Of a stretch of 64,000 nucleotides of DNA, positions 1 through 64,000 are shown piece after piece; position 1 is the first letter of the stretch; every line of letters starts with the position of its first letter. The DNA is taken from the NCBI RefSeq assembly GCF_037969725.1, contig NZ_CP150203.1:1690001-1754000 (forward strand). Direction: 5' to 3'. The DNA comes from Paenibacillus sp. FSL W8-0426. Its GTDB lineage: Bacteria > Bacillota > Bacilli > Paenibacillales > Paenibacillaceae. The position numbers and the translations under genes were made by a program. The notes below the pieces were generated by a model. That model was not told the DNA's origin. It saw nothing but the letters and a program-made list of their open reading frames with translations, and made no database searches.

Positions 1-327
1 CAAGGGCAGGCGGCGAAACGAATCAACGAATTGCTCGAGAAGGTGGGGTTGTCCCACCGCCGCAAAGCGTATGCCGAAAAGCTGTCGGGCGGGGAACGCC
101 AACGGGTTGCGATTGCTCGTGCCCTGATGAACGATCCGGCCGTGCTGCTCGCGGATGAGCCGACCGCCAGCCTGGACGCCGAGCGCGGGCTCGACGTTGT
201 GCGCATGCTGGCTGCTCAAGTGAAGGAGCAGCGCAAGAGCGCGGTCATGGTAACCCATGATGAACGCGTGCTGCCATTCGTGGACCGGGTGCTGTTCTTG
301 AAGAACGGCAAGCTGGCTGCAGAGTAA
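1..327 (+). CDS. ABC transporter ATP-binding protein, 3' part (gene starts before the window)
   Basis: The reading frame is open to the left edge, so only the C-terminal part of about 108 residues is present. It carries the ABC signature LSGGERQRVAIARAL, a Walker B with D-loop (VLLADEPTASLD) and the H-loop VMVTHD. These place it in the LolD/MacB-like class of ATPases that drive export or mechanotransmission permeases, acting at the inner face of the membrane. The Walker A motif and the partner permease must lie upstream, outside the window. A rho-independent terminator follows about 65 bases after the stop, so this is the last gene of its transcript. Confidence 0.93.
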   Translation, partial: QGQAAKRINELLEKVGLSHRRKAYAEKLSGGERQRVAIARALMNDPAVLLADEPTASLDAERGLDVVRMLAAQVKEQRKSAVMVTHDERVLPFVDRVLFLKNGKLAAE

Positions 328-390
328 AGGCGTTAGTTTGAACATGGTTTGAATGAATTTCAACGGTCTCATTGTAGTCATTATCATTAA

Positions 391-436
391 AGAGTCGCTT
401 CTCCCTTCCGGTTTGGCAGGGGAGGCGGCTTTTTTC
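391..436 (+). terminator. Rho-independent terminator after the ABC ATPase gene
   Basis: A G+C-rich hairpin (arms 392-404 and 419-430, with some G-U pairing) runs directly into six T residues. It ends the transcript of the truncated ABC ATPase gene. Confidence 0.8.
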
Positions 437-602
437 CATGCAGCGCAGCACCAGTCCAGAACCAATGCAGGATGAAACAAGTGGTATCCATATTAAGAAT
501 AATAAGCAATGGTGAAACATGGATGGTATAATCTTCAAAATGCGATATGAAGGGGAGAAAGGCATACCGCCAGTTTTTCTTTCATTTTCAAGGGGGAATC
601 CG

Positions 603-1289
603 ATGCCAGGTTCAAATGATCGAATTCACATTCCACCTATGGTGGAGATTTCAGAGGGCGTTGTTGAATTAAGGGATGATCGAAAAAAGACGCAATGGAC
701 CGAGACGATTCTGCCCTTTGAATTAGCAGTTTATCCGGTCACGCAGGAGCTTTATGCTTCCCTTATGCGTACCGGGGAAAACGCCGCTTCATCTTCCGAG
801 GGGCGCATTCCTGTGGTGAATGTGTCCTGGTTCGACGCCATACGTTTCTGTAATGCCATGTCGCAGCAAGCCGGACTGCCCGAATCCTATTGCATTCATG
901 AGGATGGTCAGACGGTCAGATGGAAAAGGGAAGCGGACGGCTATCGGCTCCCCACGGAAGCTGAATGGCAATATGCGTGTAAAGCCGGAACAGCCGGTTA
1001 CCGATACGGGGAATTGGATAACATCGGTTGGTATGCGCAAAATTCCAACGGCAAGCCCCAGCCCGTAGGCCAGAAAGAACCCAATGCATGGGGACTTTAC
1101 GACATGCTCGGCAACGTTTGGGAATGGTGCTGGGATCTTTACGATGAGGAGGTTTATGGTTCGTACCGCATTTTTCGCGGAGGAAGCTGGGCGGAAGAGG
1201 CAAGAGGCTGCGGTGCGACGTGCCGACGGCGCAGTCACCCGACATTCGGGATCGAGGATTTGGGATTTCGCCTGGCGAGGTCGAGATAG
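603..1289 (+). CDS. SUMF1/formylglycine-generating-enzyme-like domain protein
   Basis: Protein of 228 residues made almost entirely of one FGE-sulfatase (SUMF1/EgtB/PvdO) fold. Family landmarks are RIPVVNVSWFDAIRFCN, YRLPTEAEWQYAC, the segment GLYDMLGNVWEWC and the C-terminal RGGSW...DLGFRLAR. ATG 603 is chosen because AGGGGG lies at a good distance; the frame also opens at 519 but without a ribosome site. Two cysteines (GCGATC) fall near the position of the copper-binding catalytic pair of true FGEs, but with spacing CxxxC rather than CxxxxC, so oxidase activity cannot be assumed. Members of this fold also act as nonheme-iron sulfoxide synthases or as inert binding modules. No sulfatase gene is adjacent, and the substrate is unknown. 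Confidence 0.85.
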   Translation: MPGSNDRIHIPPMVEISEGVVELRDDRKKTQWTETILPFELAVYPVTQELYASLMRTGENAASSSEGRIPVVNVSWFDAIRFCNAMSQQAGLPESYCIHEDGQTVRWKREADGYRLPTEAEWQYACKAGTAGYRYGELDNIGWYAQNSNGKPQPVGQKEPNAWGLYDMLGNVWEWCWDLYDEEVYGSYRIFRGGSWAEEARGCGATCRRRSHPTFGIEDLGFRLARSR

Positions 1290-1358
1290 CACATCGGGTT
1301 AACCCATACGTTTGTGTTGAAGTTCCAACCATTTTAATCGTTTCCTTCTGGAGGTTAT

Positions 1359-2078
1359 ATGAGAAAATATGGGCTAGGTTTGGTGGCTGGGGTGATCGGG
1401 CTGCTGCTTGCAGGCTGCTCAAGTGCAAGTCCAACGGTAGAGAGTATGAAGGACGATGCTTCCGGCAGTGCTTTGTCCAGCGGAATGAAGGTGGCAGAGA
1501 CATTGGATGACCATGTTAACGACGCTCAGGAGCATGGAGCAGCGGCACGAACGGAAGAAGAGAATCATTCTGGAGAATCGAATTCAAATCCGCCGGACGA
1601 AGGGCCTGCGATAGCGTCAGCCGTAACGGATACGTCGTATGATAACGTGATTGACCGGTCCTACGGCGTTGACGAGCATTTTGAGTTGTCCGCATCCACG
1701 ATGGAAATGAATCAGTTTGCGCAGCAATATTCACAGGCTTGGGGGGAGGAGTGGCAGAACGTAATAAGCCAGTTGCGGACGTTAATGGATTTTGAAGAGG
1801 ACCGGGACGCGTTGGATCGGCTTGAACACAATTATGAAGCATTCGTGGAACAGGCTGCCGTCCTGGAGAAACTTTCTTTTACGGATATTGAGGAACAACC
1901 TGCGAATAGAAGCTACGGAACGTTGGCTACGAGTGCGTCCCTTTTGCGAAAGGCTGAATTGATCCGGGAACAGACCTTGGAATTGATTCGTTTATATGAA
2001 GAATACCAAGGAAGCGAGAATAGCTATGTTTATGTATTTTCAGAACATGACAAGGTGAACACCGGAGAAGCTAAATAA
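1359..2078 (+). CDS. Predicted lipoprotein of unknown function
   Basis: Protein of 239 residues starting with a lipoprotein signal peptide: short basic N-terminus, hydrophobic stretch and lipobox LLAGC with the lipidated cysteine at residue 20. GGAGG precedes ATG 1359. The next roughly 80 residues are acidic, Ser/Glu-rich and probably disordered; the remainder is predicted helical and rich in Glu, Gln and Leu, suggesting a small helical bundle anchored on the outer face of the membrane. No catalytic motif is recognisable. It stands 69 bases after the SUMF1-like gene and may be cotranscribed with it. Confidence 0.8.
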   Translation: MRKYGLGLVAGVIGLLLAGCSSASPTVESMKDDASGSALSSGMKVAETLDDHVNDAQEHGAAARTEEENHSGESNSNPPDEGPAIASAVTDTSYDNVIDRSYGVDEHFELSASTMEMNQFAQQYSQAWGEEWQNVISQLRTLMDFEEDRDALDRLEHNYEAFVEQAAVLEKLSFTDIEEQPANRSYGTLATSASLLRKAELIREQTLELIRLYEEYQGSENSYVYVFSEHDKVNTGEAK

Positions 2079-2114
2079 GCGAAATCAACGTGAAACGAAG
2101 AAGGAGGGGGAACG

Positions 2115-2468
2115 ATGAAAATTAGCTGCGCATGCGGTGGCGTCATTGTGGATTCTACCGACTATCTTTCGTATAAAGGTCATCTGATTTCGGATCAGGA
2201 CTGGGATGATTTGATGGATGCGATGGATCGGGCCATTGAGCAGTCGGGACCTTCTGCGGAAGAGAAAGAGCATGCAGCCATGCATATGCGCAGGTTGTTG
2301 TCCAAGCTGGAAAGGACGATATACCAGTGTACGGAATGCGGAGCCTTAATCGTGGATAAAGTTGATGGAGGGTTGGATCGTTTCGTCAAAACAGAACCTT
2401 ACACTGGATCGCGAACGCTGGGTTCCGTTTTTGGAGAAGAGTGGAAAGGATTTCTGATCGGAGACTGA
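2115..2468 (+). CDS. Small hypothetical protein with split zinc-ribbon cysteines
   Basis: Protein of 117 residues preceded by a very strong ribosome site (AAGGAGGGGG). It has a CAC motif at residues 5-7 and a second knuckle CTECG near residue 74, separated by an acidic helical region. This suggests one zinc ribbon formed from the two ends, with a helical insertion. The family is not recognised. It lies 36 bases after the lipoprotein gene, in the same direction, so the two are probably on one transcript. Confidence 0.75.
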   Translation: MKISCACGGVIVDSTDYLSYKGHLISDQDWDDLMDAMDRAIEQSGPSAEEKEHAAMHMRRLLSKLERTIYQCTECGALIVDKVDGGLDRFVKTEPYTGSRTLGSVFGEEWKGFLIGD

Positions 2469-2501
2469 AGCGATGAACGAACCGGAGCCATCAAAGGATA
2501 G

Positions 2502-2669
2502 TTGTGGGGGGATCATCGGTTTAACACGGAATTCCGGGAGTGGACAGAGTTAAAGGCAGCCTATGATTCTGCTTTCAACGAACAGGAACAGCGGCAGCGC
2601 CTTCGGTCGGCCACACTGAAAAGAAATGACGTCCTCATCCATACCTGGCAAAGTGACGTCATCTTATAG
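2502..2669 (+). CDS. Possible small ORF or gene remnant (55 aa, TTG start)
   Basis: A TTG at 2502 preceded by AAAGGA opens a frame of 55 codons with a plausible charged, helical composition (EFREWTELKAAYDSAF and on). In another frame an ATG at 2473 opens a 26-codon stretch that ends inside it, so the two may be halves of one gene broken by a frameshift in the run of G residues near 2506-2511. The rest of 2669-2828 shows no gene. The family is not recognised and the region could be noncoding. Confidence 0.25.
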   Translation: MWGDHRFNTEFREWTELKAAYDSAFNEQEQRQRLRSATLKRNDVLIHTWQSDVIL

Positions 2670-2828
2670 TTCAAGTTGGATTGGTGAGATTATGGGGTTG
2701 TGACTGATTGCAATCATTGAACAAAGGCAGGATCAGTGGGTCGTGAGCGAGAAAAATAGTACAAGCCATTTGTGAGTATATGTTATCCCTAAACGAATAA
2801 AACGAAAGAGAAAGGGTGTTCGCGCAAT

Positions 2829-3131
2829 ATGACTCAGGAAAAAGGCGAAGCCAGAACCTGTGCCGGGGGCCACGTGTATTACAAAACAAGCGATTGCCCG
2901 ACCTGTCCGGTCTGCGAGCAGGAACGGAAACCCCGGGACGGATTCCTGGCACAGTTGTCTGCGCCAGCCCGACGGGCATTGGAAGGGGAGGGAATCACGG
3001 ATTTAGACAAACTGTCCGCCCATACCGAAAAAGAAATCCTGAAGCTGCACGGCATCGGCCCCTCTTCCATGCCCAAGCTCAGACAATCGCTTGCCGAGGC
3101 CGGATTGTCTTTCAAGGAGAACACGCCTTAG
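2829..3131 (+). CDS. RNA polymerase alpha C-terminal-domain-like protein with N-terminal zinc knuckle
   Basis: Protein of 100 residues. The N-terminal 30 residues hold cysteines in a CPTCPVC pattern that probably bind zinc. Residues 42-95 form a helix-hairpin-helix module (LSAPARRALEGEGITDL, then LKLHGIGPSSMPKL) of the type found in the RNA polymerase alpha subunit C-terminal domain, which binds DNA or protein. The ribosome site is weak (AAAGGG, 13 bases away). It converges on the next gene with a 4-base overlap. A role in transcription or nucleic-acid binding is inferred from the fold only. Confidence 0.75.
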   Translation: MTQEKGEARTCAGGHVYYKTSDCPTCPVCEQERKPRDGFLAQLSAPARRALEGEGITDLDKLSAHTEKEILKLHGIGPSSMPKLRQSLAEAGLSFKENTP

Positions 3132-4066
3132 TCCAGCACTGCAGCCAATTGCCCAACATCGGTCAAGTACAGCTTGCTTCCTTCGCTTAAGAGCAATTGA
3201 TGCTGGCGAAAGCTTTGCCGCGCGGCCTGCAATGGTTGGGAATCTTCATTTACAAATGAAATGCGCTGTCCTTTGGTCAGACGGCCGGGGCTATCCTGTT
3301 TTTTCAAAACGAAGGAACCATGCTTACCATACCCCGCGTCGAACAGGAAGTGGTAACCATCCGTGCAGAGCCCGGAAGAGCCCGACAGGCCAGGATTGAT
3401 GAACGTGGTCTGCGGGCGATGGGTACCGCCTCTAATCAGGCCAAGCTTGAAATCCGCGTAATAGTAGAACCAAACTTCCTGTTCGTTCACGACGTTCAAG
3501 GCATAACAATCTGCGATGTCGGCTGCTTGATTTTCGAAGCGTTTGTTGCCTTGATCGTCCCAGGCAATAAGTCCTTGTGCCCCAACGGGTTCACCCCAGC
3601 CATAATTGCCGAATACCCCCTCGTCGAAGTACCCGGTCCAGATCGTGCCATCCTCCGTTACCTGGACGTCTTGGATGCCGTCTCCCAGCAAAAATTCACG
3701 AACCGTAGTTCCTTCGGCATCGATGACTTTGGCGTTGAGATCATGCTTGCCGTCCCCGTAACGCGTACAGCGTGCGCCAACCAGGAGCAAATGCTCACCC
3801 AGAGGCTGCAAGTAATGATAGTTGAACGTTTGTCCCCAGAGCAGCACTTCCTGAATGCAGGAATCCCCGATGATCAACGCTTTGTACGTCCGGAATTGCC
3901 GCAGCTTGGCTGGAACGAACATGCCATCTTCTCTTTCGGGGATGCGGTCGATCAGCAGCACGTAAATCCGGCCATCTCCGCCGAGTTGGGTCGATACCAC
4001 TTCGTATCCCTCCGTGTACGCAGCGATGTCGTGCAGGGGATGCAGTTTTATTTTTGGGTTAGCCAT
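3128..4066 (-). CDS. Hypothetical protein, possible beta-propeller
   Basis: Protein of 312 residues with a good ribosome site (AGAGGAGA) before the ATG at 4066 on the minus strand. It contains recurring beta-strand stretches with motifs such as GDGRIYVLLID, EDGTIWTGYFDEG and DQGNKRF, as in WD-, NHL- or YncE-like propellers that report small-molecule or protein binding. No signal peptide or membrane segment is seen, so it is probably cytoplasmic. No specific family is recognised. The 3' end overlaps the convergent alpha-CTD-like gene by 4 bases. Confidence 0.7.
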   Translation of the reverse strand: MANPKIKLHPLHDIAAYTEGYEVVSTQLGGDGRIYVLLIDRIPEREDGMFVPAKLRQFRTYKALIIGDSCIQEVLLWGQTFNYHYLQPLGEHLLLVGARCTRYGDGKHDLNAKVIDAEGTTVREFLLGDGIQDVQVTEDGTIWTGYFDEGVFGNYGWGEPVGAQGLIAWDDQGNKRFENQAADIADCYALNVVNEQEVWFYYYADFKLGLIRGGTHRPQTTFINPGLSGSSGLCTDGYHFLFDAGYGKHGSFVLKKQDSPGRLTKGQRISFVNEDSQPLQAARQSFRQHQLLLSEGSKLYLTDVGQLAAVLD

Positions 4067-4301
4067 AGGCCATTCTCCTCTCTTATTTCTTCCGAATCAA
4101 TACCGTTCCCACAAAATGCATACATTCATTATGGCGCCGGAATTGTGCACAGAACATGGCAAAAGTATAGCGATATCAAGAAGGGGATTATGGCTGCTCA
4201 TTTTTTAGTTGCCTAAAAATAACAAATCCTATAGATTAGTCTAATATCCCAAATGGAATATTTTCCATGAGATTTGTAATTCAAAATCAGGGGGCGGTTT
4301 C

Positions 4302-4883
4302 ATGCAAACGATGGAGCAATGCTTTGATCCATTTCCGAGGCTGGAAACGGAACGTACCTGGCTTCGGCCGATTACGCATGAAGATTTGGAAGATATGTAC
4401 GCATATTGCTCGATTCCCGTCGTTTCGCAGTTCACAACATGGGATGCGCATCAGAGCAGGGAAGATACTCGGGGATTTATCGATTTTATCCAAAATCAGT
4501 ACGAGACGCGAAAAATAGGGCCATGGGGAATCGAAGACAAAGGATCAGGAAATCTGATTGGCAGCTGCAACTATGTCAATTGCAATCAAAGTCAGCTTAC
4601 CGCCGAGCTTGGATATGTATTGTCTCCTTCATACTGGAATAAAGGCATCATGAGCGAGGTTATTCGCCGGGTGATCCGTTTTGGCTTCGAGGAGATGGGG
4701 CTTGAGCGTATTGAGGCGAAATGCATGGTGGAAAATATAGGATCAGCCAGAGTCATGGAGAAGTCAGGCATGACCTATGAAGGTACGCTCCGGAGCTATA
4801 TGCAGGTGAAAGAACAGAGATTGGACTTGAAGCTCTATGCCATCATTCGTGTGGATTTTGAGTCAGGATGTAGTGACAGTTAG
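4302..4883 (+). CDS. GNAT family N-acetyltransferase (RimJ/RimL type)
   Basis: Protein of 193 residues with the RimJ/RimL-like layout: N-terminal TERTWLRPITHEDLEDMY, a middle beta-strand pair (GIEDKGSGNLIGSCNY), the acetyl-CoA-binding region YWNKGIMSEVIRRVIRF and the C-terminal AKCMVENIGSARVMEKSGM. It would transfer acetyl from acetyl-CoA to an amine, possibly a ribosomal-protein N-terminus or a small molecule. GGGGGCGG precedes ATG 4302. It is one of eight GNAT genes in the window. The 235 bases upstream, shared with the divergent propeller-like gene, must hold both promoters and contain a short palindrome at about 4233-4245. Confidence 0.9.
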   Translation: MQTMEQCFDPFPRLETERTWLRPITHEDLEDMYAYCSIPVVSQFTTWDAHQSREDTRGFIDFIQNQYETRKIGPWGIEDKGSGNLIGSCNYVNCNQSQLTAELGYVLSPSYWNKGIMSEVIRRVIRFGFEEMGLERIEAKCMVENIGSARVMEKSGMTYEGTLRSYMQVKEQRLDLKLYAIIRVDFESGCSDS

Positions 4884-5012
4884 GGGACGGTTATGAAGGA
4901 TGCATCAGGAAAAATGCCTGATACTCCAGCTCAAGCATTGACGTCTTTTTCCACGGAGATTTCGGGATTCAGGATACATCTGGGTGGATTTTATGGATAA
5001 GGGGGCCAAACC

Positions 5013-5489
5013 ATGGGAATGATCGGACAATATGTGGCAATGCCGAACGAGTTAATCGTGAAATTAGCAGAAGGCAGTTTGCTTTTGAATGACGTGGATC
5101 TGCAGAAATACGAGGGATTGGATATTGATAAGTCTTGGGAAGGCATTCATTTTTGGTTAACCGAAGAGTTGAATGACGGTGAACCGCCGCAAGGCTATGT
5201 CGTACCTCTGCGGGACGAGCAGTATCTCGATTTTGAGAGTTTCGGTGCGTTCTATCTATTTGTCGATCAAGTGAAGGAAGCAGCGGTTTATTTGGAAAGG
5301 GTGACCGAAGATGAGCTGAAGGAACGTTATGACTTCCAAACGATGGTGGACGAGCAGATCTACCCTCTTGTGGAGGGAGACGAACAACAGGAATTTTACG
5401 ACTATCTGAAGGTCAACTTGGACGAAATCGGGCGTTTTTATGCCAAGAGCGTGGCAGAGGGGAACGGTATCGTGTTTTATATTTTCTGA
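5013..5489 (+). CDS. DUF1877 (YfbM-like) family protein
   Basis: Protein of 158 residues that begins MGMIGQYVAMP, as YfbM/DUF1877 proteins do, and continues with WEGIHFWLT and the conserved acidic C-terminal half ending in YDYLKVNLDEIGRFY. AAGGGGG sits 7 bases before ATG 5013. The biochemical role of the family is unknown; members are cytoplasmic and some occur in toxin-immunity neighbourhoods. A hairpin terminator follows directly at 5499-5533, so this is a monocistronic unit. Confidence 0.82.
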   Translation: MGMIGQYVAMPNELIVKLAEGSLLLNDVDLQKYEGLDIDKSWEGIHFWLTEELNDGEPPQGYVVPLRDEQYLDFESFGAFYLFVDQVKEAAVYLERVTEDELKERYDFQTMVDEQIYPLVEGDEQQEFYDYLKVNLDEIGRFYAKSVAEGNGIVFYIF

Positions 5490-5498
5490 TGGCAGCAG

Positions 5499-5533
5499 AA
5501 CCATGTCCCGTTTCCGGGAGATGGTTTTTCTTT
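5499..5533 (+). terminator. Rho-independent terminator after the DUF1877 gene
   Basis: Twelve-base arms (5499-5510 and 5515-5526, one mismatch) with a TTTC loop, followed by a T-rich tail. Confidence 0.75.
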
Positions 5534-5667
5534 GTTTGAACAATGGCGTTGAAAAGCTGAGGACGAGTATGCCATATGGGAAATGTCATATTCAGGCCGT
5601 ACGTGAGTCCTGTATACTTTTTGGGTTATCGGCTATGCCGAATCAGGATGTACGGGAGGTCTATGGC

Positions 5668-6627
5668 ATGACTGCAAAAAACAAGTACAAAGCGCTGGAG
5701 CTTGAAACGCCCGGCGTATACGATTTGGAAGGACTGGAGGTCGGGGTCACCTCCAACTGCAATTACAAATGCGATTATTGCTGCGCCTATAACCGGGACG
5801 ACGGGCAATGCATCAGCGGGGAGGAGGTTATACGCATCATCCGTGAACTTCCTGCTTTGAAGCGTGTGCGCTTGTCCGGGGGAGAGGTGACGCTGAAGTA
5901 CCAGGATTGTTTGGACATCGTATCTTACTGCGGGGCGCATGGCATTGATACACAGCTGAACACCAACGCCAGCCTGCTGACGGAGGAACGGATTGTTGCG
6001 CTGCGTGACGCAGGGTTGTCCAACATCCATATTTCGTTCAATTATACCAATGCGGAAGAATACGCGGCTTATTACCGAGTGCATCCTCGGATGTATGCGC
6101 GGTTAGAGCAGAACATCCGCATGTGTGCGGAAGCCGGACTGGAAACGGTATTAGAGACCTTACTCTTCGAAGGCACTCAATCCAACATGGCCGCGATCAG
6201 CGAGAAGGTGTATGAGCTTGGCGTACGCATCCATGAAATACAGAACAGTATCGTCATGCCGCACAGCAATTGGGACAGGATTGCGACGCAGGAAGCGCTA
6301 GTTCAATCGGTGAATGAATTGATTGCGAACAAACGGGAGGATACGACGCTGTATTTCACGTGCATGGATCGCTTTGCCGAGCGGCTCGGGTTACATGAAC
6401 AGCCGGGTGTATACTTCTCCAACTGCGTGGACGGCACGAAGCAGCTGCATTTGCACGGCAACGGAGACATCCTGATCTGCGAATTATGCCACCCGGTCGT
6501 CATCGGCAACATTTATAACGGTACATCGCTGAAAGACATTTATGTCCAGCAACCGGAAGCGCTTACGGAGTTTTTGACCCAACGCCCTTGCCCGGCCTAC
6601 GATGCACTCTTTGCAAATAAAGCATAA
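5668..6627 (+). CDS. Radical SAM enzyme with SPASM-like C-terminal region
   Basis: Protein of 319 residues from ATG 5668 (GGGAGG 8 bases upstream; the frame is open further up to 5440 but that part crosses the preceding terminator and is not plausible). The cluster motif CNYKCDYC (C31, C35, C38) binds a 4Fe-4S cluster used to split S-adenosylmethionine; RLSGGEVTLK is the SAM-binding GGE segment. The last third holds further cysteines (TCMDRF, SNCVDG, ICELC) followed by IGNIYNGTSLKDIY, resembling SPASM/twitch auxiliary-cluster domains of MoaA- and peptide-maturing enzymes. No precursor peptide or partner gene is visible nearby, so the substrate is unknown. Confidence 0.85.
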   Translation: MTAKNKYKALELETPGVYDLEGLEVGVTSNCNYKCDYCCAYNRDDGQCISGEEVIRIIRELPALKRVRLSGGEVTLKYQDCLDIVSYCGAHGIDTQLNTNASLLTEERIVALRDAGLSNIHISFNYTNAEEYAAYYRVHPRMYARLEQNIRMCAEAGLETVLETLLFEGTQSNMAAISEKVYELGVRIHEIQNSIVMPHSNWDRIATQEALVQSVNELIANKREDTTLYFTCMDRFAERLGLHEQPGVYFSNCVDGTKQLHLHGNGDILICELCHPVVIGNIYNGTSLKDIYVQQPEALTEFLTQRPCPAYDALFANKA

Positions 6628-6670
6628 CGATTGGAACGATGATTTACTTCCAAGGTATATCAAAAGTAAT

Positions 6671-6718
6671 GAAGGCAGCCTTATCCCTGAATAAAGGGAG
6701 GGCGGCCTTCTTTTTTTT
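6671..6718 (+). terminator. Rho-independent terminator after the radical SAM gene
   Basis: GAAGGC at 6671 pairs with GCCTTC at 6705-6710, with partial inner pairing, followed by eight T residues. Confidence 0.8.
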
Positions 6719-6808
6719 GCCATACGGCAGAGCCGGCATGTTTCAGATTCATTTAAGCAACCGGCTCTATCATGTGCTTAAGAAAGAACTTGATGAGGTG
6801 AACGTCCA

Positions 6809-7795
6809 ATGATGAAACCATATAATCCCCCACGGGAGCAGCGCTCCGGCACGAAAAGCAAACGAAAACGCATCTGGCTGACGGCTTCGATGGTTGTGGT
6901 TCTGGGCCTCGGAACCGTAGTGTACAGCCTCGCGGACCGTTATTTGATCCGGCACGTCGAAGTCGTCGTTGCGGCTGACAATACCGCACAGGCCAGCTCA
7001 TCGACCGACGTCACGACGACTGCCGCGGAAGCCAATGCCAATTACGATGACTGGAACTATTCCAGCGACAGCCTGAACATCAGCATTGATAAGGTGCAGA
7101 CTGGCTCCGGTTCGGACCAGATTACCTACTATGTTGCCGACGTTGTGATGAAGGATGCCAGCAGCCTGCAAGCCGCTTTGGCAGACAACAGCTTCGGAAC
7201 GAACATTACCGAAGATACGTCGGACATTGCTGCAGCGAACAATGCGATCTTTGCCATCAACGGCGACTATTACGGTTTTCGTGACGATGGCGTCATCATT
7301 CGCAATGGCACGCTCTACCGGGATGAACCGGTCCGGGACGCGATGGCTTTGCTCAGCGACGGTACGATGAAGACGTACAGCGAAACGGAGGTCTCCTCCT
7401 CGGAACTGCTGGCCGAAGGAGTGACCAATACGTTGTCCTTTGGGCCGATCCTGGTAAAGGACGGCGAGATCACGAGTGATTTCAGCCATGTCGAGATCGA
7501 CAAAAATTTCGGCAACCGATCCATTCAGGATGCGAATCCACGCACCGCCATCGGCATGATTGCACCGAACCATTATGTGTTCGTCGTTGTTGACGGTCGG
7601 CAGCAAGACAGCCGGGGCATGACGCTCGCCGAGCTGGCGCAGACGATGAAGGATCTGGGGGCGACCGAGGCTTACAATCTGGACGGCGGCGGCTCGTCAA
7701 CGATGTATTTCATGGGCAGAGTCGTAAACAATCCGCTGGGCAAAAACAGTGAACGCGGCGTAAGCGACATCCTGTACCTGAAGGAGAGTGAATGA
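6809..7795 (+). CDS. Phosphodiester glycosidase (NAGPA/DUF2233) family protein, membrane-anchored
   Basis: Protein of 328 residues with a basic N-terminus, one membrane segment at about 24-46, a Ser/Thr/Ala-rich linker and an extracellular NAGPA domain. Domain landmarks are AIFAINGDYYG, the Arg-containing segment RTAIGMI, VVVDGRQQDSRGMTLAELAQ and the signature YNLDGGGSSTMYF. The family hydrolyses sugar phosphodiesters, and bacterial members are tied to exopolysaccharide or wall-glycan metabolism. GAGGTG precedes ATG 6809. Its last four bases overlap the GT2-GtrA gene, so the two are translationally coupled and probably act on the same surface glycan. Confidence 0.9.
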   Translation: MMKPYNPPREQRSGTKSKRKRIWLTASMVVVLGLGTVVYSLADRYLIRHVEVVVAADNTAQASSSTDVTTTAAEANANYDDWNYSSDSLNISIDKVQTGSGSDQITYYVADVVMKDASSLQAALADNSFGTNITEDTSDIAAANNAIFAINGDYYGFRDDGVIIRNGTLYRDEPVRDAMALLSDGTMKTYSETEVSSSELLAEGVTNTLSFGPILVKDGEITSDFSHVEIDKNFGNRSIQDANPRTAIGMIAPNHYVFVVVDGRQQDSRGMTLAELAQTMKDLGATEAYNLDGGGSSTMYFMGRVVNNPLGKNSERGVSDILYLKESE

Positions 7796-8817
7796 TCATG
7801 ACGATTTTAATACCCGCATATGAGCCGGATGTCCGTTTGCTCAACCTGATCATGCAGCTCCAGACGTTCCGGCTTGGTCCCATCGTCATTGTGGATGACG
7901 GCAGCGGCCCGAAATACCGGGGAATCTTCGAAACGGCAGAAGCTTATGGCTGTACTGTCCTGACTCATCCCGTCAACCTGGGAAAGGGGCGGGCGCTTAA
8001 AACGGGTTTCGGGCACATACGCGAATTCGGCCCTCAAGGATACGTGGTCTGCGCGGACAGCGACGGACAGCATTTGCCGCATGACATCAAACGCGTCATG
8101 GACGCGCTGCAGCAGCAAACCGGGCCGGGCATGGTGCTCGGCAGCCGGAAGTTTGCGGGCAAGGTCCCGCTTCGCAGCCGTTTCGGCAACAGCGTGACGA
8201 GAGGTGTATTCAAATTAACGACCGGAACGAAGGTGTATGATACCCAAACGGGTTTGCGCGGTTTTCCGTATTCCATGCTGGACTGGCTCTGCGAGGTTCC
8301 GGGCGACCGTTTCGAGTACGAGATGAACATGCTGCTGAACGCCAACAAGGAAGGGTACCCCGTCACGGAAGTGTTCATTGATACGGTGTATCTGGACCAC
8401 AACAAATCTTCCCACTTTCGTCCGCTCGTCGACTCGTACCGCATCTACTTGCCGATTCTCATGTTCAGCACCTCGTCCGTCATATCGGCTTTGATTGATT
8501 TTGCGCTGCTGTTCCTCATCCAATACATGACCAGCAATCTGTTCCTGTCGGTGGTGACCGCGAGGTTGTGCAGCTCGATCTTCAATTATACGATGAACCG
8601 CAAATATGTCTTCTCAGGCGGCAAAACGTCGAAGATCAGCAAATCGATGCCAAAATATTTCGCGCTCGTTGTTCTGGTTTTGTTCATGAACTACGGCCTG
8701 CTGTATTTCTATAACCAACAGTTGATCATTCCACTGATCATTGCCAAGGTGCTGACGGAAGTGACCATTTTCCTGTTCAGCTATTGGGCGCAGCGCAGAT
8801 TCGTATATCGTTCTTGA
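7792..8817 (+). CDS. Glycosyltransferase family 2 fused to GtrA-like membrane domain
   Basis: Protein of 341 residues. Residues 1-215 are a GT-A-fold GT2 domain of the dolichol-phosphate/undecaprenyl-phosphate sugar synthase type (ILIPAYEPD, IVDDGSG, NLGKGRALKTG, ADSDGQH, GSRKFAG). Residues 218-341 have four hydrophobic helices matching GtrA flippase-like proteins. The predicted role is to attach a sugar to a lipid carrier and help move it across the membrane for glycan decoration. The start overlaps the preceding stop as ATGA; ATG 7798 is an alternative start. A terminator follows. Confidence 0.92.
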   Translation: MIMTILIPAYEPDVRLLNLIMQLQTFRLGPIVIVDDGSGPKYRGIFETAEAYGCTVLTHPVNLGKGRALKTGFGHIREFGPQGYVVCADSDGQHLPHDIKRVMDALQQQTGPGMVLGSRKFAGKVPLRSRFGNSVTRGVFKLTTGTKVYDTQTGLRGFPYSMLDWLCEVPGDRFEYEMNMLLNANKEGYPVTEVFIDTVYLDHNKSSHFRPLVDSYRIYLPILMFSTSSVISALIDFALLFLIQYMTSNLFLSVVTARLCSSIFNYTMNRKYVFSGGKTSKISKSMPKYFALVVLVLFMNYGLLYFYNQQLIIPLIIAKVLTEVTIFLFSYWAQRRFVYRS

Positions 8818-8848
8818 AAGGGGCAAGCGTGAAGCTTGCTCCTTTTTT
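8818..8848 (+). terminator. Rho-independent terminator of the glycosidase-GT2 operon
   Basis: The arms GGGGCAAGC and GCTTGCTCC enclose a 4-5 base loop and are followed by six T residues. Confidence 0.88.
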
Positions 8849-8977
8849 GACTTGAAACGTGACCCGAGGAATGCTGGCAAGCGATCCCCATGAGAAGTTA
8901 CGGCGACGAAATAAGTCCCGAAACTCCGTTGGCGTGGTGTATGATGGAATAACATACAGCTCTATAGGAGGGAAAAC

Positions 8978-9724
8978 ATGAAAACGATTGCTGTCATATC
9001 CGATATTCATGGCAACCATCTTGCGCTGGAGGCGGTGCTGCAGGACATTGCCAAGCGAGATGCGGATCTGGTCGTTAACTTGGGAGACAGCCTGTTTGGC
9101 CCCATCGATCCGCTGGCGACCGCAAAACTATTGATGGGACATGAACGTATGATTCACATTATGGGGAATTGCGACGCACTGCTGCTAAAGGCAGAGCATG
9201 AATCGCTTACCCATGCTTTCGTCAGGCCGCTGCTGGATGAAACCATGCTGTCATGGATCGGTACGTTCCGAGCAACCTGGTCTTACGAAGGGTTAATGTT
9301 CTGTCACGGGACACCTTGGCTGAATCATGCGTATTTGCTGGAAAAGGTAACTCCCGATGGGGTTCATTATAAGGATGCTGACCGATTGGAAAAGGAGCTT
9401 GATCCGATCCCGGAGAAGGTCGTGTTTTGCGGGCATAGCCATGTGTTCAAATCGCTGCACTTACCAGGAGGGAAAATGGTGGTGAATGCCGGCAGCGTCG
9501 GACTGCCCGCCTATGAGGACGAAGAGCCCTATCCACATGTCATGGAATCCGGAACTCCCTATGCAGAGTATGTTCTGGCGCATCGTCAGGAAGCAGGGAA
9601 CTGGGTTGTGGAGCATGTCCTGGTCGAATACGATTGGGAACAAGCCAGCCGGATTGCCTTGCAGAACGGACGAGAAGACTATGCGTTTGCATTGCGAAAC
9701 GGGGAAAGCCAAACCTTAAGGTAA
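8978..9724 (+). CDS. Metallophosphoesterase family protein
   Basis: Protein of 248 residues of the calcineurin-like YfcE/MJ0936 phosphodiesterase type. All metal-binding blocks are present in order: ISDIHGNH (residues 8-15), NLGDSLFGP, MGNCDA, FCHGTPW and FCGHSHV. Such enzymes use two metal ions to hydrolyse phosphodiesters or nucleotides in the cytoplasm. AGGAGGG precedes ATG 8978. The segment GSVGLPAYEDEEPYP is the usual C-terminal family signature. The physiological substrate cannot be told from sequence. Confidence 0.92.
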   Translation: MKTIAVISDIHGNHLALEAVLQDIAKRDADLVVNLGDSLFGPIDPLATAKLLMGHERMIHIMGNCDALLLKAEHESLTHAFVRPLLDETMLSWIGTFRATWSYEGLMFCHGTPWLNHAYLLEKVTPDGVHYKDADRLEKELDPIPEKVVFCGHSHVFKSLHLPGGKMVVNAGSVGLPAYEDEEPYPHVMESGTPYAEYVLAHRQEAGNWVVEHVLVEYDWEQASRIALQNGREDYAFALRNGESQTLR

Positions 9725-9766
9725 GGTTGCTTTATAGACTGACCCATCAAGAAAAGGAGTGAGCCC

Positions 9767-10474
9767 ATGTTTTTGCGGAGCGTGGAATTGATGAAAGAGC
9801 ACGTGGACAAGCCGCGTCAATATCCGTTCACCATCCCGGCGATCAAACATTTGACCCGGCTGAAATTCCGCTGCAACGTCACGTTTTTCGTAGGGGAGAA
9901 TGGATCGGGCAAGTCGACGCTGCTGGAGGGCATTGCCCACCAATGCGGCTTCAACACGGCCGGAGGCGGAAAGAACAACGTCTATGACGTGCATGCCTCC
10001 GAATCGGCGCTGGGCGATTATTTGCGTCTGGCCTGGTTGCCCAAAATGTCCAACGGCTTTTTCATGCGTTCGGAATCGTTCTATCAGTTCGCCGAGCATA
10101 TTGACGATGTAGGAGCAACTGGACGATATGGCGGACGCTCTTTGCTGGAACAATCTCATGGTGAATCTTTTTTGAGCCTGTTCGTGAATCGCTTCGATTC
10201 GAAAGGCATCTATCTGTTGGACGAGCCCGAGGCAGCGTTGTCGCCGGCCCGGCAGCTGTCCCTTTTGCGAATATTGCATGACATGTCATCCACGTCCCAA
10301 TTCATCATCGCCACGCACTCCCCGATTTTGCTCGGATATCCGGATGCGGAGATTTGGAGGTTTGACGAGAACGGCATTTGTACGGTGGACTATGAGGAGA
10401 CAGAGCATTATCAGATCACGCGCAGCTTTTTGGAAAACCGGAGGCGGATGCTGGATGAATTATTTAGAGATTAA
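9767..10474 (+). CDS. AAA/ABC-type ATPase (SMC/RecF-like ATP-binding protein)
   Basis: Protein of 235 residues. Walker A is GENGSGKST at residues 43-51; an HGESFL motif in the position of the ABC signature is followed by Walker B YLLDEPEAALSP and the switch IIATHSPILLG. There is no coiled coil or membrane part, so this is a compact single-domain ATPase of the kind annotated as AAA family ATPase and related to RecF/OLD nucleotide-binding domains. AAGGAG precedes ATG 9767. Only 16 bases separate it from the first EF-G-like gene, and spacing stays under 25 bases through 13088, so it leads a probable operon with the EF-G-like pair. Confidence 0.9.
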   Translation: MFLRSVELMKEHVDKPRQYPFTIPAIKHLTRLKFRCNVTFFVGENGSGKSTLLEGIAHQCGFNTAGGGKNNVYDVHASESALGDYLRLAWLPKMSNGFFMRSESFYQFAEHIDDVGATGRYGGRSLLEQSHGESFLSLFVNRFDSKGIYLLDEPEAALSPARQLSLLRILHDMSSTSQFIIATHSPILLGYPDAEIWRFDENGICTVDYEETEHYQITRSFLENRRRMLDELFRD

Positions 10475-10490
10475 AAGAGGAGGTTGTTAT

Positions 10491-11501
10491 ATGAAAACCG
10501 TTCATTGGGCTGATCTATGCATGACTTACACGATTGATCGGCCTAAGACGAAGGAAGAACTGAAAAGAATGCTGCTGACCCTTAAACGTTTGGCAGAAGA
10601 GGGATTGAATTTTGCGGTTTACGGGGAAGAGGTTCGAAAACAGTTCATCATTGCGGTACAAGGGGAGCAACAATTCAATCAGATGATGGAGCGGCTAAGG
10701 CATGAGTTTGGGTTGGAAGTGATGGTTGCGGAGCAGGAACCCAAGGTATTGTATAAAACGACGATTGGAAAAACGGTAGAATCGGAAGGGAAATACATTA
10801 GGGGGTATGCAGGAGGCATACCTAAATTCGGCGTTTGCTCACTCAGGTGTGAACCTCTTCCGCGAGGCGAAGGGTATGTATTTGTAAATATGATTGAAGA
10901 TGATGAAGTGATTCCCGAGGAGTACATTCCAGCGGTTGAAGAAGGTGTGAAGAGCACGATATATAGGGGACTTACCGGCGGTTTGCCTATCGTCGATGTC
11001 TTAGTCCGTTTGTATGACGGGGCATACCATGAAAAAGATTCAAGCGTATTTTCATATAAGGTTGCTGCATTTATAGGTTTTAGGAATGGGTACAGTCAGG
11101 CCGATCCTGTTCTTCTTGAGCCGTATATGAACGTTGAAATGAAGGTAACCCACAACAATGCCAACCTGCTGTTACTTGCTGCACAACTCCTTGGTCCTAA
11201 CAGTAATGTGAGCGAACATGTGGATGGCAGCATTTCGTTGACGGCTGAAGTTCCTTTACGGGAGTGGCTTCAGTATCGTGAGCAGATTCAAGAAAACCTG
11301 ACAGTTGCCGGGCAATGTAACGTGGAGTTGGCGTATTATGATCCGGTCCCGGAGGATCTGAAGGACACGATAATTGAGACATCCCATTTGGCTGATGCGT
11401 ATTACGAAGATCTTTTTCAATGGGAAAAGTGGGGCAAGGAGTCTGAGGATCATTATTTGAATGACTATGTGGATTCATTCTGGGGAGATCCGAGAGGCTA
11501 A
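10491..11501 (+). CDS. GTPase-less elongation factor G-like protein (domains III-V only), copy 1
   Basis: Protein of 336 residues from ATG 10491 (AGAGGAGG upstream; the longer open frame from 10278 overlaps the ATPase gene and is rejected). It aligns by eye with EF-G from the start of domain III: TIDRPKTKEELKRMLLTL and LKRLAEEGLNF match the domain III opening, residues 84-205 match domain IV (EPLPRGEGYVFVN, IPEEYIPAVEEG, LPIVDVLVRLYDGAYH, DPVLLEPYM) and 208-295 match domain V (EVPL, YYDPVPEDL). There is no P-loop or G domain. The domain IV tip histidine that enters the decoding centre in EF-G is kept (H180). An acidic 40-residue tail follows. The fold suggests ribosome or ribosome-like binding without GTP hydrolysis; actual function is unknown. 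Confidence 0.88.
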   Translation: MKTVHWADLCMTYTIDRPKTKEELKRMLLTLKRLAEEGLNFAVYGEEVRKQFIIAVQGEQQFNQMMERLRHEFGLEVMVAEQEPKVLYKTTIGKTVESEGKYIRGYAGGIPKFGVCSLRCEPLPRGEGYVFVNMIEDDEVIPEEYIPAVEEGVKSTIYRGLTGGLPIVDVLVRLYDGAYHEKDSSVFSYKVAAFIGFRNGYSQADPVLLEPYMNVEMKVTHNNANLLLLAAQLLGPNSNVSEHVDGSISLTAEVPLREWLQYREQIQENLTVAGQCNVELAYYDPVPEDLKDTIIETSHLADAYYEDLFQWEKWGKESEDHYLNDYVDSFWGDPRG

Positions 11502-11515
11502 AACAGGAGGGAGGA

Positions 11516-12562
11516 GTGAAGAAAGTGCAGATCAGCAACACTGAAAATTATATGTACATAACGGTATCGAGACCGGATACCAAAGGAGAATTTGAAGGTA
11601 TGTTCCGTGCCTTAAAGAACATGGCTGACGAGGGTTTGAATTTTGATATATACACGGATGAGGATCATAAACAGATCATTCTTGCAGGTCCGGGCGAATT
11701 GTATCTTAGAGAAATGGCAGAACAATTGAAAGATCGGTTTGGAATGAAATTGTCGGCAGGAGAGCCGCAAGTATTGTACAAAACGACGATTCGCCAAGCG
11801 GCCACCGCTGAAGGACGGTTCATCAGACAGAGCTCCGGCAGGGATAGTTACGGGCATTGCTGGATCGCCATCGAACCGCTCCCCAGAGACGAGGGTTACA
11901 TGTTTATCAATGAGGTTGAGGATGAGAACATTATCCCGGCAATATATATTCCGGCGATTGACGAAGGTATTCAGAGCATCATGCACCGTGGAATTCTAGG
12001 ACGCTTTCCCATTGTGGACATCCGCGTACGCCTGCTCAACGGTTCCTACAACAGCACGGATGCGAGCATGATGGCTTACAAAATCGCCGGATTTCTTGGG
12101 TTCCGAGAAGCCTACAATCAGGCGTCGCCCGTTGTACTCGAACCATGGATGAAGGTCAGGTTTCCCGTTGAAGAGAAGCACATTTTACAAGTGAACGATG
12201 TACTGGAACGCATCAATGCACGCAATATAGAATATGTGGAAATGACGGGAGGAGGCGCTGTTGTTGCAGATGTAGCGCTGCGACTCCTTATGCCGGGGCA
12301 ACTATACCAGATCGTGAGCGGCATGGAAGCTTCCACCCGATCTTATTTCAATAATAAAATACGAAATAACAGGGATTTCATGGTACAATTTTCATATTAT
12401 GATGAAGTTCCTCCTGAACTCGAAAACGATATCATTGATCGGTCCGACTTGAAAGATGCCTATCATTACAGTCATGAATATCACTTTTCTGAACACTGGG
12501 ATACAGAAGAAACAGAGCGGCATCTGAAGCAATTGATTGAATCGTTTTGGGGAGAGGGTTGA
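11516..12562 (+). CDS. GTPase-less elongation factor G-like protein (domains III-V only), copy 2
   Basis: Protein of up to 348 residues, 14 bases after copy 1 and clearly its paralog. GTG 11516 is the longest start; GTG 11525, 8 bases after GAGGAG, is an alternative. Domain III retains AGPGELYLREMAEQL, closest to the EF-G block GMGELHL. Domain IV has RQSSGRDSYGH (104-114), almost the EF-G loop, then EPLPRDEGYMFIN, YIPAIDEGIQS and FPIVDIRVRLLNGSY. The tip histidine is replaced by Asn (N179). Domain V follows (VVLEPWMKV, YYDEVPPEL), then an acidic tail like that of copy 1. No GTP-binding motif is present. The two copies may form a heteromeric pair or have diverged targets. Confidence 0.88.
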   Translation: MKKVQISNTENYMYITVSRPDTKGEFEGMFRALKNMADEGLNFDIYTDEDHKQIILAGPGELYLREMAEQLKDRFGMKLSAGEPQVLYKTTIRQAATAEGRFIRQSSGRDSYGHCWIAIEPLPRDEGYMFINEVEDENIIPAIYIPAIDEGIQSIMHRGILGRFPIVDIRVRLLNGSYNSTDASMMAYKIAGFLGFREAYNQASPVVLEPWMKVRFPVEEKHILQVNDVLERINARNIEYVEMTGGGAVVADVALRLLMPGQLYQIVSGMEASTRSYFNNKIRNNRDFMVQFSYYDEVPPELENDIIDRSDLKDAYHYSHEYHFSEHWDTEETERHLKQLIESFWGEG

Positions 12563-12583
12563 ACCACGATAGGAGTCGATATA

Positions 12584-13075
12584 TTGAGTATAGCTTTGGT
12601 TATAGTAGACATGCAGGAAACGGTCGTAAGGAACAAGCTGGATCAACAAACGATTGACCACGCTTGCGAGTACATCAATCACGTGGCGGACCAGCTTCGG
12701 TCCAACAGTCACTTTGTCGTTCATGTGCAGGACGTGGAGGGTATGGACGAAGCCGGCCGGGAGCAGCTTCATTTCATTCCCGAAGTCGATCTGCATGACG
12801 TTGATTTTATCATCACCAAGGAGAGCTCGAATGCGTTCTGGCAGACCGAACTGGAGCAGGTGCTCGAAAGCAAAGGCGTGAAACTGGTGATTATCGCCGG
12901 ATTTGCTGCAGAGGAATGTGTTCTGTTTACATACAACGGTGCGCTCGAACGGGGCTTCAAGGCAGTAATGCTTCAAAACGGGATTCTCAGTATACATACG
13001 GATGCGGTAGCTTCTGTGTATCGGGATCGAAACGTGATTTCGTATCCGGTTGTCGATTATCTGACGCGAGTCTAG
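12584..13075 (+). CDS. Isochorismatase-type cysteine hydrolase
   Basis: Protein of 163 residues with the family triad visible: Asp in ALVIVDMQ, Lys in IITKESSNAF and the catalytic Cys in GFAAEECVLFT. Members hydrolyse amides or enol ethers such as isochorismate, nicotinamide or carbamoyl compounds. The start is TTG 12584, placed 8 bases after AGGAG, giving the standard N-terminus MSIALVIVDMQ. It is 21 bases after the second EF-G-like gene and probably on the same transcript. Its substrate is not predictable. Confidence 0.88.
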   Translation: MSIALVIVDMQETVVRNKLDQQTIDHACEYINHVADQLRSNSHFVVHVQDVEGMDEAGREQLHFIPEVDLHDVDFIITKESSNAFWQTELEQVLESKGVKLVIIAGFAAEECVLFTYNGALERGFKAVMLQNGILSIHTDAVASVYRDRNVISYPVVDYLTRV

Positions 13076-13087
13076 GCGTACAAACAA

Positions 13088-13615
13088 ATGAATCAAATAT
13101 CGGTGCCTGAACGATTGGAAAACGAATTGGAGTCCCTGCGCATGTCCAATACGTCGATGCAGGTTTTCATGGAATTGCTTGCACTAAGCGGATCGTCGCT
13201 AGCTTCAACCGACCGGGACAAACAATTTGTCATTTGGCTTGCCCAGAGGGACCAGAACGTTTTGGGCAGGGGGACGGTAGGTTTCGATCTTGAGGAGATG
13301 CCGTGGCTGCCCGAAGACGTTGAAGAGAGCAAGATCTTTTTGTTATCCGTCATTGATGGGGTCATCGCTCGAACACGATGGTCCGTGTTGGATTACGAAC
13401 CGAATGAAGAATGGGTGCTTAGCCGTTTTGAACATTTTCGCCGGATGATCGAAGCCTTTGAGGAAGAAGATGTGGATGCCCGGCATTACCTGGAGTGGAG
13501 TGCGTTGGATGATGACGAGGACGAAGGAACCATCCCCGATGGATATCCCATGTGCGCGGCTCATGGCGTATATTTGTCCTGCTTGGGCTGCATCATCTGC
13601 AATGCCGACGAGTAA
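13088..13615 (+). CDS. Hypothetical protein with C-terminal zinc-ribbon-like cysteines
   Basis: Protein of 175 residues, acidic and mostly helical, starting 12 bases after the isochorismatase-like gene. The last 20 residues hold CAAHGVYLSCLGCIICN, a Cys/His cluster likely to bind one zinc. No family is recognised. The ribosome site is weak, which suggests translation coupled to the preceding gene. Confidence 0.7.
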   Translation: MNQISVPERLENELESLRMSNTSMQVFMELLALSGSSLASTDRDKQFVIWLAQRDQNVLGRGTVGFDLEEMPWLPEDVEESKIFLLSVIDGVIARTRWSVLDYEPNEEWVLSRFEHFRRMIEAFEEEDVDARHYLEWSALDDDEDEGTIPDGYPMCAAHGVYLSCLGCIICNADE

Positions 13616-13700
13616 ATCCCGGCTGTCCTCGCAGTGTCTGCATCCCCTCCCTTATGGATGTGCCCTCTTTCCAAAATAAAAAAGAATGGAGTAATGCCAG

Positions 13701-14345
13701 ATGCCATGGCCCATGGTTCATTTTGCGATTGCTGCTGCGATCGAGCCCAATCCGTCTCCCGAGTTTTTGCTCGGGAGCCTTGCTCCTGATGCCATACATA
13801 CCAGAAGTAATGATCGGTCCGAAAAAGCCAAAACCCATCTGATGATTGAAGCAGGCAGGTTTGCGACCGATGAGGAACTGGGAGATTTCCTTGAAATTAA
13901 CAGACACCGGGCGATCTCTGATCCGGCTTTTATGGATTACTTACGCGGATACATCGCCCATGTGTACACGGACCGTGTATGGACGTTTGATATCTACCCT
14001 CCTTATGAAACGCATCCCGATGGCAGAAGAGTATACAACCAGGATGTGGCGAAGCTGGAGTTCATGCTGCTGCGCAACCGCTCTGATGCCCGTCAATGGT
14101 TGGATCGGCTGAGCGAAGGCAAAGCTTATGCATTGGCAGGTTTGGGGGAAGAGGAAATTTATCCATACCGGGAAGCTAAGCTGGATTTCCTGAATGATGC
14201 CTCGCAAGAGCCTGATACAGATTTGACTGTAATCTCGATGGCGGAAATGGATACGTTTATTCAGGATACGGCGGATTCGCTTAGAGCATTGTTTGAACAA
14301 TGGGGGTGCAGTTCATTTATCGCTCAAGTCGGGGAGCCGGAATGA
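13701..14345 (+). CDS. Zinc-dependent phospholipase C-like (PF00882-type) protein, copy 1
   Basis: Protein of 214 residues. The start MPWPMVHFAIAAAI, the segment LLGSLAPDAIH and the later YIAHVYTDRVW give the His/Asp pattern of zinc-dependent phospholipase C/S1-P1-type helical hydrolases. There is no signal peptide. GGAG lies 8 bases before ATG 13701. A paralog with the same three blocks lies at 23191-23886. Substrate unknown; intracellular proteins of this type are usually listed only as hydrolases. Confidence 0.72.
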   Translation: MPWPMVHFAIAAAIEPNPSPEFLLGSLAPDAIHTRSNDRSEKAKTHLMIEAGRFATDEELGDFLEINRHRAISDPAFMDYLRGYIAHVYTDRVWTFDIYPPYETHPDGRRVYNQDVAKLEFMLLRNRSDARQWLDRLSEGKAYALAGLGEEEIYPYREAKLDFLNDASQEPDTDLTVISMAEMDTFIQDTADSLRALFEQWGCSSFIAQVGEPE

Positions 14346-14412
14346 AGGGGAATAAGCTGGATTCGTGTTGAGACTCGATGAAGTTCGTCAGCGAAACAGA
14401 GGTGAGTTTTTT

Positions 14413-14781
14413 ATGTATGCGGTCATCGCAAATGTCATTACGGATAACCAGCTTCGAGTTGGGGCCAAGGTATACATTTTATTTCATCACGGCATGGCAG
14501 AAAGCGCATTGGTATATGGCATGTCCAAGTATGGGAGAAGGATCGAAAAGTACATCTCATACAAAAAGCTGGAGAGATTCCGGGTCTGTTGGGTGCCTGA
14601 ACATATTCGGCCTCGGATGCACGAAAACTGGATGCATGAGGACCGTTGGGAAGCGGCTCGGCGTGCTGACTGGCTCAATCAGATGTGGGGCAGGGTACGG
14701 GTATTCGATCCGCAAGGCAATCTGGTCAAGGACGGCTTATCTGCTGAAGAGGCGTATCGCTCCTTGATGCATGGAAGGTAG
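14413..14781 (+). CDS. Hypothetical protein
   Basis: Protein of 122 residues from ATG 14413, chosen because GAGGTGAG precedes it; the frame opens at 14365 without a ribosome site. Basic and rich in aromatic residues (VYGMSKYGRRIEKYISYKKLERF, in two parts). No known motif. It is part of a run of small co-directional unknown genes (13.1-18 kb), 8 bases from the next. Confidence 0.65.
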   Translation: MYAVIANVITDNQLRVGAKVYILFHHGMAESALVYGMSKYGRRIEKYISYKKLERFRVCWVPEHIRPRMHENWMHEDRWEAARRADWLNQMWGRVRVFDPQGNLVKDGLSAEEAYRSLMHGR

Positions 14782-14789
14782 ATCAAACG

Positions 14790-15137
14790 ATGAAATTTGT
14801 TTATGAAAAATTTTCATGCGACGTAGATATTTTCCGTCAGGGAAACGATATCATGGTCCGATTTTATAATGGTCAGAACGAACCTGCCGCCGATGAAATC
14901 GTGAATCTGGTCTTCGTTGATCCGGGATACGGCTATTTATCATTGAAATGCAAAGGAGAACATGAGGGACTATTGAGCGGTTTTTTGGATGAATCGTGGT
15001 TTGTTTCCGAGGATATGGTGGATGCGGCCATCGCGTTCATCGAAATCCTTTCTCCTCACTCGCATGGTATCTATCTTCCATATCACGTGTCACGATTCAA
15101 ACGTACTGATTATGTGGAGTACAACGGAGAGTATTGA
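14790..15137 (+). CDS. Hypothetical protein
   Basis: Protein of 115 residues, acidic, with alternating strand-like segments (DIMVRFYNG, LVFVDPGYGYLSLKC) and an aromatic C-terminus. It begins 8 bases after the preceding stop, behind AAGGTAGA. No family recognised; size, acidity and setting would fit an immunity-type protein, but nothing specific supports this. Confidence 0.65.
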   Translation: MKFVYEKFSCDVDIFRQGNDIMVRFYNGQNEPAADEIVNLVFVDPGYGYLSLKCKGEHEGLLSGFLDESWFVSEDMVDAAIAFIEILSPHSHGIYLPYHVSRFKRTDYVEYNGEY

Positions 15138-15188
15138 AATGAAGAGTTCGGTTAAATAAAATACTGAAAAAAGCGGGAAGGGACTTCG

Positions 15189-15590
15189 ATGAACGAAGAG
15201 GCTGTACTTGAGCTGTACGGATTGGACCCTGATCCTGCGTACCGGGAACCGATCCGTCAGTTGTTGGAGCGCGAGATTGAACATATGGCGGCTGAGGATC
15301 ACGAGCTGCTGCGAACGTTGTGCGTTATGCTGTTTTGTATCGGGCAAGTGGAGGACACGCAAATGATATGGCAAGCCAAGCGAAAAAATCAGGATGCCGC
15401 CAGTTACATCGATGTTCAATTGTTATGTGGAGCTGGATATCAGGCAACGGTGGACTATCTTGAGCGACATGACGATCCTCAGGCGAAAAAGGAACTCCAG
15501 TATCTTAAAGAATGCGAACCTTTTGATTTCATCGACTTTTCCAAGGAAGAGTGGGTGCAAGGGTATAAGCAATATTACGGCGTCACGTAA
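15189..15590 (+). CDS. Hypothetical helical protein
   Basis: Protein of 133 residues behind AAGGGAC. It is acidic and nearly all helical, with two helical pairs (IRQLLEREIEHMAAEDHELL and MIWQAKRKNQDAASYID) ahead of a conserved-looking block VQLLCGAGYQATVDYL. It may be a small HEAT/TPR-like protein. No catalytic residues are evident and the family is not named here. Confidence 0.65.
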   Translation: MNEEAVLELYGLDPDPAYREPIRQLLEREIEHMAAEDHELLRTLCVMLFCIGQVEDTQMIWQAKRKNQDAASYIDVQLLCGAGYQATVDYLERHDDPQAKKELQYLKECEPFDFIDFSKEEWVQGYKQYYGVT

Positions 15591-15644
15591 TTTTGATAGC
15601 ATATTTCGCAGGGAGAGAGACACAAATGGGGAATTTTAAGAGCG

Positions 15645-16127
15645 ATGGATAAGTTAACTGCCGAGTTTCAGATGGCAACCAAGGAGGCATTCCACCATGT
15701 TTCCAAACACAAGCGTGTGCGAAAGCCTGTCGTGGAGTGGTCGCTTCGGCTGTACATTAACGGTATGAAGCTGAGTGAGGACGAGGTTTTTGTCCAAGCG
15801 GAATTTTTCCGCTCGTTGTTGAAGCCTGGGAAGTATCCCATGTTTACCTGCACTTGCGGTATCTTTGGCTGTGGAGGATATTACGTCGACGTGCTGCATG
15901 AGGAAACAGGGATCAGGTGGATTACAGAAGAGGCTCCTTTTGAAGACAAAACACTTCCTCACTCCCACAGGTTTTCCTTTTCCAGAGATGACATGATCCG
16001 CTTCGCAGAAGATTTGCTGCATGGTTATGAGCAATTGGATCGGTTGATGGCGTCCGTCAACCTGAAGTTCATGGATGACTTGGAGACATATCGCCAAACC
16101 GTTCATTTTCTAAAAAAAGGTGATTGA
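15645..16127 (+). CDS. Hypothetical protein with CxCGxxGCGG motif
   Basis: Protein of 160 residues. The central segment FTCTCGIFGCGGYYVDV has three cysteines in a tight, glycine-rich loop, typical of a family of uncharacterised small proteins and possibly metal-binding. The ribosome site before ATG 15645 is poor. An eight-codon mini-ORF (15626-15652) with a better site, GGGAGAGAG, ends across the start codon, so translation may be coupled to it. Confidence 0.68.
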   Translation: MDKLTAEFQMATKEAFHHVSKHKRVRKPVVEWSLRLYINGMKLSEDEVFVQAEFFRSLLKPGKYPMFTCTCGIFGCGGYYVDVLHEETGIRWITEEAPFEDKTLPHSHRFSFSRDDMIRFAEDLLHGYEQLDRLMASVNLKFMDDLETYRQTVHFLKKGD

Positions 16128-16128
16128 G

Positions 16129-16230
16129 ATGACGCAGCAAGATGGAGCCGATTCACGGACTGTGCCTGAAACCGGAAGGGGATGGAACCAGGTAGTATAT
16201 GTGCGCTGGCGAGTATTCGGATGTGGATAA
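16129..16230 (+). CDS. Possible small ORF (33 aa) or gene remnant
   Basis: ATG 16129 starts one base after the previous stop codon, behind AGGTGA, and reads 33 codons to TAA 16228-16230. The composition is not obviously that of a folded protein. A hairpin with a T-run follows at 16283-16330, so this stretch is within the same transcript. It could be a small protein, the surviving start of a deleted gene, or noncoding. The rest of 16231-16484 holds the terminator and the leader of the HAD gene. Confidence 0.25.
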   Translation: MTQQDGADSRTVPETGRGWNQVVYVRWRVFGCG

Positions 16231-16282
16231 CTTCTTTTTGATCAATTTTTACTTTGGGGTGAATACCCGATTTTATCATAAC

Positions 16283-16330
16283 GCTGCGTCATTCAGGTGG
16301 AATTTTCTCGCCTGTGGCGCAGCTTTTTTG
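16283..16330 (+). terminator. Probable rho-independent terminator
   Basis: GCTGCG (16283-16288) pairs with CGCAGC (16318-16323) around a long partly paired loop, followed by TTTTTTG. It would end the transcript of the small unknown genes before the HAD gene. Confidence 0.6.
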
Positions 16331-16484
16331 TTGAAACGAAACAGAGGCGCGGGGCGTTTTCTTTATATCCGCTCAGGCGGTTCGCAAAATGGGAGAGATC
16401 GGTTATGATAGATTTGTTGTGTTTTTCCAACATATCCATATTCATCATAAGCGCGTGCTGATTTCATTCCTGAGGAGGAAACGA

Positions 16485-17150
16485 ATGGACGCCATTTTCT
16501 TGGACTTCTACGGTACGGTCGTGCATGAAGATGATCATATTCTTCCATCGATCTATGAGCAGGTGCGGGCGGCGGCAGGTGTGGACTGTACAACGCACGA
16601 CATCGGGAGCTATTGGTGGCAGGCCTTTTCGCGAATGTTCCACGATAGCCATGGCAGCCGTTTCGTATCGCAAAGGGAACTGAATGTACGGTCTTTGGCG
16701 GAAACGCTCAGGCACTTTCAAGCAGACCTGCAACCACGGGAATTGAATCGCGAGCAATTGGCGCATTGGCGGCGCCCCGGCATTTTTGCCGACTCGATTC
16801 CCTTCCTGAAGGCCGTACCGCTGCCGGTATATTTTTTGTCCAATATCGATACGGACGACATTATGGCATCGATGGCACATCACGGATTGAACTCAGGAGG
16901 AGTCATCACGAGTGAAGACGTTCGTGCCTACAAACCAAGACCGGAGATGTTTCAAGAAGCACTCGCCCGGTACGGACTGCAGCCTGAGCGGGTTATACAT
17001 GTAGGCGATTCTTTGGTCAGCGACGTGTATGGTGCGCAGAGCGTCGGTATTCGGGCCGTTTGGTTGAACCGGAACAGCAGACCTTTAAAAGGAGATTGTA
17101 TCCCAGATAACGAATGCAGCGATCTGATGCAGGTCCTGGATTTGCTATGA
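16485..17150 (+). CDS. HAD-superfamily hydrolase
   Basis: Protein of 221 residues from ATG 16485 (GAGGAGG upstream; the frame opens at 16389 but that start lacks a ribosome site). HAD motifs are present in order: I, FLDFYGTV (nucleophile Asp at residue 7, with Tyr instead of the usual second Asp being DFYGT); II, FLSNID; III, Lys in AYKPRPEMF; IV, HVGDSLVSDVYGA. The cap region between I and II is helical, as in class-I subfamily phosphatases of YjjG/FMN-phosphatase type. DFYGT lacks the general acid Asp at position +2, where Tyr is found, so activity may be altered. It likely dephosphorylates a small metabolite. Confidence 0.85.
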   Translation: MDAIFLDFYGTVVHEDDHILPSIYEQVRAAAGVDCTTHDIGSYWWQAFSRMFHDSHGSRFVSQRELNVRSLAETLRHFQADLQPRELNREQLAHWRRPGIFADSIPFLKAVPLPVYFLSNIDTDDIMASMAHHGLNSGGVITSEDVRAYKPRPEMFQEALARYGLQPERVIHVGDSLVSDVYGAQSVGIRAVWLNRNSRPLKGDCIPDNECSDLMQVLDLL

Positions 17151-17161
17151 AGGTTGATTTT

Positions 17162-17218
17162 GGGGAAGGTACTGCACTCGTAGTGGTCTTGTGTGATTGA
17201 TTATTGCGGTTTATATAG
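17162..17218 (+). repeat. Dispersed intergenic repeat, copy A
   Basis: About 57 bases shared with copies at 41566-41638 (same strand) and 47061-47133 (opposite strand). Conserved parts are the hairpin ACTGCR-YT-CGYAGT, the block CTTGTGTGATTGATTATTG and the end GCGGTTTATATAG. This copy lies between the HAD gene and the DUF7660-like gene and gives that gene a spurious upstream open frame. Confidence 0.7.
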
Positions 17219-17237
17219 AAAAGAGGTGCGCGATGAG

Positions 17238-17492
17238 GTGAACGAAGTGGATCTGTTTCAACTTGTAAACAACGTGCAGGACGAGTCGTCCTTTCTACAA
17301 TTTATGCTGGCGTTAAGTCGTGATCGGCAGGATAGAGCCGATGAATGGCAGAACGATGATATCGCTTCTTTTGCGGAATCGGCAGCGAGATGGGGGGCAG
17401 CGTCCAGCGAAGGATTGCCATTTTATGAAAAGCCGGACAACGCATGGAAGCGATGTGCCCAGATTTTGTACATGGGCAAAATTTATGAATGA
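17238..17492 (+). CDS. DUF7660-like small protein
   Basis: Protein of 84 residues from GTG 17238 (GAGGTG 9 bases upstream). The frame opens at 17193, but those codons lie within dispersed repeat copy A. Landmarks are DLFQLVNNVQDESSFLQFMLAL, WQNDDIASFAESAARW and the C-terminus PDNAWKRCAQILYMGKIYE, which match my recollection of the DUF7660 family. The family has no known function and is often found next to toxin-immunity-type genes. Confidence 0.72.
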   Translation: MNEVDLFQLVNNVQDESSFLQFMLALSRDRQDRADEWQNDDIASFAESAARWGAASSEGLPFYEKPDNAWKRCAQILYMGKIYE

Positions 17493-17510
17493 CAGGGAGT
17501 GCAAGTCAGC

Positions 17511-18017
17511 GTGGAACAACAAGACAATACGATTCGGATTCATATTACGGAAGAGGATTACTGGCATCTGAACAAAACAGCGATCCTCAAAATGTACGGC
17601 ATCGGCATGCTCATCGCGGTGGTGGCGCTACCGATCCTTATGACGGTCATCTTTATGCAAATGGGGCGCTCCTTGACGTATAGTATTATTGCTTCATTGT
17701 TGTTAAGTGCATTTGTCGATATCTATACATATCTTCGCACGAAGGGCAAAATCAAAAAGCTGGCTCGTCAGAGCAAAGGCATTCTGGGTGACCAGCAGCT
17801 GGAAATCACAGCGTCGGAAATTCGTTGGAGCAATGATATGACTTCAGGGACGACGCAGTGGCAGGGATTGGAAAGCTTTCAGGAAACGAAGGCATATTAT
17901 TTTATATTCATCAATAAAGCAAGCGCGCACATTATTCCGAAACGTTCTTTTCAAACAGAAGTCGAGGCAGCTGACTTTGCACGACAAGTAAGGACCTATA
18001 TGCAGGCTGCCAAATAA
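17511..18017 (+). CDS. YcxB-like membrane protein
   Basis: Protein of about 168 residues. It begins with a strand-rich segment (RIHITEEDYWHLN), has two membrane helices at about 30-75 and ends in a cytoplasmic beta domain (LEITASEIRWSNDMTSGTTQW, then FINKASAHIIPKRSF), the YcxB-like arrangement. GTG 17511 follows AGGGAG; GTG 17499 is an alternative start. It begins just after the DUF7660-like gene. Function of the family is unknown. Confidence 0.78.
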   Translation: MEQQDNTIRIHITEEDYWHLNKTAILKMYGIGMLIAVVALPILMTVIFMQMGRSLTYSIIASLLLSAFVDIYTYLRTKGKIKKLARQSKGILGDQQLEITASEIRWSNDMTSGTTQWQGLESFQETKAYYFIFINKASAHIIPKRSFQTEVEAADFARQVRTYMQAAK

Positions 18018-18037
18018 AATAAGTGGGGAGTTAATCC

Positions 18038-18925
18038 ATGAGCGAAATTACCGTATACCATTATGATGCCTTTGCATCCACACCGGGCAAGGGCAATCCG
18101 GCAGGGGTTGTATTCGGCGCAGATCACCTGAGCGAATCCGACATGCAGCTTATTGCGCACAACGTCGGTTTCAACGAGACGGTGTTTGTGCTGAGCTCGG
18201 ATACAGCCGATCTTCGGTTGCGTTATTATACCCCAGGACATGAGATCAATCTGTGCGGCCATGCCACGATGGCTTCGCTGTTTGGTTTGAAAACGAGAGG
18301 GATGTTAAACGGCAAAACGTCGGTAGTCATCGAGACCAATGTAGGCAACCTGCCGATTCGTTTTGAGCAGGACGAGGAGACGCTGCGCATGGAAATGAAA
18401 CAGGATCAGCCTCGCTTTTTGCCGTTTAACGGCGACATGGACAGGCTGGCGGCTTCCATGGGTCTCAGGGCAAGCGATATTGATCCGACGGCTCCAATCG
18501 TATATGGAAGCACCGGTACGTGGACGCTGCTGATTCCGATCCGCAGCCTGGAAGCATTCGATCGCATGAGGCCGGATAGTCAGCTTTTTCCCGACATTTT
18601 GCTTGAAAATCCCAGATCCTCCCTGCACCCGTTTTGTATGGAAGCCCATGATTCGTCGGCATTCATGCACGCCCGGCATTTCTCCTCTCCGTATTCGGGG
18701 ACGGTGGAGGACCCTGTAACCGGAACGGCATCCGGAGTGATGGGAGCTTATTATCTGACCTATGTTCAACCCGGACAATCCCATGCCGAGTTTACAGTCG
18801 AACAGGGACAGGAGATCGGGCGGGATGGAAGAGTTGGAGTCAAAGCGCAAAAAACTGCGCAAGGCATGGAGATTTATATTCATGGAACGGCTGTTTTTGT
18901 GCGTGAGCTAGTCATTCAGTATTGA
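18038..18925 (+). CDS. PhzF family isomerase
   Basis: Protein of 295 residues with the two-lobed PhzF/diaminopimelate-epimerase-like fold. Landmarks: VYHYDAFASTPGKGNPAGVV at the N-terminus, the catalytic Glu in GFNETVFV, TPGHEINLCGHATMA, and DPVTGTASGVMGAYY in the second lobe. PhzF enzymes isomerise small acids in phenazine synthesis, but most family members outside phenazine clusters have unknown substrates, and no phenazine genes are present here. It lies 20 bases after the YcxB-like gene. Confidence 0.92.
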   Translation: MSEITVYHYDAFASTPGKGNPAGVVFGADHLSESDMQLIAHNVGFNETVFVLSSDTADLRLRYYTPGHEINLCGHATMASLFGLKTRGMLNGKTSVVIETNVGNLPIRFEQDEETLRMEMKQDQPRFLPFNGDMDRLAASMGLRASDIDPTAPIVYGSTGTWTLLIPIRSLEAFDRMRPDSQLFPDILLENPRSSLHPFCMEAHDSSAFMHARHFSSPYSGTVEDPVTGTASGVMGAYYLTYVQPGQSHAEFTVEQGQEIGRDGRVGVKAQKTAQGMEIYIHGTAVFVRELVIQY

Positions 18926-18989
18926 TTTTCAGGTCACCTAAACGAGGTGAAATCCTAGACCCGAACGTAACGCGGAGGGAGAATTGACC

Positions 18990-19445
18990 ATGTTAAAGAT
19001 CGTGGATATCCGGCAGAGGCCGGAGCTGTTGCAGTCCGCTGTACAGTACTTCTGGAAACAGTGGGGAACGGAAACGAACCTTGACTTTTATCGGGACTGC
19101 ATCGAACGGTCCATGGTAACCGACAGCGTGGTGCCGCGTTTCTATGTGCTGCTGGACGGAGAGCGGATCGTGGGCGGATATGCTTTGTTGCAGAGCGATT
19201 TGAACAGCAGGCAGGATTTATTTCCTTGGTTTGCATGCCTGCACGTCGATTCGGAATATCGCGGCCAAAATCTGGGCGGACAGCTGCTAAAGCACGGAGT
19301 GCAAGAGACGCATAAAATAGGGCTTGGCAAGCTGTATTTGTGCACCGACTTGATCGGGTATTACGAGAAGCAGGGTTGGAGCTATAACGGAAAAGGTTAC
19401 CTGTTCAATGGGGATGAAGTACGAATCTATGAATATTCCATCTGA
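18990..19445 (+). CDS. GNAT family N-acetyltransferase
   Basis: Protein of 151 residues from ATG 18990, 11 bases after GGAGG; TTG 18984 is an alternative. The acetyl-CoA site is FACLHVDSEYRGQNLGGQLLKHG, with the pyrophosphate loop R-G-Q-N-L-G-G. The C-terminal block IGYYEKQGWSYNGKG is typical. The 3' end overlaps the inositol phosphatase gene if that gene starts at 19408. Confidence 0.88.
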   Translation: MLKIVDIRQRPELLQSAVQYFWKQWGTETNLDFYRDCIERSMVTDSVVPRFYVLLDGERIVGGYALLQSDLNSRQDLFPWFACLHVDSEYRGQNLGGQLLKHGVQETHKIGLGKLYLCTDLIGYYEKQGWSYNGKGYLFNGDEVRIYEYSI

Positions 19446-20277
19446 GCGAATAGGAGTGAGTGAGATCGAACAGACCATCCAAGCCGCCCGCTTATTGGCG
19501 GAAAACATCATCCGGAAAGCAGGCCAGGTGGCGCTGGATCAATTTGATCGCATTACCTGTCTGGTGGAGAAAGACGAGTTTGGCGACATCGTTACCGCCG
19601 TGGATCACGAAGCGGAGCAGCTTATTTGGGATGCGATCAGCAGCGCCTTTCCTACTCATGCCATCCACAGCGAGGAATGCGGTCACAATGGCATAACCAG
19701 CGACTGGCTCTGGATGGTCGATCCGCTGGACGGAACGAACAACTTTGCGATCGGATTGCCGTTATTTTCGGTTTCCATCACGCTGATGTATCAGGCTGAA
19801 CCCCTGCTTGGCGTCATATATGAACCAATGGTTGATCGTTTATTCGTTGCGGTTCGCGGACAAGGGGCGTTCTGTAACGATAATCAGCTGTTAGTCAAAA
19901 AGAAACAGGAGATCCGCAAAGGTACTATTGGCTGGATTCAAGGACATGCAGTACAACATGAACAACGGGCCGTGAAGCTCCGCTATCATCTGGATGTTTC
20001 TTTTAAACGAATGATGCGTTTGTGGGCTCCAACCTTGCAATGGTGCATGTTAGCCAAAGGAAATATCGATGGCATCGTGCTCTACAACTCTGAAGGAGAC
20101 GATCTGTATTCAGGCGTATTGATGGCTCAGGAAGCAGGCGCAATCGTCATGAATTTTCAGGGAAATGCGTTTAAAGGAAGAAACACCGAGCCTTATCTGA
20201 TCGCCTGTCATCCCGAGCATCGCGATTATTTTCTGAATACAGTCAGGGAGGGTCTGGAAAATGATCACGGAACTTAA
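19408..20277 (+). CDS. Inositol monophosphatase family protein
   Basis: Protein of 289 residues. The metal sites are HSEECG (Glu near 89) and VDPLDGTNNFAIG (Asp near 105), with TAVDHEAEQL earlier and EGDDLYSG near the C-terminus supplying the last Asp. Enzymes of this family hydrolyse inositol phosphates, histidinol phosphate or 3'-phosphoadenosine phosphates. ATG 19408 overlaps the previous gene by 38 bases and has no clear ribosome site; ATG 19429 or GTG 19456 are possible starts. The 3' end overlaps the next gene by 17 bases, so the genes are coupled. Confidence 0.88.
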   Translation: MGMKYESMNIPSERIGVSEIEQTIQAARLLAENIIRKAGQVALDQFDRITCLVEKDEFGDIVTAVDHEAEQLIWDAISSAFPTHAIHSEECGHNGITSDWLWMVDPLDGTNNFAIGLPLFSVSITLMYQAEPLLGVIYEPMVDRLFVAVRGQGAFCNDNQLLVKKKQEIRKGTIGWIQGHAVQHEQRAVKLRYHLDVSFKRMMRLWAPTLQWCMLAKGNIDGIVLYNSEGDDLYSGVLMAQEAGAIVMNFQGNAFKGRNTEPYLIACHPEHRDYFLNTVREGLENDHGT

Positions 20278-21109
20278 TCCGCATGAGTTCGGGAAGGTGA
20301 GGCATCTCGTTGATTCAAGCGGGGGCGCCGAAGTTAGAGCAGTTGCTGATTGCATAAATCCAGGACGCATATATGTGAATGAAGAGCTAAACGGAGCCTT
20401 GTTCTGGATTGAAGGTCAAGGTGGATTTCAACTCATTGGTGATTTTTGGCGCGGGACGCTGCTGGTTGAGTTGGAAACATTCATGCGAGAAACGATTGAG
20501 CCGGAGATGCGAAGACTCGGTAAGGACTGCATCGAGATTGCCATGGCGAACGAGCGTGGGGAGAAAGCCTTTCGTCAAGCCATGGTTCATCGAGAGACTT
20601 TTTCCGATGTCCAGTATGTATTCGGTTTTCTTGGGAAGCGTGAGCAGAGGGCTGTGGCGCTTGCTCATCCTATGCCGAACGTTTCTAATGGTCCAGATGA
20701 AACGGTAAGCGTCGTCAGAATAAGTCGTGAACTTTTGGAAGATGAGAGCTATGGGAACCGCGAATTTCTGGCGGGGAAAATCCTTCAGTTTTGGCATTCT
20801 GGCGAAGCTTTTTTCCAACATGGGTTGGGGTACGCTGTAGTGCAGCATCACCAAATCGCCAGTGTGTGCTTCTCGGCGTTCGTGGCTGGACGCATCCATG
20901 CCATCGATATTGAAACCATGGAGCTATATCGTTATAAAAGGTATGCTTCATTGGCTGCAAAAGTCTATATCAATGAATGTATAAGAAGAGAAATAGAACC
21001 TTACTGGGATTGTTCCCCTGATAATGAAGGATCGATCCGTCTTGCCAAGGGGCTTGGAATGTCTTTGAATTTCGACTACCGGATTTGTTGGTATTCGATA
21101 TCTAAATAG
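20261..21109 (+). CDS. GNAT acetyltransferase-like protein (PF12746 type)
   Basis: Protein of 282 residues. The first half (FWIEGQGGFQLIGD, ETIEPEMRRLGKDCIEIAM) and the C-terminal GNAT-like block (IDIETMELYRYKRYASLAAKVYINEC, in parts, then WDCSPDNEGSIRLAKGLGM) match the longer GNAT_acetyltran-type proteins of bacilli. GGGAGGG precedes ATG 20261 within the upstream gene. Substrate unknown. Confidence 0.82.
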   Translation: MITELNPHEFGKVRHLVDSSGGAEVRAVADCINPGRIYVNEELNGALFWIEGQGGFQLIGDFWRGTLLVELETFMRETIEPEMRRLGKDCIEIAMANERGEKAFRQAMVHRETFSDVQYVFGFLGKREQRAVALAHPMPNVSNGPDETVSVVRISRELLEDESYGNREFLAGKILQFWHSGEAFFQHGLGYAVVQHHQIASVCFSAFVAGRIHAIDIETMELYRYKRYASLAAKVYINECIRREIEPYWDCSPDNEGSIRLAKGLGMSLNFDYRICWYSISK

Positions 21110-21131
21110 AGAAACCATGGAGGATAGCGAT

Positions 21132-21740
21132 ATGAACGAAGCCTTGCTGGCGGAGATGCAGTTTTTGATCGAAATCGACAAGTTGAAAACGATTGAACGG
21201 AAAACAAGGATCATGCATGGGGACAGGCTGGAAAACGATGCAGAGCATTCTTGGCACCTGGCCATGATGGCACTGATTTTGCATCGGCATGCAAACCATG
21301 ATATCGATCTGTTGAAAGTGTTCAAAATGCTGCTCGTCCACGATCTGGTTGAAATTGATGCCGGGGATACGTTTGCTTATGATCTGAAAGGGCATGAAGA
21401 CAAGCACGAACGTGAATTGCAGGCAGCACGCCGACTGTTTGGTATGCTGCCACCGGAACAAGCGGATGAGTTGATGGGGTTATGGGTGGAATTTGAGGCC
21501 AAAGAGACACAGGAAGCGCAATTCGCGGCATCCTTGGACCGGTTGCAGCCGCTCATACATAATTACCGAAACGAAGGCGATACATGGCAGAAATATGGCA
21601 TTACAAGCGAACAGGTTACGAATCGAAACCGGGAGATCGAGAATGGCTCCGAAGCGCTATGGGGCTATGCTCAGGAGCTTATTCGCAGTGCAGTAGAACG
21701 GGGAATTCTGAGGTCGGAGTACGAACAACAGAACCACTGA
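21132..21740 (+). CDS. HD-domain protein (YfbR/HDDC2-like phosphohydrolase)
   Basis: Protein of 202 residues from ATG 21132, behind GGAGG; ATG 21117 is less likely. The metal motif is H in ENDAEHSWHLAMM, HD in LLVHDLVEIDAGD and a later Asp in AASLDRLQP, as in HDDC2/YfbR 5'-deoxynucleotidases. It probably hydrolyses a nucleotide or phosphoester in the cytoplasm. A Nudix gene starts 10 bases downstream, which would suit nucleotide clean-up. Confidence 0.9.
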   Translation: MNEALLAEMQFLIEIDKLKTIERKTRIMHGDRLENDAEHSWHLAMMALILHRHANHDIDLLKVFKMLLVHDLVEIDAGDTFAYDLKGHEDKHERELQAARRLFGMLPPEQADELMGLWVEFEAKETQEAQFAASLDRLQPLIHNYRNEGDTWQKYGITSEQVTNRNREIENGSEALWGYAQELIRSAVERGILRSEYEQQNH

Positions 21741-21750
21741 GGAGGAGACT

Positions 21751-22227
21751 ATGGGATACATTATGGAGCTTCGGGAAAAGGTTGGGTCTCGTCCACTGAT
21801 TATGGCCGGTGCGAGCGTGCTCGTTTTCAATGAACTTGGCCATTTGTTGTTGCAAAAGCGTGCAGACAGCCTGGATTGGGGCACGATCGGAGGTTCATTG
21901 GAACCGGGCGAATCTCTGGAAGAAGCGGCGCACAGGGAGCTTTGGGAAGAAAGCGGTTTAAAGGCGAACACTCTGCAGCTGATCACCGTTATATCGGGAG
22001 CGGATGCGTATTACCAATATCCCAACGGCGATGAAGTCTACAACGTTACGGCCGTCTTTAAAGCGATTGGCATCGAAGGCACCCCTGTCCTGATGGACGA
22101 TGAGGGATTGGAGCTCCGCTATTTTGATTTGAACGAACCTATTCCGAATCTTAACTCCTATGCAGCACATGTACTAAGCGAATCGGGATTCCTTCAGAAC
22201 GTGCAAAAGGAGGGAGCAAAGGTATGA
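21751..22227 (+). CDS. Nudix hydrolase
   Basis: Protein of 158 residues with a complete Nudix box, G48-x5-E54-x7-R62-E63-L-x-E66-E67-x-G69-L. It would cleave nucleoside diphosphates linked to another moiety using Mg2+. GGAGGAG precedes ATG 21751. The stop codon overlaps the start of the HIT-like remnant (ATGA), indicating that a HIT-family hydrolase was once translated with it. Confidence 0.92.
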   Translation: MGYIMELREKVGSRPLIMAGASVLVFNELGHLLLQKRADSLDWGTIGGSLEPGESLEEAAHRELWEESGLKANTLQLITVISGADAYYQYPNGDEVYNVTAVFKAIGIEGTPVLMDDEGLELRYFDLNEPIPNLNSYAAHVLSESGFLQNVQKEGAKV

Positions 22228-22295
22228 CGCAGGATTTCTATTGCGAAGAAGTTCTTAAGAAATCTCGCACAATATTATCATTTTTCTCTCAGTGA
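22224..22295 (+). pseudogene. N-terminal remnant of a HIT-family protein gene
   Basis: Only 23 codons remain, overlapping the Nudix stop as ATGA behind GGAGGGAG. The start MTQDFYCEEVLKKSRT resembles the N-terminus of a HIT-domain subfamily that continues with a ViEteNVLAyhHTRP-like segment, but the frame then reads ILSFFSQ and stops. No HIT catalytic His-x-His-x-His is found downstream. The start and coupling look intact, so the 3' part was probably lost by deletion. The assignment rests on a short match. Confidence 0.45.
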
Positions 22296-22352
22296 ATTGC
22301 TCATTCGTCGCCGGTATAATTGGGCTATACTTCCAATAAAGTGAGGATGAGC

Positions 22353-23144
22353 ATGATGGATGCTTTTCTGGAACAGATTAATGAGTTGAATGAGCTGCAA
22401 AAGGAACTGGTGCAGATTCATCCGTTGTTTACGAATCACTATCCGATCGTTGTGGCCAATGAAATGTTATTATACATGTATGATTATTCGCCTGAGAAAC
22501 AGCAGTACGAGTGGGTCAAAACGGTACCGGATGACCTGAATATTCCCGAAGGATGTTTGGCGGCAATGCCGGTTCATCATTTGAATGAACGTACGTGCGC
22601 GATCGTCACCGATGAGGCTTTTCAGAGCTTTGAGATGAAAATATATTTGTTCCATGAGTTCGTGCATTGCTACGTTCACGAGCATTATGAACACATCGGA
22701 GACCGGGTTGAAATCAAACGCACCATGGAGAAAAGAAGGCGAGTAACGTGGGAGCTTGATTACGAGTTCCCATATGACGATGAAACCATCGTGCAGCGAA
22801 TCGGGATCCTGCAGGATGCCCTGAAAGATCAAAAGTTGGATCGCATTCGTCAGGCCAGACAAGCCTTGTTCCAGGCATTAAGCGAGGAAGCGGGCGAATA
22901 CTGGTGCTGGCTGGAGTGGAACGAAGGTTATGCCAGATATATCGAGAACCGGATTCGCAGCCGTTTCGGCCTGGCCCTTAACCATTTGGGAGAAGATGCG
23001 CCGTATAATCGTCTTCTTTTCTATGAATGCGGCTCTGAATACATTCGCTTGCTGATCGAAGGCCATTCAGAACTCCATACCGACCTTGAGCAGCTATTCG
23101 ACATCCTTCAATCCGAACGATTGGAGCAGCTTCAAACGCATTAA
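22353..23144 (+). CDS. Putative zinc metallopeptidase (HExxH protein)
   Basis: Protein of 263 residues. HEFVH at residues 101-105 is an HExxH zinc motif, and WNEGYARYIE near residue 190 could give the third, glutamate ligand, as in gluzincin-like enzymes. No signal peptide, so it is probably cytoplasmic. ATG 22353 follows GTGAGGA; ATG 22347 and 22356 are alternatives. A TATAAT at 22315-22320 without a good -35 element may be the promoter. No specific family is recognised. Confidence 0.72.
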   Translation: MMDAFLEQINELNELQKELVQIHPLFTNHYPIVVANEMLLYMYDYSPEKQQYEWVKTVPDDLNIPEGCLAAMPVHHLNERTCAIVTDEAFQSFEMKIYLFHEFVHCYVHEHYEHIGDRVEIKRTMEKRRRVTWELDYEFPYDDETIVQRIGILQDALKDQKLDRIRQARQALFQALSEEAGEYWCWLEWNEGYARYIENRIRSRFGLALNHLGEDAPYNRLLFYECGSEYIRLLIEGHSELHTDLEQLFDILQSERLEQLQTH

Positions 23145-23190
23145 CATGTGAATGAAGGATCGTGCCTTAACGAAAAAGGGGGATAAGAAT

Positions 23191-23886
23191 ATGCCTTTGC
23201 CGATGGTTCATCTGAATATCGCTTCATTACTGGCCAACAAGTGGCATGTCGGTGAGCACCAAGGAGCGTTCTATCTGGGGAATATCGCGCCCGATTCGAT
23301 CCATATGCGGGATGGAGCGACGCGCGAAGACAAACGGCATACGCATTTTGAGCCCAAGACCGAGGGCGATTACATGGCAAGGCTGCAGGAGCGTTATTCA
23401 ACGCTTGTCGAGCAAACCAATGACGAAGGGCGAAAGTGGTTTGTGCGTGGTTATTTCATGCATGTGCTGACAGACTACATATGGTTTCGGAGCGTACATC
23501 CGCAATTCGTGAAAGAAGTCACCGGCCTGGAGCGGGATGAGGGGATGAAGCAGGCACGGGACCAGTTGAACCGCTTATATTATCAGGAAACGGATCAGGT
23601 TGACTTCGACCTGTATCAGCAGGCGGAGTGGAGTTCCGAAGTGTGGCAGTGGCTTGGCCGGACCCGTGGCTACGACATGCAGGATCTCCTGATAGCCGAC
23701 GAGATGGAGCGCTGGCGGGATCGCACATTATCCTTTTTGAAGGAAGGATCGCAGCAACCCGGCATTGTTCCGCAGTACATTACGGCCGAAATCGTTGAAC
23801 GATTTGTGTCCGAAACGGCGAAGCGGCTTCAAGCCGTGCTTCAGGCGTGGGATGCCCGAATCCCTCTCTTAGAACAGACATCCTAG
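23191..23886 (+). CDS. Zinc-dependent phospholipase C-like (PF00882-type) protein, copy 2
   Basis: Protein of 231 residues from ATG 23191 behind AAAGGGGG. It shares with the protein at 13701-14345 the start MPLPMVHLNIASLL, the block LGNIAPDSIHMR and YFMHVLTDYIWF. An extra HTHFEP segment near residue 50 adds possible metal ligands. No signal peptide. Likely a hydrolase of unknown substrate. Confidence 0.75.
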   Translation: MPLPMVHLNIASLLANKWHVGEHQGAFYLGNIAPDSIHMRDGATREDKRHTHFEPKTEGDYMARLQERYSTLVEQTNDEGRKWFVRGYFMHVLTDYIWFRSVHPQFVKEVTGLERDEGMKQARDQLNRLYYQETDQVDFDLYQQAEWSSEVWQWLGRTRGYDMQDLLIADEMERWRDRTLSFLKEGSQQPGIVPQYITAEIVERFVSETAKRLQAVLQAWDARIPLLEQTS

Positions 23887-23914
23887 AATGATTGAACAGA
23901 AAGAGTGAGACGAC

Positions 23915-24475
23915 ATGACAGAACAGATTGTGATCCAAAAGCTGGCGCCTTCCGACGTTGAGGGAGCGCATCAAGTATTCGAAGCCTCCATCACAAGGGC
24001 GTTTGCGCAGGAGGGGCTGGGTTCGCTGCAGGACGATATCCGCCATGAGATCGAACAGAAAAAGGAGCTTCTTCAGGCTGCATTGCAGCAATGGAATGTG
24101 CCGGAGGCAAACGTGTTTTTCCTGCTGGCCAAGCATGAGGGGCGCGTGGTCGGCACGATATCGTATGGGCCTTGCGGCGAGGAAATCCGGATCTGCACGG
24201 ATCAGCGAATTACGGAGATGGGCGAGCTCGGCAGTTTATACATTTTACCGGAGTTTCAGGGGCGGGGGATCGCTTCGAAATTAATTCGGGCGCTGGCGAG
24301 CGAGTTGGACCGCCAAGGAATCCGCCAATTTTGTCTGGATAGCGGATATGGGATTGCCCAGCAGAAATGGCGGCGCAAATTCGGTGAACCGTATGCCGTC
24401 GCCGAGGACTTCTGGGGAGAGGGAGTCCATCACATGGTGTGGCTGTGCAATGTGAAGGATTATGCGGTAAAATAA
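23915..24475 (+). CDS. GNAT family N-acetyltransferase
   Basis: Protein of 186 residues. The acetyl-CoA site is LGSLYILPEFQGRGIASKLIRAL, with Q-G-R-G-I-A. The central HEGRVVGTISYG strand and the C-terminal FWGEGVHHMVWL complete the fold. It starts 28 bases after the phospholipase-like gene and a hairpin terminator follows. Confidence 0.9.
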   Translation: MTEQIVIQKLAPSDVEGAHQVFEASITRAFAQEGLGSLQDDIRHEIEQKKELLQAALQQWNVPEANVFFLLAKHEGRVVGTISYGPCGEEIRICTDQRITEMGELGSLYILPEFQGRGIASKLIRALASELDRQGIRQFCLDSGYGIAQQKWRRKFGEPYAVAEDFWGEGVHHMVWLCNVKDYAVK

Positions 24476-24484
24476 AAATTCCGG

Positions 24485-24523
24485 AAGATGACGATCTGTA
24501 TGATGCAGGGGTCATCTTTTTTG
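24485..24523 (+). terminator. Rho-independent terminator after the GNAT gene
   Basis: AGATGAC (24486-24492) pairs with GTCATCT (24511-24517), followed by TTTTT. Confidence 0.8.
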
Positions 24524-24556
24524 TTAACGAACCATATGAAAGGAGTGTTGTATGCC

Positions 24557-25048
24557 ATGCAGTGGAACCTGCCGGAGCAGCGGTTATCTCCGGATGCGGT
24601 CAACATATGGAGAACGAGCGCGTACATAAGCAATGGAATTGGATTCATCATTCTCGCCGCATTGCTGGCATTGGATCACGTTTTTGACTGGTGGACATGG
24701 ATAGGTTGGGTGTTGTGGATCATTGCAGGGCTCTCAGTACTGTATGCGGTTTGGGAAATATGGATTCATCCTTCATTATTGTACCGGTATTGGCGTTACG
24801 ACGTGAGTGAAGAGTTCCTGCAGTTGAAGCATGGAGCCTGGAAAAGGGTACACCAAATTATCCCGATGGCCAAAATCCAGTCGGTCACGACGGAGCAAGG
24901 ACCTTTGCTGCGCAGATACGGATTGTATTCCGTCTCGGTCGGCACCATGGGTGCGTCCCACCGCATTCCGGCTTTGTCGGAGGACGTGGCGGTGGCGCTT
25001 CGGCAGCAGATCGCTTCCTATGCAAAGATCAACGAGGTGGACGAGTGA
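24557..25048 (+). CDS. PH domain-containing membrane protein, YdbS-like
   Basis: Protein of 163 residues from ATG 24557, 11 bases after AGGAG. Two membrane helices (about 25-75) are followed by a bacterial PH (bPH2) domain with the typical RYDVSEEFLQLKHGAWKR and RYGLYSVSVGTMGASH. B. subtilis YdbS/YdbT pairs help resist membrane-active peptides, but that function is taken from the family, not shown here. The stop overlaps the start of the YdbT-like gene. Confidence 0.88.
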   Translation: MQWNLPEQRLSPDAVNIWRTSAYISNGIGFIILAALLALDHVFDWWTWIGWVLWIIAGLSVLYAVWEIWIHPSLLYRYWRYDVSEEFLQLKHGAWKRVHQIIPMAKIQSVTTEQGPLLRRYGLYSVSVGTMGASHRIPALSEDVAVALRQQIASYAKINEVDE

Positions 25049-26601
25049 TGGAGAAGAAACGACATCATCCGCTCAGCATCGTATGGGGAATGTGGAAGCT
25101 TGCGAGAAACAGCGCTGCGTTTGTGATCTATTTGTTTGTTGTCCGTTACGATACCGAAGCGAAATGGGTTACGTACGGGCGATGGATTTTCTATGCTGCC
25201 ATGGTCATCGGCGTTGTTTCGGTGATCTGGAAATGGTATGCCGAGCGTTATGAAACGGACCGGGCGGCATTTCACGCCTATGAAGGCGTGTTTAACCGAA
25301 AGAAACGTACGATCCCTTATACGAAAATCCAGAATGTGCATCGGCATACGTCCTTGTTCCATCGTTTGTTTGGGGTGACGTCCATCCGTTTCGAGACAGG
25401 CACCAAGGGAGATGAAGCTGCGTTTCATGTTCCGGTGCTGACGTTGGCTGAAGCTGGGCGATTGGAACAATGTGTGGTGGGGGCAACGTCCAACGCTGCT
25501 GCCGCAAATGCAACGTTCATGAACGCTTCGGCTGCAGGTGAGGATGCGCAAAGCAATCTGGCGGTAAATCACGTGGAGGAAAACGAGACCGCACATTTTT
25601 TGAAGCAAACGGAGCAAGCCAAACGAGCTATTCACTTTGAATCCACGCGCCGGGATACGGTGAGAGCTTCTTTTACGTCACTCAGCTTCCTGGTGCTGAT
25701 CCCCATTCTGGGTTCGTTGTATTCAGGCATTCAGGATTTTTTCCCGGATGAAACCGTGACGCGAAGCTTTTTGCTGACTTGGCTGGATCAATGGTGGACG
25801 GCTGCCATTCTTATCGTGGTGCTGATCATCATAGCCATGCTGGCGGGCATGGTGCATACCTTTATAAAGTATGGGAATTACCGGATTACATCCGATGATT
25901 CACGGATTTATATCACCAAAGGCATGCTGGAGCAATCGGCATTCTCGATTCAGAAGCAGCGCGTACAGGCGGTGAAGATCACGCGAAGTCCGATGAAACG
26001 GTTGCTTGGCTTGGCCGAAGTGGAGTTGGTCACGGCGGGCGGCGTTGGTGAAGATGAGCAGGAGGTAAACTCGCTATATCCATTTTTGCCGGTGAAACAG
26101 GCTTATGCCATCATATCAGAGATTTTGCCATCGTATGAAGTCAGTGAAGACATGCAGAGGCTTCCAACCAAATCGCTATGGTTACGTTTGCTTGCGCCCA
26201 GCTGGATATGGCCGATTGCTACAGGGGCACTCTGGTATTTCAAACCGGTGTGGTTGGGTCAGGAAGGTGCGTGGTGGATGGTGTCGGCCCTGCTGCTGGT
26301 GTTGATCGTGACAGGGCGGGTCGTGGAATTTTTCCATACCCGTTATGTATTGAACCGGAACTTCATCCAATTGCGAACAGGGGCCTTCACTTCGACGTTG
26401 TTCATCTCCAAGCGGGAAAAAGTGATCGAAGCGCGCATTACGCAAAACGGGCTGCAGCGCTGGTTCGGGGTGGCATCCATTCAGACGGTGAATCGTGCCA
26501 AACCGGTGGTTCATCAGGCCGTTAAGGACGTCCCGTCCAATATGGCGGAGGCATTCCGACTTTGGTACGTGGAGCGGACACGAGACGTGCAGACTCGTTA
26601 A
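25048..26601 (+). CDS. PH domain-containing membrane protein, YdbT-like
   Basis: Protein of 517 residues with three bPH2 modules, each after a pair of membrane helices: FNRKKRTIPYTKIQNV, ITKGMLEQSAFSIQKQRVQAV and LRTGAFTSTLFISKREKVIEA. A low-complexity Ala/Asn-rich insert (about 150-180) lies between the first and second modules. ATG 25048 overlaps the YdbS-like stop by one base (TGATG). The two proteins probably form a membrane complex. Confidence 0.9.
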   Translation: MEKKRHHPLSIVWGMWKLARNSAAFVIYLFVVRYDTEAKWVTYGRWIFYAAMVIGVVSVIWKWYAERYETDRAAFHAYEGVFNRKKRTIPYTKIQNVHRHTSLFHRLFGVTSIRFETGTKGDEAAFHVPVLTLAEAGRLEQCVVGATSNAAAANATFMNASAAGEDAQSNLAVNHVEENETAHFLKQTEQAKRAIHFESTRRDTVRASFTSLSFLVLIPILGSLYSGIQDFFPDETVTRSFLLTWLDQWWTAAILIVVLIIIAMLAGMVHTFIKYGNYRITSDDSRIYITKGMLEQSAFSIQKQRVQAVKITRSPMKRLLGLAEVELVTAGGVGEDEQEVNSLYPFLPVKQAYAIISEILPSYEVSEDMQRLPTKSLWLRLLAPSWIWPIATGALWYFKPVWLGQEGAWWMVSALLLVLIVTGRVVEFFHTRYVLNRNFIQLRTGAFTSTLFISKREKVIEARITQNGLQRWFGVASIQTVNRAKPVVHQAVKDVPSNMAEAFRLWYVERTRDVQTR

Positions 26602-26612
26602 GCTTTATAACA

Positions 26613-26662
26613 AACAGGTGCAGAAGCAACGCCGGTTGGCGCTGTTTATGCACCTGTTTTTT
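26613..26662. terminator. Rho-independent terminator, possibly bidirectional
   Basis: AACAGGTGCA (26613-26622) pairs with TGCACCTGTT (26649-26658), followed by TTTT on the plus strand. It ends the PH-domain operon and lies just beyond the 3' end of the minus-strand ORF at 26682. Confidence 0.85.
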
Positions 26663-26681
26663 CAATGAAGCCGCCTAGAAG

Positions 26682-26939
26682 TTATGGCACCGCATTAAAT
26701 GTTTCATTCGGACCATTATCATTTTCATTCATATACGTTCCGTTTTTAGTAATCGGATAGGTAAATCTGCCCGTGATGCTCATCTCCGCCTGCACTTCCC
26801 CGGTAATAACCTCCCAACCACCAACATACGGATAGGTCTTCAGCGTGGCTTTTTGAGAAAGATAGGGCGTAACTTCGAAAATGACATGGGACGACTTATC
26901 TACCCGAATTCCGTCCCCATGCATTTCGGCGACAGTCAC
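26682..26939 (-). CDS. Hypothetical ORF, possible gene remnant
   Basis: An 85-codon frame from GTG 26939 with strand-rich, Gly/Thr-rich protein-like sequence (YPYVGGWEVITGEVQAEM). The same frame is open upstream to a stop at 27009-27011, with no ribosome site or good start, so this may be the 3' end of a gene whose beginning has been lost or shifted out of frame. The remaining stretch up to 27111 shows no clear gene. Confidence 0.3.
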   Translation of the reverse strand: MTVAEMHGDGIRVDKSSHVIFEVTPYLSQKATLKTYPYVGGWEVITGEVQAEMSITGRFTYPITKNGTYMNENDNGPNETFNAVP

Positions 26940-27111
26940 AATGGAATGGCAGGAACTTGTTGCGAACCTCGCTTTATAGCTGCGGGAAATGTGCTTGGCT
27001 GGTGTGGGTCAACCGGCAGCAGCACCGGGAACCATCTGTTAACGTACAATTTTTCCGGCAGTCTGGTACTTATGCGAGCACTTTGCCCAAGGGATTTTCA
27101 AAATTAAAAAA

Positions 27112-28272
27112 CTATCCAGCCGTAATGATGCGCTGATTGGCAGATCTGCCCCGGCGCTCCACGGCTTCTTCGTAATCTTCAATCAACTTGTCAAAAATCT
27201 GCTCCCAAGAACGCTGCTCCGCCAAACGTCTGCCTTCAAGACCCATGCTCCGCAGCGCTTCTTCGTTTGCTCCCCAATATGAAATCTCCCGAACCAATGC
27301 CTGCCCGTCGCCAGGTTCGAACAGGATGCCATTTCGGTGTTGTGTTACGAGGTTTTTGACTCCACCTGCGTTGGCAACCATGGCAGGCAGGCCGGAAGCC
27401 ATGGCTTCCAGCACGACATTGCCGAATGTTTCGGTAGGGGAAGGAAATACGAACAGATCTGCCGATGCATACATCGTGGCCAAAGCTTCTCCATGCAAAT
27501 AACCCGTGAACGTGACGTTGGACGGTGCGCCTTGACGAAGTTTGGGAAGCTGCGGACCGTCTCCGACGATGACCCAGTGCACGCGGGATTGCATTTGTTC
27601 CGGCAAATGCTGGATAGCGTAGGCGAGCGTGTCGATATCTTTTTCGGGAGCGATGCGACCGACGTAGAGAAGGATCAGCGGGGCGGAGATATTGTATCGT
27701 TGGCGAATGGATGGAGTTCGTTTATCAGGGGTATACAGCTCGCAATCAACTCCGCGCGACCACAGCTTCAAGCGCTGAATGCCTTGCTGACGCAGCTCCT
27801 CGAAGGTTTCCTGGGAAGGCACCAAGGTGGCGTCGCTTGCCCGGTGAAACCACTGAATATATTTCCAATAGAGCGGAATCATGCTTTTGAGCTTGTAATA
27901 TTCGAGGTATCGGTCAAAGTGGGTGTGGTAGGAGATGACGTGCGGCAGATGATGTTTGAGGGCGTATTTCAGGCCGGGAAGCCCCATATTGAACGGGGTG
28001 GCGATATGCAGTAAGTCGGGACGAAAGGCTTGCAGTTCCCGATGAATGACCGTTCGGCTAGGAAGTGCAATCCTGCACTCGGGATACAGGAAAAAGGGAA
28101 TATTCGCAACGCTGTGCACCGCCGTAGCATGATTTCCGTCAATGACCGACTGAGGGGTAAACAACAGATGTTCAATGTTCCTCCGGTTGAGGTGTTTGCT
28201 CAGGCGGTGCAGCGTGCCGGCAACTCCGTTCGTGTCCGGAACATACGTGTCGGTAAACAAGGCCAGGCGCAT
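27112..28272 (-). CDS. Glycosyltransferase family 4 (GT-B, mannosyltransferase-like)
   Basis: Protein of 386 residues from ATG 28272 (GGGAGGG upstream on the minus strand; the longer frame to 28311 lacks a site). N-terminal MRLALFTDTYVPDTNGVAGT is the acceptor-side loop of MgtA/YpjH-like GDP-mannose-type transferases. The donor half has LLYVGRIAPEKDIDTL, VIVGDGPQL and the E-x7-E motif PTETFGNVVLEAMASGLP. It is probably a peripheral membrane enzyme that glycosylates a lipid such as diacylglycerol. The exact sugar is not determined by sequence alone. Confidence 0.9.
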   Translation of the reverse strand: MRLALFTDTYVPDTNGVAGTLHRLSKHLNRRNIEHLLFTPQSVIDGNHATAVHSVANIPFFLYPECRIALPSRTVIHRELQAFRPDLLHIATPFNMGLPGLKYALKHHLPHVISYHTHFDRYLEYYKLKSMIPLYWKYIQWFHRASDATLVPSQETFEELRQQGIQRLKLWSRGVDCELYTPDKRTPSIRQRYNISAPLILLYVGRIAPEKDIDTLAYAIQHLPEQMQSRVHWVIVGDGPQLPKLRQGAPSNVTFTGYLHGEALATMYASADLFVFPSPTETFGNVVLEAMASGLPAMVANAGGVKNLVTQHRNGILFEPGDGQALVREISYWGANEEALRSMGLEGRRLAEQRSWEQIFDKLIEDYEEAVERRGRSANQRIITAG

Positions 28273-28543
28273 CCAGATGATCCCTCCCGTGACTCTTGAT
28301 GCCAAGAGCATAACAGCAGAACGTTTTCCGCGGGTTAACGGGAAGTAAAATTCCTATTTAGGAAACGAACCATGAGGGTTTCGTTTGCGTTTAGTACATA
28401 AGGCGTGCCTCTATGGATGACGCGATTGCGCATATTATAAAAGGCGAAAAAAGGTTCGTTCGCCTGCTGCACCGGACCGGCGTGGCTTCCGCCTCATATT
28501 CTGCTATGATGGAGTACATAGAGACAGGAGGCTTGGATGATTG

Positions 28544-29113
28544 ATGGAACGATTGAAAGAGGAATTGCGCGAGTTGCTGCCGTTGGAGCAGTTGGAAGAG
28601 ATGACGGGGGAAGAGATCGTGGGCTCTGTGGCGATGGATATGTATCGCACCGAATTCGCGACCGTCAGAGCGGGAGGCCCCGAGCTTCCGCAGCTGTTGC
28701 GCGACATGATGCTCATCATCGACCTGGATACGGAACTGACGATGGAGGGCATTTCCGGTTACTTGGAGAATACGGCCGGACTGCAGCTGGCGGAGACGAT
28801 TGCGGCCATGCAGCGTATTGGGCATGAAGAAGATGCGGCGATTCTGGATCGGATTCGAGAGATGCTGTCTGCGACCGGAGTGACTCCTGATCAGCTGAGA
28901 GCAAACGTTAACGAACAGCAAGAGTATGATATTACGAGTTTGCAGCAAACGCATGGTCAGGTCATCGGCGATTTAATGCAGCAAGTACAGGAGGAAGCCG
29001 AGAAGCTGAGTCTGCTGGTGGACAACGAAGGAGCGTTTGAGCGCCTGTTCGATTATGCAGAGGCGAACAAGGAGCAATTAAAACAGGAGTTGGAACAGAT
29101 CTTGTCCAAATAA
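28544..29113 (+). CDS. Hypothetical acidic helical protein (possibly DUF4375-related)
   Basis: Protein of 189 residues, strongly acidic and helical. The middle region (RAGGPELPQLLRDMM, then GISGYLENTAGLQLAETIAAM) resembles the DUF4375/DMP19 pattern of unknown function. AGGAGG lies 11 bases before ATG 28544 and 8 before TTG 28541, either of which may be used. The stop overlaps the first possible start of the next gene. Confidence 0.72.
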   Translation: MERLKEELRELLPLEQLEEMTGEEIVGSVAMDMYRTEFATVRAGGPELPQLLRDMMLIIDLDTELTMEGISGYLENTAGLQLAETIAAMQRIGHEEDAAILDRIREMLSATGVTPDQLRANVNEQQEYDITSLQQTHGQVIGDLMQQVQEEAEKLSLLVDNEGAFERLFDYAEANKEQLKQELEQILSK

Positions 29114-29124
29114 TGGGGGATGTG

Positions 29125-29685
29125 ATGGACCTGGCTTCGAACAAACCTTTTGTCATCGCGATTGCGGCAATTTCGGGCGGCGGCAAAACAACCGTTGTAA
29201 GCGGTTTGGCAGAACGCTTGTCTTGCCCGGCTTTGTCTTATGACGACTACGATTTGGAGGGTCCGAACGATTTCATCGCATGGACGCGTCGTGGCGGGGA
29301 TTGCAACGAGTGGAACGTCGAACCGATGGTGACGGATTTGAGGCAATGGTTGGATAGTCCGTCTTCGACACCCGCTTATATTTTGCTGGACTACCCGCAT
29401 GCATATTTGAATGATCGGATGAAAGATTTCATCGACCTGGCTATATTCATTGATACCCCGTTGGATGTAGGGCTGTGCAGAAGGGTTGCCCGTGATTTCT
29501 CCGATGCTGCGGCAGACGACATCCGCGAAGAGCTTGCACGATATGCGGGAGGTGCCCGCGAAGCATACCTGATCATGCTGGAGACGGTTAAACCCGCTTC
29601 GGACGTTGTGCTGGATGGAACGCTGGAGCCGCAGGTGTTGGTGGAACAGATCCTGAATATGCTTCCGCCAGCAAGAGCTATTTAA
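29125..29685 (+). CDS. P-loop kinase, uridine kinase-like
   Basis: Protein of 186 residues from ATG 29125 (GGGGAT upstream; ATG 29113 also possible). Walker A is AAISGGGKTTV; SYDDYDLEGP follows at the substrate site, and FIDTPLDVGLCRRVARD matches the lid region of uridine/pantothenate kinase-like NTPases. It would phosphorylate a small metabolite. It is cotranscribed with the acidic helical protein. No terminator is obvious before 29901. Confidence 0.85.
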   Translation: MDLASNKPFVIAIAAISGGGKTTVVSGLAERLSCPALSYDDYDLEGPNDFIAWTRRGGDCNEWNVEPMVTDLRQWLDSPSSTPAYILLDYPHAYLNDRMKDFIDLAIFIDTPLDVGLCRRVARDFSDAAADDIREELARYAGGAREAYLIMLETVKPASDVVLDGTLEPQVLVEQILNMLPPARAI

Positions 29686-29704
29686 GTTGGACTAAACACT
29701 GACC

Positions 29705-29830
29705 TGACAACGGAGAAGGCAGAACCAATCTGGAGAAGCGAAGCGTCCGGCTAAAAGCTTTCTGAAGGAAAGCTGCATCGAAGGGAAGGCGTATCCCCGG
29801 ATTTCAGGGAATGCCAAGAAGTCTACTGCA
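29705..29830 (+). other. Structured intergenic/leader segment with two hairpins
   Basis: This 126-base stretch has no ORF. It forms a 7-bp hairpin (AGCTTTC 29756-29762, loop TGAAG, GAAAGCT 29768-29774) and an imperfect second stem (29788-29797 with 29807-29815), with purine-rich single strands between. It precedes the two small membrane-protein genes by about 70 bases, so it could be an RNA leader, a degraded terminator or a repeat element. No known riboswitch class is recognised. Confidence 0.35.
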
Positions 29831-29900
29831 ACCAAGAATTCGCTTGCTTGAAAAACGTCATGCCATATCGGATCTGAAGACGAATATCGGAGGAGAAGCG

Positions 29901-30194
29901 ATGAGATTCAACAAAAGGTTGTTGCTTGAAACGATCATTGTCTGCTGTCTATTGCCTGTTCTGCTCGTGATCGGGAGTATGATTTATGGAATGCTCATGA
30001 CGAGAGCTTATGTTCCCGATGTAACTGCATCGTACATGGCGGGTTCGCCGCTCCCAAGCCAGGTTTCATTCGGGAGCATTGCCGTAATGGGCGGTGTGAT
30101 GGAATACGTAACGGCAGCAGCCGGATTGCTGTTGTTTGGCGTTGCGTATTATGGGGTACGTTCGTTCATTCAGCGTCGTATGCAGCGATCCTGA
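29901..30194 (+). CDS. Small membrane protein of unknown function
   Basis: Protein of 97 residues from ATG 29901 behind GGAGGAG; the frame is open up to 29811 but lacks another site. Two membrane helices (about 8-35 and 62-85) and a basic C-terminus (RRMQRS). No known family. It is followed 18 bases later by another small membrane protein, and the two may act together. Confidence 0.7.
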   Translation: MRFNKRLLLETIIVCCLLPVLLVIGSMIYGMLMTRAYVPDVTASYMAGSPLPSQVSFGSIAVMGGVMEYVTAAAGLLLFGVAYYGVRSFIQRRMQRS

Positions 30195-30212
30195 GCAGAG
30201 GAGATGTCCGCA

Positions 30213-30524
30213 ATGTTGATCAAAAAAGCGGTATTCTGGCTGTCGCTGCTTAGCTTGACGCTGTGTGCCATCAACAGATTCGGATATGATGAACATAACA
30301 TTTTATTAATCGGATTGAATCCGATCTTAAACGCCGCTGCGTATACCGAACCGCTGCGCCATTGGATTTTTGATTATGAAAATGTGTCACGACCGTATGA
30401 CAGCGCAGCGATCAACGTGTTGTATCCGGCGTATCTGCTGCATTGGCTGTCGTTTATGCTGACGGGTTATCTCATCGATTTAGGCATTCGCCTTCTGAAA
30501 AGGAGGATACGACCTGCGGCGTGA
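30213..30524 (+). CDS. Small membrane protein of unknown function
   Basis: Protein of 103 residues from ATG 30213 (AGAGGAG 9 bases upstream; ATG 30204 is too close to that site). One hydrophobic N-terminal helix and one or two near the C-terminus (LHWLSFMLTGYLIDLGI), ending in KRRIRPAA. The family is not recognised. A strong terminator follows. Confidence 0.7.
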   Translation: MLIKKAVFWLSLLSLTLCAINRFGYDEHNILLIGLNPILNAAAYTEPLRHWIFDYENVSRPYDSAAINVLYPAYLLHWLSFMLTGYLIDLGIRLLKRRIRPAA

Positions 30525-30545
30525 TACGAGATGGCTTTTATACGC

Positions 30546-30593
30546 AAAAAGCGTGCCCGAATCCGTGGTGAGCGGAACCGGGCACGCTTTTTT
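30546..30593. terminator. Bidirectional rho-independent terminator
   Basis: Perfect 14-base arms (30546-30559 and 30579-30592) bounded by an A-run on the left and a T-run on the right. It serves both the small membrane-protein genes and the convergent Spo0M gene. Confidence 0.92.
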
Positions 30594-30669
30594 ACATCTT
30601 CTATTCCAATGTCATGGACAGTGATCGTTTATATTGGGTGTTACGGGTTTGCAGCGAATGTTCCATAGG

Positions 30670-31443
30670 TCATATGTGCTTGGAAATGATTTCTTCCAAC
30701 CCTTGCGCAACAGAAGCAGGTCCGCGCTGCAAATGTCTGGCTTCCAGCGTAAAGCGGACATAAGTTTCGTCCGTACCCATCGCTTCCGAGAAAATGCCTG
30801 AGAGGCCGCGAGCGCGTCTGTCGATCTGCATCAGCAGTTCGAGCGTATTGCCCATTGGATAGAACAGTACCTCGATCTCATCCAGATAGCCCCGGAATTT
30901 GCTGGTCGGCACAAACTCGAATTCCTGCACAAACGGCAAATTGCCGCCAAGCCTCGGTGCGTAGTCATTGGTCACCTCGCGCAGCCTGAATCCGAGCATA
31001 TCGATGGCATCCAGCACGACACCCATTTCCTGGGTAGGCACGACCCGAATCAGATCGCGGTCCGAAGGGTCCAGCGCACTGGAGATGTCGAGTCCGGTTT
31101 CGACCCATACTTCCGCGCTTTGAAGCGTAAGCGGCAGGTTGTCTGGCAGGTCGAACGAAAAATGTTTTTCCAGACGTTGGCCAGGCTGAAGCGTAAAACG
31201 GTCGGTCAACAAATATTTGGCGACCACCGCAGTCTCTTTGTGTTTCCGATCGTCGCGCTCCCGAATATAGTGAGTGTTAATCGTGAGGTAGATGCGGTCT
31301 ACATTTTGTTCGACATCTCCTCCTTGTATGTATACGGTTCCCGAGAGAACGCCGCCCGGAATCACTTCCGGCGTATCCAATTCCGTATTGACTTTGGCGG
31401 CACCTACACCTACGCTGGCTAACATTTTTTTAAAAAAGGACAT
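30670..31443 (-). CDS. spo0M: Sporulation-control protein Spo0M
   Basis: Protein of 257 residues from ATG 31443 (GGAGG 8 bases upstream; a longer start at 31458 is unsupported). N-terminal MSFFKKMLASVGVGAAKV and the arrestin-like beta sandwich (VIPGGVLSGTVYIQGGDVEQ, and LPLTLQSAEVWVETGLDIS) are diagnostic of SpoOM proteins. In bacilli Spo0M affects sporulation initiation and cell-division-related processes. It is cytoplasmic and forms its own unit, with a bidirectional terminator downstream. Confidence 0.93.
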   Translation of the reverse strand: MSFFKKMLASVGVGAAKVNTELDTPEVIPGGVLSGTVYIQGGDVEQNVDRIYLTINTHYIRERDDRKHKETAVVAKYLLTDRFTLQPGQRLEKHFSFDLPDNLPLTLQSAEVWVETGLDISSALDPSDRDLIRVVPTQEMGVVLDAIDMLGFRLREVTNDYAPRLGGNLPFVQEFEFVPTSKFRGYLDEIEVLFYPMGNTLELLMQIDRRARGLSGIFSEAMGTDETYVRFTLEARHLQRGPASVAQGLEEIISKHI

Positions 31444-31625
31444 GCTCTCAGCCTCCACATGATATTTGGTATTTGCTAAGGAATAATTGCGACTTCGTGC
31501 TTAATACGCCGGTTAGAGGATCGCCGTTTCAAAAATGTTTCCATGGTCGCCCGGTCAGATATTTACAGGGAAAATCAGGGACATGTAGAATGTTGTGTAA
31601 TGCACCTTTTGAGGGAGGGATCGCC

Positions 31626-32303
31626 ATGGGCATGGAATGGTACGACATGATTGCCAAACGGAACGGAGGTTACCGGGGAAGAGCGAATTTCAAGATCGAG
31701 GGCATTTCGGCGGAACAAATCTATGAAGAACAATTGATTCGAATGCTTCCGGCCTATGATTCCGTACTGGACGCCGGTTGCGGGCACGGGGAGTTTACAT
31801 TGCAAATGGCGGCTTATGCGGCCCGGATCACAGGCTTTGACAACTCGAAGGGATTGCTGGCCATCGCGCAAAGGGCACTGGCGTCCAGCGGCGTCACAAA
31901 CGTGGATTTTGTCTACGCCACAACCAAAACCGAACTGCCTTTTGAAGATGGACAATTCGATCTGATCTATGACCGCAGGGGGCCGACCTCCATCCTCGAA
32001 CATAAGCGGGTTCTGCGCAAGGGCGGCGTGGTCTTTGGCATTCATACGGATGTGAGCAAAGTGAAGGAACGATTGCTTGCGAACCAGTATGATGCCATGG
32101 AAATCCGGGAGTTCAATGACGCTTGGGTTGTATTTTCGGATGAAACGCAGTTTGCGTTGTTTCTATCGGATGCCCCGGGCAATCCGGACTACACCGTGCC
32201 TGAGATGAGGGAGCAGCTTGAACTGCGGGTGAGGGAAAATACGGTGGATGGCCGCATCGCGGTCAGGGAACGCAAATATATCTGGAGAGCAGAGAATCAT
32301 TGA
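31626..32303 (+). CDS. Class I SAM-dependent methyltransferase
   Basis: Protein of 225 residues from ATG 31626 behind GGGAGGGA; the open frame extends to 31473 without a site. Motif I is VLDAGCGHGEFTLQM, followed by ITGFDNSKG (motif II) and FDLIYDRRGPTSI (motif IV/post I). The substrate-binding region is short, as in small-molecule methyltransferases. It lies 30 bases before the cupin gene, with which it is probably cotranscribed. Confidence 0.9.
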   Translation: MGMEWYDMIAKRNGGYRGRANFKIEGISAEQIYEEQLIRMLPAYDSVLDAGCGHGEFTLQMAAYAARITGFDNSKGLLAIAQRALASSGVTNVDFVYATTKTELPFEDGQFDLIYDRRGPTSILEHKRVLRKGGVVFGIHTDVSKVKERLLANQYDAMEIREFNDAWVVFSDETQFALFLSDAPGNPDYTVPEMREQLELRVRENTVDGRIAVRERKYIWRAENH

Positions 32304-32333
32304 TGCATGCGTGCGCAAAGGAGTGAAAACGGA

Positions 32334-32789
32334 ATGTCCCACAGCAGGGAAATGACGGCGGAAGAAGCGTCCCGGGAGGGCGTGAAAACGTATTATGAGC
32401 AGATGGCGAACGGGGAGAAAAAGTACAAAATGCTGGGCGATGACGGCAGTTATTATTGCAGAACGGCCGCTTCTTCGGAAGGAGCCTGGCAAAACAGCCA
32501 TGTCCATCACCAGGTCACGGAACATTATTTTGTGCAATCCGGTTGGATTGCTTATGCTGCATGTGCTGAAAAGGATCAAGCTGCCAGTGTCAGCATCCTC
32601 AAGGCCGGAGACCATGTCATTGTGCCGCCAGGCGTACAACATAATGTATATATGGCTCCGCACAGCGTGATCCATACGATCAAATTCGGTGCCAATACGG
32701 CGGGAGACTGGCACGCTTCGCCTGAGCTGGATCAATTCACGCGCAATCTGACGGAGAGCGAACTCCTTGGGAGGTTTGCAGAACGATGA
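32334..32789 (+). CDS. Cupin domain protein
   Basis: Protein of 151 residues from ATG 32334 (AAAGGAG upstream). The cupin metal motifs are HVHHQVTEHYFV and IVPPGVQHNVY. It may be a small dioxygenase, isomerase or sugar-binding protein. Its last bases overlap the following GNAT gene as ATGA, so the three genes from 31626 form an operon. Confidence 0.85.
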   Translation: MSHSREMTAEEASREGVKTYYEQMANGEKKYKMLGDDGSYYCRTAASSEGAWQNSHVHHQVTEHYFVQSGWIAYAACAEKDQAASVSILKAGDHVIVPPGVQHNVYMAPHSVIHTIKFGANTAGDWHASPELDQFTRNLTESELLGRFAER

Positions 32790-33337
32790 ATGTATTTCGG
32801 AAGAATGACATCACCGTGCGCCAATTGAACCGTGATGATGAGAGGCACCTCGTTCGCTGGTTGTCTGACCCGGCGGTTCTGCAGTATTACGAAGGCAGGG
32901 ATCGGCCGCATGATGCACAAATGGTAAGGGAGCATTTTTACGACGAACAGGATGAAACCATCCGTTGTATGGTCGAGTATCGGGAACGCCCCATAGGATA
33001 TATTCAGTACTATCTGCTTGAGGAAAACGAACGACACGAGTACGGGTATGATGATGTGGACGAAATCATTTATGGAACGGATCAATTCATTGGCGAACCG
33101 GACTATTGGAATAAGGGCATCGGCAGTTTGCTCGTGCAATCCATGGTGGCATTTTTGGTGGAACAAAAGAAAGCGCAGCGTGTCGTGATGGACCCTCAAG
33201 CGTGGAACGCGCGGGCAATCCATTGCTACGAGAAATGTGGATTCCTTAAGGTCAAGCTTCTGAAGGCCCATGAATGGCACGAGGGTGAAATGAGGGATTG
33301 CTGGCTGATGGAGTACCGTCATTCATCGCCAACATAG
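32786..33337 (+). CDS. GNAT acetyltransferase, aminoglycoside 6'-acetyltransferase-like
   Basis: Protein of 183 residues. The blocks WLSDPAVLQYYEGRDRPHD, VEYRERPIGYIQYY, QFIGEPDYWNKGIGSLLV and CYEKCGFLKVKLL are those of the AAC(6')-like branch of the RimJ/RimL GNATs found in many bacilli. Chromosomal members do not necessarily confer resistance. It overlaps the cupin gene by four bases and converges on the next gene, with a 19-base overlap. Confidence 0.9.
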   Translation: MNVFRKNDITVRQLNRDDERHLVRWLSDPAVLQYYEGRDRPHDAQMVREHFYDEQDETIRCMVEYRERPIGYIQYYLLEENERHEYGYDDVDEIIYGTDQFIGEPDYWNKGIGSLLVQSMVAFLVEQKKAQRVVMDPQAWNARAIHCYEKCGFLKVKLLKAHEWHEGEMRDCWLMEYRHSSPT

Positions 33338-33972
33338 TATGCAAAAATTTGATCCACCGGCTTAAAGTACAAATATCCGTCTTCCCAGGGCTGAAAGTGC
33401 AGATCCATACGGGAATCCTCCCAGTTCTCCGGTGTCCCTTTGGTGGCAAGCCGTCCGGGAACGATCGGTTCTTCAATCACCTTCGGAAACTCCTGGTAGC
33501 CGAACAGCAGGTTTTCGTGCATCGCAATAATTTCATACTTGTCGGCATGGAATGCACGCTCCTCCTGAAGCTGATAGTGATAATAAATGTAACTCGCCAT
33601 CATCTCCCGCTTCAGAAATGCAATTCTTCCCGCACGGCGCTCTACCGGTGCTTTGCGCAGCCAATGCTCCTTGCTTGCGGGTTCGTTGAAGTGAAACACA
33701 TTCACCATGGGGATCCATGTTCTGGGCTTCGCTTCTCCGGGCCAGTCGACAAGGTGGGGGGCCAGCTGCTGAACCGATTCGAGCGGGTCCGTTTCCGCTT
33801 CCATGCATTCAAAATACAAAAAGACATTGTTCTGCCAAGCGAATGCCGCTGCCGTCATGAAGACGCCTTCCCTGACTAGTTGGCGCACGGAATCTTGCTG
33901 CTCCAAAGCCAGTCTGCCGCTTGCTTCTTGACCTGGCTTCCATATTCCGCGGAACATCCTGCGGATGATCAT
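33319..33972 (-). CDS. Hypothetical protein
   Basis: Protein of 217 residues from ATG 33972 (GGAGGG 8 bases upstream; the frame runs on to 34056 without a site). It has regularly spaced aromatic residues, a MTAAAFAWQNNVFLYFEC block and a C-terminus FQPWEDGYLYFKPVDQIFAYYV. No signal peptide or membrane helix. The family is not recognised, but the sequence looks like a soluble enzyme or ligand-binding protein. Confidence 0.72.
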   Translation of the reverse strand: MIIRRMFRGIWKPGQEASGRLALEQQDSVRQLVREGVFMTAAAFAWQNNVFLYFECMEAETDPLESVQQLAPHLVDWPGEAKPRTWIPMVNVFHFNEPASKEHWLRKAPVERRAGRIAFLKREMMASYIYYHYQLQEERAFHADKYEIIAMHENLLFGYQEFPKVIEEPIVPGRLATKGTPENWEDSRMDLHFQPWEDGYLYFKPVDQIFAYYVGDE

Positions 33973-34211
33973 GATGTATCCCTCCACCCGTTCTATTTTA
34001 CACGTTAAAAATTCGCCGAATTTCCTGAAGCCGTCGTTGCAGTCCATGCTGTTCAACTCATTTTTCCAGTTTCCCCTACAGTTTAGTTGGAAAGGATGGG
34101 TTGGTCAACCGCTTACATGGTTCGGTATTGCACAACGCTGGGTCATTGTGCGAACATGATATCATCATCCATTGGTTTGAATTTTCTGGTAGAAAAGAAG
34201 GAGGAACAGCT

Positions 34212-34742
34212 ATGACACAGGATTTGAGATATCCGGTTGGCACGTTTGTACATACGGGAGAAATTACTCCCGGGCAGCGGCGGTTGTGGATTCAGGACAT
34301 CGCGGAGCTGCCTCAAAAAGCGCGTGAAGCCGTGAGCGGATTGAGCGAAGAACAGTTGAACCTGCCTTATCGTGAAGGCGGTTGGACGATTAGGCAAGTC
34401 GTGCACCACATGGCGGACAGCCACATGAACAGCTTGATCCGTTTCAAACTGGCACTCACGGAAGAGACCCCGACGATTCGTCCATATTATGAGGACCGCT
34501 GGGCTGAATTGGATGACTCCAGCGAACTGGATATTGAAGTTTCACTGCGGCTGCTTGAATCTTTGCATCAGCGCTGGGTGTATTTACTTCAATCGTTGAC
34601 GGACGAGGATTATGCCAGAACGTTCTACCATCCGGGCTCGCAGGAGACCACACGTTTGGACTACAATCTCGGCGTTTACGCCTGGCACGGCCGTCACCAT
34701 GTGGCGCATATCACTTCTTTGCGAAGAAGATTGGAGATATAA
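34212..34742 (+). CDS. yfiT: YfiT/BstA-like DinB-superfamily thiol transferase
   Basis: Protein of 176 residues from ATG 34212 behind GAAGGAGGAA. The whole length matches Yfi[42 protein letters not shown] (in parts) and the C-terminal [12 protein letters not shown], giving the three-histidine metal site (His about 66 and two near 160). In B. subtilis this protein is a metal-dependent bacillithiol S-transferase, which fits a bacillithiol-making Firmicute. It is followed directly by a GNAT gene. Confidence 0.9.
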
Positions 34743-34746
34743 TCGG

Positions 34747-35256
34747 GTGGATATTCAGATCAGGTTGCTGAATGATCAACGAGATCCGGCCATCATTTCG
34801 CAGGCTTTTCGCGATCAGGGATGGGAGAGGTCGCCTGAGCAATATGTCCGCTATTATATTGAACAGGAGAACGGGGATCGCGTGACGTTGGTTGCCGAAC
34901 TGGACGGCGTTTTCGCCGGATATGTCAACGTGTTGTGGCATTCCGATTATCCCGCTTTCCAAGCATCGGGGATTCCGGAGATTAACGATTTGAACGTGCT
35001 GATGCGATATCAGCGCCAAGGCATCGGCACCAGGCTGATGGACGAGGCGGAGGCGGCGATTCGTGAGCGGACGGATACGGCGGGCATCGGCGTGGGCATT
35101 TTTTCGGACTATGGAAAAGCGCAAATTCTCTACGCCCATCGGGGTTACATCCCGGACGGGAAAGGGATTTACAAGCACGACCGTTATCTGAAGTACGGGG
35201 ATGAGATTGTCATTGATGATGACGTCATTTTATATCTTACGAAAAAGCTCAAGTAG
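34747..35256 (+). CDS. GNAT family N-acetyltransferase
   Basis: Protein of 169 residues from GTG 34747, 10 bases after GGAG and only 4 bases after the YfiT-like stop. The acetyl-CoA site is DLNVLMRYQRQGIGTRLMDEAE, with R-Q-G-I-G-T. The longer open frame to 34612 lies inside the upstream gene and is rejected. A hairpin terminator lies about 205 bases downstream. Confidence 0.88.
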   Translation: MDIQIRLLNDQRDPAIISQAFRDQGWERSPEQYVRYYIEQENGDRVTLVAELDGVFAGYVNVLWHSDYPAFQASGIPEINDLNVLMRYQRQGIGTRLMDEAEAAIRERTDTAGIGVGIFSDYGKAQILYAHRGYIPDGKGIYKHDRYLKYGDEIVIDDDVILYLTKKLK

Positions 35257-35461
35257 AACTCTCCGGGAAGGCGAACCGATGCCTGCATATGCCTGATCGT
35301 GCGGCAGAATTTCCGCGCTGGAAGAGGGATGAGCTTGAACGCTTTGACGAGTATTGCGAACGTTTCGATCGGGAGATGAGTGCCGGCTGGTCCCGGATCG
35401 TTTCGCAGGTCGGGCATCATCGCACTGGCGGAAAGAACGGACGAATCGTGACCACATTCAA

Positions 35462-35509
35462 AGGCGTTTCGAAGCATAGGTTTTCCTATGATTCAGAACG
35501 CTTTTTTTA
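35462..35509 (+). terminator. Rho-independent terminator
   Basis: Nested arms GCGTT/AACGC (35464-35468 and 35497-35501) and CATAGG/CCTATG (35475-35480 and 35485-35490), followed by seven T residues. An open frame at 35289-35540 runs through it and is therefore unlikely to be a gene. Confidence 0.75.
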
Positions 35510-35630
35510 TTCTAAAATGCATTGGTTTGTTCATGGTTGAAGCATGAAAAATAGAACTATACTGGTTGAAAATGTTATAATGGAGTGTAACGATTTACTA
35601 GGGAAACCGGGCGAGGGGGAGGTGGTTTGC

Positions 35631-36032
35631 GTGTGGGAAACGTATGAATCGAGACGCGGACATGTGCAGGATTTCGATGTTCGTTACCGCTTCTATTCGA
35701 CAGAAGAAGGCGGACGCAAGAGCCTGCCCTTTCAAGGATACCGGTGCGATTTTCTATATGAAAATGAAGATCCCAAAGTAGACTCGCTATACATGATCCA
35801 TCCCGAATTCGAGGATGAGCACGGAGCGCTCATGCTGGACATAGACCGCCCGGTGAACCGGGAAGGGACGGCGCGAATGTGGATTCTGATCCCGGAGATG
35901 AGGGGAAGGGTGCATCGTGACCGGATTAAAACGGGAACCAAGGGTTTTTTTATGGAAGGTTCGCGGCGCGTGGGTGAAGTGGAAGTGACTCGGGTAGTGG
36001 GGTTAATGACCAATCCTATAAAGGATACATAA
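35631..36032 (+). CDS. Hypothetical protein with EF-Tu C-terminal-barrel-like segment
   Basis: Protein of 133 residues from GTG 35631, exactly 8 bases after GGGGGAGG. The frame is open to 35544, but a TATAAT at 35576-35581 suggests transcription starts in that part. The second half (GTARMWILIPEMRGRVHRD, then RIKTGTKGFFMEGSRRVGEV and EVTRVVGL) resembles the last beta barrel of EF-Tu-like proteins. No GTPase motif is present. Function unknown. Confidence 0.7.
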   Translation: MWETYESRRGHVQDFDVRYRFYSTEEGGRKSLPFQGYRCDFLYENEDPKVDSLYMIHPEFEDEHGALMLDIDRPVNREGTARMWILIPEMRGRVHRDRIKTGTKGFFMEGSRRVGEVEVTRVVGLMTNPIKDT

Positions 36033-36108
36033 CGACAGCAAGATGGGTGATGGCTTGATCGGAAACGTTGAACCGATCGACATCTTTAATCTGAGGGGAG
36101 CCATGGTT

Positions 36109-36831
36109 ATGGAGAAAACGATTAAAAGCGTGCAGGACGTCTTTGAAATGCTGGATGCGGAGTTTCGTTCGCCGGAGCAATTTTGGGAACCGTTTTATGC
36201 GGATCGCAGCCGCCCCATCCCTTTCTTTTCGAACAAACCGGACGAAAATCTGGTGGAGTACGTGACATCCAATCTCTTGTCTGGTGACAAGGCGTTAGAA
36301 CTGGGATGTGGCCCAGGGCGAAATGCGTTGTATCTGGCCAAACAGGGGTACCGCGTGGATGCTTACGATTTGTCCGAGACAGCCATTGCTTGGGCCAAGG
36401 AACGTGCTGCTGCTGAAGCGCAGCTGGAAGTGCATTTCGAATGCAAATCCGCGTTCGAGTTGAACCCTGCAGCACAATATAACGTCGTCTATGATTCAGG
36501 CTGCCTGCATCATCTGCTTCCGCATCAACGGATACCGTATATCGACATGATCCACCGGGCATTGGTGCCGGAAGGCATGTTTGCGATGACTTGCTTTGCG
36601 CCGGGATATGGTGGACAAGGCGGGCCTGAGAGCGTGATGAACGACTGGCAGGTCTACGAGGAAAAATCGATGCGAGGCGGCCTGGCCTATACGGAAGAGA
36701 AGCTGCGATACATTCTGGGAGACAGATTCGAGTGTGTCCGTTTTCGTGCAATGCAGGCAATGGAGCCGGATGATTGGCGATTCGGAGTACCATTTCTATG
36801 GACCACGCTTTGGAAAAAGCGGGAGATGTAA
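36109..36831 (+). CDS. Class I SAM-dependent methyltransferase
   Basis: Protein of 240 residues from ATG 36109, 8 bases after GAGGGGAG. Motif I is ALELGCGPGRNALYLA, followed by VDAYDLSETAIAWAKE and NVVYDSGCLHHL. The C-terminal part (GGLAYTEEKLRYILGD, and LWTTLWKK) is typical of a tellurite-resistance/thiopurine-like methyltransferase group acting on small molecules. Monocistronic by spacing. Confidence 0.9.
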   Translation: MEKTIKSVQDVFEMLDAEFRSPEQFWEPFYADRSRPIPFFSNKPDENLVEYVTSNLLSGDKALELGCGPGRNALYLAKQGYRVDAYDLSETAIAWAKERAAAEAQLEVHFECKSAFELNPAAQYNVVYDSGCLHHLLPHQRIPYIDMIHRALVPEGMFAMTCFAPGYGGQGGPESVMNDWQVYEEKSMRGGLAYTEEKLRYILGDRFECVRFRAMQAMEPDDWRFGVPFLWTTLWKKREM

Positions 36832-36904
36832 GTTGCATGTTTACAATGATACAATCGTACAAGAAGTTTCTATTGTTTTTTGAAAAGGAATGATCATCAA
36901 TCCT

Positions 36905-37594
36905 ATGTTTAAAATCATGTTCATCGAAGATGACGAATCGTTGTTCACCGAAATCAGGGACAGACTCGGACAGTGGTCTTACGACGTGCACGGCGTGAAT
37001 GATTTCGACAAAGTGCTGCAACAATTCATCGCCATTCAACCGCAGCTGGTCATCATCGATATTCAGCTGCCCCGGTTCGACGGGTTCCACTGGTGCCGGA
37101 TGATCCGCTCCCATTCCAAGGTGCCGATCATTTTCCTGTCCTCTCGCGATCATCCGACCGATATGGTGATGTCGATGCAGATGGGGGCTGACGATTACGT
37201 GCAGAAGCCGTTCCACTTCGACGTGTTGATCGCCAAAATTCAGGCCACGCTGCGCAGAGTGTACAACTACAATGCCGAGCAGGCCGAACTTCGCGCCTGG
37301 CGGGGAGCTACGGTCGAGTATGTGAAGAACGAGCTTGCCTGCAACGGGCATACCGTGCAATTGACCAAAAATGAAATGTTTATTCTCAAACAGCTGGTCG
37401 AGCGCAAAAACCGGATCGTCACGCGGGAGGAACTGATCCGCAGCCTGTGGGACCACGAACATTTCGTCAGCGACAACACGCTCACCGTCAACGTCAACCG
37501 TTTGCGCAAAAAGCTGGAGCCGCTCGGCCTCGATGCCTATATCGAAACAAAGGTTGGCCAGGGTTACATGGCGACGGAAGAGGGAGAAGCATGA
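36905..37594 (+). CDS. Response regulator, OmpR/PhoB type, of a Bce-like system
   Basis: Protein of 229 residues. Receiver domain: FIEDDE acidic pair, phospho-acceptor Asp in VIIDIQLPRFDG, Lys in QKPFHFD. The C-terminal winged helix contains LTKNEMFILKQL and NTLTVNVNRLRKKL. The layout and gene order match BceR/GraR regulators of peptide-antibiotic defence. ATG 36905 gives a normal receiver start but has no close ribosome site; ATG 36890 is the longer choice. It overlaps the kinase gene as ATGA. Confidence 0.92.
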   Translation: MFKIMFIEDDESLFTEIRDRLGQWSYDVHGVNDFDKVLQQFIAIQPQLVIIDIQLPRFDGFHWCRMIRSHSKVPIIFLSSRDHPTDMVMSMQMGADDYVQKPFHFDVLIAKIQATLRRVYNYNAEQAELRAWRGATVEYVKNELACNGHTVQLTKNEMFILKQLVERKNRIVTREELIRSLWDHEHFVSDNTLTVNVNRLRKKLEPLGLDAYIETKVGQGYMATEEGEA

Positions 37595-38595
37595 TTTGGC
37601 GTTATCTGCGCGAACGAGTAAGCTGGCTGCTGCTGCTGCTCGCATTGCAAGCGGTGATCTTGTTCGTAGCCTATGTGGATTCAAGCATTCCGCTGCAGTC
37701 CTTGCTTTACGTCGTTGTACTGAATGTCGTGATCTGCATCGTATTCGTGTGGGCAAGATATCCGGCGGAGACCCGGTTCTACCGTCGGATGGAAACATGG
37801 GATCACACCTATGATCTATCTGAACTGGGCTCCCCCGGCAGCCCGCATGAGCAGATCGTGCACGATGCCGTCGTTGCCCAGACGGAGAGATACCGGAAAG
37901 AATCGACGGCCAACATGCTGCTGCTGGAGCAGGAAAAGGATGAGATGGTGGCCTGGATCCATGAGGTGAAGACACCGCTTACCGCCCTGCAGCTTATGAT
38001 TGAGCGGATGCCCGACGACAGGCTGAAAGGCCAAATGACCTACGAATGGGTACGCATCCATCAGCTGTTGGATCGGCAGCTCCATCAGAAGCGCATTCCG
38101 TTTATGCATAATGATCTGTTTATTGAACCGACGGAGCTGGAACCGATCATCCATGCCGAGATTCGCGCCATACGGTCATGGTGCATCTCCAAAGGCATCG
38201 GTTTCGAGGTGGAGTTGGCGGAATCCCACGTACTCACCGACGGGAAATGGCTGGGATTCATCCTGCGGCAGTTGCTCAGCAATGCGGTGAAGTACAGCCC
38301 GTCTTCCGACGTCGTCATTGCCAGCAGGGCCGTTCAAGGGCATGTTGTGCTGACTATTCAGGATCGGGGGCGAGGGATCGACGCCCGCGATTTGCCGCGT
38401 ATTTTCGATAAGGGCTACACGTCGGCGCAAGGGCGCATGGAAGGCGCGGCAACGGGAATGGGGCTGTACCTGAGCCGACAGGTCGCCGAGGCGCTTCGCA
38501 TTCGACTGGACGTGTCATCCGTGGTTGGGGAAGGCACCCTGGTCACGTTGACCTTTGCGCGGGAGAACGAGATGGCGCACCTTTCAGGCATGTGA
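37591..38595 (+). CDS. Intramembrane-sensing histidine kinase of a Bce-like system
   Basis: Protein of 334 residues. Two membrane helices (about 12-32 and 37-57) are separated by only a few residues, so there is no extracellular sensor; kinases of this class are told of the antibiotic by their ABC transporter. The H-box is [14 protein letters not shown]-box [13 protein letters not shown]1 [20 protein letters not shown] and G2 [12 protein letters not shown] 37591 overlaps the regulator stop. The stop codon lies inside the inverted repeat 38588-38611. Confidence 0.92.
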
Positions 38596-38616
38596 CAGCA
38601 TTGTCACATGCTTTTT
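38588..38616 (+). promoter_or_regulatory. Inverted repeat: likely BceR-type operator, also terminator-like
   Basis: Ten-base arms GCATGTGACA and TGTCACATGC around four bases, followed by TTTTT. The core TGACA-N4-TGTCA (38593-38606) fits the TNACA-N4-TGTNA consensus for BceR-like regulators. It stands 90 bases before the ABC ATPase start, with a -10-like TATGAT at 38660-38665 and a poor -35, as expected for an activated promoter. It can also form a hairpin with a short T-tail, so attenuation is possible. Confidence 0.6.
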
Positions 38617-38695
38617 CATATTGTTCGGCGAAACGCAGGATGGTGTGCGGATTTCACTTTATGATGGAAGCATACCTAAGAGGAGTGGATGGGAC

Positions 38696-39451
38696 ATGTC
38701 GATACTGGAAGCAAAGAGAATTCATAAGGTTTACGGCAACAAATGGAATAAGCAGGAGGTGCTGCGCGGTATCGATCTCGGCGTAGGCAAGGGCGAATTC
38801 GTCGGCATCATGGGACCTTCCGGCTCGGGGAAGACCACGCTCTTGAACGTGCTTTCTTCTATCGATCGCGTCAGCCAGGGCACCATCGAGATCGAAGGCC
38901 AGGAGTTTACAGGCATGAAGGAGAAACAGCTGGCCGAATTCCGCAAACGCCATTTGGGATTCATTTTTCAGGATTACAATCTGCTGGATACGTTGACGGT
39001 CAAGGAAAACGTGCTGCTGCCGCTCTCGATTACCGATCTGCCTAAACAGGAAGCCCATCGGAGGTTCGAGCAGATCGCCCGAGAGCTGGGTATCTATGAA
39101 TTGAAGGACAAGTACCCGTCCGAGATTTCGGGAGGGCAGAAGCAGCGGACATCGGCCGCGCGGGCGTTCGTTCATCAGCCAAGCATCATTTTCGCGGACG
39201 AACCGACGGGGGCGCTCGACTCCAAGTCCGCTTCCGACCTGCTCGGCAAGCTGAGCGACATGAATCGGACGCGCCAGGCGACCATTATCATGGTGACGCA
39301 TGATCCGCTGGCGGCGAGCTATTGCAGCAGAGTCATTTTTATCCGCGACGGGCAGATCTATACGCAGCTGCATAAGGGAGATGAGTCGCGGCAAGCGTTC
39401 TTTAACGGCATTATCCAAACGCAAGGCGTGCTGGGCGGTGTGCAGTCGTGA
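38696..39451 (+). CDS. Bce-type peptide-antibiotic ABC transporter, ATP-binding protein
   Basis: Protein of 251 residues from ATG 38696 behind AGAGGAG. Walker [13 protein letters not shown]-loop [13 protein letters not shown], signature [17 protein letters not shown], Walker [14 protein letters not shown] and H-loop MVTHD are all present. It pairs with the permease, which it overlaps by four bases. Together with the two-component genes it should detect and remove cell-wall-targeting peptides such as bacitracin or lantibiotics. Confidence 0.93.
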
Positions 39452-41373
39452 GTCTCAATCAGATCATTTTCCGGAATTTGCGCAAAAATTTGAAAAATTA
39501 TTACCTGTACGTTTTTGCGCTGATTTTCAGCGTGGCGCTGTATTTTTCGTTTGCTACGTTGCAGTACGATCCCTCCATGGACGAAGTGGAACAATCGACA
39601 AAAGGAGCTGCCGCCATCGGCGCATCATCGGTGCTGTTGGTCGTGATCGTCGGCATTTTCCTGCTGTATGCCAACACGATTTTTATCAAGCGGCGCAGCA
39701 AGGAGATCGGGCTGTTTCAACTGATTGGCTTGACGAAAGGCCGAATTTTCCGCATTTTGACGGCAGAGAACGCGATCCTGTATTTCGGGGCCATGGTGAT
39801 CGGGGTGCTGATCGGATTCATCGGCTCCAAGCTGGTGCTTATGATTCTGTTCAAAATATTGGAGATCGAGGCGATCACGAAGCTCTATTTTTCGCCGTTG
39901 GCCTTGGCGCAGACGGTTGCCGTGTTTGCCGGCCTGTATGTGCTCATCATGCTGATGAATTACACGTTCATCCGTGCTCAGAGCATTCTCTCCTTGTTCA
40001 AGGTTACGTCGACTGCGGAGCAGCGGATCGGCCGCATGTCCTTCGGTCAAATTGTGATGGGGCTGTTGGGGATTGGATTGATTGCTTACGGTTACGTGCT
40101 GTCCGCACGCATGTTCAGCGGGGAAGTGCTCGATATGCAGCAGTTGATGTACACGATGCTGCTGATTCTGTTTTCGGTCATTCTGGGAACATATCTGTTC
40201 TATAAAGGATCGGTAAGCTTTGTATTCAATCTGATTCGCAAAAGCAAACAGGGTTACCTTTCCATTAATGAGGTTCTGTCCCTGTCCTCCATCATGTTTC
40301 GCATGAAATCCAATGCGCTGCTGCTTACGATCATCACGACGGTGTCCGCACTCGCCATCGGCATGCTGTCACTGAGTTATATTGCGTATTACTCGGCCGA
40401 AGCACAGGCCAGGGAAAGCATACCGGAGGATTTTTCCTTTGCGCAGGCGGAGGTCATGGAATCGTTCGTATCGTCGTTAAAAGAGAAAGGCATTGAGGTT
40501 GAGGTGCAGCATAGGCAGCCCATATATATCGAAATTGATGCCAGTCAGGTCATGCATGATTCCTCCGACGGAGAAATGTTGTCCAGTTCCGTAATTAGCG
40601 ATGCCATGGTCGGCGATCTGGACGTGAAGCCTGGCGAGGTTGTATTCATGGGGTATGGCAACGTGGTGAGACAGCTGATATCCATCGAGGAACAGGGACC
40701 GATCGTGCTGCACGGACTGCACCAGGCCCTGGATCAGCAATTGGTTGGCACGTCCAAGCAAGGCGTACTTCCAACCTATTACACCAAAGGTACGCCTGTT
40801 GCTGTCGTCGACGAGACCGTCTATGCCAAGCTGGTGCAGGATCTTGACCCGAAACTGCAGAAAGGGGAGCCGACCGATTATTATGGCGTGCGCATTATCG
40901 ACCGGGGGAAAACGGAAGAGGCATATGGCGTTTTTCAATCACAGAAGCTGGAGGTGCCGAACTTCTCGCAAATCGAAATGCGGAACAATCAGCGCACCAC
41001 CATGGGGTTGATCATGTTTATTGTCGGTTTCCTCGGTTTGACGTTCCTGATCACGTCAGGCTGCATCCTGTATTTCAAGCAGATGAACGAAGGCGAGGAA
41101 GAGAAGGACAGCTACACCATTTTGCGCAAAATCGGGTTCACCCAGGGCAATCTGCTTGGTGGCATTCGCTTCAAGCAAATGTTCAACTTTGGCATCCCGC
41201 TTGCGGTGGGGTTAAGTCATAGCTATTTTGCGGTCAAGTCCGGCTGGTTTTTCTTCGGCACCGAGTTGGTTACGCCAATGGTCATTGTCATGATTGTGTA
41301 CGCGCTGCTGTATTCGGTCTTCGGGCTGTTATCGGTGTGGTACTATAAACGTGTCATTAGGGAATCGCTGTAG
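39448..41373 (+). CDS. Bce-type peptide-antibiotic ABC transporter, permease
   Basis: Protein of 641 residues from GTG 39448 (GTGA overlap with the ATPase stop). The predicted topology is that of BceB: about ten membrane helices with FtsX-like blocks and a large extracellular domain between helices 7 and 8 (about residues 300-530), which binds the antibiotic-lipid complex and signals to the kinase. The N-terminal block [20 protein letters not shown] is typical. A bidirectional terminator lies about 110 bases downstream. Confidence 0.92.
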
Positions 41374-41486
41374 CCGGTGGAGGAAGTTAGACGGAGTTAA
41401 TCGGGATGTTGCTACCGAAGCCCTCAAGCAGCAATACCGTGATTTCCAAAATCTGTAGATAGTCGCATTTTACGATGTTGAATATG

Positions 41487-41525
41487 AAAAAAACTAGTAG
41501 GGAGAATGTACCTACTAGTTTTTTT
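41487..41525. terminator. Bidirectional rho-independent terminator
   Basis: AAAAAACTAGTAGG and CCTACTAGTTTTTTT form a 14-bp stem with a 9-base loop, T-runs on both strands. It ends the Bce operon. Confidence 0.92.
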
Positions 41526-41565
41526 GTGTGATGGACTGCTATGAAGTGCGGACCCTCTAAAAATT

Positions 41566-41638
41566 GGGGATAGCAGCGACGGGGAGAGGGGACTGCGTTC
41601 GCAGTGGCCTTGTGTGATTGATTAGTGAGGTTTATATC
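41566..41638 (+). repeat. Dispersed intergenic repeat, copy B
   Basis: Same orientation as copy A. It contains the perfect hairpin ACTGCG-TT-CGCAGT, then GGCCTTGTGTGATTGATTAG and GGTTTATATCG. The left part GGGGATAGCAGCGAC is also found, changed, in copy C (47118-47133). The rest of the AT-rich intergenic stretch 41640-41866 shows no gene; it presumably holds the promoter of the gene at 41867. Confidence 0.7.
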
Positions 41639-41866
41639 GTTTTATGTTGGGAAATGAACAGGCTGAGAAAGCCAAAAATTCTTTTTATATCATGAATAAA
41701 TTGCTATTATGAAAATAGGAATTTTGTCTAGGGTGAGATACATAACGGTATATTTGAATATGTTGAACAAAGTTGCATTGCTTAGCGTATGGACTGACAA
41801 CTGCAATTAACTTCAGACTGGTACGATTTTATGAAAGAAAAGCAAAAAATCAATGGAGGTTCTACG

Positions 41867-42799
41867 ATGCAAGTAATAAACGGCAAATATATTTTGAGTG
41901 AAGATGAATTTCATCAGTTTGAAACGTTTATGCAATATGGGAATTTGAGAGATGCAAAATATGTTTTTGTCGGTATGGAGGAGGGATTATGGCGTTTTAA
42001 TTATGACGAAAATTTAGAAGGAAGATTAGGTTTCCTCTCTCAACATCATGAATTTGTTCATTACGTAGACGAGAAGCATGGATATGAAGGGGGTTGGTAT
42101 GTTACAGATACACATTCCGCTCCCGCACTTCTTACAGCTATAAATGGTAGTTTGAAAAAAAGGGGCAGGCCGGAAAGCTGGGAACTGGATAGAAAAATCG
42201 ACCAAACGATGCGTATGCAAATTCGCTTAGCAGCTCTGCTTGAGGCAAACCTTGATTTTTCAGTACTAAAATATTTCACAAAAAATGATGACTATAGCAC
42301 GTATCCCTTACATAAAAGGGACGGGGAAACAGCAATGTTTGACTGGTATCCGCTTCCGAAGAAAAGCAAAACGGATTTCCCTTATGTCGTTTCAGGAAAA
42401 TTCGAAAACAGCAGAGAGTATTATAATTACTATGATAACCATGCAACCAATAGAAAACAGTTGATAAGAAATCTCTATGATCATTATCCGATGAATATAA
42501 GCATTATTTATGTTGGGAAAGACCGGGGACAATTCAAACTTCTTAAGCACTATGAGGACTTAGGTTTTGAATTTCATGAGTATAGCACTGGGACGATCCC
42601 TTCAGGCTTAGATTTACAGCCCGGCAACAAACCAAAAATGTTTATGATCGGTCGAAGAACCAGAGTGGATGGCCACTTGCAATTAGCTGTGATGACACCA
42701 TTTTTGGGGATGGGGCAGTGCAGTTTCGATGACATAAATGTTATAGCGGCATGGTTGCATTTGGAGCAAAAAAAGGGTGCAAAAAAGGGCGGTATTTAA
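41867..42799 (+). CDS. Unknown AT-rich gene, possible uracil-DNA-glycosylase-fold protein
   Basis: Protein of 310 residues from ATG 41867 (GGAGG 8 bases upstream; the frame opens at 41831). A strand followed by a glycine motif (AKYVFVGMEEG), a later FDWYPLPKKSKTDFPY block and IIYVGKDRGQ recall proteins of the uracil-DNA glycosylase superfamily, which place a catalytic loop after an FVG-type strand. This is a weak, pattern-level resemblance. The gene is visibly richer in A+T than its neighbours and is flanked upstream by a dispersed repeat, both hints of transfer. Confidence 0.65.
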   Translation: MQVINGKYILSEDEFHQFETFMQYGNLRDAKYVFVGMEEGLWRFNYDENLEGRLGFLSQHHEFVHYVDEKHGYEGGWYVTDTHSAPALLTAINGSLKKRGRPESWELDRKIDQTMRMQIRLAALLEANLDFSVLKYFTKNDDYSTYPLHKRDGETAMFDWYPLPKKSKTDFPYVVSGKFENSREYYNYYDNHATNRKQLIRNLYDHYPMNISIIYVGKDRGQFKLLKHYEDLGFEFHEYSTGTIPSGLDLQPGNKPKMFMIGRRTRVDGHLQLAVMTPFLGMGQCSFDDINVIAAWLHLEQKKGAKKGGI

Positions 42800-42885
42800 A
42801 AAATAGTCTGGCATAAATTATGTCTTTACGAATTTCAAACTGCTGGCAAGAAGAAGATAAATCGAAAGCAAGGTGGGGAAGAACC

Positions 42886-43386
42886 ATGTTGACCATTCAA
42901 CAAGCCGAACTTCAACACAAATCAACGCTGCGCAATCTGTTGGAGCTCTACAAGTATGATTTCAGCGAATACGACCCGGAGGACGTCAATGAAAACGGAT
43001 TGTATGAATATATGTATCTGGATCATTATTGGACAGAACCGGGGCGACATCCGTTCTTGTTCAGGGTAGATGACAAGCTGGCCGGATTTGCGCTCATTCG
43101 CGAACTGCAGCAAGCAGGGGAAGAGAGCGTATACGAAATGGCCGAGTTTTTCGTGATGCGGAAGTATCGAAAGCAGGGCGTGGGCGCGCAAGCAGCCGTT
43201 CAACTATTCAATCGTTTCAAGGGTACGTGGAAAGTCGCCGAAATGGAAGAAAACGTGCCTGCCCAGCATTTTTGGCGCAAAGTTATTGCCGGTTATACCT
43301 GTGGAACGTATGATGAAATTCGGGAAGAGGGCTGGGAAGGGCCGATTCAGCAATTTTCCAATCTACGGATTTCGAAGAGCGGCTGA
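42886..43386 (+). CDS. GNAT family N-acetyltransferase
   Basis: Protein of 166 residues from ATG 42886 (GGTGGGGAAG upstream; the frame opens at 42820). The acetyl-CoA site is AEFFVMRKYRKQGVGAQAAVQLF, with R-K-Q-G-V-G. The N-terminal half is rich in Tyr/Asp (YKYDFSEYDPEDV). Substrate unknown. Another GNAT gene follows after 42 bases. Confidence 0.9.
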   Translation: MLTIQQAELQHKSTLRNLLELYKYDFSEYDPEDVNENGLYEYMYLDHYWTEPGRHPFLFRVDDKLAGFALIRELQQAGEESVYEMAEFFVMRKYRKQGVGAQAAVQLFNRFKGTWKVAEMEENVPAQHFWRKVIAGYTCGTYDEIREEGWEGPIQQFSNLRISKSG

Positions 43387-43428
43387 CACCGCAACAGTAA
43401 ACGACATAATCGAAGGGGAGCATGCCGG

Positions 43429-43866
43429 ATGGTTACCATACGAAAAATTGAACAGCAGGATCTGCCTGCGCTCAGTCAGTTATATGATGAATTGATAGGT
43501 ATGCCTGCCAATGTAGATCAGATGGAGCGTATGTTTCGTTTCATCGCGGAGAATGAGCAGTATTATTTGCTCGGCGCATTCCATGAAGGCAAGCTGGCCG
43601 GATCGGTGATGGGCATCGAATGCATGGACCTTGTGGGGGAATGCAGGCCTTTTATGGTCATTGAGAATGTGATCGTGTCGCAGCATGTGCGCAAGCAGGG
43701 GGTCGGACAGAAACTGATGGCCGAGATTGAGCGGATCGCGAAGGAGCGGAATTGTGGTTATATGATCCTGGTGTCCGGCGACCAGCGGAAGGAAGCGCAT
43801 CGGTTTTACGAGAAGCTGGGCTTCGGTGACGAGAAGGTGCAGGGGTACCGGAAGCATTTTGACTGA
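43429..43866 (+). CDS. GNAT family N-acetyltransferase
   Basis: Protein of 145 residues from ATG 43429, 8 bases after AAGGGGAG. The acetyl-CoA site is IENVIVSQHVRKQGVGQKLMAEI; the C-terminal block HRFYEKLGFGDEKVQGYRK completes a compact single-domain GNAT. It is probably cotranscribed with the preceding GNAT gene. Confidence 0.92.
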   Translation: MVTIRKIEQQDLPALSQLYDELIGMPANVDQMERMFRFIAENEQYYLLGAFHEGKLAGSVMGIECMDLVGECRPFMVIENVIVSQHVRKQGVGQKLMAEIERIAKERNCGYMILVSGDQRKEAHRFYEKLGFGDEKVQGYRKHFD

Positions 43867-43972
43867 AAATGGTGAAAGGCGGCGAAATTGATATTTTCCC
43901 GGAAGGATTACTTAAGAGAAAAGGCGAATAAGGGATAGACTCGAAAAGTAAAATTCTGGGGGTATTCGCTTG

Positions 43973-44401
43973 GTGAACATGCTCAAAAAATGGGCTGCTG
44001 CCTTTATGATCTTTACCTTGGTCTTGGCCGTCGTTTCGCCGACTTCCCATGCTGCCGCCAAATCGGTCAAAGTCACGGTGACCCTGGTAAGCGCTGAATT
44101 GGTGGAAAACAATTCGGTCGGCAACGAATGGGCTATTGCGGCAAGCGCGAACGGAAAGAGCCTGGACGAAGGCTCGTCCATCACGCTCAACCTGAAATCC
44201 ACGGATACGCTGAAGCTGAAAGCCGTTGCCGAGGAGCAGGACAAAATTCCGGACGTGGGCAGCCAAACCTTGAACGTGAAGGTGTCCTCGATCACCAAAT
44301 CGGTGAACAAAACGGTCAAGGTGGTCGTAACCGAGAACCGGGGCCGCTATTCCGGCAACACGGCGACGTGGGAGTTCAAGTTCAAGATCAGCAAAAAGTA
44401 A
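43973..44401 (+). CDS. Secreted protein of unknown function
   Basis: Protein of about 142 residues with a Sec signal peptide: basic start, hydrophobic core (FMIFTLVLAVV) and cleavage after SHA. The mature part is a Thr/Val/Lys-rich beta domain of about 115 residues (VKVTVTLVSAELVENNSVG, then KTVKVVVTENRGRYSG) that looks like an immunoglobulin-like fold. GTG 43973, TTG 43970 or ATG 43979 could be the start; GGGGGT lies upstream. Function unknown. Confidence 0.75.
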   Translation: MNMLKKWAAAFMIFTLVLAVVSPTSHAAAKSVKVTVTLVSAELVENNSVGNEWAIAASANGKSLDEGSSITLNLKSTDTLKLKAVAEEQDKIPDVGSQTLNVKVSSITKSVNKTVKVVVTENRGRYSGNTATWEFKFKISKK

Positions 44402-44436
44402 ACGCCTTGCTGCTGTTAGGACATGTGCTGTGGCAA

Positions 44437-44476
44437 GAAAAGAGGGTGTGCGCCAAAACGCATGCTCTCTTTTTGC
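44437..44476 (+). terminator. Rho-independent terminator after the secreted-protein gene
   Basis: The arms AAAGAGGGTGTGCG and CGCATGCTCTCTTT are interrupted by a bulge and followed by T residues. Confidence 0.7.
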
Positions 44477-44608
44477 TTTTAGGTGAAAGGCCTAAAGGAA
44501 TGAATAGGTTTCCGTGACCTCCTGTATTTGGTAGAATCAAAGGATATATGAATTCAGAATATACATGCTTTATTTTTTATTTTATAGACGAAGGAGGCTT
44601 CGATTACG

Positions 44609-45829
44609 ATGCGTATCATCGATAACATCAAAGTATGGGGGGAACCGCTGGAGAACGCAGTCAGCCAGGCCGTGACCTGTTCCCTGCATGGTGACGTGCT
44701 GGGCGTGACCCTGATGGCCGACCATCATAAAGGATACTCGCAGCCCATTGGCGGCGTGGTGGCATACCGCGGCATGATTAGCCCTTCCGGCGTCGGATAC
44801 GACATTGCCTGCGGCAACAAAGCGATTCGCACCAACCTGTTGTGGAGCGATATCCGTGACCGGATTTCCGGCATCATGGACCAGGTCCAGGCGGAGATTT
44901 CGTTCGGGGTGGGTCGAAACAACCCGACGCCTGTCGATCATGAGCTGTTCGACGATGCAAGCTGGAAGCTGTTCGACAGCATTGAGCCGGGGCTGCAGCA
45001 GAAGCTGAAAGTCCTGGCGCGCAACCAGCTCGGAACGGTAGGGAGCGGCAATCATTTTGTCGATCTGTTCGTGGAAGAAGCGACGAGCAAGGTATGGGTG
45101 GCCAACCATTTTGGCAGCCGCGGCTTCGGGCACAAGGTGGCGAGCGGTTTCCTCAATCTTGCGGCAGGACGGGAATTCGGCGGCAAGGCACCAGGGGAAT
45201 CCATGGATCAGCCGCCTACGCTCCTCGATCTGAACAGTGAGTTGGGGCATATGTATTGGGATGCGATGACGCTGGCGGGCCGATATGCGTATGCCGGGCG
45301 TGATTACGTCATCGATCAGACGGTACGCATTCTTGGGGCTAACGTGGAATATGCCGTGCATAACCATCACAATTTTGCGTGGAAGGAGCAGCATATGGGC
45401 GAAGAGGTTGTCGTTGTCCGTAAAGGAGCGACGCCGCTTGCCCCCGGGCAGCTTGGTTTTGTCGGCGGCAGCATGGGCGATATTTCGGTCATCGTGGAAG
45501 GCATGGACAGCGAGGAAAACACAGCCTCATTCCGCAGCACGGTGCATGGAGCCGGCCGCATTATGAGCCGTACGCAGGCCGCAGGCAAAATGAACTACAA
45601 GCTGCGCAAACGCATGGGCGGCGAGATCAGCGAACGGCAAATGCATGAGGCCATTCGGGCGTATGGCGTCGAACTCCGCGGTGCTGGCACGGATGAAAGC
45701 CCGTTTGTGTATAAAAAACTGCAGGATGTATTGAACGCCCATGCAAATACGCTAAAAATCAATCATGTCCTGCGTCCGGTCGGCGTGGCGATGGCAGGCA
45801 GCAACGAATTCGATCCTTACAAGGATTAG
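44609..45829 (+). CDS. rtcB: RtcB-family RNA ligase
   Basis: Protein of 406 residues. Metal- and GTP-binding blocks are ADHHKGYSQPIGGVVAY, GVGYDIACGNKA, LGTVGSGNHFVDL, VHNHHNFAW, VRKGATPL and GSMGD, with the guanylylated histidine in STVHGAGRIMSR (H313). RtcB joins 2',3'-cyclic phosphate or 3'-phosphate RNA ends to 5'-OH ends. The motif GYDIACGN, where classic RtcB has GVDIGCGM, marks a divergent branch (RtcB2/3-like). No archease gene is adjacent. GAAGGAGG precedes ATG 44609. The DUF4272 gene follows. Confidence 0.92.
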   Translation: MRIIDNIKVWGEPLENAVSQAVTCSLHGDVLGVTLMADHHKGYSQPIGGVVAYRGMISPSGVGYDIACGNKAIRTNLLWSDIRDRISGIMDQVQAEISFGVGRNNPTPVDHELFDDASWKLFDSIEPGLQQKLKVLARNQLGTVGSGNHFVDLFVEEATSKVWVANHFGSRGFGHKVASGFLNLAAGREFGGKAPGESMDQPPTLLDLNSELGHMYWDAMTLAGRYAYAGRDYVIDQTVRILGANVEYAVHNHHNFAWKEQHMGEEVVVVRKGATPLAPGQLGFVGGSMGDISVIVEGMDSEENTASFRSTVHGAGRIMSRTQAAGKMNYKLRKRMGGEISERQMHEAIRAYGVELRGAGTDESPFVYKKLQDVLNAHANTLKINHVLRPVGVAMAGSNEFDPYKD

Positions 45830-45875
45830 GCGATAGAGTCAACGCAAGCACAACATGGGAAAGATGGTGAACGGT

Positions 45876-47054
45876 ATGAAAAATTGCGCATTGTACAGCT
45901 CTCGTTTTGATCTGGACGAGCTGTATGGAATGATTACCTCTCTATATCCGGAAGATACGATCGAGCAGCAACCGGACAAAACCCATATTCGGGTGACCCG
46001 CAAGAAATGGTTCAGCAAAAAAAGCAAAGGATTCAACATCATGACCAGCCAGACACATCCCGAGGAATTCGGTCCGATGATTCAGGGCATGATGAATTTC
46101 TTTGGGCAGATCGAGGCCGAGAGGCCCTTGGTCCAGGAAAAAGTACTGATCAAATGCTCCACGCTGAACATGGTGATCGGCATCGAAACGGATGAAGACA
46201 TCGACGAAACGTTCTATGGGGAACTGCTGCAGCTTGCATCCGCGCTGGATGCGGTCATTTTCTGGGGAGGAGGCTCGCTGCTGAATGCCCAGGGGCAATT
46301 ATTGCTTGACATGGCTGGCCGTTCCGAAGTCGAGGATTACACGGTGACGGCACATACCAGCTATTTGCATGCCGATTTGCAAGAGACCGAGTCCGGAAAG
46401 AAAAGGAAGGCGAGATCGGAACGGATATTGGCCGAGCAGGGCATTCCCTATAACGCGAATCTGCCTGTACGAGCGGGGGAAGAGCATACGACGATTCGCA
46501 GCAAAGAGGAAGTCGCCGCCCGGGCGGTGGCGCTCTGCATTGCAGCGCTGAAGGGCGAGTGCCTCGGGGCCGGCGAGAGTGCCGAAGACACGGCAGCGCT
46601 GGTGCAGGAAGTGATCGACAAGTACGGGGCGGAACGTTTCTTTTCTCCGGCAGAACGGAATTTCGTGCACCAGCTTGGTGCCGAACATCAGGACGTCATT
46701 GCCTATTCTTGGGGATACGAAGCGTATGCGGTGATGCTGTGGGCGTTGGGGTACATCGACCAGTTGGGTGCGCCGACAGAAATCTGCAATGTCAGCCAGG
46801 CGGTAGGCCATTTGCAGCGGAAGGAGGATTTTGCCGCATTTGTTGCCGATGCCACGATGCGCGGCAAAAGCGAAATCATGGACGAGGCGGATCTTATTTA
46901 TCGTTATAACTGGGTATGCGTGGATAGCCGCATCAAGGAGCAGGAGCCTCCCGCTGGCTTGATTGGCGGGGTGGCCTATGAACGTCACCGGGCGCTAAAC
47001 TGGTTGATTTGTTACATGGATCAAGATTGGGACGATGTCCGCACGGATACGTAG
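45876..47054 (+). CDS. DUF4272 domain protein
   Basis: Protein of 392 residues from ATG 45876 (ATG 45855 is an alternative; neither has a strong ribosome site). The N-terminal half has a CALYSSRFDLDELYGMI start; the second half (RKARSERILAEQGIPYN, EEVAARAVALCIAAL and YEAYAVMLWALGYI) is DUF4272, an uncharacterised helical domain. It starts about 47 bases after rtcB and could be cotranscribed with it. Function unknown. Confidence 0.82.
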   Translation: MKNCALYSSRFDLDELYGMITSLYPEDTIEQQPDKTHIRVTRKKWFSKKSKGFNIMTSQTHPEEFGPMIQGMMNFFGQIEAERPLVQEKVLIKCSTLNMVIGIETDEDIDETFYGELLQLASALDAVIFWGGGSLLNAQGQLLLDMAGRSEVEDYTVTAHTSYLHADLQETESGKKRKARSERILAEQGIPYNANLPVRAGEEHTTIRSKEEVAARAVALCIAALKGECLGAGESAEDTAALVQEVIDKYGAERFFSPAERNFVHQLGAEHQDVIAYSWGYEAYAVMLWALGYIDQLGAPTEICNVSQAVGHLQRKEDFAAFVADATMRGKSEIMDEADLIYRYNWVCVDSRIKEQEPPAGLIGGVAYERHRALNWLICYMDQDWDDVRTDT

Positions 47055-47060
47055 GTCCGT

Positions 47061-47133
47061 CTATATAAACCGCAATAATAAATCCCACTAGTGCCCTGCG
47101 AGCGCAGTACCATCTTCCGATCGCTGTTTATTC
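47061..47133 (-). repeat. Dispersed intergenic repeat, copy C
   Basis: Opposite orientation to copies A and B. Reading the minus strand, it has CAGCGATCGGAAGATGGTACTG, in two parts, CGCTCGCAG, and TTATTGCGGTTTATATAG, matching copy A almost exactly at the right end. It lies between the DUF4272 gene and the LacI terminator. Confidence 0.7.
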
Positions 47134-47177
47134 CTTTTTGCTAATCCAACGAGGATAACCATCAAATACATGAATCA

Positions 47178-47226
47178 GCAGAAATCCCCTGTACCGGAAA
47201 CGTGCCAAGGTACAGGGGATTTCTGC
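47178..47226 (-). terminator. Terminator of the LacI-type regulator gene
   Basis: A perfect 18-base inverted repeat (47178-47195 and 47209-47226) with a 13-base loop directly after the regulator stop. There is no long T-run, so it may instead be a strong RNA-stabilising hairpin. Confidence 0.65.
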
Positions 47227-47245
47227 ATATGAAACATGGACCGCG

Positions 47246-48283
47246 CTATCCGTTGGGCTTGCCATACTGTTCGCGAATGATCACGTCGGCCAGGATCAGT
47301 TTTTTCTCCACGCTGCTCTCCGGGTTGAGGATGCGCCATAACATCTGGTCTACGGCACGAGCGCCAAGCAGTTCCTTATTGACGTTAACCGTGGCCAGCA
47401 GCGGAATGTTGTCGTATACGTTGTCAAAACCGGTGACCACGCACTGTTCGGGGACGTTGATTCCCAAGCTTTGCAAAGCTTCGATGGTATACAGCGCATA
47501 AAAGTCGTTGGCACACACGAATACCTCGGGCAGCTTCCCCTCCTCGATAATCGACGAGAGCACTTGCCGAAAATCGATGTCGGGAGCGATCAGCTCCGGC
47601 CATTGGTTCATTTCGATGTTGTCGCCCATGAGTACTGCCCCGTATGCAACCCAGCGCTCGTAAAAACTTTGCGCATCCCCGATATCACCCACGAACTGGA
47701 AGGATTTAAATCCTTTTCGAATAAGGTAGAGCATGATTTCACGCATGGAAGCGAAGTTGTCGGTGAAAATGCTGTCGGATTGAAATACCGGGTCAAGGTG
47801 ATCCACCATCACGACGGGGATTCCGAGCCGCTTGATCTCCAGCAGTATAGGCGTCGAGATCGTGCCGACTGTAATGATGCCGCGGATGGCATCCGGGTTC
47901 AGCAGGGTGAACAATTGGTCGGCGGAAGGCTCGGTGAGCGTCAGAATATTGATGTTCTTTTGGTTCAAACGGGATGAAATCCCGTTAAACACCGGCCCCC
48001 AATAGATGGATTCCTGGTTTTGATAGCGTACGTTGGGAAACAGGATCAGAATCGTTCCGCTCCAGCGCACGTTTTGGGGATCTTGCAGATCATTGCCGTT
48101 ATGTTGATCGCCGGACAAGGTGCTGTTGTCCTTAAAATACCCAAGTTTGCCTGCAGCTTTAAGGATCATGTCCCGCGTTTGCTCGCTGACGCCTGATTTG
48201 CCGGAAAGCGCGCGTGAGACTGCAAATTTCGACAGTCCTGTAAAGTGCGCAATTTCCTGAATTGTTACCTTCGTCTTCATCAT
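47246..48283 (-). CDS. LacI family transcriptional regulator
   Basis: Protein of 345 residues. Residues 5-50 are the LacI helix-turn-helix (VTIQEIAHFTGLSKFAVSRAL) with hinge helix, followed by a periplasmic-binding-protein-like sensor (ILILFPNVR, GIITVGT, VVMVDHLDPVF, CANDFYALYTIEAL, VTGFDNVYDN). It lies divergent to the carbohydrate ABC operon at 48833, separated by 549 bases, and most likely controls it in response to a sugar. A 7-4-7 palindrome at 48351-48368 lies in its own promoter region. Confidence 0.93.
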   Translation of the reverse strand: MMKTKVTIQEIAHFTGLSKFAVSRALSGKSGVSEQTRDMILKAAGKLGYFKDNSTLSGDQHNGNDLQDPQNVRWSGTILILFPNVRYQNQESIYWGPVFNGISSRLNQKNINILTLTEPSADQLFTLLNPDAIRGIITVGTISTPILLEIKRLGIPVVMVDHLDPVFQSDSIFTDNFASMREIMLYLIRKGFKSFQFVGDIGDAQSFYERWVAYGAVLMGDNIEMNQWPELIAPDIDFRQVLSSIIEEGKLPEVFVCANDFYALYTIEALQSLGINVPEQCVVTGFDNVYDNIPLLATVNVNKELLGARAVDQMLWRILNPESSVEKKLILADVIIREQYGKPNG

Positions 48284-48350
48284 ACCATCCTTACACTCGT
48301 AGTTCTGCCGTTTATCCGTAATGAGCCATCAAGCTGACTCTAGTATACAT

Positions 48351-48368
48351 GATTCATTTTCATGAATC
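48351..48368. promoter_or_regulatory. Candidate operator (7-4-7 inverted repeat)
   Basis: GATTCAT-TTTC-ATGAATC is a perfect palindrome 68 bases upstream of the LacI-type start codon. On the minus strand it overlaps the spacer of a promoter with TATACT at about 48344-48349, so binding there could autoregulate the regulator gene. Confidence 0.4.
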
Positions 48369-48461
48369 TAATGATGGATTGCCATAACCGGACCAAAATG
48401 AATACGGGCAAATCGAGAGAAATCTACTAATCAAGCACAACCAGTCTACTGGAATGAAGTA

Positions 48462-48509
48462 TCGTTTCGGTTCGCTGTTATCCCTTAATTTTTTTGCGGT
48501 TTATATACA
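48462..48509. repeat. Partial, rearranged copy of the dispersed repeat (copy D)
   Basis: The end GCGGTTTATATA is present in the forward orientation, directly preceded by a block (TTCGCTGTTATCCC) that is the reverse complement of the left end of copy B. The centre is missing, as if the ends were joined after an inversion or deletion. Confidence 0.35.
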
Positions 48510-48677
48510 TATTTTTTTGTTTTGTTATTTCTGTTAAATAACATGATGTGTAGGAGTAAAACGATCTCTGTAGATGAGGAATGAATTCGGAAACAGGATA
48601 ATATCGTTATAACAGGGGTTTTTAAGCTTACACAACCATGATACCAGAAAAAATAGAAAAAGTTAACAACAAAAATG

Positions 48678-48706
48678 TTGACGCTTACATTTCCATATGT
48701 TAAATT
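48678..48706 (+). promoter_or_regulatory. Sigma-A-type promoter of the carbohydrate ABC operon
   Basis: TTGACG (48678-48683), a 17-base spacer and TAAATT (48701-48706) fit the vegetative consensus. Transcription would start near 48713, leaving a 120-base leader. This leader contains a bipartite inverted repeat: AACCAAAC (48718-48725) with GTTTGGTT (48766-48773), and AACGAA (48734-48739) with TTCGTT (48758-48763), a possible regulator site or RNA hairpin. The remaining AT-rich region 48284-48677 holds no gene. Confidence 0.6.
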
Positions 48707-48832
48707 TTGTTTGTCATAACCAAACAATAAAATAACGAATATTGAAGATTTTATAATTTCGTTAGGTTTGGTTGTTTATTTTCTTTTGAAGGGGAAAGTG
48801 GGTTACACACATTCGGGGAGGTTGTGGGAAGC

Positions 48833-50215
48833 ATGAGAAAAACGTGGAATTTTTTATCGCTTCTGTTATTGAGCATGGTTTTGGTTATTTCCGGTTGCAG
48901 CGGCGGAGGGGGAACTTCGCCAGCAGCCGAAAATGAGCAAAACGCTGAATCAGGCACCGACACGGGAACCGCCCAAAACAACACGGAGAGCAATACAGAA
49001 CCGCCTGCGGCAGACGTGCCGGACTTGAACGGCAGGGTCATTAAGGTTGCTGCCTGGTGGGACCTGAAGCCGGCGGGGGAAACGGCATCCGACAAGGCGC
49101 GCCTTGACAAGATAGCCGAGGTGGAGAAGAAGTACAACGTCAAGATTGAGTTCGTGAACGTGCCTTTCGAAGAATACATGAACAAGTTCACGACGACCGC
49201 GCTCGCCGGCGAGCCGTTTGCGGACATCGTGCAGATGGAGTATAAATCGGCGCTTCCGGCCATTCTCAAGGGTCAATTGCTGCCCCTGTCCGAATTTACC
49301 ACCGACGAGAACAATATCAACAAGGAAGCGAACCTGATGACCAAATATCCGGCCATCGCCGGCGACTACTATGCATTCGATACACCGACCAGCATCGGTC
49401 TGGGGATGCACTATAACCGCGATTTGTTCAAGAAGCTGTCGCTCCCCGATCCGCAGGAGCTTTACAACAAAGGGGAGTGGAATTGGGACAAATTCCTGGA
49501 ACTGGCGAAGCAGGCAACCAAGGATACGGATAACGACGGAAAGATTGATGTGTACGGATACTCGGGTTGGGCGATTGACGCGCTTCGCCACTTTACCGCA
49601 GCCAATGGCGGAACGATCGTAGACGACGAAAATGCCAAAGAAGGATTGTCCGATCCGAAAACGATTGAGGCCGCCGAGTTCGTCAAACGACTCTATAACG
49701 TGGAAAACGTCGTGAAAGTGAAGACCGGCGACAAAACCAATTGGGAAGAGTCCAACACCTTCAAGGACGGGGACGTCGCCCTGTTCACCGCTGCGGAATG
49801 GCAGCTTGGCGATATTACGTTTGCCGCCGGCGTCGTCCCGATTCCGAACGGCCCTCAGGGCAGCAAGGAAGTGACCTACGCCAACAATGCAGCTTCAGCC
49901 AAGTTCATTCCCAAAGGGGTCGAAGACCCGCAAATCGTGTATCAAATCTGGGAAGAAACGTTTGACATCTCGCAGATCGAAGAATATCCGGGCCAGGATT
50001 ACCTGGAAAGCCGTTATACCGACGAGAGGGATATCGCCATGATTCGCGAGCATATCGCGGGCACGGGGCGCATCCTGCTGGATGATGCCTATGCAGGGTA
50101 TCCGATCGGCGATTATGTAAACGATATCATCAAAAACAATGCGTCCGTGACCGCCACCGCCGAAAAATACAAGGCACAGGCTCAGGCCGCTGTCGACAAG
50201 CTCGGCAAACCATAA
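48833..50215 (+). CDS. Carbohydrate ABC transporter substrate-binding lipoprotein
   Basis: Protein of 460 residues from ATG 48833, 11 bases after GGGGAGG. Lipoprotein signal with lipobox VISGCSGG, an acidic disordered linker rich in Glu/Asn/Thr, then a family-1 solute-binding fold (VIKVAAWWDLKP, PFADIVQMEYKSALPAIL, DYYAFDTPTSIGLGMHYN, TAANGGTIVD). It would catch a sugar or oligosaccharide outside the membrane and deliver it to the downstream permeases. First gene of the operon; a hairpin follows that probably lowers expression of the genes after it. Confidence 0.93.
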   Translation: MRKTWNFLSLLLLSMVLVISGCSGGGGTSPAAENEQNAESGTDTGTAQNNTESNTEPPAADVPDLNGRVIKVAAWWDLKPAGETASDKARLDKIAEVEKKYNVKIEFVNVPFEEYMNKFTTTALAGEPFADIVQMEYKSALPAILKGQLLPLSEFTTDENNINKEANLMTKYPAIAGDYYAFDTPTSIGLGMHYNRDLFKKLSLPDPQELYNKGEWNWDKFLELAKQATKDTDNDGKIDVYGYSGWAIDALRHFTAANGGTIVDDENAKEGLSDPKTIEAAEFVKRLYNVENVVKVKTGDKTNWEESNTFKDGDVALFTAAEWQLGDITFAAGVVPIPNGPQGSKEVTYANNAASAKFIPKGVEDPQIVYQIWEETFDISQIEEYPGQDYLESRYTDERDIAMIREHIAGTGRILLDDAYAGYPIGDYVNDIIKNNASVTATAEKYKAQAQAAVDKLGKP

Positions 50216-50230
50216 TTCCAGCACAATCGG

Positions 50231-50275
50231 AAAGGGGTGTCGCGTGCCCGCAATGATGCACGGATGCCCCTTTTT
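50231..50275 (+). terminator. Leaky terminator after the binding-protein gene
   Basis: AAAGGGG at 50231-50237 pairs with CCCCTTT at 50267-50273 (with further imperfect pairing), followed by T residues. Placed between the binding-protein gene and the rest of the operon, it may keep the binding protein in excess over the permeases. Confidence 0.6.
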
Positions 50276-50331
50276 CCGAGGTGCCGACGGAGGCAATGCT
50301 GGCATCAGCCTTGATGAGGAGGACTCGCAGG

Positions 50332-53262
50332 ATGGCTGGAATGCAACGACGAAAAAAAAGAATTCTCACAGCTGCGATCGGGGTGGCTGCAGCGTTGTGC
50401 GTCATGCTTGTTCTGATTAACGGCATGGACGCGAAGAGCGAGGAAGTGCCTTCGGGACCCCTGCCCGAGATACAGGTGGATGCCGTTTTGCAGCAAACCA
50501 GGCAAAAGAACGGTTACGAGCAATATTTGTCGCGGGTGGGCACGGATGCCAGGCCCGAGGTAGACATCACTATCGAGGCCGGAAGTTATGCGCGGGCCGA
50601 GGGAGACGATGTGCGCCGGCTCGAAAACTACGAAGGCATGGAGGGTGTATCGTTGTACACGGGGGAAACGGGTCTCGTGGAGTGGGAGATCGACGTTCCC
50701 GAGAGCGGGCTTTACAACCTTTCCGCCGTATATTACCCGGTTGAAGGCAAGAGCTCTGCCATAGAGCGTGCGCTCTACATCGATGGCGAGCTTCCTTTTG
50801 CGGAAGCGGCTTATTTGCAGTTCGACCGTGTATGGGGCAATGAGAAGCAGGACGTCCAGCAGGACAATCAGGGCAACGATCTGCGCCCGAAGCAAGTGGA
50901 GAAGCCGCGTTGGATGGAGGAGACGTTTCGGGATTCGGACGGTTATGAACAGGAAGCCTTTCGGTTTTATTTGGCCAAAGGCAAACATGTGCTGACGCTG
51001 AAATCTTCGCGCGAACCGATGGTGATCCGTTCACTGCGGCTGTTCAATGACAAGCAGGCCGTGCCGTACGCGGAAACGGAGGCGGCCCGGCAAACGGATT
51101 TGTCCGGACAGCCGAAGGGGATCGTCCTGCGGATCGAAGGGGAAGCGGCCATCGCCAAATCCTCGCCCACGCTGTACCCGACCAGCGAAAGATCGAGTTC
51201 GGCCGTATCGCCGTACAGCGCTTCCCGGATTCGCGTCAACACCATTGGAGGCTACAACTGGCGCCTGCCGGGCCAATGGATCGAATGGGAAGTCGACGTG
51301 CCGGAGACCGGACTTTACCATATCGGCTTTACCGCCCAGCAAAACTTTGTGAAAGGCATCTATTCGACCCGCAAGCTGACGATCGACGGCGAGGTGCCCT
51401 TCGCCGAAATGAACAAGGCGCCGTTCCGTTATGAGAGCGGTTACCGCGTGGACGTTCTGGGCGGCAGCGAACCATATCGGTTCCGGTTGGAGAAAGGCAA
51501 ACATGTCATCCGGTTGGAGAACAGCCTCGGCGACTTCGCCCCGCTGATCCGCCATGTGGAGGACAGTTTGTACAATCTGAACTCCATGTATCGCCGCATT
51601 TTGATGATTACGGGCACCAAGCCCGACGAATTCCGCGATTATCGGGTCGAGCAGCAAATCCCGAACCTGCTGGAGGTGCTTGAAGGCGAGAGCAAGCGGC
51701 TCAAGCAAGTGGCAGCCCAGCTGCGGCTGCTGTCCGGGCAATCCGGCGATCAGGAAGCGCTTCTAAAGACGATGTCCCAGCAGCTGGACGAGATGGTGGA
51801 GGAACCGGATACCATTCCAAGACGGCTCGCGGCCTACAAAACGAATGCGGGCGGGCTTGGCACCTGGGTGCAGCAGGCGAGAGAACAACCGTTGGAGATC
51901 GATGCGTTGTATGTTACGTCGGTCGATGAGCGGATTCCCGAAACCGGCATGGGGCCGATGGCCAAACTCGGCCACGAAGCCAAAACGTTCTATAATTCGT
52001 TTTTCATCGACTACAACCAGATCGGCAACGTGGCATCCTCGGAGGAACAGCGCGCGATTACGGTATGGATCGGCAGCGGACGCGACCAGGCGAATACGAT
52101 GAAAGCGATGATCGACGAGACGTTTACGCCGGAGACCGGCATCAGCGTCAATCTCAAACTGGTCAACATGGGCACATTGCTGCCTGCTACGTTGTCGGGA
52201 GACGGACCGGACGTGGCGATGCAGATCGGCAACGACTTGCCCGTCAATTTCGCGATGCGCCATTCTGCCGTGGATCTGACGCAGTTCGGCGATTATGCCG
52301 AGGTGAAGCAGGAGTTCCGCGACAGCGCCATCGTGCCTTACGAATACGATTCGGGCGTCTATGCCCTGCCGGAAACGCAAACCTTCAACATGCTCTTTTA
52401 CCGCAAGGACGTGCTTGAGGAGCTGGGGCTCGACGTGCCGCAGACTTGGGAAGACGTGGAGAGCACGCTTGCGATCTTGAGCAAAAACCATATGGAGTTC
52501 GGCATGCCGGTCGTGGCTCAGGCCAACATGCAGGGGGTTAACATCCCGCCGAACTCCCAGTACGCCACGATGCTGCTGCAAAACGGCGGGGCGTTCTACC
52601 GCAATGACGGCAGAGAGTCCGATCTCGACTCGCGAATCGGCATCGAAACGTTCAAGCGCTGGACCGAGTTCTATACGGATTACAAGCTGGAACGGGAGTA
52701 CGATTTCGCCAACCGCTTCCGTACCGGGCAGATGCCGATTGGTTTGAGCGACTATACCACGTACAACCAGTTGTCCGTGTTTGCGCCGGAAATTCGCGGC
52801 TTATGGGGATTTGTGCCGGTTCCCGGCACCGTCCAGGCGGACGGTTCGCTGAATCGGGACGTTCCGAGCACAGGCAGCGCCGTCATGATGCTGCAGAACG
52901 CGCAGGATAAGGACGCCGCATGGGCGTTCATGAAATGGTGGACCAGCACGCCGATCCAGGCCGAGTTCGGCCGGGAAATGGAAGGGCTTATGGGCGCAGC
53001 CGCGCGTTATCCGACGGCCAACATCAAAGCGCTGGATTCCTTGCCGTGGCCGGCCGAGGACTATGCCAACCTCAAGAAGCAATTCGAGAGCGTGCAGGGC
53101 ATTCCGGAAGTGCCGGGCGGGTATTTTACGGGACGCCACCTGTTCAATGCGTTCTACAAAACGGTCGTCGGCAACGTCGAGGCCAGGGAATCCATCATGG
53201 ACTACACCCAATACATTCAGGACGAGATTCGGATCAAACGCAAAGAATTCGGTCTTCCGTAA
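50332..53262 (+). CDS. Membrane-anchored fusion: two CBM35-like modules plus solute-binding domain
   Basis: Protein of 976 residues from ATG 50332 (AGGAGG 9 bases upstream). One N-terminal membrane helix (about 9-30) anchors it outside. Two related beta-sandwich modules follow (about 70-235 and 270-435), each with a VEWEIDVPESGLY- or IEWEVDVPETGLY-type strand and a GKHV(I/L)-L ending, as in carbohydrate-binding modules of the CBM35/CBM6 group. A helical spacer (about 440-560) leads to a complete family-1 solute-binding domain (about 570-976; ITVWIGSGRDQ, GDGPDVAMQIG, WAFMKWWTS). It is probably a receptor that holds a polysaccharide and passes its fragments to the permease. Confidence 0.88.
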   Translation: MAGMQRRKKRILTAAIGVAAALCVMLVLINGMDAKSEEVPSGPLPEIQVDAVLQQTRQKNGYEQYLSRVGTDARPEVDITIEAGSYARAEGDDVRRLENYEGMEGVSLYTGETGLVEWEIDVPESGLYNLSAVYYPVEGKSSAIERALYIDGELPFAEAAYLQFDRVWGNEKQDVQQDNQGNDLRPKQVEKPRWMEETFRDSDGYEQEAFRFYLAKGKHVLTLKSSREPMVIRSLRLFNDKQAVPYAETEAARQTDLSGQPKGIVLRIEGEAAIAKSSPTLYPTSERSSSAVSPYSASRIRVNTIGGYNWRLPGQWIEWEVDVPETGLYHIGFTAQQNFVKGIYSTRKLTIDGEVPFAEMNKAPFRYESGYRVDVLGGSEPYRFRLEKGKHVIRLENSLGDFAPLIRHVEDSLYNLNSMYRRILMITGTKPDEFRDYRVEQQIPNLLEVLEGESKRLKQVAAQLRLLSGQSGDQEALLKTMSQQLDEMVEEPDTIPRRLAAYKTNAGGLGTWVQQAREQPLEIDALYVTSVDERIPETGMGPMAKLGHEAKTFYNSFFIDYNQIGNVASSEEQRAITVWIGSGRDQANTMKAMIDETFTPETGISVNLKLVNMGTLLPATLSGDGPDVAMQIGNDLPVNFAMRHSAVDLTQFGDYAEVKQEFRDSAIVPYEYDSGVYALPETQTFNMLFYRKDVLEELGLDVPQTWEDVESTLAILSKNHMEFGMPVVAQANMQGVNIPPNSQYATMLLQNGGAFYRNDGRESDLDSRIGIETFKRWTEFYTDYKLEREYDFANRFRTGQMPIGLSDYTTYNQLSVFAPEIRGLWGFVPVPGTVQADGSLNRDVPSTGSAVMMLQNAQDKDAAWAFMKWWTSTPIQAEFGREMEGLMGAAARYPTANIKALDSLPWPAEDYANLKKQFESVQGIPEVPGGYFTGRHLFNAFYKTVVGNVEARESIMDYTQYIQDEIRIKRKEFGLP

Positions 53263-53280
53263 GCAGAGGGAGGGTTAACC

Positions 53281-54249
53281 GTGTCGCAAATATCTCTCCG
53301 GGATGGGCAGGACGCCTCTCCCGGCCAATCGCCAAGAAGGGGCATGAAGGCCTGGTGGGGCTGGAAGCTGAAGGAAGTGAAGGCAAGCAAACATTCCTAT
53401 GTGCTTCTGGCTCCGTACATGCTCCTGTTCACCCTGTTTACCGTCATCCCCGTCGCGGTCTCCATCATTCTCAGCTTCACGTACTTCAACATGCTGGAGT
53501 TTCCGCGGTTCATCGGTTGGCAGAACTATACGCGGCTGTTCCTGGAGGACGACGTCTTCCTGATCGCGATCAAAAACACGCTGCTTTTTGCCATCATCAC
53601 CGGTCCGGTCAGTTATATCGCGTGTTTCGTGTTTGCCTGGATCATCAATGAACTGACGCCGAAATGGCGGGCATTCATGACGCTTATTTTCTATGCGCCG
53701 TCGATTTCGGGCAACGTGTATTTCATCTGGCTGATGATCTTCTCGGGTGACCGCTACGGCATCGCGAACGGCCTGCTGATCAAGTGGGGCATTCTGCTGG
53801 AGCCGATCCAATGGCTGAAAACGGAAGCGTACATTATGCCGATCCTGATTCTGGTCCAGCTGTGGCTCAGTCTGGGAACCGGGTTCCTCGCCTTCATCGC
53901 GGGACTGCAAACCGTAGACAAGTCGCTGTACGAAGCGGGCGCGGTGGACGGCATCAAAAACCGCTGGCAGGAGCTGTGGTACATCACGCTCCCTTCGATG
54001 CGTCCGCAGCTCATGTTCGGGGCGGTCATCCAGCTCACGACGTCGTTTGCGGTTGCGGACGTGTCGATCGCGCTGGCCGGATTCCCGAGCGTGAATTACG
54101 CGGCGGAGACGGTCGTCACCCATCTGATCGATTTCGGAACGACCCGGTTCGAGATGGGATACGCCTCGGCCATTGCCACCGTGCTGTTCATGATCATGGT
54201 CGGCACGAACCTGTTGGTGCAGAGAATGCTGAGAAGGGTGGGGGAATAA
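53281..54249 (+). CDS. Carbohydrate ABC transporter permease (MalF/UgpA type), pair 1
   Basis: Protein of 322 residues from GTG 53281 behind GAGGGAGGG. Six membrane helices after a cytoplasmic N-terminus, and the EAA loop EAGAVDGIKNRWQELWYITLP that contacts the ATPase. It works with the permease that starts 2 bases later. No ATPase gene is in the operon. Confidence 0.93.
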   Translation: MSQISLRDGQDASPGQSPRRGMKAWWGWKLKEVKASKHSYVLLAPYMLLFTLFTVIPVAVSIILSFTYFNMLEFPRFIGWQNYTRLFLEDDVFLIAIKNTLLFAIITGPVSYIACFVFAWIINELTPKWRAFMTLIFYAPSISGNVYFIWLMIFSGDRYGIANGLLIKWGILLEPIQWLKTEAYIMPILILVQLWLSLGTGFLAFIAGLQTVDKSLYEAGAVDGIKNRWQELWYITLPSMRPQLMFGAVIQLTTSFAVADVSIALAGFPSVNYAAETVVTHLIDFGTTRFEMGYASAIATVLFMIMVGTNLLVQRMLRRVGE

Positions 54250-54250
54250 C

Positions 54251-55114
54251 ATGGCCGCGATCGCTACCGGCAAAAAACGGATCAACCGCTCGCGCGCGGG
54301 CAACTTCTCCCTGTTCGCCCTATTGCTCGTTTTCGGTGCGTTTATGGTGCTGCCGCTCATCTATGCCATCAACAATGCGTTCAAACCGCTTGATGAGATT
54401 TTCACTTTTCCGCCGACCCTGTTCGTGAAAAATCCGACGTTCAGCAATTTCACCGATCTGATGAACCTGCTGAGCGATTCATGGGTGCCGTTCTCCAGGT
54501 ACGTATTCAACACCGTGTTCATTACGGGCATCGGCATCGTGGGCCACGTCCTGCTTGCTTCGGCGGCGGCTTACCCGCTGGCGAAGCACAAATTCCCGGG
54601 CAAGGCGTTCATGTTCCAGGTCGTCGTCCTGTCGCTGATGTTCACGCCTGCGGTCACGGCCATTCCGAACTACATGATCATGTCTTGGATCGGATGGATC
54701 GATACGTACTGGGCCGTGATCGTGCCTGCGTTCGCCTACTCGCTTGGGCTGTACTTGATGAAGCAGTTCATGGAGCAGATTCCGGATGCGCTGCTGGAAG
54801 CGGCCAAGATCGACGGCGCCAGCGAGTATCGCATTTTCTGGTCCATCGTCATGCCTAACGTGAAACCGGCCTGGCTGACGCTGATCATCCTGCTGTTCCA
54901 GATGCTGTGGGGCAGCGACGGCAATGGCTATATCTATAGCGAACAGTTGAAGACGCTTCACTACGCGGCAGGCCAGATCGTGCTTGGCGGCATCTCGCGT
55001 GCCGGGGCTGCTGCCGCGGTGGCGCTCATCCTCATGAGCGTGCCGATCACGCTGTTTATTTTCTCGCAGAGCCGCATCATCGAAACGATGGCGAGCTCCG
55101 GCATGAAGGAATAG
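54251..55114 (+). CDS. Carbohydrate ABC transporter permease (MalG/UgpE type), pair 1
   Basis: Protein of 287 residues with six membrane helices and the EAA loop EAAKIDGASEYRIFWSIVMP. It begins 2 bases after the previous stop (GGGTGGGGGA upstream). Partner of the 53281 permease. Confidence 0.93.
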   Translation: MAAIATGKKRINRSRAGNFSLFALLLVFGAFMVLPLIYAINNAFKPLDEIFTFPPTLFVKNPTFSNFTDLMNLLSDSWVPFSRYVFNTVFITGIGIVGHVLLASAAAYPLAKHKFPGKAFMFQVVVLSLMFTPAVTAIPNYMIMSWIGWIDTYWAVIVPAFAYSLGLYLMKQFMEQIPDALLEAAKIDGASEYRIFWSIVMPNVKPAWLTLIILLFQMLWGSDGNGYIYSEQLKTLHYAAGQIVLGGISRAGAAAAVALILMSVPITLFIFSQSRIIETMASSGMKE

Positions 55115-55124
55115 GGGGATCGAT

Positions 55125-56624
55125 ATGGCACGCAGCGTAAATAAACGGCTTTCAAGCCATCGTTTCTGGCAATCCGCGGTCATGCCCTTTTTGGCCGCAA
55201 TAATCGTTGTGCTTGCGGATCCGGCATCCGCGGCAGCCTCTTCGGCACCGTACGAGAGCTACAATTATAACTATTGGGAAGAAGCGGTACCTTCGCCGGA
55301 TGCTTATTTGCCCTTGCGGACCATTTCGGGCAGCGACCTCGGCATCGGCGAATTCAAGGACCCCGGCGACGTGAACGTCTCTTCTGCCGGGAAAACTTAC
55401 ATTTTGGACAGCGGCAACAGCCGGATCGTGGTGCTGGACAACGAGCTGAAGCTGCTCCGGGTCATCGACGGCTTCATGCAAAATGGCAGTAAGGAGAGCT
55501 TCAACGTTCCGGGCGGTTTGTTCGTGGATCAGCAGGAGCGCATCTATGTTGCGGATACGGGCAACGGGCGCGTGGTCGTGCTGGATGAAGAAGGCGGCCT
55601 GCTGAACATGATCGCAAAACCGGAGTCCGACATTTTGGCAACCAACTTCCAATTCCAGCCCCAAAAGCTGACGGTTGACCATGTGGGACGGGTCTACGTC
55701 GTGGCTCAGGGCGTGTACGAAGGCATTATGCAATTTGATGAACACGGCGCATTCATCGGGTACGTGGGCACGAACAAGGTGGAACGCGATTACCGCGAGT
55801 ACATCTGGCGCATGTTTTCGACCAAGGCGCAGCGCGCGCAGATGGTGCTGTTCGTGCCGACCGAATTTTCGAATGTGGACATCGATCCTAAAGGGTTCGT
55901 TTATGCAACGAACATCGATCCTGGCTCAAACGAGCCGATCAAACGTCTGAATCCGTCCGGCGAGGACGTGCTCAAACGCTTTGGCTATTTCGACGTTAAG
56001 GGTGACGTCGCCTACCGCAACAGCGTCGGGCCTTCCAAGCTCATCGATGTCAAAGTGCTGGGGAATGGCATGTACAGCGTGCTCGACGCGACGCAGAACC
56101 GGGTGTTCACCTACGACGACGAAGGCCATTTGCTTTATGTGTACGGAGGAAAAGGAAATCAGGTCGGCACGCTCAAGACCCCCGTAGCCATCGAACAATC
56201 GGGTCCGTATTCGCTGGTGCTCGATCGGGGCAAGGCGAATCTGGCCGTGTACGAACCGACCCGCTTCGGTTCCAAAGTGAATGAAGCGGTCGTCTTGCAT
56301 TACCAAGGCGAAGATACGAAAGCGGTAAACATCTGGAAGGAAGTGCTGCAGCTGAATGCCAACTACGACATCGCGTATATCGGCATCGGCAAATCGCTTC
56401 TCATGGAAAAGAAAAACAAGGAAGCCCTTGGCTATTTCGAACTGGGCATGGACCGCAAGAGCTACTCGGTAGCGTACAAGCGATATCGGCGGGAGATGAT
56501 GAAGGAGCATTTCGGAACGTTTCTGACCGCGGTCATCGCGTTGGTCGCGGCCGTGGTTGCCGCTCGGCTGGCGCTCAAATGGAGACGGGGAAGGGGGGCG
56601 GACCGTGAAACAGGACTATATTAA
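55125..56624 (+). CDS. Exported NHL-repeat protein with C-terminal TPR-like part and membrane helix
   Basis: Protein of 499 residues. A signal sequence (FLAAIIVVLADPASAAAS) precedes an NHL beta-propeller with several repeats: FKDPGDVNVSSAGKTYILD, FNVPGGLFVDQQERIYVAD, QPQKLTVDHVGRVYVVA and SKLIDVKVLGNGMYSVLD. A TPR-like helical pair (KAVNIWKEVLQLNANYDIA) follows, then a C-terminal membrane helix with a basic tail (near 465-485), so the propeller sits outside. Probably a glycan- or protein-binding scaffold. It begins 10 bases after the permease gene and overlaps the next gene by 20 bases. Confidence 0.85.
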   Translation: MARSVNKRLSSHRFWQSAVMPFLAAIIVVLADPASAAASSAPYESYNYNYWEEAVPSPDAYLPLRTISGSDLGIGEFKDPGDVNVSSAGKTYILDSGNSRIVVLDNELKLLRVIDGFMQNGSKESFNVPGGLFVDQQERIYVADTGNGRVVVLDEEGGLLNMIAKPESDILATNFQFQPQKLTVDHVGRVYVVAQGVYEGIMQFDEHGAFIGYVGTNKVERDYREYIWRMFSTKAQRAQMVLFVPTEFSNVDIDPKGFVYATNIDPGSNEPIKRLNPSGEDVLKRFGYFDVKGDVAYRNSVGPSKLIDVKVLGNGMYSVLDATQNRVFTYDDEGHLLYVYGGKGNQVGTLKTPVAIEQSGPYSLVLDRGKANLAVYEPTRFGSKVNEAVVLHYQGEDTKAVNIWKEVLQLNANYDIAYIGIGKSLLMEKKNKEALGYFELGMDRKSYSVAYKRYRREMMKEHFGTFLTAVIALVAAVVAARLALKWRRGRGADRETGLY

Positions 56625-57225
56625 GTTTCCGATGCATCTCATTTTTCACCCCATCGATGCGTTCTGGGACATGAAGTCGGATAACCGGGGCAGGCTGGCC
56701 TTTGCTTTCGGGGCGCTTGCGCTGACGATCGTGGTCATGATTTTGCAGAAGCAGTATGCCGGTTTTCTCGTCAATTATACCGATCCTCGTACCATCAACA
56801 GCCTGCGCGAGATTTTGACGATTGCCGTACCTGTTTTCCTGTGGTGCATCGCCAATTGGTCGATCACAACGTTGATGGAGGGGGAAGGCAAGTTCAGGGA
56901 AATTTTTCTGGTTACGGGTTACTCGCTGATTCCCATTGTCCTCATCAATGTTCCGTTGATTGTCATCAGCAACTTCATGGTGGCAGAGGAGACGGTGTTC
57001 TATTATTTGTTTACCAACATCGCTTTTCTATGGTTTGCGATGCTGCTGTTTATCGGCATGATGACCGTTCACCAGTACACTGTACTCAAAACGCTCGTGA
57101 CGATGCTGCTGACGGTCATCGTGATGGGCATCATCGTATTTCTGGGCGCGCTTGTGTTCAGCATGCTGCAGCAGCTGTACGAGTTCGGCTACAACATTTA
57201 CCGAGAGTTGATTTTTCGCACCTAA
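56605..57225 (+). CDS. YIP1-family membrane protein
   Basis: Protein of 206 residues from GTG 56605 (AAGGGGGG upstream), starting inside the end of the NHL gene. Five hydrophobic helices with a YIP1-like arrangement (FHPIDAFWDMKSDNRGR at the start, then NWSITTLMEGEGKFREIF and TVHQYTVLKTLVTML). Its place between the NHL and DUF5696 genes suggests that it helps assemble or anchor the exported parts of the system. The exact role is unknown. Confidence 0.85.
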   Translation: MKQDYIKFPMHLIFHPIDAFWDMKSDNRGRLAFAFGALALTIVVMILQKQYAGFLVNYTDPRTINSLREILTIAVPVFLWCIANWSITTLMEGEGKFREIFLVTGYSLIPIVLINVPLIVISNFMVAEETVFYYLFTNIAFLWFAMLLFIGMMTVHQYTVLKTLVTMLLTVIVMGIIVFLGALVFSMLQQLYEFGYNIYRELIFRT

Positions 57226-57239
57226 AGGAGGCGGCATCC

Positions 57240-59837
57240 GTGATCAAGAGGCAGCGATTATATACGGTGCTGGCCGGCGGAGCGGCTGTCATCGTGCTTG
57301 CAGCCGGGCTGCTGTACATGAACAACAAGGGCATTCCGGCGATTGATGCGACGGCATACGTCGAGGCATCGCCGTTGGCAGGGGAGGAAGCGGAGGTACC
57401 CGCAGAGAACCTGCGATACATCGATGATACGTCCGTGGGCGTTCCCGGCATGCGGCTGGTGGCGGAGGAAGGCGGACTGGGCCTCTATTACAACGAGGAA
57501 ACGACTGAAATTGCCGTGCGCGACGGGCAAAGCGGCCATGTCTGGTACAGCAACCCGGCGAACAGGGAACAGGATGGATTGGCGTCCGGCTACGAGAAAG
57601 AAATGCTGTCCTCCCAATTGGCCGTTTCTTTTCGCGATGCCATCGGCACGATGGAAACCTTCCCGAACTTCAGCGCCAGCATCGGCAACAAGCAGTTTGC
57701 GGCGGCCAATCTGGAGCAGGGAATACGCGTCACATACACGCTCGGCGATACTTCGCTCGGCATCGATGCCTTGCCCCGGCTAATCGGCAAGCAGCGTCTG
57801 GAAGAAAAGGTATTGTCGAAGCTGGAGGCGTCGGCGGCGAAATACGTTTCCGCCCGCTATTACCCGACCAAGGACAATCCCGATGTGCTGGAACGCCTGG
57901 ACGGACAGGTATCGAAGCCGCTCGTGCTGAGCAAGATGCTTGATGCGTTCGGGAAGGCCGGGTATACCGAGGAGGATCTGGCTTACGACAATCAGGAAAA
58001 TGGCATCGAGGGCGGCGGCGCGTCCGACAAACCAAGCTTCGTCATTCCCGTAGAATACCGGTTGGACCAAGGCTCGCTGGTCGTGACCGTTCCGCTTGGC
58101 CAGGTGAAGGAGAACGGGCCATACCGCATCCGCAATATCGATTTGCTGGCCTACTTCGGCGCGGCCGGAGCGGACGAGAAAGGTTACATGTTCGTTCCCG
58201 ACGGCTCGGGCAGCCTCATCCACCTGAACAACGGCAAGGTAAAAGAAGAGCAATACGTGCAGCGGGTCTACGGGGCGGACCCGAATGACAACTCTTATGC
58301 ACGTCCCCAAGTGAGCGAGTCCGCGCATATGCCGGTATTTGGCCTGAAGAGCGGGGAGCATGCCTGGTTTGCGGTCATCGAAAAAGGGGATGCCATCGCC
58401 GGCATCGCCGCGGATATCGGCGGCCGTCAAAACAGCTACAATCACGTCTACGGCACATTCTTCCTCCGCGGGGAGGATGAGCTGGAAATGTATACGTCCC
58501 AGAATATGCAGGAAATCCAGCTGCTGAGCGAGGAGCCGTATAAGGGAGACATTCAGGTCAGATACACGTTCCTGAACGGGTCTGACGCAAATTATTCCGG
58601 CATGGCGCGCCTGTACCAGCAGCAGCTCGTGGAACGGGGGCAGTTGAAGCCGATCGGGGAAGAGGGTGGATTGCCGTTCTATGTCAACGTGCTCGGCGCG
58701 GTGGATAAACGCGCTTCGTTCCTTGGCGTCCCATATCGCTCTCTCATGGCCATGACCACTTACGGGCAGGCTTCCGAAATGGCGGCCAAGCTGCGGGAAG
58801 GCGGCGTGAACGAGGTGCAGATGCGATTTCAAGGATGGTTCGGCGGGGGAATCAGTCACCGTACGCCAACCGCCGTCAAACTGGACGGCGAGGTAGGCAG
58901 CCGTTCCGAGCTGCGAAGCCTGTCGGCCGAATTGAAGGATTCGGGGGGCGGACTGTACCCTGACGTGGCTTTTCAGCAGATTTACCATAACGATCCGGGT
59001 TTTGCCCCGGCTTCGGATGCGGCCCGGTTCGTGACCAAAGAAACGGCGGAGCTGTATCCGTACAATCCGGCCCTGAACCGGATGGACTTGACTAAGGACA
59101 GCTATTATTTGTTGTCGGCCGCGAAATTGCCGCATGTGGTGGACACCTTTGCAGGCAAAACCTCCGGTCTGGAGCTCGGCGCGTTGTCGCTGCGCGATCT
59201 GGGGCAGGTGTTAAGCGCCGATTATCGCGACAGCCGCGTCATTCACCGCGAGACGGCCAAAAACATCGTCAAGCAGCAGCTGGAGCGGCTGCATCAGGCT
59301 TATCCGGCGCTGATGCTGACGTCCGCGAACGCATACGCTTGGCCGTATGCGGAACATATCGTCGATGTGCCGTCCGGCTCCAGCCGGTTTAATATCGCGG
59401 ACGAAGAGGTTCCTTTTTACCAAATGGTCATTCACGGATATGTGGATTATGCCGCATCGCCCATGAACACGACGGGGGACCAACGTTTGCGGAAGCAGCT
59501 GCTGCACAGCCTGGAGCTGGGGGCGGCGCCTTATTTCGAGTGGACCTATGAGCCTGCTTCGCGATTGAAAACGACGAATTACGATTCCGCCTATGCAACC
59601 GAGTATACGTACTGGCTTGACGAAGCGATCGAACTGTACCGGGAGGCCGACAGTGTGCTCGGGAAAGTGCGGAACCGCCCGATGGTGGCGCATGAACGTC
59701 TTCAGGACGGGGTCGTCCGCGTGGAATACGGCAATGGAACCGAGCTGCTGATCAATTACACGGCGAGTCCGGTGACGATCGGCGGCATCAAGATTGAGGC
59801 AGAGGATTATGTGCTGAGGGAAGGGGTGGAAGGATGA
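57240..59837 (+). CDS. DUF5696 family membrane-anchored protein, possible glycoside hydrolase
   Basis: Protein of 865 residues from GTG 57240, 8 bases after AAAGGAGG; an open frame to 56841 lies inside the YIP1 gene and is rejected. An N-terminal membrane helix (LAGGAAVIVLAAGLLYM) anchors a large external part. Beta-rich N-terminal region (LGLYYNEETTEIAVRDGQSG in part, PYRIRNIDLLAYFGAAG) and then a likely barrel (NEVQMRFQGWFGGGI, PDVAFQQIYHNDPGF, LMLTSANAYAWPYAEHI). DUF5696 is uncharacterised. The architecture recalls glycoside hydrolases, but I cannot identify catalytic residues. It ends in an ATGA overlap with the next permease gene. Confidence 0.85.
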   Translation: MIKRQRLYTVLAGGAAVIVLAAGLLYMNNKGIPAIDATAYVEASPLAGEEAEVPAENLRYIDDTSVGVPGMRLVAEEGGLGLYYNEETTEIAVRDGQSGHVWYSNPANREQDGLASGYEKEMLSSQLAVSFRDAIGTMETFPNFSASIGNKQFAAANLEQGIRVTYTLGDTSLGIDALPRLIGKQRLEEKVLSKLEASAAKYVSARYYPTKDNPDVLERLDGQVSKPLVLSKMLDAFGKAGYTEEDLAYDNQENGIEGGGASDKPSFVIPVEYRLDQGSLVVTVPLGQVKENGPYRIRNIDLLAYFGAAGADEKGYMFVPDGSGSLIHLNNGKVKEEQYVQRVYGADPNDNSYARPQVSESAHMPVFGLKSGEHAWFAVIEKGDAIAGIAADIGGRQNSYNHVYGTFFLRGEDELEMYTSQNMQEIQLLSEEPYKGDIQVRYTFLNGSDANYSGMARLYQQQLVERGQLKPIGEEGGLPFYVNVLGAVDKRASFLGVPYRSLMAMTTYGQASEMAAKLREGGVNEVQMRFQGWFGGGISHRTPTAVKLDGEVGSRSELRSLSAELKDSGGGLYPDVAFQQIYHNDPGFAPASDAARFVTKETAELYPYNPALNRMDLTKDSYYLLSAAKLPHVVDTFAGKTSGLELGALSLRDLGQVLSADYRDSRVIHRETAKNIVKQQLERLHQAYPALMLTSANAYAWPYAEHIVDVPSGSSRFNIADEEVPFYQMVIHGYVDYAASPMNTTGDQRLRKQLLHSLELGAAPYFEWTYEPASRLKTTNYDSAYATEYTYWLDEAIELYREADSVLGKVRNRPMVAHERLQDGVVRVEYGNGTELLINYTASPVTIGGIKIEAEDYVLREGVEG

Positions 59838-60733
59838 AAACCGTTCGCATGTCGCTCAAAACGCGAAGGGCGTTTCTCGGGTTAGCCTTTGTGTCCCCGT
59901 GGCTGATCGGCTTCATTTTCCTGTTCGCCACGCCCCTGCTGCAATCCATCCGCTTCAGCCTCAGCCGTTTGTCGGTTGCCCCGGGCGGATACGAACTGGA
60001 ATTCCTCGGGCTTGAAAATTTCAAAAACGCGCTGCTGGTCGACGCCAGCTTCAACCGCGTTCTGCTCGATTCGGTAGGGGCCATGCTGCTGAACGTGCCG
60101 ATGATCCTGTTTTTCAGCCTGTTCACCGCCACGCTGCTGAACCAGAAGTTCAAAGGCAGGACGGCGGCGCGGGCGATCTTTTTCCTGCCCGTCATTCTGG
60201 CCTCCAGCGCGGTTGCGGCCGCAGAATCCGCCGGTCTCATCAACCTGATGGGCGATGCAAATGCGGTCGAGGCGTCCGCCGGCGGCGGCACGGCCTTCAA
60301 CGTCGTTTCCATCGTGCGCATGCTGGCCGACGTCGGCTTGCCTGCCGCGTACGTGGACTACATCGTGGAAGCCATCATGCGCATCTACGACATCATCAGC
60401 AGCTCCGGGGTACAGATTCTGATTTTCCTGGCGGCGCTGCAATCCGTGCCTGGCTCGATGTACGAGGTGGCCAAGATGGAAGGCGCGACCGGCTACGAAT
60501 CGTTTTGGAAAATCACGTTTCCGATGGTAAGCCCGCTGATTCTGACGAACGTCATTTATACGATCATCGATTCGTTCGCAGGCAGTCCGGTGACGGAAAT
60601 GATTTACCAGACGGCCTTCAAAACGCAAAATTTCGGACTCAGCTCCGCCATGTCCTGGCTTTATACGCTGGTGATCGGCCTGGTGCTGGTCGTTGTCGGC
60701 TGGGTGCTGTCCCGCCGCGTTCATTACAATTGA
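59834..60733 (+). CDS. Carbohydrate ABC transporter permease (MalF/UgpA type), pair 2
   Basis: Protein of 299 residues, with GGGGTGGAAGG upstream of ATG 59834. Six membrane helices; the EAA loop is EVAKMEGATGYESFWKITFP, with Val-Ala instead of the usual Ala-Ala. The large loop after helix 3 is longer than in pair 1 and contains SAGGGTAF. Together with the 60762 permease it forms a second transmembrane pair in the same operon. Confidence 0.93.
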   Translation: MKTVRMSLKTRRAFLGLAFVSPWLIGFIFLFATPLLQSIRFSLSRLSVAPGGYELEFLGLENFKNALLVDASFNRVLLDSVGAMLLNVPMILFFSLFTATLLNQKFKGRTAARAIFFLPVILASSAVAAAESAGLINLMGDANAVEASAGGGTAFNVVSIVRMLADVGLPAAYVDYIVEAIMRIYDIISSSGVQILIFLAALQSVPGSMYEVAKMEGATGYESFWKITFPMVSPLILTNVIYTIIDSFAGSPVTEMIYQTAFKTQNFGLSSAMSWLYTLVIGLVLVVVGWVLSRRVHYN

Positions 60734-60761
60734 CGGTTAATGCAGAAGGAGGCATCAGACT

Positions 60762-61772
60762 ATGGCCGTGCCTGGCACAGATCGCATGGTGGTTGTCCCG
60801 AAGCCGAACTATCGCATGCAGAGGGTCCGCAACCAAACGTCGGATCTGCTCTATTCCATCTTCAGGTATGCGCTGGTCATCGGGATATCTTTTATCATCC
60901 TGTACCCGTTGTTTCTTAAAATTTCGGTGGCGTTCAAGGATAAGCAGGACATCTATAATCCCACCATCTACATGATTCCGCAGCATTTCACGCTGGAAAA
61001 TATCAAACTGGCCGCCCAGGTGATGAACTACTGGCCTTTGCTGGCGAACACGCTTCTGTTCGTCGCGATTACGACGCTGTTGACGGCCATATCCTGCGCG
61101 CTGGCGGGATACGGGTTCGCCCGATTTTCGTTTCCGGGCAGCAGCGTGCTGTTCGTGCTCGTCATCCTGACCATCCTCGTGCCGACGAGCACGCTGATGG
61201 TGCCGATGTATTTGCATTTCCGCAGCTTTGACATTTTGGGCATCATCGGCCTGTTTACCGGGAAAGAAGGCGTTAACCTGCTGAATACGTACTGGCCGTC
61301 GGTGATTACGGCAGCCACCGCAGGCGGATTGAAAGCAGGGCTGTTCATTTATATTTTCCGCCAGTTCTTCAAAGGCATGCCGAAAGAGATCGAGGAGGCG
61401 GCGCTGATCGACGGTGCGGGCGGGTTCCGGACGTTTGCGCGCATCATGCTGCCGAACGCGGTGTCGCCGCTGATCACGGTGATCCTGTTTTCGTTCGTGT
61501 GGCAGTACAACGATACGTTCTACTCGTCCCTGTTCATGAGCGAAAGTCCGCTCATCTCGCTGAAGGTGGCGTCGCTGCCTGCGCAGGCGAACCAATGGAT
61601 TCCACAGCTGATGGGATTCGGTTCGAGCTCGGGCATGAAGGCAGATCCGAACTACGTGGCGATGATCGTGGATACGGGCATATTGCTGGCCATTGCGCCG
61701 CTGATCATCCTCTATTTGTTCGTGCAGCGTTATTTCGTGGAAAGCATTGAACGTTCCGGCATCGTCGGCTGA
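60762..61772 (+). CDS. Carbohydrate ABC transporter permease (MalG/UgpE type), pair 2
   Basis: Protein of 336 residues from ATG 60762 behind GAAGGAGG. Six membrane helices and the EAA loop EEAALIDGAGGFRTFARIMLP. An extended loop between helices 3 and 4 (FTGKEGVNLLNTYWPSV) is longer than in pair 1. It is the last gene of the operon, followed by a terminator. Confidence 0.93.
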   Translation: MAVPGTDRMVVVPKPNYRMQRVRNQTSDLLYSIFRYALVIGISFIILYPLFLKISVAFKDKQDIYNPTIYMIPQHFTLENIKLAAQVMNYWPLLANTLLFVAITTLLTAISCALAGYGFARFSFPGSSVLFVLVILTILVPTSTLMVPMYLHFRSFDILGIIGLFTGKEGVNLLNTYWPSVITAATAGGLKAGLFIYIFRQFFKGMPKEIEEAALIDGAGGFRTFARIMLPNAVSPLITVILFSFVWQYNDTFYSSLFMSESPLISLKVASLPAQANQWIPQLMGFGSSSGMKADPNYVAMIVDTGILLAIAPLIILYLFVQRYFVESIERSGIVG

Positions 61773-61851
61773 TTCGGTCAGCCTTCGAAAATGAATTTAT
61801 GAATGTCGGGCGATAAGCTGTTTTTTTTGAATAGAATGTGGCTTGTGGTCG

Positions 61852-61897
61852 AAAAGGCGTTCCTGTCCGTTTTTGAGCGGATAAGGGACGCCTTTTG
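61852..61897 (+). terminator. Terminator of the carbohydrate operon
   Basis: AAAAGGCGTTCC-TGTCCG (61852-61869) pairs with CGGATAAGGGACGCCTTTT (61878-61896), with a small internal loop. The 3' run is short (TTTT). Confidence 0.8.
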
Positions 61898-62070
61898 CAT
61901 GCTAAAGCTTCATGGTGCGGAATTCACTGGCCCAACTTGCTCCGACATGAACCGGAAGGGGACGAACCATTTATGCTGACGTATTCCATAAAATGGTTCC
62001 CAAGAAGGTTCGACTCATGTACACTAGCACTATCATTGACAAAATCGATGCCAACGGAGGCTCATATAAC

Positions 62071-62613
62071 ATGAATCATCCAAGTGCCTATCATTATTAT
62101 GACAAGCGGTTCGGTCCGTTCCGCAATCTGTCGAGCCTGAGCGAACGCGAGGCGGAAACGGTCACTGCCGGGCTGCGCGAGGAAGGGCGCAATTTCGCGA
62201 GTCGGCGATCCGCGGATTACATGGTTGTTCGGCGCAAGCTTGAGCGGAGAGCGCGAGAGCTGTTTATCGCCAAGGGCGGTCGGCCGATGAACCCGTATCC
62301 CCATTATCTGACGCTGGGAGCATGCGATTGGCTGGAATCCTGGTACGCGGAGCCGGATCGGATCAAGATTGGCTGGGAGCAATTGCGGGCCGATGCGGTA
62401 AGTTTTACATATGGCGATCTCTTTCCGACCATGCGCTACGAAGACGGCATGCCTTACCGGAAGAAAATATATACCAAAGCTGAAATCTTGGACGTGGTTC
62501 ATACCTACGGCTGGCCTCAGGATTGGAACCGAAATGGTGACCAGGGTCCGGAACGATACATCGAGGTCCAGATCTGGGACGAAGATCTGATCAGAGAGCA
62601 CGGAAGGGCTTGA
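62071..62613 (+). CDS. Hypothetical protein
   Basis: Protein of 180 residues from ATG 62071 (GGAGG 10 bases upstream; the frame opens at 61993). It is basic, rich in Tyr, Arg and Trp, with a helical N-terminal half (LSEREAETVTAGLREEG) and a conserved-looking C-terminal half (HYLTLGACDWLESWY, YGDLFPTMRYEDGMPYRKKIY). No signal peptide or known motif. It stands alone between the two transporter operons. Confidence 0.7.
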   Translation: MNHPSAYHYYDKRFGPFRNLSSLSEREAETVTAGLREEGRNFASRRSADYMVVRRKLERRARELFIAKGGRPMNPYPHYLTLGACDWLESWYAEPDRIKIGWEQLRADAVSFTYGDLFPTMRYEDGMPYRKKIYTKAEILDVVHTYGWPQDWNRNGDQGPERYIEVQIWDEDLIREHGRA

Positions 62614-62804
62614 ATCCCTGTGCCATGGCGGTCTTCCCTGCTTGCAAAAAAGTGCAATTGCAGGAAATTCGAGCATTCGTTATAGTGTGTGAAAGCTTTG
62701 ATCGATACGGGAAAGGCTTGCCGAGCCCGAAAATCAAAGCCCATTTTTCAAGCCTTAATCCGATTAATTAGATAGGTTTAAAAGGCTAAGGGAGGACGAA
62801 ACCG

Positions 62805-64000
62805 ATGCTGCACATGGAGAAAAAAAGGAATGAACAACCACCGGCGAAGACGCCGGCGGTCAAACGCAATAACCGCAATAATCGCAACCTGGCTTGGATC
62901 ATCTCGGTGGTGTTGGTGATGACGGTGGTGCTGAGCGCATGCGGCACCGGAACCAAGGAAGAGGCGCAAACCCAAGGCGGTACAGTCCCTTCGAACGATC
63001 CGCTCGAACTCAGCATCATGACGATTACGCCGAGTGCCGTGCCGGCCGCGGACGACAATGTGATCAAACGGGAAATCGAGAAGGCCACCAACTCCAAAAT
63101 GACCATTCAATGGGTATCCAACAATATCTACACCGACAAATTGAATCTGACGCTCGCTTCCGGGGATATTCCCGATTTGATCATGATCAACGATCCTTTT
63201 GGCAGCACGTTTACGAAAATGGTCAAGCAGGGCGCCTTCTGGGATATCACGCCTTACATTCAGGATTATCCAAACCTGAGCAAACGCATTCCGGACATTG
63301 CCTGGGAAACGACCAAAGCGGCAGACGGCAGCAATTACGGCATACCGCGGCCAAGGCCGGTGACGGGGGATTCGTTTTTCATCATCCGCAAGGACTGGCT
63401 CGATAAACTGAATCTCAAGGTACCGGAAACGACGGATGAGCTGTTTGAAGTGATGCAGGCGTTTGTGGAGCAGGACCCGGACGGCAACGGGAAAAAGGAT
63501 ACCACGGCGCTGGCTGCCTACGTCAGTCCGGACGATCTGGGTTGGGGCGGCAATCTGGGGCCGGTGCTCGGTGCTATCGAGAGCTCGTTCCTTGGCATTA
63601 ACGGCAATTGGAAGTGGGACGAGGCTCAAGGAAAGCTGGTATATAGGGAGCTTCTTCCCGAAGTCAGGGAGTCCCTGCAGTATCTGACCAAGGCGTATGC
63701 AAACGGCATGATGCCGGAAGACCTGTTATCGCTCAAGCTGACGCAAGCAAGAGAGCTGTTCAAGCGCAACCAGGCGGGAATCATCGTGGACAAAACGGGC
63801 ACCATGCGCAAAATCTACGCCGACGATCTGAAAAAGGTGGACCCCGATTTCAAATATACGGATTTCTATCCGCTTACCAACCTGAACGGGTATAACCCGA
63901 AAGGTGCGGGGTACAACGGCATTCTGGCCATTCCTTCCAGCGTGCCGGAAGAGAAGATGAAGCGCATTTTGCAGCTGGTCGATACGTGGATGAACCCTGA
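62805..64000 (+). CDS. Solute-binding lipoprotein of an ABC transporter (LplA-like), cut off by the window end
   Basis: The frame from ATG 62805 (GGGAGGA upstream) is open to the last base, about 398 codons, without a stop. A long basic N-terminus (KKRNEQPPAKTPAVKRNN) precedes a hydrophobic stretch and lipobox VLSAC with the lipidated Cys at residue 46. The mature part is a solute-binding fold (LELSIMTITPSAVP, LTLASGDIPDLIMIND, GSNYGIPRPRPVTGDSFFI, PDGNGKKDTTALAAYV) of the LplA/family-1 type, used by Paenibacillus for complex glycans. It probably begins a new operon whose permeases lie beyond the window. Confidence 0.93.
   Translation, partial: MLHMEKKRNEQPPAKTPAVKRNNRNNRNLAWIISVVLVMTVVLSACGTGTKEEAQTQGGTVPSNDPLELSIMTITPSAVPAADDNVIKREIEKATNSKMTIQWVSNNIYTDKLNLTLASGDIPDLIMINDPFGSTFTKMVKQGAFWDITPYIQDYPNLSKRIPDIAWETTKAADGSNYGIPRPRPVTGDSFFIIRKDWLDKLNLKVPETTDELFEVMQAFVEQDPDGNGKKDTTALAAYVSPDDLGWGGNLGPVLGAIESSFLGINGNWKWDEAQGKLVYRELLPEVRESLQYLTKAYANGMMPEDLLSLKLTQARELFKRNQAGIIVDKTGTMRKIYADDLKKVDPDFKYTDFYPLTNLNGYNPKGAGYNGILAIPSSVPEEKMKRILQLVDTWMNP

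Follow-up and report, generated by a model that had tools for sequence, protein, structure and literature searches.

EF-G homologues without a GTPase domain form a family in Paenibacillales and may act as GTP-independent mimics of EF-G

Among described systems, the closest to the proteins reported here is EF-GC3, a laboratory fragment of S. aureus EF-G that comprises domains III-V, folds on its own and, like full-length EF-G, binds the resistance protein FusB, according to the passages of PMC4725979 used here. By cryo-EM, FusB sits on EF-G domains IV-V and makes further contacts with domains I-III on the ribosome, and this complex shows large discrepancies from an earlier NMR model of FusB with domains III-V (both from excerpts of PMC12008383). 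A survey of bacterial translational GTPases based its trees on the G domain; candidates without G motifs were left out and annotated separately as exceptions, and a survey of that design may pass over EF-G relatives that lack the domain (excerpts of PMC1780047). Among the matches listed from openly licensed PMC papers, none describes naturally occurring EF-G homologues that lack a G domain, which agrees with the initial annotation of this DNA, whose author was aware of no such system.

The window, by which we mean the whole 64,000-nucleotide stretch of Paenibacillus sp. FSL W8-0426 that was analysed (NZ_CP150203.1, positions 1,690,001 to 1,754,000), holds two adjacent genes of this kind (Table 1). 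They are intact, selected members of an EF-G-derived family whose proteins start at domain III, have the III-IV-V fold and lack domains I-II; that this is a family of G-domain-less EF-G homologues we consider close to certain. As the initial annotation had proposed, both proteins consist of EF-G domains III, IV and V in order, followed by an acidic tail, and domain profiles and the structure model agree on this layout. The GTPase domain is absent, also as proposed: PF00009, the G domain profile, has no match in copy 1 or copy 2, and EF-G profiles align to both proteins from domain III onward only. Domain V of copy 2 falls under the Pfam cut-off by sequence yet is present in the structure model. 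The structural comparison suggested at the outset returned full-length EF-Gs as the nearest solved structures to both copies, and the VIA-align lists leave the C-terminal tail uncovered (past about residue 302 in copy 1 and 314 in copy 2). Against the NCBIfam EF-G equivalog the window proteins score 188 and 199.6 bits, below the cut-off of 659.4, as is expected because their architecture is partial. Aligned members, several with start codons that we assigned, start with the first strand of domain III, where FPDPVIEIAVEPKTK of the host fusA aligns with FFEPYMIITINKPKTM.

Table 1. Features of the two EF-G-like genes and the gene upstream (window positions)
Feature	Position	Strand	Basis
AAA_21-type ATPase gene directly upstream; probably a local neighbour, not an obligate partner	9767..10474	+	
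Copy 1, putative ribosome-binding-site-like AAGAGGAGG	10475..10483	+	inference from sequence
Copy 1, G-domain-less EF-G homologue, 336 aa	10491..11501	+	intact ORF, domain profiles, structure comparison
Copy 1, EF-G domain III, residues 17-80	10539..10730	+	
Copy 1, EF-G domain IV, residues 84-204	10740..11102	+	
Copy 1, EF-G domain V, diverged, residues 207-293	11109..11369	+	
Copy 1, family-specific acidic C-terminal tail, about residues 298-336	11382..11498	+	
Copy 2, G-domain-less EF-G homologue, 348 aa, GTG start	11516..12562	+	
Copy 2, EF-G domain III, residues 19-82	11570..11761	+	
Copy 2, EF-G domain IV, residues 84-203; loop II His replaced by Asn	11765..12124	+	
Copy 2, EF-G domain V with insertion of about 13 residues, about residues 207-309	12134..12442	+	
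Copy 2, family-specific acidic tail, about residues 310-348	12443..12559	+	

The same truncated architecture recurs in at least 12 intact genes, free of internal stops, from at least 10 genomes, all within the window's order, which we take to be Paenibacillales. Five of 75 genomes in the window's genus carry the gene (E <= 1e-55): the window strain and Paenibacillus sp. JJ-223 with two copies each, and P. illinoisensis NBRC 15959, Paenibacillus sp. ACRRY and one further genus member with one. A family-level search (394 genomes) added at least one divergent member, G118, from another genus. The order-level search (392 genomes spread evenly over a larger group) added four more, in a genus of another family, g37, where 4 of 25 genomes have the gene; 16 genomes matched at this level, 10 with the short protein and 6 with full-length EF-G as judged by open-frame length. 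At class level (398 genomes) 74 matched, two with the short protein, both from the window's genus, and 72 with full-length EF-G, again by frame length. Divergent members may be missed in these counts, since the E-value limits were strict and the family, order and class searches limited scoring to five first-look candidates per genome. In protein databases copy 2 has two relatives besides itself (94% and 54%), copy 1 has five ahead of the EF-G background, and the G118 type has three. The tandem pair, which the initial annotation had weighed as part of a system, is found in 2 of the 10 known carriers and is not supported as such.

A phage or plasmid source was considered and rejected. The best 20 of 24 phage tblastn records lie at 27.6-41.0% identity and the best 20 of 163 plasmid records at 33.0-37.2%, both in the EF-G range, and a scan of viral contigs gave 27 pattern matches with no relative among them.

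We built a maximum-likelihood tree of 54 rows: 16 from the family, 37 EF-Gs from Paenibacillaceae, other Bacilli and further bacteria, and a Tet-like outgroup on a very long branch (fusA loci L053 and L064 were omitted, as the cutting motif was not found in them). The family rows cluster apart from the EF-G rows, with modest support (90/71) at an open fork, and do not group with the host fusA. Copy 1 and copy 2 fall in different subgroups, each supported at 100/100, so the window pair is not a recent duplication.

Could these genes be debris or an artefact of annotation, either a broken or frameshifted EF-G or one half of a split EF-G whose G domain lies elsewhere? Full-length EF-Gs as the nearest solved relatives are what such pieces would have, and our search for a separate G domain took in 4 of the 10 carriers, with proteins identified by frame length alone. 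Even so, we regard this as very improbable. The intact reading frames share a common start point and tail across genomes, stand apart from host fusA in the tree, and have a pooled omega (dN/dS) of 0.31 over five close pairs (p 4.6e-19 against equality); an ATPase gene stops 16 nt upstream of copy 1. A split EF-G supplied with its G domain in trans was rejected, as PF00009 found no orphan EF-G G domain in the four carriers searched (G000, G041, G118, G472). All PF00009 matches above 60 bits in these four lie in frames of 401-906 aa, those of 401-417 aa adjoining fusA as EF-Tu does (396 aa in G000), and weaker matches lie in frames of 305-460 aa. By length and place we take these to be EF-G, EF-Tu, LepA/TypA, RF3, IF2, Tet-like factors, Era, Der and similar proteins. 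These findings contradict the frameshift or inactive fragment that the initial annotation had itself raised, and given the lack of an orphan G domain in those four carriers the protein probably acts without a motor.

Selection maintains the EF-G-like proteins but constrains them less than it does their neighbours. Single pairs give omega values of 0.21-0.36; by part, on domain boundaries that we assigned, pooled omega is 0.27 for domain IV, 0.28 for domain V, 0.23 for the tail and 0.50 for the N-terminus with domain III. Neighbouring genes are 3 to 12 times lower (ATPase 0.04-0.08, glycosyltransferase 0.02-0.04, LysR 0.06-0.09), and dN alone is 1.4- to 17-fold higher in the EF-G-like genes. 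Part of the omega contrast stems from dS, which is below that of the neighbours in most pairs (0.128 against 0.497 and 0.457 in the pair G011-G046); recent exchange between lineages, or composition, could be the cause. The genes are also AT-richer than the compared neighbours in five other hosts, with GC of 37.1% against 48.5-50.3% in G472 and 38.6% against 46.0-47.2% in P. illinoisensis, the gap being small in G118 and G041. The window copies have 45.7-45.9% GC against 52.1% for the ATPase gene, which is unexceptional there, as 3 of 32 other measured ORFs are equally AT-rich or more so.

The gene sits at variable sites. Its neighbour is an ATPase gene in five genomes, a LysR gene in four and ABC-2 permease/GNAT in one, and relatives without it allow the edges to be placed. 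In g37, homology between the carrier G472 and G452 continues through the final base of the LysR stop codon and restarts about 1.1 kb on, G452 having a different ORF in that place. Between G046 and G058 it ends 4 nt before the ATPase end and restarts right after the EF-G-like stop codon; between the window and G048 it ends at the ATPase stop (10474) and restarts at 12591, breakpoints that put both copies in one block. Two genomes without the gene keep a piece of its 3' end before the next gene, about 62 nt in G021 and about 47 nt in G072 (around L021 557-703 and L022 3004-3142), so the gene has been lost in at least these two; the same scar was sought in G071, G058 and G019 and none was seen.

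The position after the ATPase gene (window 10475-12583; also L018, L021, L022, L026 and L034) is a variable slot, filled according to genome by an EF-G-like, metallophosphoesterase-like, DinB-like or isochorismatase-like gene, some of these named by eye. The window's own phosphoesterase gene (8978-9724) lies upstream of the ATPase gene instead of in the slot. The g37 slot holds MazE/MazF toxin-antitoxin-like genes in one relative (L126:17527-18149), and one carrier has a MazF-like piece after its EF-G-like gene (L103:10922-11230), both named by eye. Elsewhere in the window, 13701-14345 and 23152-23886 are distant paralogues; the former is weakly zinc-phospholipase-like, and the JJ-223 homologue of its product is 27% identical to the product of the latter. 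Outside the window and far from the locus, the host genome encodes a 654-aa Tet-like/EF-G-like GTPase (L015:3500-5464).

Linkage to the ATPase gene, the other element that the initial annotation had put forward as a system, is not supported either. An ATPase homologue is present in 70 of 75 genomes of the genus, intact and at least 74% identical in 45 of them, and 25 of the 30 ATPase loci examined have no EF-G gene. The two genes adjoin in 5 of the 10 known carriers. The remaining five have their nearest ATPase homologue (50-52% identity) on a different contig from the EF-G gene. We therefore rejected a two-component operon as a general rule, for want of constant linkage. In one genus member the ATPase gene, conserved elsewhere, is split into two frames (G014:C1:2912241-2912947). 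None of the PADLOC defence models matches the two EF-G-like proteins at E <= 0.01, and the upstream ATPase has partial matches to many AAA-containing models in that set. Rfam and tRNA scans of the window gave no matches, and a promoter and terminator scan of 8700-13200 returned three promoter-like sites (5.8 in shuffles) and five terminator-like sites (3.8 in shuffles), nothing usable.

We asked which EF-G residues the family retains, counting as EF-G-invariant any position at least 95% invariant in the 37 EF-G rows and as kept any such residue found in at least 75% of the 16 family rows. On these terms, and with our assigned boundaries, the counts of invariant positions kept by the family are 28 of 49 for domain IV, 11 of 42 for domain III and 8 of 37 for domain V. 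The tRNA-mimicking arm, domain IV, has thus stayed closest to EF-G, and domains V and III have drifted. Retention in domain IV exceeds that in domain V (Fisher p 0.001) and domain III (p 0.003), tests in which positions are not independent and several of the 16 rows are near relatives. The control, a single row from a host Tet-like factor, has no such bias (10/42 in III, 18/49 in IV, 15/37 in V). In domain V, 18 of the 37 invariant positions, including the T-Q-G-R run, are kept in at most 25% of family rows. The tightest EF-G-like constraint thus falls on the tRNA-mimicking arm, and domain V has lost much of its EF-G-like conservation. Within domain IV, at least 75% of family rows have the Gly, Ser and Asp of loop II; 12 of 16 rows have its conserved His, presumably E. 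coli H583, and the other four, copy 2 among them, have Asn there. The Gln of loop I, which we take to be E. coli Q507, is found in 4 of 16. Domain III is less acidic than that of EF-G (mean charge -3 against -7), and domain V is more acidic. The tail, which is 37-42 residues long (26 in the G118 type) and has a charge of -4 to -9, has invariant Ala, Leu and Trp and ends in (S/T)(F/Y)W.

A ribosome ligand is one possible reading of this pattern, and we hold it as a serious though tentative one. Here the protein would place domain IV in the decoding-centre side of the A site, as EF-G does but independently of GTP, and would block, guard or idle ribosomes in the manner of a hibernation or protection factor. 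Retention of the domain IV fold and of most of loop II is consistent with this, as is the less acidic domain III; EF-G domains III-V mimic tRNA (in the part of PMC3150367 cited), and a ribosome state with FusB in which only EF-G domains IV-V are ordered has been solved (an excerpt of PMC12008383). In that same state domain V holds EF-G's large-subunit contacts (PMC12008383), and a family that has lost so many invariant residues there is somewhat less likely to dock as EF-G ordinarily does. The rarity of the loop I Gln and the acidic tail also count against such a ligand.

The fold may instead have been recruited to a task outside translation, for example to bind RNA or to take part in regulation alongside the ATPase or LysR neighbour. 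Divergence from EF-G, neighbours that vary by lineage and a new tail under constraint would all suit this, but we find it unlikely because EF-G-invariant residues are preferentially kept in domain IV, which would be unexpected if the EF-G interaction surface were irrelevant.

Our preferred reading, to which we give a probability of roughly 40%, is that the protein is a GTP-independent mimic of EF-G that would serve as a decoy or competitor through its domain IV face, a view that draws on residue retention and on analogy. As a surface mimic working without nucleotide, it would show the EF-G domain IV/V face to whatever normally binds that face on EF-G, candidates being a FusB-family EF-G-binding protein or an EF-G-directed inhibitor or toxin. 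In stoichiometric amounts it could shield the cell's real EF-G or tune its use. There is a precedent by analogy, as the natural architecture is that of the FusB-binding fragment EF-GC3. Against a decoy counts that one built on domains IV and V could do without domain III, and the residues kept in domain IV may be structural. We prefer a decoy to an A-site ligand by a small margin, the two fitting nearly equally well. Faster divergence, AT-richness, variable sites, loss and patchy spread fit a role in an arms race or under antibiotic exposure, not housekeeping. It is tempting to speculate that Paenibacillales harbor a family of mobile, fast-evolving, motor-less EF-G mimics that protect translation, as stoichiometric GTP-free decoys or A-site guards, against agents directed at EF-G or at the elongating ribosome, a picture we offer tentatively. 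To our knowledge, no target mimicry of this kind involves elongation factors.

FusB-family proteins (PF07299) are encoded in all ten known carrier genomes, which is suggestive only. The family is also common where no EF-G gene was seen (14 of 21 genomes in g37, 20 of 39 in g3 and all 3 of those tested in the window's genus), and its presence is accordingly weak support for a decoy. In g37, two PF07299 genes occur in 4 of 4 carriers against 3 of 21 others, and a FusB gene lies about 7 kb from the EF-G gene. This second FusB gene occupies the same place in G450 and G452, which lack the EF-G gene, and the genes around it recur in G477; the linkage is probably synteny, and we rejected it as proof of function. 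In the window strain a PF07299 gene (G000:C1:1675902-1676150) lies about 14 kb before the window start and about 24 kb from the EF-G-like pair. The distance is 25-43 kb in other carriers with both genes on one contig, and PF07299 lies 37-38 kb from the ATPase gene in two genomes without the EF-G gene.

If these are natural, selected EF-G halves, EF-G mimicry as a nucleotide-free way to control or protect translation can be tested directly, with binding of the roughly 38-kDa protein to FusB or the ribosome as a ready assay. They would also be tools to separate the role of domain IV from GTP hydrolysis.

How, then, does the family compare with known systems? It is derived from EF-G and fails EF-G's defining feature: without domains I-II it has no GTP site, and it differs from EF-G (fusA, EFG I) further in its diverged domain V, its new acidic tail and its separate group in the tree. 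The Tet(M)/Tet(O)-class tetracycline ribosome protection proteins and EFG II are likewise EF-G paralogues with domains III-V, but these are GTPases with domain I, which the family lacks, and Tet-class profiles give the window proteins 20-69 bits against cut-offs of 775-1425. IMPACT/YigZ are small proteins that resemble EF-G domains IV and V and have no G domain. The FusB family also has no GTPase domain and acts at EF-G domains IV-V; FusB, however, is a helical bundle with a zinc finger (from an excerpt of PMC12008383) and binds EF-G, whereas the present family resembles it. EF-GC3 has an identical domain content, but it is an artificial truncation of ordinary EF-G without such a tail, as far as the cited part of PMC4725979 describes it, and the family is natural.
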